A stretch of 23,312 nt of DNA from a virus, in IMG/VR virus record IMGVR_UViG_3300034355_000630, positions 1-23,312 of that record; one strand, 5' to 3'. Positions 1 to 23,312 of this stretch are shown here, one piece after another. The position numbers and the translations under genes were made by a program. The notes beneath the pieces are model-generated. The model was given only the letters and a program-made list of their open reading frames with translations, did no database searches and had not been told where the DNA came from. The first letter of the stretch is position 1; each line of letters begins with the position of its first letter.

Positions 1-340
1 TTGATAGGTTTCCCATTGTTGCATTATAACCTGCTTTATTACCAATAAATGTTGAAAGTTGAACAAGTGGTGTATTGTAACCTGCTTGTTCTCCCAATGC
101 AATATTATCAATAGGACCTATTGGTCCAGCTAAAGGATCTGTAGAATACAATGACGTACCATCAGTGGCAATTGATGATGCTGACCCAGCTAATAAATCT
201 TCAACTGTTATTACTCCTGCTAAGTAACCGTCATCCCTGCGGTCATCTTTTAATCCTACTGGTATTACTGATTTAGTTGGATCAACTGAGGTTACTTGAC
301 GTTTACCTTTTACCCAAGAAATAATATTTAAAATATCCAT
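1..340 (-). CDS. Phage structural or fibre-like protein, partial (C-terminus outside window)
   Basis: The frame is open from ATG at 340 to the window edge, giving 113 codons with no stop. The start reads MDILNIISWVKGKRQ, followed by a short linker. From about residue 80 there are two repeats of the type G-x-x-AGYN (ALGEQAGYN and IGNKAGYN). This resembles the glycine and asparagine-rich repeats of phage fibre or tail proteins and trimeric adhesins with a head of short beta coils. It is the last gene of the leftward block, downstream of two hairpins at 401-425 and 488-517, so it probably has its own promoter. The structural role is an inference from the repeats and the position; the family cannot be named from 113 residues. 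Confidence 0.6.
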   Translation of the reverse strand, partial: MDILNIISWVKGKRQVTSVDPTKSVIPVGLKDDRRDDGYLAGVITVEDLLAGSASSIATDGTSLYSTDPLAGPIGPIDNIALGEQAGYNTPLVQLSTFIGNKAGYNATMGNLS

Positions 341-392
341 TGCTTTATTTTTTAATTAATACATATAATATAATATACACAATATTAATATA

Positions 393-425
393 AAAAACAA
401 AATCCCAGAATAATAATCTGGGATT
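393..425 (-). terminator. Intrinsic terminator, minus strand
   Basis: A perfect 9-bp stem (401-409 with 417-425, arm AATCCCAGA) has a 7-base loop. On the minus strand it is followed by a T-rich tract (complement of 391-400). It sits about 60 bases upstream of the structural gene starting at 340, so it ends a short leader transcript rather than a coding gene. The same arrangement recurs at 3070-3093. Confidence 0.75.
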
Positions 426-471
426 CCCTTACCTATCATGTTAATTTAATACGTTTAAATATTAGAGTACA

Positions 472-479
472 CAAATATA
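472..479 (-). promoter_or_regulatory. TATATTTG element, Bacteroides -7-like box
   Basis: The plus strand reads CAAATATA, which is TATATTTG on the minus strand and fits the Bacteroides -7 consensus TAnnTTTG. It follows directly after the T-run of the terminator at 481-517. No TTTG -33 box is visible at the usual 19-21 base spacing, so this may be a phage-specific or partial promoter. Other copies lie at 2911, 3055 and 3150. Confidence 0.4.
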
Positions 480-480
480 T

Positions 481-517
481 AAAAAAAATTCCCAATAAGA
501 ATAAACTTACCGGGAAT
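481..517 (-). terminator. Terminator after the lipoprotein gene, minus strand
   Basis: ATTCCC (488-493) pairs with GGGAAT (512-517). The stem continues inward through ATAAG (495-499) and CTTAC (506-510), with a G-U pair in the minus-strand RNA. Eight A residues at 481-488 give a U-run on the minus-strand transcript. It lies 61 bases past the stop of the lipoprotein gene and ends that operon. Confidence 0.7.
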
Positions 518-577
518 CTTTTTTCAGCGAGAAGACTGAGAAGAAAAGGAGGTGCTAAAGTATATATAATATTTTAA

Positions 578-808
578 TTATACATACCTTCTACTTCTCT
601 TTTTTCTAACTTTTTTTATTTTAGGTAAACCTTTTCTTGCAGATTGTCTATGCTTTATCATTGCATTCTTCATGCGCGCATCCTCACTTCTCACAATTCT
701 TTCTCTATTTCCTAGATCAGCATTGTGAGTCCTACCTTGATTATAGTTAGGACCTACAGAGTGAGGGGCACATGAATACAACAAAAACAAAAACAAAAAA
801 TATCTCAT
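578..808 (-). CDS. Small basic lipoprotein, 76 aa
   Basis: The protein starts MRYFLFLFLLYSCAP: one positive residue, a hydrophobic stretch (residues 3-11), then a lipobox with L10-Y11-S12 before Cys13. This predicts export and lipid attachment at Cys13. The mature part of about 63 residues is very basic, with a K/R-rich end (KKVRKKRSRR). It lacks the acidic residues after the cysteine that mark surface export in Bacteroidetes, so it probably stays on the periplasmic side. It overlaps the DUF3310 gene by ATGA at 805-808 and is the last gene of the thyA operon. The function is unknown; an outer spanin or a superinfection-exclusion lipoprotein are possibilities only. Confidence 0.7.
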   Translation of the reverse strand: MRYFLFLFLLYSCAPHSVGPNYNQGRTHNADLGNRERIVRSEDARMKNAMIKHRQSARKGLPKIKKVRKKRSRRYV

Positions 809-1245
809 TTCTTTAACTCAGCAATTCTTCTTTTTAAATACACTTCTGCTTTTTCTAAGTCTTCTAATTCTTTTGACTTATCTTTTTTACCAGCTCTTGC
901 AACATACTTAATAACATTACCTAAGTAAAAGTCTTTATCTAACCCCCATGCTTCAAGAACATTAAATACTTCATATGTACTGTTAGCTCCTCCATAATGA
1001 GAAGGTCTTAGTGGAGAATGTTTAGCAGTACAATCTGGTGCTGTAACTGCTTTAGGTTTTGTACCAGCAAATGGATCATTACCTACATAAGGACTAGACT
1101 CAGTTCTTCTAAGATAATCCTTATACATTTCTTGACTTTTATTAGCAGCAATCTCAGCCATAATTTTCAAACTCTTATTATATGTATTAGATGACTCAGG
1201 TTTTCCTGCCATCCTTTTATATTCATCACAAACTAATTCGGACAT
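805..1245 (-). CDS. DUF3310 protein, 146 aa
   Basis: The C-terminal half carries the DUF3310 signature: HYGG, then YEVFNVLEAWGLD, GNVIKYVARAGKK, DLEKAEVYLKRR. The family is common in phages and is often labelled nucleotide-kinase-like, though its activity is not established. The N-terminal 70 residues are not recognised. An earlier in-frame GTG at 1275 and ATG at 1269 would overlap the upstream gene. I chose ATG at 1245 because it follows the upstream stop as TAA-G-ATG, matching the tight coupling elsewhere. It lies with thymidylate synthase, which fits a nucleotide-metabolism role. Confidence 0.8.
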   Translation of the reverse strand: MSELVCDEYKRMAGKPESSNTYNKSLKIMAEIAANKSQEMYKDYLRRTESSPYVGNDPFAGTKPKAVTAPDCTAKHSPLRPSHYGGANSTYEVFNVLEAWGLDKDFYLGNVIKYVARAGKKDKSKELEDLEKAEVYLKRRIAELKK

Positions 1246-1246
1246 C

Positions 1247-1537
1247 TTACCAAACAATTGCAATGTCATACTCACTCAACATAAGCTTGATGCTTTCTTC
1301 TACCTCAATTACTTCTGCATTTTTAATTGCATTAACTGAGATATAAACTTGGTCACCTGCTGCTACAGTTTTAACTTCTTCTCCAACGGCATACACTTCT
1401 AAACGTGTCCATTGTTTCATTGCTTCTTGCTCAATGTGTGCTTTATCTGCTTCACTTAATTGGATAGCTGATTCTTTCATTACTGGTTGGTTAACCAATA
1501 CTCTACGTCCTTTTAGACTCTTAAATGCTGTACTCAT
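1247..1537 (-). CDS. GroES-like co-chaperonin, 96 aa
   Basis: The length is that of GroES (about 97 aa), and landmarks occur in GroES order: LKGRRVLV near residue 8, a polar central insert where GroES has its mobile loop, EVYAVGEEV (residues 47-55), AAGDQVYI (59-66), and the terminal strand KLMLSEYDIAIV (84-95). GroES forms the lid of the GroEL folding chamber; phage versions such as T4 gp31 replace the host lid to fold capsid protein. The start overlaps the thyA stop as ATGA (1534-1537), so the two are translationally coupled. Sequence identity with GroES is low by eye, so the call rests on pattern and length. Confidence 0.7.
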   Translation of the reverse strand: MSTAFKSLKGRRVLVNQPVMKESAIQLSEADKAHIEQEAMKQWTRLEVYAVGEEVKTVAAGDQVYISVNAIKNAEVIEVEESIKLMLSEYDIAIVW

Positions 1538-2499
1538 GGTTTTTGTTTTTTATTATAACTTAACATTTCTACTTTCAATTTTGGATAACTATTATACCCC
1601 ACCAAATTAAAGTCCTGTAAAGATAATGAATTAATTACACTATTAAAGTTTAAACGTGATGGATTTTTTAAAAAAAGTTTAAACTTAGATTTATCAATTT
1701 CCAGTTTACTCTCTCCATATAATTCAGGATCTCTAAACATTAACTCTTTAGCTACGTCAACTTGATTATCATATATATGTACATTCTTTAACTCTCCTAT
1801 TACTGCGTTGCATTTATATCCTGTTAAGATTTCCAGTACTTGTGCTAGTGCAGCATAGAACATTATATTAACAGGAGTACCTAAGAAAAAATCTGTAGAC
1901 CTTTGACTCCATACTAATGTAAACTTATAAGTATTATCTATTGGTTGGCACACTACCTGGAAAGAATAATGACAAGGAGGTAAACACATATTAGGTAAAT
2001 CAGCAGGGTTCCAAGAGTTAACAATTAATGATGTTGACATAGGTGTTTTAATCATGGAAGAAACAAGGTTAAATAACTGATCAACTCCATTGGAGTTTCT
2101 CCACTGATGAGAATAGATCTTACCCATATCATAAATGTGCGCGGGTAATTCTTCAATCTTTTTATCATCATTTTTCCAATCCTCATATAATGCTTTTGCT
2201 GTTGTTTCATTGTACTTATTAAATCTGGCCCAATCTTTATCCCAGAATCTAACACCACTTTTCCACAAATCTCTTATATCTGTAGAACCAGACATAAAAA
2301 ATAATAACTCAGCTATTGCTCCTTTGAAATAAATCTCTTTAGTGGTTAATGCTGGAAACCCAACACTAGGTCTGCAATACAAATTGATCATTGCTATCTC
2401 AATTCTTTCTACTCCTTTTCTATTTGGGTCTTCATACTTATATCCCCCATAATAAATCTCCTCTAATACTTTCTTGTACTGCGTATCAAATACTGCCAT
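1534..2499 (-). CDS. thyA: Thymidylate synthase (ThyA type), 321 aa
   Basis: Makes dTMP from dUMP with methylene-tetrahydrofolate, supplying thymidine for phage DNA. Catalytic Cys176 and neighbouring His177 lie in LPPCHYSFQ. The dUMP-binding loop is SQRSTDFFLGTPVNI (Arg200, Ser201, Asp203, Asn211), and HIYDNQ (241-246) supplies the His/Tyr pair that contacts the sugar. The N-terminal phosphate-binding Arg is probably in NRKG (26-29). At 321 aa it is longer than E. coli ThyA (264 aa), with extra sequence around residues 95-120 and 260-300. It is the first gene of a leftward operon and has ATG at 2499. Confidence 0.96.
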   Translation of the reverse strand: MAVFDTQYKKVLEEIYYGGYKYEDPNRKGVERIEIAMINLYCRPSVGFPALTTKEIYFKGAIAELLFFMSGSTDIRDLWKSGVRFWDKDWARFNKYNETTAKALYEDWKNDDKKIEELPAHIYDMGKIYSHQWRNSNGVDQLFNLVSSMIKTPMSTSLIVNSWNPADLPNMCLPPCHYSFQVVCQPIDNTYKFTLVWSQRSTDFFLGTPVNIMFYAALAQVLEILTGYKCNAVIGELKNVHIYDNQVDVAKELMFRDPELYGESKLEIDKSKFKLFLKNPSRLNFNSVINSLSLQDFNLVGYNSYPKLKVEMLSYNKKQKP

Positions 2500-2524
2500 A
2501 TATCCTTTTTATAAATTACTTCTC

Positions 2525-2559
2525 AAAAAATAAGCTCTAAGTTTTTACCTCAGAGCTTA
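2525..2559 (-). terminator. Hairpin terminator upstream of thyA, minus strand
   Basis: TAAGCTCT (2531-2538) pairs perfectly with AGAGCTTA (2552-2559). A run of six A at 2525-2530 gives U's on the minus transcript. It lies between the small conserved gene and thyA, so it separates their transcripts or attenuates thyA. Confidence 0.6.
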
Positions 2560-2589
2560 AGTCTTATCAATCAAATAAAAATAAATGTA

Positions 2590-2610
2590 CCGTAAACATC
2601 TATATTACGG
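2590..2610 (-). terminator. Hairpin just past the 2628-2891 gene
   Basis: CCGTAA (2590-2595) pairs with TTACGG (2605-2610) across a 9-base loop, 18 bases past the stop codon. The minus strand beyond it is T-rich (complement of 2572-2585). This is a weaker terminator than its neighbours. Confidence 0.45.
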
Positions 2611-2627
2611 ATGTAAAGATAAGTATT

Positions 2628-2891
2628 TTATACTAATTCTTTATACATTTTTTCAAATATTTTTTTAGACATTACAGAGTACTCCCCGTTCCAATCCTGT
2701 ATAAGATAGTCCCCCTCATCAATTCTAAATTCTCTACCCCCGGTGTTAATCCATAAAGCCCAAAACTTTTTCTGCCTATAATCAACCATACCTTCAAAGT
2801 CTTCTCTACTAGCAATTTCTAATGCCATCTTCTCCGTACCATCATACTGCATTGCCTCAATAGTCTTTGGTCTCTCTGTATATAATTTCAT
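2628..2891 (-). CDS. Conserved small phage protein, 87 aa
   Basis: It starts MKLYTERPKTIEAMQYDG and ends with the pattern FRIDEGDYLIQDWNGEYSVM, then IFEKMYKEL. This build (EA-x-QYDG near the N-terminus, then GDYLI and GEY, then a final F-x-x-x-Y) recurs in many phages under hypothetical names, so it is a real family, but I know no activity. An in-frame GTG at 2897 was passed over in favour of ATG at 2891. A TATATTTG element lies about 20 bases upstream (2911-2918), suggesting a short leader. Confidence 0.7.
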   Translation of the reverse strand: MKLYTERPKTIEAMQYDGTEKMALEIASREDFEGMVDYRQKKFWALWINTGGREFRIDEGDYLIQDWNGEYSVMSKKIFEKMYKELV

Positions 2892-2910
2892 GATCACAAT
2901 TTTAATAACA

Positions 2911-2918
2911 CAAATATA
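2911..2918 (-). promoter_or_regulatory. TATATTTG element before the 2628-2891 gene
   Basis: TATATTTG on the minus strand, sitting directly after the U-run of the terminator at 2920-2963 and 20 bases upstream of the ATG at 2891. It fits TAnnTTTG, with no clear -33 partner. Confidence 0.45.
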
Positions 2919-2919
2919 T

Positions 2920-2963
2920 AAAAAACCCAGGAAGTAATTCTTGATCAGAGAAACTTTCCTGGG
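2920..2963 (-). terminator. Hairpin terminator, minus strand
   Basis: CCCAGGAA (2926-2933) pairs with TTCCTGGG (2956-2963) across a 22-base loop. Six A at 2920-2925 give U's on the minus strand. With the TATATTTG at 3055 upstream it would bound a non-coding transcript of roughly 120 bases. Confidence 0.6.
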
Positions 2964-3054
2964 GGTAGTAAAGTTATAGACTAATCCTTTCCTTTACTGA
3001 GAAGTCCAAACCTGGGACGCTGATCTTACGGTAAGCGTGTCTGGCACATATATA

Positions 3055-3062
3055 CAAATATA
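3055..3062 (-). promoter_or_regulatory. TATATTTG element
   Basis: TATATTTG on the minus strand, directly after the T-rich tail of the terminator at 3063-3093. No gene begins within 150 bases on this strand, so it would drive a short untranslated RNA ending at 2920. Confidence 0.4.
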
Positions 3063-3093
3063 AAACAAAATCCCCAGACTGGCATCTGAGGAT
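3063..3093 (-). terminator. Hairpin terminator, minus strand
   Basis: ATCCCCAGA (3070-3078) pairs with TCTGAGGAT (3085-3093). The single mismatch is a G-U pair only in the minus-strand RNA, which supports that orientation. The minus strand continues TTTTGTTTTA. Arms, the upstream TAGGTAAG and the tail all match the module at 393-440. Confidence 0.65.
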
Positions 3094-3149
3094 CTTCTTA
3101 CCTAACTTTAAGTTAACGAGTTTTTCATGTGTGAAAGTATGAACTTGTG

Positions 3150-3157
3150 CAAATATA
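3150..3157 (-). promoter_or_regulatory. TATATTTG element
   Basis: TATATTTG on the minus strand about 60 bases upstream of the terminator at 3070-3093. It would yield a leader of about 70-80 bases. No -33 TTTG is seen. Confidence 0.35.
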
Positions 3158-3338
3158 ATAACATTGGTACAATATCAGATAACAATTTCCGGGAATTTTC
3201 ACCCCGTGCGTAATCTCTTAATGTACAAATGCCATTGGGTATTTGGGCCTGATGTATGTAAGAGAGTGTGGTGGGCCCTCAATAAAAAACCCCCCGGCCC
3301 TTCAGGCCTAGCTGGTACCCCCTATGCTTAGAATAAAG

Positions 3339-3360
3339 ATCCAACTCATGACTAGTATTA
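3339..3360 (+). promoter_or_regulatory. Early promoter-like motif, copy 1
   Basis: ATCCAACTC, then ATG, then ACTAGTATTA, 35 bases before the ATG at 3374. The same arrangement recurs at 3604, 3860, 4131, 4790 and 5268, mostly right after a terminator, which makes a promoter the simplest reading. It is not a sigma-70 or Bacteroides TAnnTTTG promoter. Confidence 0.6.
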
Positions 3361-3373
3361 AATGTAAATAATT

Positions 3374-3571
3374 ATGAGAACAGACATAAAAATTGTTCTA
3401 TTGTTGGTGGATCCATCACTAGAACAACCTACTGCTGACAACAGCAGAGTAAAAAGTTTGAGCCAAGCTCAAGCATACATCAACTCATGCATAACAAAGC
3501 AAGAGTTGATAAAATACAAGATTACCCCAATTGGAGTTAATCTTATATTTGAGATAATCAAGACTAAGTAA
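3374..3571 (+). CDS. Unknown small early protein, 65 aa
   Basis: No family recognised. A hydrophobic start (IKIVLLLVD, residues 5-13) looks like a buried beta strand rather than a membrane segment. Then a polar, helix-prone middle follows and an end with IKTK. It is the first gene of the rightward block and stands alone: the motif at 3339 precedes it and a terminator whose stem begins at the stop codon follows. First position next to the divergent hub suggests very early expression. Confidence 0.65.
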   Translation: MRTDIKIVLLLVDPSLEQPTADNSRVKSLSQAQAYINSCITKQELIKYKITPIGVNLIFEIIKTK

Positions 3572-3598
3572 AGGGTATATTAACCCTTTACTTTTTTT
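3569..3598 (+). terminator. Terminator overlapping the stop codon
   Basis: TAAAGGGT (3569-3576) pairs perfectly with ACCCTTTA (3583-3590) across a 6-base loop, followed by a run of seven T at 3592-3598. The first three bases of the stem are the TAA stop of the 3374 gene. Confidence 0.85.
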
Positions 3599-3603
3599 CT
3601 CTT

Positions 3604-3625
3604 ATCCAACTCTCTACTCTTATTA
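3604..3625 (+). promoter_or_regulatory. Early promoter-like motif, copy 2
   Basis: ATCCAACTC followed by ACTCTTATTA, six bases past the T-run of the previous terminator and 33 bases before the ATG at 3637. Confidence 0.6.
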
Positions 3626-3636
3626 AAACATATACT

Positions 3637-3840
3637 ATGAAATACTCATTTACTTTTTTGTTTGTGCTATTCACTAGCATAATACTAGCTGGATTCGCAT
3701 ATGAATGCTGGCTAGAGAATTCACCCACTTTATGTGGTGTGATGACATGTCTTTCATTTATATTCTTCATGGGTGCTATTGCTGCTCCTGATAATGAAAA
3801 ATACAGCAAAGACTATTATAATAAACATAAGGGATTATAA
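3637..3840 (+). CDS. Small membrane protein, 67 aa
   Basis: Two hydrophobic segments are visible: residues 4-23 (FTFLFVLFTSIILAGFA) and 32-50 (LCGVMTCLSFIFFMGAIAA), with a polar lysine-rich tail KYSKDYYNKHKGL. It probably sits in the host inner membrane as a hairpin. The function is unknown; an early membrane protein in a phage could act in exclusion or host takeover, but nothing in the sequence decides. The last three codons and the stop form part of the terminator hairpin. Confidence 0.7.
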   Translation: MKYSFTFLFVLFTSIILAGFAYECWLENSPTLCGVMTCLSFIFFMGAIAAPDNEKYSKDYYNKHKGL

Positions 3841-3854
3841 CCCTTATGTTTTTT
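3824..3854 (+). terminator. Terminator overlapping the end of the membrane protein gene
   Basis: AACATAAGGG (3824-3833) pairs perfectly with CCCTTATGTT (3841-3850). The 7-base loop contains the TAA stop, and a run of T follows. The 5' arm encodes the last residues of the protein. Confidence 0.85.
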
Positions 3855-3859
3855 AAGTC

Positions 3860-3880
3860 ATCCAACTCATGACTATTATT
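3860..3880 (+). promoter_or_regulatory. Early promoter-like motif, copy 3
   Basis: ATCCAACTC, ATG, ACTATTATT, six bases after the preceding T-run. It contains an in-frame ATG (3869), which is part of the motif as in copy 1 and so is unlikely to be the translation start. Confidence 0.6.
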
Positions 3881-3904
3881 GATATTAATTTAAATTTAAA
3901 TACT

Positions 3905-4102
3905 ATGGAAATAAAAATTGACAAAAGTGTAGTTACACAAGAGCTATTAAAGTTTAATATGTTAGATAAACATACTGTAAATGCTATAATAATAATGCTC
4001 AATAATAGAATAAACTTATCTGATAGTGCTTATACTACAATGAGTAACACAGATTGGTTAATACATTTTAGAAATGAACTTGTAATACATAATCAAGAGT
4101 AA
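3905..4102 (+). CDS. Unknown small early protein, 65 aa
   Basis: It starts MEIKIDKSVVTQELL and is mixed alpha/beta by composition, with no recognised domain and no membrane segment. The in-frame ATG at 3869 would add 12 residues, but those bases are the shared promoter-like motif and the AT-rich leader, so ATG at 3905 is preferred. It is a stand-alone unit between two terminators. Confidence 0.6.
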   Translation: MEIKIDKSVVTQELLKFNMLDKHTVNAIIIMLNNRINLSDSAYTTMSNTDWLIHFRNELVIHNQE

Positions 4103-4103
4103 T

Positions 4104-4129
4104 AAGAGTGGGTATTAAACCCATTCTTT
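4104..4129 (+). terminator. Terminator after the 3905-4102 gene
   Basis: AAGAGTGGGT (4104-4113) pairs with ACCCATTCTT (4119-4128), one G-U pair, 5-base loop. The 5' arm is identical to that of the terminator at 4740, pointing to duplication of whole cassettes. Confidence 0.8.
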
Positions 4130-4130
4130 A

Positions 4131-4150
4131 ATCCAACTCAAGACTATTAA
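4131..4150 (+). promoter_or_regulatory. Early promoter-like motif, copy 4
   Basis: ATCCAACTC, AAG, ACTATTAA directly after the terminator and 39 bases before the ATG at 4170. The following AT-rich leader (4151-4174) is repeated at 4408-4431 before the next gene. Confidence 0.6.
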
Positions 4151-4169
4151 TAATTTAAACTTATATATT

Positions 4170-4349
4170 ATGAATACAGAAACTGTACACAAAATAATAG
4201 ATCACATCAATAAACAAATTGATATGATTAATGGTTATGCACTTAATAACCAAGGTGGTTTAACTGAAGCAGAAGCTATCAGTGCTATTGCAGGTAGAAA
4301 AACTCTTAAACAATTAAAAGAGTATTTGCAAGAACATATTGAAAAATAA
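4170..4349 (+). CDS. Unknown small early protein, 59 aa
   Basis: ATG at 4170 to TAA at 4347-4349. It starts MNTETVHKIIDHINKQID and ends KQLKEYLQEHIEK; strongly helical, probably a helical hairpin or coiled coil, no membrane segment. No family recognised. It lies in its own cassette: motif at 4131, shared AT-rich leader, terminator at 4352. Confidence 0.65.
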   Translation: MNTETVHKIIDHINKQIDMINGYALNNQGGLTEAEAISAIAGRKTLKQLKEYLQEHIEK

Positions 4350-4351
4350 CA

Positions 4352-4378
4352 AGAGAGGGCTTATGCTCTCTCTCTTTA
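4352..4378 (+). terminator. Terminator after the 59-aa gene
   Basis: AGAGAGGGC (4352-4360) pairs with GCTCTCTCT (4365-4373), one G-U pair, 4-base loop, then CTTT. It starts three bases after the stop codon. Confidence 0.75.
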
Positions 4379-4426
4379 TTAAACCATTTTATAACTAATA
4401 ATAATATTAATTTAAACTTATATATT

Positions 4427-4738
4427 ATGAAAAAAGTATTTACAGCAGATAAACAATCTTATGGATCAGGGTTCTTTCAAGTGTGCAATTCTCTTGAAGA
4501 ATTAAAAAGAGCTATCATTGATCATCATTGTTATATGTTTGATGATGAAGATTCTGAACGTGTATACTCAGATGATTTGTTTAAAGAAGCTTGTGCAAAG
4601 GGACAGTATACCCCTTTTGAGGTTGACCTTCACCCTGAAGAAGAAATTGTATTTGATGGGTATGATGGGCAATCTTGGTTCAAGATTGAGAAGATAAATA
4701 AAGGCGTTTTATCCCGTAGTAGAAGAATTGAAGAATAA
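4427..4738 (+). CDS. Unknown acidic early protein, 103 aa
   Basis: It starts MKKVFTADKQSYGSGFFQVC, with an acidic middle (DDEDSERVYSDD) and PEEEIVFDGYDGQSWFKIEKI near the end, then a basic tip. No known domain seen. It keeps the AT-rich leader shared with the previous gene, including the bases around the ATG, but the ATCCAACTC box is degenerate here (AACCATTTTATAACTAATA from 4382). It may be expressed more weakly or by another promoter. A strong terminator follows. Confidence 0.7.
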   Translation: MKKVFTADKQSYGSGFFQVCNSLEELKRAIIDHHCYMFDDEDSERVYSDDLFKEACAKGQYTPFEVDLHPEEEIVFDGYDGQSWFKIEKINKGVLSRSRRIEE

Positions 4739-4739
4739 C

Positions 4740-4769
4740 AAGAGTGGGTATTATGCCCATTCTTTTTTT
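4740..4769 (+). terminator. Terminator after the 103-aa gene
   Basis: AAGAGTGGG (4740-4748) pairs with CCCATTCTT (4756-4764), one G-U pair, followed by a run of seven T ending at 4769. A second T-run preceded by a small GC hairpin lies at 4773-4789. Confidence 0.85.
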
Positions 4770-4789
4770 CTTGCTTCGCAGCTTTTTTT

Positions 4790-4807
4790 ATCCAACTCAC
4801 AACTGAT
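4790..4807 (+). promoter_or_regulatory. Early promoter-like motif, copy 5
   Basis: ATCCAACTC, ACA, ACTGATA right after a T-run. It lies 56 bases before the ATG at 4846, the longest leader of the set. Confidence 0.55.
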
Positions 4808-4845
4808 ATGGATATAAATTGTTTAACTAATAAAAAATTAAAGTT

Positions 4846-5166
4846 ATGGAAACTAGTAAAGACCAAATTGTAATGTGCAACATCAAAGGAATTGATGCTG
4901 AGATTAATGTAAACACTAACGGTAAAAGATACCGTAAATGCACATTAACAGCTTCTTCAGGAAAGAATGCTAGAGGTGTGATTTATGAAAGTGTTTGGGA
5001 TAAAGTATCTCAAGGAGATGATGTAAATGTTGCACTTTCAGTAATGGAAGACGGGAAAACTATTATCCCTAGTGTAATTGGTTTACCACTTGCAAGTCTT
5101 ACATTTGAAGACTTTGGAATTTCAGCACCTTCTACAGAGATTATCAAAGAAGACTTTGAGTTCTAA
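4846..5166 (+). CDS. OB-fold, SSB-like protein, 106 aa
   Basis: The pattern is strand-rich: IVMCNIKGIDAEINV, GKRYRKCTLTASSG, ARGVIYESVWDKV, GDDVNVALSVMEDGKTIIPSVIG. This suits a five-strand OB fold as in single-stranded DNA-binding proteins. It ends in an acidic tail with a final aromatic (KEDFEF), like the SSB C-terminal tip that recruits partner enzymes. ssDNA coating during replication or recombination is therefore the likely role. Length and tail fit a small phage SSB; no catalytic motif is expected. It is the last member of the cassette array, before a very stable terminator. Confidence 0.5.
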   Translation: METSKDQIVMCNIKGIDAEINVNTNGKRYRKCTLTASSGKNARGVIYESVWDKVSQGDDVNVALSVMEDGKTIIPSVIGLPLASLTFEDFGISAPSTEIIKEDFEF

Positions 5167-5205
5167 TAATATAACCTCTACCTTAACAGGTAGGGGTTTA
5201 TTATT
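5165..5205 (+). terminator. Long terminator after the SSB-like gene
   Basis: AACCTCTACC (5173-5182) pairs with GGTAGGGGTT (5189-5198), one G-U pair, 6-base loop. The stem extends outward by seven pairs (AATAATA 5165-5171 with TATTATT 5199-5205) around a bulged T. TTATTTTAAA follows. This is the most stable hairpin in the array. Confidence 0.85.
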
Positions 5206-5267
5206 TTAAAGTTGCTGAGTAAGCATAGTTAACTGTTTACTATTTCTTGACTGCGTCAGCTTCTTCT

Positions 5268-5285
5268 ATCCAACTCTTAACTGAT
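5268..5285 (+). promoter_or_regulatory. Early promoter-like motif, copy 6, with no gene behind it
   Basis: ATCCAACTC, TTA, ACTGATT. Unlike the other copies no open frame follows for more than 500 bases, so its product would be an RNA or a very long leader for the gene at 5801. Confidence 0.5.
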
Positions 5286-5664
5286 TGGGGTTGATTGTGC
5301 AGAATAACACTGGTCAACTGGTACACAGGTAATTGGTTTATTATATATATGGTCTAACACTAATTCTAATTTATCAAGTTAAATAAGATTAGTCAGCATC
5401 ATTAAGATAATGTGGTCTAACAGTTCTAGATATAGTACAATAAGAATACTTTGTATCCCACCTGTGGGCAAAGTAGACTCACATCCTGATAATCAAGCAG
5501 TTATATTTTAGGCATAATTAAAAATTGTACGTGAAAAGGTGTGAGAAGATGGTGGACAGAAGAACTATCACCTAATCTTATGCTTCAAGTAACCCACTTA
5601 AATCACTGATACAGCTATACATACAATTAAATATATAGCTAAACAAGTATAAGTACATTAATCT

Positions 5665-5755
5665 ATCATACTATTAGTCTTAGTACTAGTATTATCTATA
5701 GTAATAGTATTAACAGTATTATTACTTGTATTAGTACTATATCAAATAAGAGTAT
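5665..5755. repeat. AT-rich inverted-repeat block
   Basis: Dense in TAGTA and ATTA words. TAGTACTA is its own reverse complement and occurs on both flanks of an inner pair AGTAATA and TATTACT, so the block can fold into one long interrupted hairpin or be easily unwound. It lies just upstream of the alpha-CTD-like gene. An origin of replication is possible but not shown. Confidence 0.45.
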
Positions 5756-5800
5756 TATAGTATCCGGTTTATTTGCAAATTCAACTAAAAAATATAAACA

Positions 5801-6013
5801 ATGGAAGACTTAACAGTAAGATCAAAAACAGTGCTTAACCTATTAGGCATTGAAACAGTAGAACAATTAGTATCTGCTGAGTTACCTGAAATAGGTACAG
5901 TGATTAAAAGAGATGTGTTCTTTGGTAGTATTACCTACTCAAGAAAAGTAGATGAAGAACTTAAACAAGTTATTGAAAAAGTTAAACTAGATGTAGGTAA
6001 TATCTTATTCTAG
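5801..6013 (+). CDS. Stand-alone RNA polymerase alpha-CTD-like protein, 70 aa
   Basis: The N-terminal half, EDLTVRSKTVLNLLGIETVEQLVS (with gaps of none), parallels the bacterial alpha C-terminal domain segment that reads ELTVRSANCL and continues to DLV. The Arg that contacts DNA in E. coli alpha (Arg265) aligns with Arg7; the Asn268 position is Thr10. The second helix-hairpin-helix is less clear (LPEIGTVIKRD, then a helix 47-62). A free alpha-CTD-sized module could bind DNA or sigma and redirect transcription. It lies between two gene-free structured stretches, with its own AT-rich leader. The call rests on motif similarity by eye. Confidence 0.55.
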   Translation: MEDLTVRSKTVLNLLGIETVEQLVSAELPEIGTVIKRDVFFGSITYSRKVDEELKQVIEKVKLDVGNILF

Positions 6014-6444
6014 TTTATTATTACTCTCATCCAAGCAGGATTATTTGACATGAGATCCATGTAACAGTTGATGCCTGTAGTCAACTATAAAATAGGCAGG
6101 TAAGGATTGCAACCTTGTGAGAGTACACGGAAAGTGAATAAGTAGCTTTCAAGCTTTGTGGATTACAGCAAAGTATAGTAGGTGGAATTCCTACTTTAAT
6201 GTACCATTCCTGATTCCCAAGGTCAGGCAGTTGTAATAACTACAAAACTTTATAGAGTATAAGCGGGTAGACAAATCTATGCTACGCAATTAGCTACCAC
6301 CTAAACTGCAGTATATTGCAAGATGCAGGTAATGGATACTGAGGTAAGCTCTCAGTGATTTGTCCTATAAAGATGTTATTATAACTGAGTACAGAGGGGT
6401 TATTAACTGAAAAATATAAACTGAAAATTAAAACTGAAAAGATT
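6014..6444 (+). ncRNA. Hairpin-rich gene-free stretch, candidate structured RNA
   Basis: No open frame in 431 bases, but perfect local stems are frequent: AGTTGA (6066-6071) with TCAACT (6081-6086); TGCCT (6072-6076) with AGGCA (6094-6098), which would make a pseudoknot with the first; AAGG and CCTT (6102-6116); CTTTG and CAAAG (6154-6173); AGTAGG and CCTACT (6177-6195); CTGCA and TGCAG (6306-6328); ACTGAG and CTCAGT (6338-6356). Several have 7-base loops. The word GAGTACA occurs at 6121 and near 6390, and again in the gap at 8051-8654. No known RNA family is recognised; no tRNA fits. Confidence 0.4.
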
Positions 6445-6702
6445 ATGAAAACATTTAAAGACTTAGAATTTACAGACAAAGACCATATTGATGGTCAAAG
6501 AGCTGTATTAGAATTTGATAATGGATATGGTATATCTGTTATAACAGGATATGGAGCTTATGGTAATGCGGAATCTCCATATGAAATAGCTATACTTAAA
6601 GAAGGTAGCTTATGTTATGATACACCTATTACAAATGATGTAATTGGGTATAATACAGCAGAAGAAGTAACTAAAATAATGATTAAAATACAGGAGTTAT
6701 GA
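6445..6702 (+). CDS. Conserved small phage protein, 85 aa
   Basis: It reads FDNGYGISVITGYGAYGNAE, PYEIAILKEG, TPITNDVIGYNT, then a helix to the end. This build (an NGYG strand, a Gly-rich turn, PYE, then a threonine-asparagine turn before a final helix) recurs in many phages of gut bacteria as a hypothetical protein. It is preceded by three copies of AACTGAAAA (6408-6440). It overlaps the next gene by ATGA. Function unknown. Confidence 0.75.
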   Translation: MKTFKDLEFTDKDHIDGQRAVLEFDNGYGISVITGYGAYGNAESPYEIAILKEGSLCYDTPITNDVIGYNTAEEVTKIMIKIQEL

Positions 6703-6803
6703 TTCTACTAGAGATTATATTTGGTTTTATCTTTGTTACCCAAATATATAGTTGGGTAAGAGAGTTAAATATTCATCACAAGAAAATCAATAAAAGAAGA
6801 TGA
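6699..6803 (+). CDS. Tiny membrane protein, 34 aa
   Basis: ATG at 6699 overlaps the previous stop (ATGA) and the frame ends with TGA at 6801. It starts MILLEIIFGFIFVTQIYSW, a single hydrophobic helix (residues 2-20), and ends in a basic tail KKINKRR. Both junctions are coupled (next ATG at 6800), which is the main reason to accept so short a gene. Function unknown. Confidence 0.55.
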   Translation: MILLEIIFGFIFVTQIYSWVRELNIHHKKINKRR

Positions 6804-6952
6804 GATTTAGTATTAACTACACTGTGGGGAGATTTCCTCACAGTGATATAGTAACTTGTGTTACTGTAGGTGATTTAATAAGGGCTATAGACCTAGTACT
6901 ATATGAAAATAAATTAAACCGGGAAGAAATAACAATAGAAGAGATATGGTAG
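6800..6952 (+). CDS. Small protein, 50 aa
   Basis: ATG at 6800 overlaps the stop of the 34-aa gene; TAG at 6950 overlaps the next ATG at 6946. Begins MRFSINYTVGRFPHSD and ends with an acidic helix EEITIEEIW. No domain recognised. Its place in an unbroken chain of overlaps supports translation. Confidence 0.55.
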   Translation: MRFSINYTVGRFPHSDIVTCVTVGDLIRAIDLVLYENKLNREEITIEEIW

Positions 6953-7233
6953 GATTTGGAGGATACATCTGTGATGTAATAATACAAAGATATGGTACAA
7001 GTAATCCAGCAATTAGATTACTTGATGTAGAGGATGGTATGCCTGTAGCAGTAGCTACACTTAATGCTAATGGTCTTGAGTTAGATGAAGTAGCTATAAA
7101 AGATTACTCAGAAAATAAAGGTATGTATGAAACATTACTTGAGAATGGTATTATACACCCAAAACATAGGGAAATAAGTACAGGTCATGTTACTGTACCA
7201 GTGTGTAAACTAACTGAATATTATACACTATGA
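6946..7233 (+). CDS. Conserved small phage protein, 95 aa
   Basis: Reads ICDVIIQRYGTSNPAIRLLDVEDGMPVAVATLN, then VAIKDYSENKGMYETLLENGII, and ends VPVCKL. The IKDYSENKGMYE core recurs in many unrelated phages as a protein of unknown function. Overlaps its neighbours by 7 and 4 bases. No catalytic motif or membrane segment is visible. Confidence 0.75.
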   Translation: MVGFGGYICDVIIQRYGTSNPAIRLLDVEDGMPVAVATLNANGLELDEVAIKDYSENKGMYETLLENGIIHPKHREISTGHVTVPVCKLTEYYTL

Positions 7234-7589
7234 CACAGGAGTTTGTAAATTATAATCAAGCATTAGCTCTTAAAGAGTTAGGGTTTGATGAACCTTGTTT
7301 TGGTTTCTATTCAGTGTTATATGATTTAATGATTACACAAACAAATGGTAGAAAATCATTATTTGAATCTGAATGTTTAGCACCACTTAAACAACAAGTA
7401 TTTAGATGGTTTAGAGAAAAGTATTCTTTACATCATGTAATCCATCAATTTGATTTTAAGAAAAATACAGATGAAGAATACTTAGCGGAGGTTAGTCTTA
7501 AAGATGATGGATTTTCATATTATAAAACATATGAAGAAGCAGAATCTTTTTGTATAAACAAATTAATAGAAATAGTTAAAAACAAATAG
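7230..7589 (+). CDS. Conserved phage protein, 119 aa
   Basis: Begins MTQEFVNYNQALALKELGF and has APLKQQVFRWFREKYSLHHVI (residues 51-71), both typical of a phage family found in Bacteroidetes hosts with no known role. The rest is alpha/beta with a helical end containing YKTYEEAESFCINKLIEIV. ATGA overlap with the previous gene. Confidence 0.75.
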   Translation: MTQEFVNYNQALALKELGFDEPCFGFYSVLYDLMITQTNGRKSLFESECLAPLKQQVFRWFREKYSLHHVIHQFDFKKNTDEEYLAEVSLKDDGFSYYKTYEEAESFCINKLIEIVKNK

Positions 7590-7590
7590 T

Positions 7591-7785
7591 ATGAAAGAGG
7601 GGATAGGATTAGCAATATGTGGTATTGCATTAGTTGCACTTGCAACAGTAGGAGAAATTAAATGCATCATCAAAGCAGTAAGATGCAATTGGGAACCTAT
7701 AGGTAAATCAGAAATAATATATACAGGAGCTGCATTAACTGGATTAGGTGCAATAGTTGGATATATTGATATAAAAGATAAGTAA
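7591..7785 (+). CDS. Small membrane protein, 64 aa
   Basis: Two hydrophobic segments (residues 4-24 and 42-59), both with Gly/Ala-rich helices, joined by a basic and cysteine-containing loop. A hairpin in the inner membrane is likely. It starts one base after the previous TAG stop. Function unknown. Confidence 0.65.
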   Translation: MKEGIGLAICGIALVALATVGEIKCIIKAVRCNWEPIGKSEIIYTGAALTGLGAIVGYIDIKDK

Positions 7786-7804
7786 AACAAATAATTTAAA
7801 AGTT

Positions 7805-8050
7805 ATGACTAAAATTGTTAAAAAATCTCAACTAGATTTTAATAAAATAATATCTGATTTAGAACAAAAGTTATCTGTTGTACAAAAAGATAAAGAATTA
7901 ATTCTTAAAGAATTGTATAAAAATATTGAAATGGTGCAATATCATTGTAAAATGGTTGAAGAAAATACAGGTTCTATTACACAAGAAGATATTGTTTACA
8001 GCTTGAATCTTTTGACTAGAGTGATGAAACAAATTGTAAAAAATAATTAA
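7805..8050 (+). CDS. Coiled-coil protein, 81 aa
   Basis: Lysine-rich and helical throughout: DFNKIISDLEQKLSVV has leucines at heptad spacing, followed by KELILKELYKN and a second helix from SITQEDIVY onward. No domain recognised and no membrane segment. It closes this operon; the gene-free stretch with tRNAs follows. Confidence 0.6.
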   Translation: MTKIVKKSQLDFNKIISDLEQKLSVVQKDKELILKELYKNIEMVQYHCKMVEENTGSITQEDIVYSLNLLTRVMKQIVKNN

Positions 8051-8248
8051 AACATTTCCCTGCTAATGAATAAACAGAGTACAAGCTGATCAGAATATCC
8101 GTGTACGTGTCCGTAATTAGTCTGCAGTGAGGTATTTATACACATTCAGAGTGTAGTTGTTTAGGAGTTAGATGTTATAATGCTGTTTCAGCGGATGTAT
8201 TCTATAAAGAGTTATAACATTACTTACTGAGAGTACAGGGATTTATTA

Positions 8249-8368
8249 GGTTAGGTAGCTCAACTGGCTAGAGTAAGTGGTGAGTGTTGAGAGGGTAGGG
8301 AGTCATGACCTGAGAGTATCAAGTTAAATCTTGCCGCTAGGTTGCAGGTTCGAGTCCTGTTCTAACCA
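8249..8368 (+). tRNA. tRNA gene with a 46-base insertion in the anticodon loop
   Basis: All arms but the anticodon loop are canonical. Acceptor GGTTAGG (8249-8255) pairs with TCTAACC (8361-8367), one G-U. D-arm GCTC (8258-8261) and GAGT (8271-8274) with GG in the loop. Anticodon stem AGTGG (8276-8280) with CCGCT (8334-8338), one G-U. Variable loop AGGTT. T-arm GCAGG (8344-8348), loop TTCGAGT, CCTGT (8356-8360). Discriminator A at 8368; CCA not encoded. The anticodon loop is 53 bases (8281-8333) instead of 7, so the anticodon cannot be read. An intron is the simplest reading, but no cut placed within this stretch yields a loop with U at position 33, so a pseudogene or tRNA-like RNA remains possible. 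Confidence 0.7.
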
Positions 8369-8565
8369 CAACACGATATGTTAATGGGAGAGTTTGCATC
8401 TTGCTACTCATGCTTTACGCACCAACCTCTGCACGTTGAAAGAAACTGGGTACTGCAATTAAAGATGGAATACATCAGAGTTATTCTGATAAGATGCTGT
8501 ATGAAATTGATAATAGTTTTATCTATGACTGAAGTTTACCCATGGGAATGTTAGTAAGTCATGAA

Positions 8566-8640
8566 TCTCCTGTAGCTCAGTTGGTAGAGCATCTGATCCA
8601 AAAAATCTGGAGGTCACTGGTTCAAGTCCAGTCAGGAGAT
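8566..8640 (+). tRNA. tRNA gene with an abnormal anticodon loop, identity unresolved
   Basis: Acceptor TCTCCTG (8566-8572) pairs perfectly with CAGGAGA (8633-8639); D-arm GCTC and GAGC around AGTTGGTA; variable loop AGGTC; T-arm ACTGG (8616-8620), TTCAAGT, CCAGT. With canonical spacing the anticodon stem is TCTGA (8592-8596) and TCTGG (8606-8610), with one T-T mismatch, leaving a 9-base loop TCCAAAAAA. Shifting by one gives CTGAT and ATCTG, a 7-base loop with C at position 33 and anticodon AAA. CCA (Trp) is the other candidate. CCA end not encoded; discriminator would be T. Confidence 0.75.
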
Positions 8641-8654
8641 CAAAGTGTATTAAA

Positions 8655-8780
8655 ATGAGTAAAGAAAAAGAAAAACAAAATGGTCAAGCCATGAACCAGA
8701 AAATCATGGAAAGGTTAAATAAGTATAATAAAGAAAAAGATGGCAGAGGAACTGAAAAGTCTAAGGGAGAGTCTAAATGA
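8655..8780 (+). CDS. Tiny charged protein, 41 aa
   Basis: ATG at 8655, 13 bases after the second tRNA; TGA at 8778. Begins MSKEKEKQNGQAMNQKIMERL and is almost entirely Lys, Glu, Gln and Asn, so either a single helix or disordered. It overlaps the next frame by 41 bases. Accepted with reservation because the pattern of coupled short genes continues here. Confidence 0.4.
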   Translation: MSKEKEKQNGQAMNQKIMERLNKYNKEKDGRGTEKSKGESK

Positions 8781-8880
8781 TGTTGACTCATTGAATGCGT
8801 CATGGGACGTAAAAGAGTACATCAAGAATGAGATTGCTTATGCAATCATGTGTCTTGAAATCACATTAAGTTTGTCTTAA
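8740..8880 (+). CDS. Small helical protein, 46 aa
   Basis: ATG at 8740 after an A-rich leader, TAA at 8878. Begins MAEELKSLRESLNDVDSLN and ends with a more hydrophobic helix (IAYAIMCLEITLSLS). No family recognised. Its stop overlaps the next ATG as TAATG, which supports it over the frame it overlaps. Confidence 0.5.
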   Translation: MAEELKSLRESLNDVDSLNASWDVKEYIKNEIAYAIMCLEITLSLS

Positions 8881-8978
8881 TGGAAACATTATTAGTAATT
8901 AGTTGCGCAATAGCAACAGTGTTAATTATTGCAATAGCAGTAATAGAAGTAGAAAAAAGAAGTATTAAAAACAATTAA
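8880..8978 (+). CDS. Tiny single-span membrane protein, 32 aa
   Basis: ATG at 8880 within TAATG. METLLVISCAIATVLIIAI is one hydrophobic helix (residues 3-22), followed by a charged tail EVEKRSIKNN. Likely inserted in the inner membrane with the tail in the cytoplasm. Function unknown. Confidence 0.5.
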   Translation: METLLVISCAIATVLIIAIAVIEVEKRSIKNN

Positions 8979-8989
8979 AACATTTGGTC

Positions 8990-9310
8990 ATGTTAAAAAA
9001 ATTATTCAAAGTATTCAGAAAAAAAAACTATAACACTAGTAAAGTGTTCAAGTTGTCAATCATTAATGATGAGTCAACAAATTTATCAGAAGTATTAGGT
9101 ATTACAGATGATAGAAGAGATCAGTTAGCTTCTTTATGTAGAGAAGCAATCAAATTAGAAAAACTATCACAGTCTTTGGACTTGGTTTATTCAGAGTGTA
9201 AGCATGAGAATGAAATAGCTTATGCTACTTTATTATTAGGTAGATTGCATGAGAGAGAAACTGATAGAAGTGCCTCTTTGTTGAGATTATTTGAAGCATT
9301 ATCAAAATAA
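8990..9310 (+). CDS. Unknown helical protein, 106 aa
   Basis: Begins MLKKLFKVFRKKNYN, a basic amphipathic start. The middle, VLGITDDRRDQLASLCREAI, is a short helix-turn-helix-like stretch seen in several phage hypotheticals. The end is helical (RSASLLRLFEALSK). A TTG at 8984 in frame was rejected in favour of ATG at 8990. The stop overlaps the next ATG as TAATG. Confidence 0.65.
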   Translation: MLKKLFKVFRKKNYNTSKVFKLSIINDESTNLSEVLGITDDRRDQLASLCREAIKLEKLSQSLDLVYSECKHENEIAYATLLLGRLHERETDRSASLLRLFEALSK

Positions 9311-9531
9311 TGAATGCTGAGGTAATTATGTCGGTTGTAGGGTTTGATAAATCCTGCAACTTTGAGGTAGATGGTAAAATATATACAGGAGGTGTAACTA
9401 AAACAGTTATGCCACCTATCTATGGTAATGTGGAAGAAATATGTGTGAATAATACCCTTGATATTGAGGTCTTTGACCACTTTGACTGGGAGTTATTCTT
9501 TAAGTTAAGATCAGCAAAACAGTCATTATGA
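9310..9531 (+). CDS. Unknown small protein, 73 aa
   Basis: Begins MNAEVIMSVVGFDKSCNFEV; mostly beta (VDGKIYTGGVTKTVMPPIYG) with an acidic, aromatic end (VFDHFDWELFFKL). No domain recognised. TAATG junction upstream and ATGA overlap downstream place it in one operon with 8990 and 9528. Confidence 0.6.
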   Translation: MNAEVIMSVVGFDKSCNFEVDGKIYTGGVTKTVMPPIYGNVEEICVNNTLDIEVFDHFDWELFFKLRSAKQSL

Positions 9532-9959
9532 GTCAGATAACTATTACTATAGATGATCAGATACTGGTAAATTCACTAGATGCATTCATTGGACATGGTG
9601 AGATAAGAGATCTTATTAAAGATATGTTTACTCATAATGATAAGGCTAAGAGATTACTTGGTAGATTATTATTAGGTGAAAAATTAGCTGAAAAACCAAA
9701 GCTTAATCAGATGGGTCTATTCAAGATTCAAGGACAATGGTTCACTAATAGAGATACTACAAAAGATACTGACCTGGATTTAAAAGGTTACTTATCTTGT
9801 AAAGTAATTGGATTCAGTAGTTATGTAGATTACTCACCTATTAAAATAGAGTTTCCTACATATGATGAGTCAGGTGAAGTAGTAATTGTGTCCACAGGAT
9901 TAGACTATGATGAATTCATCTGGTTAGAAGAAGATAAAACAATTCTTGCAGAATTTTAA
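9528..9959 (+). CDS. Unknown protein, 143 aa
   Basis: Begins MSQITITIDDQILVNSLDAF, then a helix-rich segment (HGEIRDLIKDMFTHNDKAKRLL) and a beta-rich C-terminal half (QWFTNRDT, YLSCKVIGFSSY, VDYSPIKIEFPTYD). No family recognised. It is the last gene before a strong bidirectional hairpin. Confidence 0.65.
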   Translation: MSQITITIDDQILVNSLDAFIGHGEIRDLIKDMFTHNDKAKRLLGRLLLGEKLAEKPKLNQMGLFKIQGQWFTNRDTTKDTDLDLKGYLSCKVIGFSSYVDYSPIKIEFPTYDESGEVVIVSTGLDYDEFIWLEEDKTILAEF

Positions 9960-9995
9960 AGATAGTATCTGAGTATACTACATGACCAGAAAAAA

Positions 9996-10037
9996 TAATA
10001 AATTGGGGAGTATTGATTATTCCCCATTATTATTTTT
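9996..10037 (+). terminator. Terminator ending the 8990-9959 operon
   Basis: TGGGGA (10004-10009) pairs with TCCCCA (10021-10026); AT-rich flanks (AATAATAA and TTATTATT) extend the stem with a small bulge, and five T follow at 10033-10037. The next 79 bases are AT-rich with CCTAAA and TTTAGG as an inverted pair, probably the promoter region for 10117. Confidence 0.75.
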
Positions 10038-10116
10038 AGCTATATAGTGTCATAATAATATCCTAAAATATGTATATTTTATATATATGTATTAAATTTA
10101 GGCATATTTATAAATA

Positions 10117-10392
10117 ATGCTATATCAGTTACCAAATGGTCGTGTAATCAACATCACAATAGAACAGTATTTGTCTATGAGTGATTCTGATGTTCAGTAT
10201 TTATTATGTGCTAATGCAGGTGAAGCTATTCACAATCCTTTTACTAGTTCTGCATTAGATGAAAATTCCACAGAAAAGCAAAAAGAATATGATTTCTCAT
10301 TCATCCCAGATGATGAAGAGGATGTAAAAGAAATATCACTGGAAGATTTAACTCCAGATGATATTGATCTTATTGACAACATTGAGTTATAA
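10117..10392 (+). CDS. Conserved acidic phage protein, 91 aa
   Basis: Begins MLYQLPNGRVINITIEQYLSMSDSDVQYLL, a start that recurs in phages of Bacteroidetes (LPNGRVI, then YL, then DxDxQYL). The C-terminal third is strongly acidic (DDEEDVKEIS, DLTPDDIDLID). Such an acidic tail could be a protein-binding arm or a DNA mimic, but nothing decides. It stands alone between a terminator and a weak hairpin (AGAGTA at 10412 with TACTCT at 10431). Confidence 0.7.
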   Translation: MLYQLPNGRVINITIEQYLSMSDSDVQYLLCANAGEAIHNPFTSSALDENSTEKQKEYDFSFIPDDEEDVKEISLEDLTPDDIDLIDNIEL

Positions 10393-10486
10393 TACTCACT
10401 GAAAAAGGAAGAGAGTAATCCTATTTAACATACTCTACAATCAATTAAAAAATAAAATAAGTATTTAACCGTAAAAAACATGTGTT

Positions 10487-10960
10487 ATGGAATCAAAAGT
10501 AAAAGTAACTGGTGATGAACTAGGTAATGTAATTCACCAATCAGCTAACAATCCTGAGTATGGATATGTTAGAGTAGAACAAATCAGAAGTATTTATGAT
10601 GACAATAGCTTTTTAAGAAGAAAAGTTATTAGTGCTTTAATCATTGGTACAATGGATGATTTAAAAGATGAGAATTATTATGTAGGTCAAGAATTGCCTG
10701 GTAAAATTGTTATCCGTGAATCATTAAACCCTACTAATAAAAAAGATCACACAAAAAACATCAAAACTGCAGGTAATACTGATATAGTTTGTAAAGTAGA
10801 AGGTAAACCTGTTTATAGAAAAACAATTTATACAATTCTTGATGATGTAAGTGATGTATTAGTAAAACATGATAATGTGGATGAAATTAAAGCAGCTAAT
10901 AATGAAACAGTTAGGTTATCTGCAATCCGTCCTGAAGTATCTGATGAGTTCAAAATTTAA
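10487..10960 (+). CDS. Conserved phage protein of unknown function, 157 aa
   Basis: Well-formed alpha/beta protein: YGYVRVEQIRSIYDDNSFLRRKV, then VGQELPGKIVIRESLNP, KNIKTAGNTDIVCKVEG, PVYRKTIYTILDDVSDVLVKHDN. The length and composition suit an OB-fold or nucleic-acid binding protein, but I see no decisive motif. It is flanked by its own leader and terminator, so it is likely expressed at a high level, as replication accessory proteins often are. Confidence 0.65.
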   Translation: MESKVKVTGDELGNVIHQSANNPEYGYVRVEQIRSIYDDNSFLRRKVISALIIGTMDDLKDENYYVGQELPGKIVIRESLNPTNKKDHTKNIKTAGNTDIVCKVEGKPVYRKTIYTILDDVSDVLVKHDNVDEIKAANNETVRLSAIRPEVSDEFKI

Positions 10961-10990
10961 TTAAGGTATATAAAATCAACAATGTATACA

Positions 10991-11019
10991 GGGGTGGTAT
11001 AAAAGCCATCCCTTTTTTA
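10991..11019 (+). terminator. Terminator after the 157-aa gene
   Basis: GGGGTGG (10991-10997) pairs with CCATCCC (11006-11012), one G-U pair, then six T (11013-11018). The following operon starts only 17 bases later. Confidence 0.85.
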
Positions 11020-11035
11020 TTAATGGAAAATCCTA

Positions 11036-11533
11036 ATGGTCATGGAGATACAAGAAAAAAAATTAGAGTACAAAGGTAAGATGGAGTCTTACCAACTATA
11101 TAAGGGAGATACTTATATGGAATATGAAAAAGATAATTATAATGATTATCAAAATCATTTATATAAACGTGCCTTACATGGTTTAAGTGCATTTACTGAA
11201 GCTGAGTTAGCTACTATGTGTAGTAAAAAGAAACAAAGAGTAAGTAAAGTTTATATGAAAGGTCAAAATGTGATTAACCTGTATAAGCAAAAGTTAACTA
11301 ATGCTTATAGTAATTTTATATTCAAGACATTGTTTCCTGAAAGTCCTTTGACACAGTTTCTTATGGAGACTGAAGAGACAGATGTTGAGTTTAAGAATAC
11401 ATTGACATTCAAAGATTTAGGTATTACTAAAGATCAGATAGTAGGTTTATTTATAACTGAAGGTCTTTTACCTAAAAACTTTCATGACTTGAAAAGAGAC
11501 ATAAATGCTTTACCAAGATTAAGAAGTAAATAG
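11036..11533 (+). CDS. Unknown protein, 165 aa
   Basis: Begins MVMEIQEKKLEYKGKMESY; a second ATG at 11042 is equally possible. Tyrosine-rich N-terminal part, then helical ALHGLSAFTEAELATMCSKKKQRVSK, and TFKDLGITKDQIVGLFITEGLLPKNF near the end. The segment AFTEAELATM followed by a basic KKKQRVSK looks like a helix-turn-helix, so DNA binding is possible. It heads the module with zinc-ribbon, HNH and helicase genes. Confidence 0.65.
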   Translation: MVMEIQEKKLEYKGKMESYQLYKGDTYMEYEKDNYNDYQNHLYKRALHGLSAFTEAELATMCSKKKQRVSKVYMKGQNVINLYKQKLTNAYSNFIFKTLFPESPLTQFLMETEETDVEFKNTLTFKDLGITKDQIVGLFITEGLLPKNFHDLKRDINALPRLRSK

Positions 11534-11535
11534 TC

Positions 11536-12342
11536 ATGGATTATAAAATTTGTAATAAATGCAGTGATACTTTAGCTGCTACAACTGAATATTTTTATGC
11601 TGATAAAAATGCAAAATATGGTGTAAAAGCTGTTTGTAAAAAATGCATAGCAGAAGGATTTAAAAAAAAATATATTCCAGTTTGTAAAAAAACAGAAAAA
11701 CAGTGTAATAAATGTAAAGAAGTATTCCCTTTAACAGGGGAATACTTTTATACAAAAACTACTAAAAAGGGTACAATAATAAAAGGTAAACCTTTAAGTA
11801 AAGATTCTACATCTTTTAGTTCAGTATGTAAAAAATGTGATATTGTTGAATCATTACTAAGGTATAGAAAAAAACTAATGATAAAGTATAATGTTTCAAC
11901 AGATAAAGAATTAGATGAAATAATAAATGCAAAATTAAAAATAAAATCTGATAAACTTAAAAATAAAGCTTTAAAAGGTAAACCTAAATCATTAAGAAAA
12001 TATGACTATCCTGAAAATATTACTAGAAAAGAAATGGATAGAATTAGAATAATTAAAGATATGGGATATGAACCTGAAACTTATGATATTGAGTGGAAAA
12101 AAAGATGGTTGGAAAAAGCAAAAGCTAGTAGAAAATATACTTATCCTGATGGATATGATAAAATACCACAAGCATTAAGAAATAAAATGCAAATTGAAAA
12201 TTTAACAGATGCATATATAGCAAATAGATTAGGTTTTAAATTAAATGATATACCATCAGAGATATTAGAAATTAAACGTAAACAATTAAAATTTTATAGA
12301 CATGTCAAGAGTAAAAAAGATCAAATCCGTAACAATAAGTGA
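11536..12342 (+). CDS. Double zinc-ribbon protein, 268 aa
   Basis: Two zinc ribbons are visible: Cys6-x2-Cys9 with Cys34-x2-Cys37, and Cys57-x2-Cys60 with Cys98-x2-Cys101. Each is followed by a similar EYFY and VCKKC pattern. Such ribbons occur at the N-terminus of phage HNH-type nucleases, but no H-N-H core is seen here. The second half is a repeat of RKYDYP or RKYTYP followed by helices. The end (LTDAYIANRLGFKLNDIPSE, then a basic helix) is a common phage motif. It overlaps the next gene by 41 bases. DNA binding or a degenerate nuclease is likely. Confidence 0.65.
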   Translation: MDYKICNKCSDTLAATTEYFYADKNAKYGVKAVCKKCIAEGFKKKYIPVCKKTEKQCNKCKEVFPLTGEYFYTKTTKKGTIIKGKPLSKDSTSFSSVCKKCDIVESLLRYRKKLMIKYNVSTDKELDEIINAKLKIKSDKLKNKALKGKPKSLRKYDYPENITRKEMDRIRIIKDMGYEPETYDIEWKKRWLEKAKASRKYTYPDGYDKIPQALRNKMQIENLTDAYIANRLGFKLNDIPSEILEIKRKQLKFYRHVKSKKDQIRNNK

Positions 12343-12526
12343 TGTAAGAATGCAATTACTTAATATTGCTGATTCAACAGCTATGTTATATGATTCAACA
12401 GATGACCTTAAAGCTGCAGAACTAGCTTTAAAATCATATAATGGAGCTGTAAATGCAGCTAAAGTACAATTAATGTATAAAAAATTAACAGGTGCACCAA
12501 GCATGATAGATTTTTTAGAAGATTAA
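12302..12526 (+). CDS. Unknown small protein, 74 aa
   Basis: Begins MSRVKKIKSVTISDVRMQL, then a helical run with alternating Ala and Leu (DDLKAAELALKSYNGAVNAAKVQLMYKKLTG). It overlaps the zinc-ribbon gene by 41 bases in another frame. This pair order is common in gut phages. No domain recognised; a small helical bundle partner of the zinc-ribbon protein is possible. Confidence 0.65.
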   Translation: MSRVKKIKSVTISDVRMQLLNIADSTAMLYDSTDDLKAAELALKSYNGAVNAAKVQLMYKKLTGAPSMIDFLED

Positions 12527-12531
12527 TCTTA

Positions 12532-12930
12532 ATGGAAAAGAAAAAAAAGTACTGCTCAGGGTGTGATTCTGAGCAGTATATTTGGAAGCATGACCGTTTA
12601 ACAGGTCATAGATATTGCAAAAACTGTTGGGGTAAGATACAATCTAAAGATCCAGATCATAAGGTTATACCTCAAGTATCAGCTAAAAGAAAAAAGCTTG
12701 ATGCTGAGTATCTACAACTAAGAGCTAAACATCTTGAGAAACATCCACTATGTGAAATTAAAGTAGCTGGTTGTACTAATATTGGTACAGACATTCACCA
12801 TAAATTTTCCGGTGCTGACAGAAGTGCCTTTTATTTAATTCAAAGTACGTGGGCTGTAACATGCCGCAACTGTCATTCATGGGTACACTCTAACAGTAAA
12901 GAAGCCCGTATCTTAGGATGGCTTAAATAA
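12532..12930 (+). CDS. HNH endonuclease, recombination-nuclease type, 132 aa
   Basis: A zinc ribbon (Cys8, Cys11, Cys29, Cys32) precedes an HNH core: Cys74 and Cys81, DIHHK (His89, His90), TWAVTCRNCH (Cys111, Cys114, His115) and final His119 with Asn121. The general base is His89 or His90 in the beta-beta-alpha-metal fold. The build resembles NinG-like phage recombination nucleases, cutting branched or nicked DNA during replication and recombination. Placement between a zinc-ribbon protein and an SF2 helicase supports a DNA-processing role. It is not obviously a homing enzyme, since no intron or intein is near. Confidence 0.8.
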   Translation: MEKKKKYCSGCDSEQYIWKHDRLTGHRYCKNCWGKIQSKDPDHKVIPQVSAKRKKLDAEYLQLRAKHLEKHPLCEIKVAGCTNIGTDIHHKFSGADRSAFYLIQSTWAVTCRNCHSWVHSNSKEARILGWLK

Positions 12931-12941
12931 TTTAGAATAAA

Positions 12942-13145
12942 ATGAAGCAAAAACAAAGATGGTTAGATGTTTACTTAGGTAAATATAGATGGTATAGAAA
13001 TCTAAGAGGGGGAACTTGGTATCTTCATCAATTTACAATTCATGCAGAAGAATTAACATTTAGTAAAGGAGATACCTTTTGGGCAAGATATGGTAAATTA
13101 AATAGATACACAAATGTAATTGAGCAAGAACAATGGGTTGGTTAA
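12942..13145 (+). CDS. Unknown small basic protein, 67 aa
   Basis: Begins MKQKQRWLDVYLGKYRWYRNL; rich in Trp, Tyr and Arg (YRWYRNLRGGTWYLH), then THAEELTFSKGDTFW and a conserved-looking end EQEQWVG. No family recognised. The basic, aromatic surface suggests nucleic acid contact. Confidence 0.55.
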   Translation: MKQKQRWLDVYLGKYRWYRNLRGGTWYLHQFTIHAEELTFSKGDTFWARYGKLNRYTNVIEQEQWVG

Positions 13146-13157
13146 AATAGACTGAAA

Positions 13158-13352
13158 ATGACAAAAGAAGAAATACAAAACAGCAATTCAAGTAAAAAGT
13201 CTCAGTTGCAACATGAAATAGCACACTTAAGATTACAAGTAAATTCTACATATGGTATACTTGGAGGATTTCCTACAGTTGAGCAAATAACTGAGATGTA
13301 TGATAAAATAGCTAAGTTGCGGGAAGAGTTAAAAAATTTAAAATCAGAATAA
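13158..13352 (+). CDS. Coiled-coil protein, 64 aa
   Basis: Begins MTKEEIQNSNSSKKSQL, then two helices with heptad leucines (HEIAHLRLQV, and AKLREELKNLKSE at the end). Its first codons nearly match those of the helicase gene that follows (MTKEEIQ against MTREEIQ), and the DNA there is also almost the same. It may be an accessory subunit of that helicase, by position only. Confidence 0.6.
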   Translation: MTKEEIQNSNSSKKSQLQHEIAHLRLQVNSTYGILGGFPTVEQITEMYDKIAKLREELKNLKSE

Positions 13353-13353
13353 G

Positions 13354-14454
13354 ATGACAAGAGAAGAAATACAAATGGCATCATTAGAAGCTACTGATAA
13401 GAAAAGAAAATGTGGATTATCATTAGCAACTGGTATTGGTAAGACTTTAGTAGGTCTTATGCATATGGAAAGAAACTTGACTCCATTGATGAGTGTACTT
13501 ATAGTAGCTCCAAAGCTAAGTGTATTTACATCTTGGCGTACTGAAGCTGTAAAGTTTAATAAATCTCACTTAATGGATAATGTAAGGTTTACAACTTATT
13601 TAAGTTTAAACAAGCTAGATCCAAGAGAGTTTGATATGATATACTTTGATGAAGCGCATTCATTGCTCCCATCACATAGAGAATTTTTAGATGAGTATGA
13701 AGGTAAGATCTTAGGTCTTACCGGTACTCCTCCTAAAATGGTACATAGTGAAAAAGGAGAAATGATGCAGGAGTTTTACCCTATAGTGTATGAATATCTT
13801 ACTGATGATGCTATTAATGATAATATCTTAAATGATTATAAAATCATTGTGCATCAGATTAAGCTAGACAATACTAATAAGAATGTTAAAGCTGGTAGTA
13901 AGTTTAAACCATTCTTTACTACTGAGCTAGCTAACTACCAGTATTGGTGCAATAGGATAGAATCATCACGTCCGGGAAAAGAGCAGCAAATTTCAAGAGT
14001 AATGAGGATGAAAGCTATGATGGCTTTCCCTAGTAAAGAAAAGTATGCTAAACTATTGAGTAACTCAATTAAGTCTAAGTGTATAATCTTTGCTAATACT
14101 CAAGAACAAGCTGATTTATTATGTACGCACAGTTATCATAGTACTAATCCAGACTCTAATGAGAATCTTGATATGTTTAAGTCAGGTGATATTACTAAGC
14201 TATCTTGTGTACTACAATTAAGTGAGGGTATTAATATTCCTAATCTTAAACAGGGTATAATCTTACATGCTTATGGTAATGAACGTAAGAGCAACCAACG
14301 TATCGGGAGAATGTTAAGGCTTTCACCAGATGAAACAGCTACTATTCACATTCTATGTTACATGGATACTATAGATGAGAAATGGGTAACTGAAGCAATA
14401 TCTAATTTGGACCAGGATAAAATAGAGTGGAAAGATTTTAATATTAAACTATAA
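13354..14454 (+). CDS. SF2 DNA/RNA helicase, 366 aa
   Basis: ATP-driven unwinding or translocation on nucleic acids. Motifs in order: Walker A ATGIGKT (residues 25-31), motif II FDEAH (98-102), motif III LTGTP (122-126), and a second RecA fold with IIFANTQ (244-250), then QRIGRMLR (315-322), the arginine finger motif VI. Helicases of this DEAH-box, short-spacing type are found in crAss-like and other phages near replication genes. At 366 aa it has only the two core folds with no obvious accessory domain. It starts two bases after the previous stop. Confidence 0.9.
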   Translation: MTREEIQMASLEATDKKRKCGLSLATGIGKTLVGLMHMERNLTPLMSVLIVAPKLSVFTSWRTEAVKFNKSHLMDNVRFTTYLSLNKLDPREFDMIYFDEAHSLLPSHREFLDEYEGKILGLTGTPPKMVHSEKGEMMQEFYPIVYEYLTDDAINDNILNDYKIIVHQIKLDNTNKNVKAGSKFKPFFTTELANYQYWCNRIESSRPGKEQQISRVMRMKAMMAFPSKEKYAKLLSNSIKSKCIIFANTQEQADLLCTHSYHSTNPDSNENLDMFKSGDITKLSCVLQLSEGINIPNLKQGIILHAYGNERKSNQRIGRMLRLSPDETATIHILCYMDTIDEKWVTEAISNLDQDKIEWKDFNIKL

Positions 14455-14467
14455 AAGCATTTGAGAT

Positions 14468-14767
14468 ATGTATATAAGAGATTTATTTGATATTTTATCA
14501 AAAAGTGAGAAAGAATTAATGTATGATCTATGTAGAATATGGAAAAAACAAGAAGAAGATAAAAGAAAAAAGCTAAGAGAGGAAAATAAAAAAATATTAT
14601 TAGAATTAAGTGATAATAAAATAAGTGCAAGATTATTAACAGCTCTATTAGATTACTATTATGATAAAAAAGTAAATGAAGAACTTGAGCTTGAACATAT
14701 TTATTTAAAAAATGTGAGAAATATTGGTAAAGTAGGTATAAAAGAGTTTAATAAATTATTTCTATAA
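14468..14767 (+). CDS. Second alpha-CTD-like protein, with helical N-terminus, 99 aa
   Basis: A charged, helical N-terminal half (residues 1-47) leads to KISARLLTALL (51-61) and NVRNIGKVGIKEFNKLF (82-98). These parallel the two helix-hairpin-helix segments of bacterial RNA polymerase alpha CTD (TVRSANCL and NLGKKSLTEI). Arg55 matches alpha Arg265, and Asn85-Ile-Gly87-Lys88 match the second DNA-contacting loop. With the 70-aa protein at 5801 this makes two such modules. Here the helix might replace the linker or mediate dimerisation. Similarity is by eye. Confidence 0.5.
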   Translation: MYIRDLFDILSKSEKELMYDLCRIWKKQEEDKRKKLREENKKILLELSDNKISARLLTALLDYYYDKKVNEELELEHIYLKNVRNIGKVGIKEFNKLFL

Positions 14768-14769
14768 CT

Positions 14770-15015
14770 ATGAGTCCAAAAAAGAAAGCAAAAGAGTTGT
14801 TTAAAAAATACTCTAAAGGTAAAGATGAATGGGGATGGGCTTTATGTGAATTTGATAGTTGTGCTAAAAAATGTGCTATGATTGCAGTTGAACAAACAAT
14901 ATTAGCACTTAAACAAGCTAGGCAATGGACTGAGTATTTATCTTCAGCTTTTGCAGATATTGATAATGACATGAATTATTGGATAAATGTACACAAAGAA
15001 CTAGAAAAGTTATGA
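14770..15015 (+). CDS. Small helical phage protein, paralogue A, 81 aa
   Basis: Begins MSPKKKAKELFKKY; the middle reads CAKKCAMIAVEQTILAL and the end YWINVHKELEKL. The pattern (KAKELF, then CA-x-I-x-VEQ, then YW-x-x-V-x-KEL) is a common phage family of unknown function. It is paralogous to the next gene. ATGA overlap downstream. Confidence 0.7.
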   Translation: MSPKKKAKELFKKYSKGKDEWGWALCEFDSCAKKCAMIAVEQTILALKQARQWTEYLSSAFADIDNDMNYWINVHKELEKL

Positions 15016-15269
15016 CAGCAAAAGAGAAAGCAAAAGAGTTATTTGATTATCATTATTATTGTTTAGTGCAGTCTAATATCACAAAGAGAGGTTATTGGGC
15101 TCAACAGTGTGCATTGATTACAGTTGATCAGATAATGAAACAGTTTATAGAAATCCATAATAAGTTTAAAGAGTCTGAAATCATTGATGGAGATGTTAAA
15201 GAAACAGCAAATTATATTTATTGGAGAGAAGTCAAAAAAGAGCTAGAAAGCTATGAGGATTCACATTGA
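15012..15269 (+). CDS. Small helical phage protein, paralogue B, 85 aa
   Basis: Begins MTAKEKAKELFDYHYY, with CALITVDQIM in the middle and YWREVKKELES at the end, repeating the build of the preceding gene. ATG at 15012 overlaps the upstream stop; longer in-frame starts inside the upstream gene were rejected. Tandem duplication is the likely source. Confidence 0.7.
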   Translation: MTAKEKAKELFDYHYYCLVQSNITKRGYWAQQCALITVDQIMKQFIEIHNKFKESEIIDGDVKETANYIYWREVKKELESYEDSH

Positions 15270-15462
15270 GATAAGAAATGATATTGACCCTGCTCTTGCA
15301 CTTACTAAAGTAAAACAAGTAATTGAGCAGGGTAAAATATCTAATGATGGTAAAAACTATTGTTGGCTAACTGAGTGGACTGATGGTATTGTAGTATACA
15401 CAAGAGATAATAGAAAATCAGACTGCTTTGTGGTCTATAAAAAAGGAGAATATGGCAAATAA
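15253..15462 (+). CDS. Small conserved phage protein, 69 aa
   Basis: MRIHIEIRNDIDPALALTKVKQVIEQGKIS starts with a strand and helix, followed by YCWLTEWTDGIVVYTRDNRKSDCFVVYK. A known phage hypothetical with a small alpha/beta fold. Overlaps its neighbours by 17 and 11 bases. The role is unknown. Confidence 0.7.
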   Translation: MRIHIEIRNDIDPALALTKVKQVIEQGKISNDGKNYCWLTEWTDGIVVYTRDNRKSDCFVVYKKGEYGK

Positions 15463-15697
15463 AACAGCAGTAGAGTGGTTAATTGATGAATTGCAATCAT
15501 TAGGTATTTACAGTTCAACACTTAAAGAAAAATGTGAACAAGCTAAAGAAATGGAGAAAGTTCAAATAATGAATGCTTATATAGTAGGTGACGTTAATGG
15601 AGTTGAATCAATGATTGATAATGACTTTGAAATAATAGGTCCTGTAGAGTATTATAATACAACTTATAAATCTGAAGATGATGGAAAAGAATTATAA
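15452..15697 (+). CDS. Small helical phage protein, 81 aa
   Basis: MANKTAVEWLIDELQS with EKCEQAKEMEKVQIMNAY is a widespread phage pattern (TAVEWL, then QAKEME) with no known activity. ATG at 15452 follows a rare AAGGAGAA, one of few Shine-Dalgarno-like leaders here. An upstream in-frame ATG inside the previous gene is less likely. Confidence 0.7.
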   Translation: MANKTAVEWLIDELQSLGIYSSTLKEKCEQAKEMEKVQIMNAYIVGDVNGVESMIDNDFEIIGPVEYYNTTYKSEDDGKEL

Positions 15698-15863
15698 AGT
15701 AGGTGATGTTATAACATTACCTGATAATAAAAGAGATATGTTTCTAAATAAGGTTGGCGGCTTAAATGTTGAAATATTAGCATTCTTAGAGGATATGGGA
15801 AACTTTAAAGTAACTAGAGTAAAATTTATATCAACGGGTAATACCACAAAAATATTATTATGA
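15681..15863 (+). CDS. Unknown small beta protein, 60 aa
   Basis: MEKNYKVGDVITLPDNK starts like an SH3-type or KOW-type barrel, then VEILAFLEDMGNFKVTRVKFI. Two adjacent ATGs (15678, 15681) are possible. It overlaps the previous gene by 17 bases and the next by ATGA. No family assigned. Confidence 0.6.
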   Translation: MEKNYKVGDVITLPDNKRDMFLNKVGGLNVEILAFLEDMGNFKVTRVKFISTGNTTKILL

Positions 15864-16030
15864 AACAGTATATACCATACATATTAATACTACTAATAGC
15901 CTATTTTATAGCAGGATTTATTAGAATGCAGTTTAATCCTGCATATTGGGATAAAGATTCAAGAATAGCATTAATAGTTGTATCAGGAGGATCAATGATT
16001 ATATATAGAATCTTTAAACTTATGGAATAA
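15860..16030 (+). CDS. Small membrane protein, 56 aa
   Basis: ATGA overlap with the previous gene at 15860, TAATG junction with the next at 16030. Two hydrophobic segments: residues 4-20 (YIPYILILLIAYFIAGF) and 36-48 (ALIVVSGGSMIIY). Probably an inner-membrane hairpin. Function unknown. Confidence 0.6.
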   Translation: MKQYIPYILILLIAYFIAGFIRMQFNPAYWDKDSRIALIVVSGGSMIIYRIFKLME

Positions 16031-16548
16031 TGAAAGCAAAACTAATTAAAAAAGAAGATGATTTTTATTCACTAAGGGTAGATGGAATTGTTATGGCTAC
16101 ATCAAACGGTATGTTAGTTGATTATAAACTATCCAAACAAAACTGTGATGAGATATTTGGAGTTGTTAATGTTGAAAAGTTGGCTGAGGATTTTGTGCGT
16201 GATATTTTTGGTGAAGATAAAAAAGAAATTGACTTATCTAATGGTGCAGTTCTTTGTTTTATCAGAGGGTTTAACAAAGCAATGGAGCTTCAAAAAGATA
16301 AGTTATACACTATTGAAGATGTAAAGAAAGCAATTGAGTATGGTATTCAAAGTGTTTTACAAGCAGTTCCTGGTGTTACATCTACAGAATCTATTTTAGC
16401 TCGTTATAATTATCAACAATCAACAGAAATAGAGGTTGAGATTGAAATGGAATGTTGTGGTAATTATGTTCCGTGTAATATAAATTGTACATGTCAACGT
16501 GAGCTAAAATTAGATAAAGATGGTTGTTTAATACTAAAGAAATTATGA
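16030..16548 (+). CDS. Conserved phage protein with CLILKK tail, 172 aa
   Basis: Begins MKAKLIKKEDDFYSLRVDGIVMATSN, includes LSKQNCDEIFG and a helical GFNKAMELQKDKLYTIEDVKKAIEYGI, then an EVEIEMECC stretch and the end LDKDGCLILKKL. This multi-part build is frequent in gut phages as a hypothetical. The last residues (GCLILKK) are shared with the genes at 16545 and, in weaker form, 18851, although the rest of those proteins differs. Confidence 0.75.
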   Translation: MKAKLIKKEDDFYSLRVDGIVMATSNGMLVDYKLSKQNCDEIFGVVNVEKLAEDFVRDIFGEDKKEIDLSNGAVLCFIRGFNKAMELQKDKLYTIEDVKKAIEYGIQSVLQAVPGVTSTESILARYNYQQSTEIEVEIEMECCGNYVPCNINCTCQRELKLDKDGCLILKKL

Positions 16549-16868
16549 AAAATAACTATAAAATATCAGACGCATTAATGAATATGTTAATGGACAAGTA
16601 TGGTGTAATCATACTTAGAATTGGACAACCAAGTGAGAAACAAGAGGCAATGTTTTTTGATGGGATGTATTACAGAATGTGGTTTGACCCAATACATGAA
16701 AAAGAAGGGGGTTTAATAGGTTCTGTTTATAGAGTTGAACCTAAACATGGAGGCGCAAAAGGAACTACTTATAGAGCTGAAATTCATGATGATGATGATG
16801 TTGAAAAAATGTTTCAATCAATAAGTCCAAAACCTTCAAGAAGTTGTTTAATACTGAAGAAATCATGA
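16545..16868 (+). CDS. Unknown protein with CLILKK tail, 107 aa
   Basis: Begins MKNNYKISDALMNMLMDKYG; a beta-rich middle with MFFDGMYYRMWFD and GTTYRAEIHDDDDV; ends SRSCLILKKS. The DNA at its 3' end (16846-16867) nearly repeats that at the 3' end of the preceding gene (16526-16547). ATG at 16545 overlaps the upstream stop. Function unknown. Confidence 0.65.
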   Translation: MKNNYKISDALMNMLMDKYGVIILRIGQPSEKQEAMFFDGMYYRMWFDPIHEKEGGLIGSVYRVEPKHGGAKGTTYRAEIHDDDDVEKMFQSISPKPSRSCLILKKS

Positions 16869-17107
16869 AAGAAAGTGATTTAATATTAGTCATAGCTTGG
16901 CTCATTGGTACTATAATTACATGGACTTTTAGTATTTATTGGTATAAACAATATGAACCTACTGAAGAAAAATCAAGGGATCTGTATGGTAAATTATTAC
17001 TTGGCTTATCTCCTTTAGCAATTGGTGTAACAATATTTGCTTTTGCAGGTGGTATAACTTATCTATTATTAATAGTAATACCTAATTATTTAAAAAAGAA
17101 ATCATGA
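16865..17107 (+). CDS. Membrane protein, 80 aa
   Basis: Hydrophobic segments at residues 6-27 and 43-72, with a charged loop between (PTEEKSRD). Begins MKESDLILVIAWLIG and ends NYLKKKS. ATGA overlaps on both sides. First of three adjacent membrane proteins; a joint role in the host envelope is possible but not shown. Confidence 0.65.
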   Translation: MKESDLILVIAWLIGTIITWTFSIYWYKQYEPTEEKSRDLYGKLLLGLSPLAIGVTIFAFAGGITYLLLIVIPNYLKKKS

Positions 17108-17367
17108 TTGAAATAGGTTATAAGTGGTCAATGATATGTTTTATCATCTGGATGCTGTGTACATTATTAGTAACTGTCATATCAATTAAGAATATGGTGA
17201 TAAGCTATAAAGCAAAGAATAAAGATGATTTTAAAAGTGCTATAACACTTCTTGTATTAGGTCTTCTGCCAACTACGCCCATAATATTAATAGGATCTTT
17301 ATTATGGGCTTTGGCATTAGACTTACGGGATCTATTTGATAACTGGTTAGATAAAAAATTTAAATGA
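17104..17367 (+). CDS. Membrane protein, 87 aa
   Basis: Two hydrophobic segments (residues 10-28 and 45-70) separated by a lysine-rich loop (YKAKNKDD). Begins MIEIGYKWSMICFII and ends in a basic tail (NWLDKKFK). Second of the membrane trio. Confidence 0.65.
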   Translation: MIEIGYKWSMICFIIWMLCTLLVTVISIKNMVISYKAKNKDDFKSAITLLVLGLLPTTPIILIGSLLWALALDLRDLFDNWLDKKFK

Positions 17368-17375
17368 AATAAACT

Positions 17376-17567
17376 ATGAAGAATATAATTATAAAACACT
17401 TAAAAACTATTGGTGTGATAATAGGTTATGTGCTGGTACTTAAAGTATTATATTATTTATTTATAGTTAATCCAGAAGCTACAGTTCTTGGCGCATTCAC
17501 TATAGGTGCCATGTTTGTGTATGGTATGGTGTACTGGGCAGTAAATAGTAATAATAAAAAGAAATGA
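17376..17567 (+). CDS. Membrane protein, 63 aa
   Basis: Two hydrophobic segments (residues 12-30 and 37-56), with a basic start MKNIIIKHLK and end NNKKK. Third of the membrane trio; one base separates it from the next gene. Confidence 0.65.
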   Translation: MKNIIIKHLKTIGVIIGYVLVLKVLYYLFIVNPEATVLGAFTIGAMFVYGMVYWAVNSNNKKK

Positions 17568-17568
17568 T

Positions 17569-18507
17569 ATGAAAAATATATTTGTAGTACCCACAACGGA
17601 TGCAACTAGGTTAATGAGAATGTTTGATCATGATAGAGATGAATTAGAATTATCTTTGCAATGTTGTGGATGGCAATATGGAGTGCATGTTAATATCACT
17701 TCTTATGAAGAGATTAAAGAAGGTGATTGGTGTATTGATTTAGATACTGATAATGTATTTAGATTAGGTAATTGGACAACTGGTAGAGCTGTAAAAATTA
17801 TCCTAACAACAGCTCCAACTCTCATAGCAGATGGTGTTCAAGCTATAAATAGTGAATTTTTAGAATGGTTTATTGATAATCCTACTTGTGAGTTTGTGGA
17901 GATTCAGAAAACCTTAGTAACAAATTCTGGTTTAGCATATAAAGAATATGCTATATTAAGTCCTGACTTTATAGTTTTAGAAGTACATGCTAATATACCA
18001 CAATCTCATTATGTAGTTGGTCAAACTACAGAGTTAGATGACTATGAATATGATACTAACTATAAAATCATCATACCACAAGAAGAACCTAAGACAAATT
18101 TAGAAAAATTACCATTTCCCAAGTTAGTTGAGGAGTTTGCTAATTATTATAAAAAAGTTCCATTAGTAGAAGAATCTAAACAAGAAACATTAGAAGAAGC
18201 TGCTCTAAAGTACAAAAATTTAAAGTTACCTGATGATTTATATGATGCTTTCATAAGAGGTGCTAATTGGAAAGCTGAATGTAGTTATAGTGAGGAAGAA
18301 CCTGACTATGATAAAATTAAAGAAGCATTTGTGGAAATGAGAAAAATACCAATGACATTTTCTCCTGATGAAAGAATGTATTCAGAAGAAGAAGTGATTG
18401 AGATATTAACAGCAAGATGTAAACACTTTGGTACTAATATTGAACCCTTTAATAAATTACTTCTTAAGCAAGATTTAGAATGGTTTGAACAATTTAAAAA
18501 GAAATAG
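17569..18507 (+). CDS. Multi-part phage protein with WFEQFKKK tail, 312 aa
   Basis: A beta-rich N-terminal part includes EEIKEGDWCIDLDTD (48-62) and EFLEWFIDNPTCEFVE. A linker KIIIPQEEPK follows, then a C-terminal module: TLEEAALKYKN, FIRGANWKAECSYSEEE, a repeat ERMYSEEEVIEIL, and the end WFEQFKKK. The C-terminal module is also carried by the gene at 22830. Such modules are widespread in gut phages of Bacteroidales with different N-termini; their role is unknown. Confidence 0.75.
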   Translation: MKNIFVVPTTDATRLMRMFDHDRDELELSLQCCGWQYGVHVNITSYEEIKEGDWCIDLDTDNVFRLGNWTTGRAVKIILTTAPTLIADGVQAINSEFLEWFIDNPTCEFVEIQKTLVTNSGLAYKEYAILSPDFIVLEVHANIPQSHYVVGQTTELDDYEYDTNYKIIIPQEEPKTNLEKLPFPKLVEEFANYYKKVPLVEESKQETLEEAALKYKNLKLPDDLYDAFIRGANWKAECSYSEEEPDYDKIKEAFVEMRKIPMTFSPDERMYSEEEVIEILTARCKHFGTNIEPFNKLLLKQDLEWFEQFKKK

Positions 18508-18508
18508 T

Positions 18509-18754
18509 ATGGAAAAAGAATTAGAAAATTTTACACTCTCTTATTTGGGGATTAATAATTTTGATGATGTTAGAAAGTTTACTATAATGATGAAGTCTTT
18601 TATAGAGAACTCACTATTTATTAAGGTAAAGAAAAAGGAAGATCAAATTGAAGCATTAAAATATGCTATCCAATGTAATGAGGTTTATCAAGATTACCAA
18701 AATAGAGAGTTAGTAAAGTTACTTGAAGCAGAAATAGAAGATTTAAAGAAATAG
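18509..18754 (+). CDS. Helical protein, 81 aa
   Basis: Begins MEKELENFTLSYLGINNF; long charged helices follow (IKVKKKEDQIEALKYAI and ELVKLLEAEIEDLKK), so coiled coil is likely. Starts one base after the previous stop; longer starts inside the previous gene were rejected. Confidence 0.6.
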   Translation: MEKELENFTLSYLGINNFDDVRKFTIMMKSFIENSLFIKVKKKEDQIEALKYAIQCNEVYQDYQNRELVKLLEAEIEDLKK

Positions 18755-18756
18755 TT

Positions 18757-18849
18757 ATGGAATTAGCTCACATTATACTAATTATATGCCCTTTATGGAG
18801 TATAGCTATTAGTTTATCCTTTATTTTAAAAGAATTAAAAAAAAAGTAG
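18757..18849 (+). CDS. Tiny single-span membrane protein, 30 aa
   Basis: ATG at 18757 to TAG at 18847. MELAHIILIICPLWSIAISL is one hydrophobic helix; the end is KELKKK. Tight spacing (two bases from the previous stop, one to the next ATG) supports it. Function unknown. Confidence 0.5.
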   Translation: MELAHIILIICPLWSIAISLSFILKELKKK

Positions 18850-18850
18850 T

Positions 18851-19033
18851 ATGACAACTTATTTAGTAACTACTGAGTTAAGAACCACTTTATGGGTAAG
18901 AGTTTGTAGATTTTTTAAACTTAAGAAAAAACGTGAAGAGTTTTACATAACATTTAATTATGAGGGTTATGTTAAAGGTGATACATTAAAGTTAGATTAT
19001 AACACTACTGGATTAATACTTAAAAAGAAATAA
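18851..19033 (+). CDS. Small beta protein with GLILKKK tail, 60 aa
   Basis: MTTYLVTTELRTTLWVRVCRFFKLKKKREEFYITFNY alternates beta strands with a basic turn; ends YNTTGLILKKK, similar to the CLILKK tails of 16030 and 16545. No domain known. The basic middle suggests nucleic acid or membrane surface contact. Confidence 0.6.
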   Translation: MTTYLVTTELRTTLWVRVCRFFKLKKKREEFYITFNYEGYVKGDTLKLDYNTTGLILKKK

Positions 19034-19034
19034 T

Positions 19035-19382
19035 ATGAAACCAGTACACATGATAATCATACAACGTACAGGTAATGCAAAAGAGTTAACAGCTGAAGAA
19101 ATCAATACAATGATTACTGATAACAGGCTGTTAACTGAAGAGTATGAACAAAGTAAAAAGAAAAGCATGAAAACAATCACAAAAGCAGTGATACCGCTAT
19201 CAGATATCCCTGTAGAACTAAGAAAAAATCCAATATTCAAAAATGTAAAAGTACATACATACATTGAGTGTCACATGGAAGGTAAAGGTAAAGAATCAGA
19301 TGATGATTTAACAGCATGGTTGCGTGAAATGTATCCAACATTGACAAGAAAAATTAGTTTTTTAATACACATAAATGTATAA
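19035..19382 (+). CDS. Unknown protein, 115 aa
   Basis: Begins MKPVHMIIIQRTGNAKELTAEEIN; LSDIPVELRKNPIFKNVKVHTY in the middle; end AWLREMYPTLTRKISFL. No family recognised, no membrane segment. One base from the previous stop. Confidence 0.6.
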   Translation: MKPVHMIIIQRTGNAKELTAEEINTMITDNRLLTEEYEQSKKKSMKTITKAVIPLSDIPVELRKNPIFKNVKVHTYIECHMEGKGKESDDDLTAWLREMYPTLTRKISFLIHINV

Positions 19383-19383
19383 T

Positions 19384-19686
19384 ATGGAAAAGGTACCAAC
19401 AGCATTAGAACTATTTCAAAAGGGTGAGTTTACAAAAATACAAGATGCAATGATTGAATTTGCTAAAATACACGTACAAGCTGCAATAAAAGAAGCAAGT
19501 GAAAAAGCTAAATTAGCTAAAGCCTTTGACTATGGTAGTTACTATGAACCAACAGCCAAGTTTAAACCTATTGATGAAAAAGTGGTTGTAAAAGAAAGCT
19601 ATGGTCATGGTGATTCAGGTTATGAAGCTGTAAAAGTTGATGTAGATTCAATTTTAAACAGTTATCCGCTAGAAAACATTAAGTAA
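19384..19686 (+). CDS. PTALELF-type phage protein, paralogue A, 100 aa
   Basis: Begins MEKVPTALELFQKGEF; AMIEFAKIHVQAAIKEASEKAK (residues 22-43) is the family core; ends SILNSYPLENIK. The same pattern occurs in the next gene. A common phage family of unknown function. A conserved MIEFAK helix, then a disordered linker, then a short end. Confidence 0.75.
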   Translation: MEKVPTALELFQKGEFTKIQDAMIEFAKIHVQAAIKEASEKAKLAKAFDYGSYYEPTAKFKPIDEKVVVKESYGHGDSGYEAVKVDVDSILNSYPLENIK

Positions 19687-19687
19687 T

Positions 19688-19909
19688 ATGGAAAAGATAC
19701 CAACAGCTTGTGAATTCATAACAAGTACTCCAGGCCACTTAACCGGAGATGTAGATGATGAAACACTTATGATTGAATTTGCTAAACTACACGTAGAAGA
19801 AGCTTTGAAGGCGGCAAGTAAAAAGAGCAAAGCAAAAGAAGGTCAAATTACAGATTATAAATTGACTAATTCAATATTAAAAAGTTATCCACTAGATAAT
19901 ATAAAGTAG
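19688..19909 (+). CDS. PTALELF-type phage protein, paralogue B, 73 aa
   Basis: Begins MEKIPTACEFITST; LMIEFAKLHVEEALKAASKK; ends SILKSYPLDNIK. A shortened copy of the preceding gene, lacking its central linker, so probably a tandem duplication. One base separates them. Confidence 0.75.
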   Translation: MEKIPTACEFITSTPGHLTGDVDDETLMIEFAKLHVEEALKAASKKSKAKEGQITDYKLTNSILKSYPLDNIK

Positions 19910-19910
19910 T

Positions 19911-20000
19911 ATGAAAAGAGAAAAAATAGTAACAGCAGTAATATCTTTTATACTTGGTTTTACAATTACAAGTATAATTACATATTATTTAATTAATTGA
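19911..20000 (+). CDS. Tiny single-span membrane protein, 29 aa
   Basis: ATG at 19911 to TGA at 19998. MKREKIVTAVISFILGFTIT then a short hydrophobic end; one membrane helix from residue 6 to 27 with a basic N-terminus. Fills the gap between two real genes with no spare room, which supports it. Confidence 0.5.
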   Translation: MKREKIVTAVISFILGFTITSIITYYLIN

Positions 20001-20002
20001 TT

Positions 20003-20239
20003 ATGAAAAATGGAGAATGCGGTGCTTTTGCTAAATACGGTGAAGGTGAACATCAAAGAGGGTTAACTAAACGTGAATATTTTGCTGGATTAGCAATGCA
20101 AGGGTTATTAACAAGAGTACCTGAAAGAGATAATAATAAAGTTGACTTAGGCATTTTAGAATCTATAAGAATAGTAGAAGAGTCTGTATTAATAGCAGAT
20201 GCATTATTAAAAGAATTAGAGAAAGATGGCAGCATATGA
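20003..20239 (+). CDS. Conserved phage protein, 78 aa
   Basis: Begins MKNGECGAFAKYGEGEHQRGLTKREYFAGLAMQGLL, a pattern (GLTKREYFAGLAMQGLL) found in very many phages, often near the genes around it here. It ends in a helix with DALLKELEK. A TTG start at 19997 was rejected. Function unknown. Confidence 0.75.
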   Translation: MKNGECGAFAKYGEGEHQRGLTKREYFAGLAMQGLLTRVPERDNNKVDLGILESIRIVEESVLIADALLKELEKDGSI

Positions 20240-20738
20240 TCCAGATAATATCAGATTTATAAGAGCAGTAGTAAAAATATCAAGTGCTCTGTATGATATT
20301 GATGAAATGAAAAAGAGTAAAAAGTTTAAGTATAGCATGAAAATAGATGTTAGCAAGTGGCATGAATGGTCTGAAGATTATATCAAAGAACCTATGAATG
20401 TATTTGGTAATACTGATGTAAATGCGTTAATGGATTTGATAGAGTTATTTGATGACTACAGTAATAAAATCTTTATAAAAAGTGAGTTCAATACAAGATT
20501 AAACTTATTTTTAGCTAAAATTGAGTCAGCAAAGTGGGATTTAATCCAACTTGCAGATGAAAATAAAGCTAGAATGCAAGTATTAATTAGTAATATTGAT
20601 GACTTGATTAATAAAGGTTACTTTAAGTCATATAAAAACTATGTAGATCCGTATGGTAAAGGTTATATTGATATTGTTGACTCTATGAATAGACTTGGTG
20701 AGACAATAATAATTGGAACTAAACCAGAAAATGTGTAA
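20226..20738 (+). CDS. Unknown helical protein, 170 aa
   Basis: Begins MAAYDPDNIRFIRAVVKISS, mainly helical with many charged residues (KWHEWSEDYIKEPMNVFGNTD); ends YGKGYIDIVDSMNRLGETIIIG. No domain recognised. Overlaps the previous gene by 14 bases. Confidence 0.6.
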   Translation: MAAYDPDNIRFIRAVVKISSALYDIDEMKKSKKFKYSMKIDVSKWHEWSEDYIKEPMNVFGNTDVNALMDLIELFDDYSNKIFIKSEFNTRLNLFLAKIESAKWDLIQLADENKARMQVLISNIDDLINKGYFKSYKNYVDPYGKGYIDIVDSMNRLGETIIIGTKPENV

Positions 20739-20755
20739 ATTTAAAGCGTAAAACT

Positions 20756-21007
20756 ATGGTATTGGAAAAGACACATAAAATAACATTGTATAATGATAAT
20801 AAGCATGACTTTTTATATGTTATTGCGTGTCTTATACGTTTTTGTAAACATACACCTGATCAAGCAGAACAGTGTGCTGTAATAGTGGATAAAAAGGGTT
20901 CATATGATATTAAATCAGGATCCTTTGATGATATGTTTGAGATTTTAAGAGATCTTGAGAATATGGAATTAAAAGTTGAGATGAATGAGAGTAGTATGCA
21001 TAAATAA
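20756..21007 (+). CDS. ClpS-like protease adaptor, 83 aa
   Basis: The run THKITLYNDN (residues 6-15), VIACLIRFCKHTPDQAEQC (22-40), VDKKGSYDIKSGSF (44-57) and EILRDLENMELKVEM matches the ClpS fold, and closely the Bacteroidetes form (LYNDD, QAEQC, VKSG). ClpS hands N-degron substrates to ClpAP. Asn13 and Asp14 match the conserved pocket pair. The usual second Asp is Asn15, and the pocket His (E. coli His66) aligns to Asp45, so N-degron binding may be altered. It could redirect or block host Clp proteolysis. Length suits ClpS without its N-terminal tail. The call rests on motif order read by eye. Confidence 0.7.
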   Translation: MVLEKTHKITLYNDNKHDFLYVIACLIRFCKHTPDQAEQCAVIVDKKGSYDIKSGSFDDMFEILRDLENMELKVEMNESSMHK

Positions 21008-21030
21008 TTAATTTTTTGTATCTTTATGAT

Positions 21031-21846
21031 ATGAAAAAGACAATTGTTTACACACTAGAAGATCCTAGAAATAATTCTATAAGATATATTGGTATAACAT
21101 CATCAATATTGTCTACTAGATTATCACATCATTGTACTGTATTAAAAGGTTATAATTATAAAATTAATTGGATAAAAAAGTTAAAAAAATTAAACTTAAA
21201 ACCAATTATAAAAGAGTTGGATGTATGTGATAGTTTTGAGGAAGCTTTGTATTTTGAGAGATATTGGATAAAACAGTTTAAATGTTGGGGGTTTACATTA
21301 GTGAATTCAACTGAAGGTGGGGAAGGTGCATTAGGTTATAAACATACACAAGCCTCAATGAAAAAAATGAAAGAGTTATCTGCAAAAAGGCCTAAAAAAC
21401 CTAAAATAGTAAGAATGACTAAAGTTGAAAAGTATGTGCATTTGTCACAAAAATTATCAAAACCTTTACTTGAATATAACTCAAATGGTGATTTTATAAA
21501 AGAATGGAAGTCACAACTTGAGGCAAGCAAATATTATAAGATAAGACCCACTGGAATTGGGCATGCTTTGAGAGATTTAAACAGAATGTGTAATAACTCA
21601 TTTTGGAGAAGAAAAGATGATGCTAATATTGAATTAAAAATTGATGTAAATCCATATATTGGTAATAAAAATACATTATACGTTTTAAATGTATTGACTA
21701 ATGAGTTACAAGTTTTTAAATCAAATATGGATGCATTTAAAGTAATTGGAAGACCTTCAGATCCTTCAAAGTATATCAATAAAATTAATTTATTTAAAAA
21801 ACAATTTAAACTTTATAGTGATGCGTGTGATTTGTATAAACAATAA
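21031..21846 (+). CDS. GIY-YIG homing endonuclease with NUMOD domains, 271 aa
   Basis: A free-standing homing nuclease. GIY part: IVY (residues 5-7), RYIGIT (18-23), catalytic-type Arg30, Glu in ALYFERYWIKQF, and Asn in LVNSTEGG. NUMOD3-like GYKHTQASMKKM follows, then NUMOD1-like LLEYNSNGDFIKEWKSQLEAS with CNNSFWRR. It is later interrupted by a C-terminal part typical of DNA recognition. A TTG start at 21016 was rejected for ATG at 21031. Its end overlaps the start of the conserved gene at 21821 by 26 bases. Confidence 0.85.
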   Translation: MKKTIVYTLEDPRNNSIRYIGITSSILSTRLSHHCTVLKGYNYKINWIKKLKKLNLKPIIKELDVCDSFEEALYFERYWIKQFKCWGFTLVNSTEGGEGALGYKHTQASMKKMKELSAKRPKKPKIVRMTKVEKYVHLSQKLSKPLLEYNSNGDFIKEWKSQLEASKYYKIRPTGIGHALRDLNRMCNNSFWRRKDDANIELKIDVNPYIGNKNTLYVLNVLTNELQVFKSNMDAFKVIGRPSDPSKYINKINLFKKQFKLYSDACDLYKQ

Positions 21847-22087
21847 CAATAAGCCAGATAAGATTCCTGCTGTACAATGGCCAGAGAAAGGAAAAGCTTA
21901 TACTGTAGTAAGAGCTGTTAAAATGGGTATTCAAGCTAATACAATTGGATTTGACTTAGAAGAGATAAACTTACAAGGATGTTTTCCTTATGAGTATTAT
22001 GACGCTAAGAGATTTTTACCTGAAGATATGGTAAGCCAAGAAGATGTAGCTGTAGAAGTAATTGAAGAGGAATTAGAATTAGTATGA
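21821..22087 (+). CDS. Conserved small phage protein, 88 aa
   Basis: Begins MRVICINNNNKPDKIPAVQWPEKGKAYTVVRAVKMG, then IGFDLEEINLQGCFPYEYYDAKRFLPEDM, an acidic end (EVIEEELELV). The MRVICI start and RFLPEDM are a widespread phage pattern of unknown function. The true start is ATG at 21821, inside the end of the homing endonuclease gene, rather than 21746 further up. ATGA overlap with the next gene. Confidence 0.75.
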   Translation: MRVICINNNNKPDKIPAVQWPEKGKAYTVVRAVKMGIQANTIGFDLEEINLQGCFPYEYYDAKRFLPEDMVSQEDVAVEVIEEELELV

Positions 22088-22560
22088 CAGATTATACCAA
22101 ACAGGATATAATTGATGAACTATTAAAAATCAGCACTGAGCCAAAAACAAGAGAAGCTCATATCATAGATAAAAGAAACTATTTAGTTGCTATTCTGCAT
22201 TATAAATTTAATATGACAGAAGAAGCAATTTCTCCATATACTAATCTTTATAGTAGAAGTAGTATAAATCATGCTAAAAGAAAAGCATATGAGTTATATA
22301 TACTTGGAGATAAGTTGTTTTTTAAAAATATTGATGAGATGCTCAAAAGGTATCCGTGTGATTTTAATAAGCTTAAGGTTGTAATCAATAAGTATACTAA
22401 GAGTGAAAACAAAAAGATTACACAAACACCTATATCAATTGTATTAAATAAAAGTGCATCCAGAAGACTTAATAGTTATATGACTATTAAAAAAATAAGT
22501 ACTCCTGAAGAAGCAGTTAAAAAATTAATCACATCTGTGTTAAAATTATGGGAAGAGTAA
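22084..22560 (+). CDS. DnaA domain IV-like protein, 158 aa
   Basis: The segment DKRNYLVAILHYKFNMTEEAI followed by YSRSSINHAKRKAYELY (residues 57-73) resembles the DnaA signature helix-turn-helix that reads DHSTVxHAxRK and binds DnaA boxes. The rest is helical and lysine-rich, without the AAA+ ATPase, so it is a stand-alone DNA-binding domain. A role in replication initiation or host-origin interference is possible. A weak match by eye; it may be just a phage HTH protein. Confidence 0.5.
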   Translation: MTDYTKQDIIDELLKISTEPKTREAHIIDKRNYLVAILHYKFNMTEEAISPYTNLYSRSSINHAKRKAYELYILGDKLFFKNIDEMLKRYPCDFNKLKVVINKYTKSENKKITQTPISIVLNKSASRRLNSYMTIKKISTPEEAVKKLITSVLKLWEE

Positions 22561-22691
22561 AGGAAATCTATATGGATATGATAAATGAATATGGTCATGT
22601 GGATGATATCCCAAATGACATCAGTTTATCAGACTACATAGCTAAAAAGAAACAAGATGAAGAGAGAGAAGAAAAAAGTGGAGAACAGTAA
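22548..22691 (+). CDS. Small acidic protein, 47 aa
   Basis: ATG at 22548 overlaps the end of the previous gene by 13 bases; TAA at 22689. Begins MGRVKEIYMDMINEYG, a start seen in several phage small proteins, then an acidic and basic helical end (KKKQDEEREEKSGEQ). Function unknown. Confidence 0.6.
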   Translation: MGRVKEIYMDMINEYGHVDDIPNDISLSDYIAKKKQDEEREEKSGEQ

Positions 22692-22827
22692 CATTAAAAC
22701 TGTCTGTTGTAATGCAGACTGGTATATAAAGTCAAGAGGTAATTATAGATGTGAAAAGTGTGATGATGATGTTACATTACATATTGTACTAGCTCAGATG
22801 GCAAGTGAAGAATCTGAAAATAAATAG
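22657..22827 (+). CDS. Small zinc-ribbon protein, 56 aa
   Basis: ATG at 22657 overlaps the previous gene by 35 bases; TAG at 22825. A zinc site is likely from Cys17-Cys18 and Cys32-x2-Cys35 (VCCNADW then YRCEKC). A basic start MKREKKK precedes it. No exact family; DNA or protein binding is the usual role of such ribbons. Confidence 0.55.
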   Translation: MKREKKKVENSNIKTVCCNADWYIKSRGNYRCEKCDDDVTLHIVLAQMASEESENK

Positions 22828-22829
22828 TT

Positions 22830-23081
22830 ATGAAAACACTAGAAGAAGCCGCTGAAAACTATGGATGGAAAATTAAAAGAAATCCATTTTCAGATAGAGT
22901 AAAAGCAAATGAATTGGCAGACTCAGCTAAACAAGATTTTATTTCTGGTGCTAATTGGCAAGCTGAAAGAATGTATAGTGAGGAAGAATTAAGAAAAGCC
23001 TTTCATGTTGGTAGATTATATCAAGGTAGAGAAGGTGATACTAATTTTGATAAATGGTTTGAACAGTTTAAAAAGAAATAG
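22830..23081 (+). CDS. Phage protein with WFEQFKKK tail, 83 aa
   Basis: Consists almost only of the shared C-terminal module: TLEEAAENYGW, FISGANWQAERMYSEEELRKAF, then WFEQFKKK. The same module ends the 312-aa protein at 17569. So this gene is the module in near free form. Function unknown. Confidence 0.7.
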   Translation: MKTLEEAAENYGWKIKRNPFSDRVKANELADSAKQDFISGANWQAERMYSEEELRKAFHVGRLYQGREGDTNFDKWFEQFKKK

Positions 23082-23083
23082 TT

Positions 23084-23312
23084 ATGGCAGAAGTAAATGT
23101 AAATATAGATGTTGATGTAGACATTGATGTAGATGACTTTATGGGTAATTGTACTGAAGAAGAGATTACTGAAGTGATTGAATATTTAGTTGATAGAGAA
23201 AAGATTAAACCTAAACACTTTACTCCTGAAGAATATTTAAATACTTTAGATAGTACTGAAGTAGTAGAAGTACAAGATTGGTTGTTTCAAAGACAAAATG
23301 ATACACTTCTTA
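23084..23312 (+). CDS. Unknown acidic protein, partial (C-terminus outside window)
   Basis: ATG at 23084; open for 76 codons to the window edge. Begins MAEVNVNIDVDVDIDVDDF, an alternating Val and Asp or Asn stretch, then CTEEEITEVIEYLVDREKI and a Pro-containing FTPEEYLNTLDSTE. No domain recognised; the N-terminus suggests a single long strand or an ion-binding ladder. Confidence 0.6.
   Translation, partial: MAEVNVNIDVDVDIDVDDFMGNCTEEEITEVIEYLVDREKIKPKHFTPEEYLNTLDSTEVVEVQDWLFQRQNDTLL

Follow-up and report, generated by a model that had tools for sequence, protein, structure and literature searches.

Candidate early promoters of a freshwater crAss-like phage change in type together with the virion RNA polymerase

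This study shows that the type of a motif repeated along an array of one-gene cassettes co-varies with the virion RNA polymerase of the phage in two independent comparisons, one between arrays of types A and B and the other between the phages G020 and G024. We consider it likely that the motif is an early promoter read by the virion polymerase and that the two switch as matched polymerase-promoter pairs, although the promoter function, the binding protein and the start position are all inferred. The window analysed is an entire IMG/VR virus record of 23,312 bases, and its relatives were retrieved via the last cassette gene of the array and via thymidylate synthase. One of them, G001 (121,494 bases), has TS, an SF2 helicase and the array in common with the window; its terminase (TerL) matches Crassvirales records, and its 3307-aa protein, which carries a DFDVD motif, is matched by crAss RNA polymerases, including phi14:2 gp66. 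The window phage is a freshwater crAss-like phage that meets the criterion of Crassvirales membership, with the terminase evidence coming from G001, so that the crAss-like identity proposed in the initial annotation holds. The giant DxDxD polymerase is encoded by relatives, the window record being a fragment without the polymerase gene.

The motif array and its surroundings

The motif ATCCAACTC is found exactly at the first position of each of six copies (Table 1), all on the plus strand, and its longer form ATCCAACTCnnnACT has six exact matches on the plus strand of the window, all of them intergenic. A scan of the window gives no match to ATCCAACTCnnnACT on the minus strand and no extra match when one mismatch is allowed, a search for which shuffling gives a mean of 0.12 and a maximum of 2 by chance. 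Derived from 23 copies in four lineages, the type A consensus begins with a T-run and ATYCARCTY; after a gap of three bases come ACT and a half rich in A and T. An integron-like attC reading of ATCCAAC was rejected, since in drifted copies the sequence is ATTCAGC and a partner repeat was not seen.

Table 1. Features of the array region (positions in the window)
Feature	Position	Strand	Remarks
Host-type TAnnTTTG sites (2911, 3055, 3150)	2911-3157	-	three sites, facing leftward genes
Motif copy 1, type A (ATCCAACTCATGACT)	3339-3353	+	before gene 3374-3571
Cassette gene 1	3374-3571	+	65 aa, function not assigned; homologue under type A motif in G006, L152 and G016
Terminator hairpin and T-run	3566-3593	+	before copy 2
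Motif copy 2, type A	3604-3618	+	before gene 3637-3840
Cassette gene 2	3637-3840	+	67 aa, hydrophobic; has homologues behind motifs of types A and B
Terminator-like hairpin and T-run	3819-3855	+	before copy 3
Motif copy 3, type A	3860-3874	+	before gene 3905-4102; ATG at 3869 within
Cassette gene 3	3905-4102	+	65 aa, function not assigned
Terminator-like hairpin and T-run	4104-4128	+	before copy 4
Motif copy 4, type A	4131-4145	+	before gene 4170-4349
Cassette gene 4	4170-4349	+	59 aa; G001 homologue 92% identical
Terminator hairpin	4352-4373	+	before type B site
Type B motif ACCATTTTATAACT	4383-4396	+	before gene 4427-4738; only off-type site of the array
Cassette gene under type B motif	4427-4738	+	103 aa
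Terminator hairpin and T-run	4740-4764	+	upstream of copy 5
Mini-hairpin TTGC-TTC-GCAG	4771-4781		before copy 5; bottom-strand loop C(GAA)G
Motif copy 5, type A	4790-4804	+	before gene 4846-5166
Last cassette gene	4846-5166	+	106 aa; found in type A arrays only
Terminator hairpin	5173-5198	+	after last cassette gene
Mini-hairpin TTGAC-TGC-GTCAG	5247-5259		before copy 6; bottom-strand loop C(GCA)G
Motif copy 6, type A	5268-5282	+	before non-coding stretch
Conserved non-coding stretch	5283-5800	+	after copy 6

Most of what the initial annotation had read from the sequence alone is confirmed. The six copies it listed all hold, every one being exact, and so does its ACTn(n)TATTA-like sequence after the motif, but this 3' half is looser in copies 5 and 6. 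Its claim that five copies lie 33-56 bases before a gene also holds, the offsets from motif to start codon being 35, 33, 45, 39 and 56 bases for copies 1-5, as does its claim that the ATG at 3869 belongs to the motif, the start of that gene being more likely at 3905. A hairpin and T-run, said to directly precede copies 2-5, were confirmed for copies 2-4; at copy 5 the terminator lies upstream and is followed by a second mini-hairpin and T-run. Not noticed in the initial annotation were the seventh site at 4383-4396, the mini-hairpins that precede copies 5 and 6, and the conserved stretch without genes behind copy 6. It had also called for a motif search over relatives, and in the long relatives, searched on both strands, the motif is confined to the array rather than scattered, with none found outside it. 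When the sequence collection was scanned with the short motif, mostly chance matches were returned, and the only cluster was in L012, the same contig as G001.

The same layout of terminator, motif, AT-rich leader and one small gene is kept in relatives, where the array lies at the point at which two gene blocks diverge; in G001 it is located exactly where the leftward and rightward blocks part. Most internal copies have a stem of at least 6 pairs within 65 bases upstream, compared with 3-9% of random positions, while the first copies of arrays are mostly without an upstream stem. The cassette content is partly common between lineages, with gains and losses. The only homologue found for the gene under the type B motif (76%) sits in the array of L180/L181, which is of type B. 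An OB/SSB-like fold is weakly predicted for the last cassette gene; a proposed homology of this gene to phi14:2 g113 was not supported.

The initial annotation had further stated that the motif is not the Bacteroides TAnnTTTG promoter, and this holds: no TAnnTTTG sites are present in the plus-strand intergenic spaces of the array, which rules out the Bacteroidetes TAnnTTTG element (at -7) as the identity of the motif. On the opposite strand such host-type sites do occur, at the divergence point, and the leftward promoters keep them whether the array of the phage is of type A or type B.

Phages with arrays of types A, B and C have the 3' part of the non-coding stretch after copy 6 in common, including blocks such as CAAAGTAGACT and AAATATATAGCTAAA, and the stretch has no Rfam match. 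Some further observations were made around it. A 70-aa gene (5801-6013) that resembles the C-terminal domain of RNA polymerase alpha (PF03118, E 0.006, below the curated cut-off) comes first after the stretch, as it does in several relatives. A second gene-free stretch of about 430 bases (6014-6440) lies among small early genes, and part of it is conserved in relatives (116 bases at 97%). An Rfam tRNA spanning 120 bases, with an insertion of about 45, is found at 8249-8368 without an ARAGORN call, and next to it, at 8566-8641, is a tRNA-Phe (anticodon AAA). Within its early region, phi14:2 has a tmRNA-like sequence (L146:4030-4500), starting GGGGTCGACTGG and ending GGTTCGAATCCCCCCGACTCCA, that is not annotated so in the record.

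Mini-hairpins with a TNC loop closed by C-G, which read C(GNA)G on the bottom strand, accompany 11 of the 23 type A copies. B, D and E arrays, too, have such hairpins in front of motif copies; away from the motif they are seldom found in genomes of types A and B. The mini-hairpin was rejected as the core promoter, since its spacing to the motif varies from 7 to 15 bases and about half of the type A copies lack it, and the predicted hairpin energies do not tell a DNA role from an RNA role.

Motif types and the virion RNA polymerase

Sequence comparison of the arrays reveals at least five motif types (A-E), nearly uniform within each array and with the same layout, the cores in relatives being ACCATTTTATAACT for type B, CTAACCCTTAGnTTAAA for type C, AATCTTTARTAA for type D and TACTTCTTTnTACT for type E. 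The more distant G025 was left out, its evidence being limited to two suggestive copies at the end of a contig. Of the 89 motif-led genes found in A, B and C arrays, 88 agree in type with the array they belong to. The exception is the site at 4383 in the window, and it is possible, as this type B cassette suggests, that single cassettes also move between phages. One gene that is 97% identical between G001 and G007 lies behind a type A core in the former and a type B core in the latter with similar leaders, and a second gene pair with differing cores is 89% identical. Whole-array replacement can be located in two relatives. In L156, identity to the window is 99.1% over 1-3329; the array that follows is of type B, and the homology breaks 10 bases before copy 1. 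L155 matches the window at 99.3% up to 3047 and at 91% over 3053 to 3302, where the homology breaks, 37 bases short of copy 1; its array is of type C, and homology to the window returns at 5451.

In long relatives the type of the motif follows the crAss-like virion RNA polymerase, whose gene lies tens of kilobases from the array. Polymerase identity is 88% within a type (B/B), but 51-59% between A and B and 31% between D and E, while portal, terminase and capsid are 90-99% identical across the compared phages of differing type. For A versus B, a pairwise set gives 53-59% and a second alignment, of linked genomes, 51-59%. A 1106-aa protein encoded as a neighbour follows the same pattern: the polymerase/neighbour identities are 84/88% within A1, 81/85% within A2 and 83-100/85-100% within B, 68-71/64-66% between A1 and A2, and 53-59/50-54% between A and B. 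Genes adjacent to these in G001 (A) and G007 (B) remain similar (p338 96%, p223 97%, DNA polymerase 92%). The polymerase tree groups the phages by motif type with support 1.0, whereas the tree of adjacent genes joins G001 with G007, also with support 1.0. In the second comparison, G020 (D) and G024 (E) are 97% identical in MCP, 90% in portal, 93% in TerL and 92% in DNA polymerase, but only 31% in the virion polymerase and 42% in the partner protein (L251-L256, L277-L282).

The linkage evidence rests on six relatives with array and polymerase on one contig, namely G001 (A1), G016 (A2), G007 and G009 (B), G020 (D) and G024 (E), and includes two independent switches. G017 and G018 are tied to a motif type by sample only, the contig of G015 is without an array, and the type C array, for which no polymerase is known, is outside the comparison. 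Because array and polymerase lie tens of kilobases apart, linkage alone does not account for their co-variation.

The motif as an early promoter and its rivals

The motif, its layout, its types, the breakpoints and the co-variation are shown, and the best explanation built on them is as follows. The array would be an early region in which each small gene, plus one non-coding stretch, forms its own transcription unit, made up of a promoter, an AT-rich leader, one gene and a terminator; the upstream core of the promoter would be specific to the type and its downstream half AT-rich. At infection the virion-packaged polymerase would recognise the core and start transcription close downstream, probably assisted in core recognition by the protein of about 1100 aa encoded beside it. 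The upstream core would set polymerase specificity, and this specificity and the array-wide promoter sequence would have switched jointly at least twice (A/B and D/E). In phi14:2 the virion polymerase drives rifampicin-resistant early transcription (PMC10136315). The phage-polymerase early promoter proposed in the initial annotation is supported to this extent, but transcription starts and the binding protein have not been shown.

Two other explanations appear unlikely. The motif could be a promoter for host RNA polymerase, recognised via a host-specific sigma, with promoter type and virion polymerase both changing with the host. A host change could indeed shift both together, and no transcription data exclude it. 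Against this stand the absence of TAnnTTTG from the plus-strand spaces of the array, the retention of leftward TAnnTTTG sites in A and B phages, and the difference in motif type between phages that are 99% identical beside the array. Similarly doubtful is a binding site for an activator or sigma-like factor encoded in the array that directs some polymerase. The last cassette gene differs between types and is therefore a possible alternative specificity factor; it is exchanged with the array, and its type A version is the one weakly predicted to be OB/SSB-like. However, a factor made from the array cannot launch its own first transcription unless it is packaged, and the unlinked polymerase co-varies too. 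That the motif works at the RNA level, as a translational or antitermination leader element, fits its fixed placement before start codons and directly after terminators but is very improbable, because the last copy in type A arrays has no gene behind it, only the non-coding stretch, so that the motif is not simply a translation signal, and because this reading gives no ready reason for whole-array type switches that track the polymerase.

An early promoter read by the virion polymerase remains our preferred reading. It yields candidate promoters of five types and candidate cognate polymerases for four, and makes the sequence specificity of the crAss-like polymerase fold directly testable, with near-isogenic natural swaps available and the stray mismatched promoter at 4383 as an internal control. 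It also suggests co-selection of early-gene arrays and polymerases, which would be replaced in pairs.

Comparison with known systems

A close likeness is to early transcription by the crAss-like virion polymerase itself (phi14:2 gp66 and the early genes of crAss001), given the same phage order, the same large DxDxD polymerase in relatives and early genes in a separate strand-biased block at a divergence point. The difference is that an exact 9-mer scan of phi14:2 and crAss001 recovers no array like this one, while arrays of types A, B and D were recovered by it as positive controls. No promoter for a crAss-like virion polymerase was found in the literature searched; the phi14:2 polymerase paper was not covered, and a report there is not excluded.

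The virion polymerase of N4 (vRNAP) also uses few early promoters in one region, and N4 promoters require the loop bases C(GNA)G on the template strand (PMC4496689), a signature that the bottom-strand loop of the mini-hairpin bears at the 11 of 23 type A copies that have one. However, the present hairpin is found at only about half of the type A copies with variable spacing, so that a fixed distance is not kept; the polymerase is of the crAss kind with a fold unrelated to the T7-like N4 vRNAP; and it is the sequence core that varies by type in the present arrays, not the hairpin. A bolder reading, which we regard only as possible, is that promoters of the crAss-like virion polymerase are bipartite and assisted by a C(GNA)G DNA mini-hairpin extruded on the template strand, N4-like despite the unrelated polymerases, with sequence specificity exchanged between phages as a matched polymerase-array pair.

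Promoter plus stem-loop units between genes, with shuffling, are the mark of the PeSL cassettes of T4 (cited in PMC4503421), and the array shares this: a promoter and stem-loop are repeated between small genes, and cassettes are gained, lost and exchanged. T4 PeSLs, however, use host-type early promoters, whereas the core seen here does not resemble those of the host and changes across the whole array along with the polymerase. In the T7 group (T7, T3 and SP6), polymerases and promoters form specificity families that change together, and there too an upstream core sets specificity while the downstream half is more shared. The present system differs from that group in its unrelated polymerase fold and in that its types vary among phages that are 90-99% identical in their structural genes.
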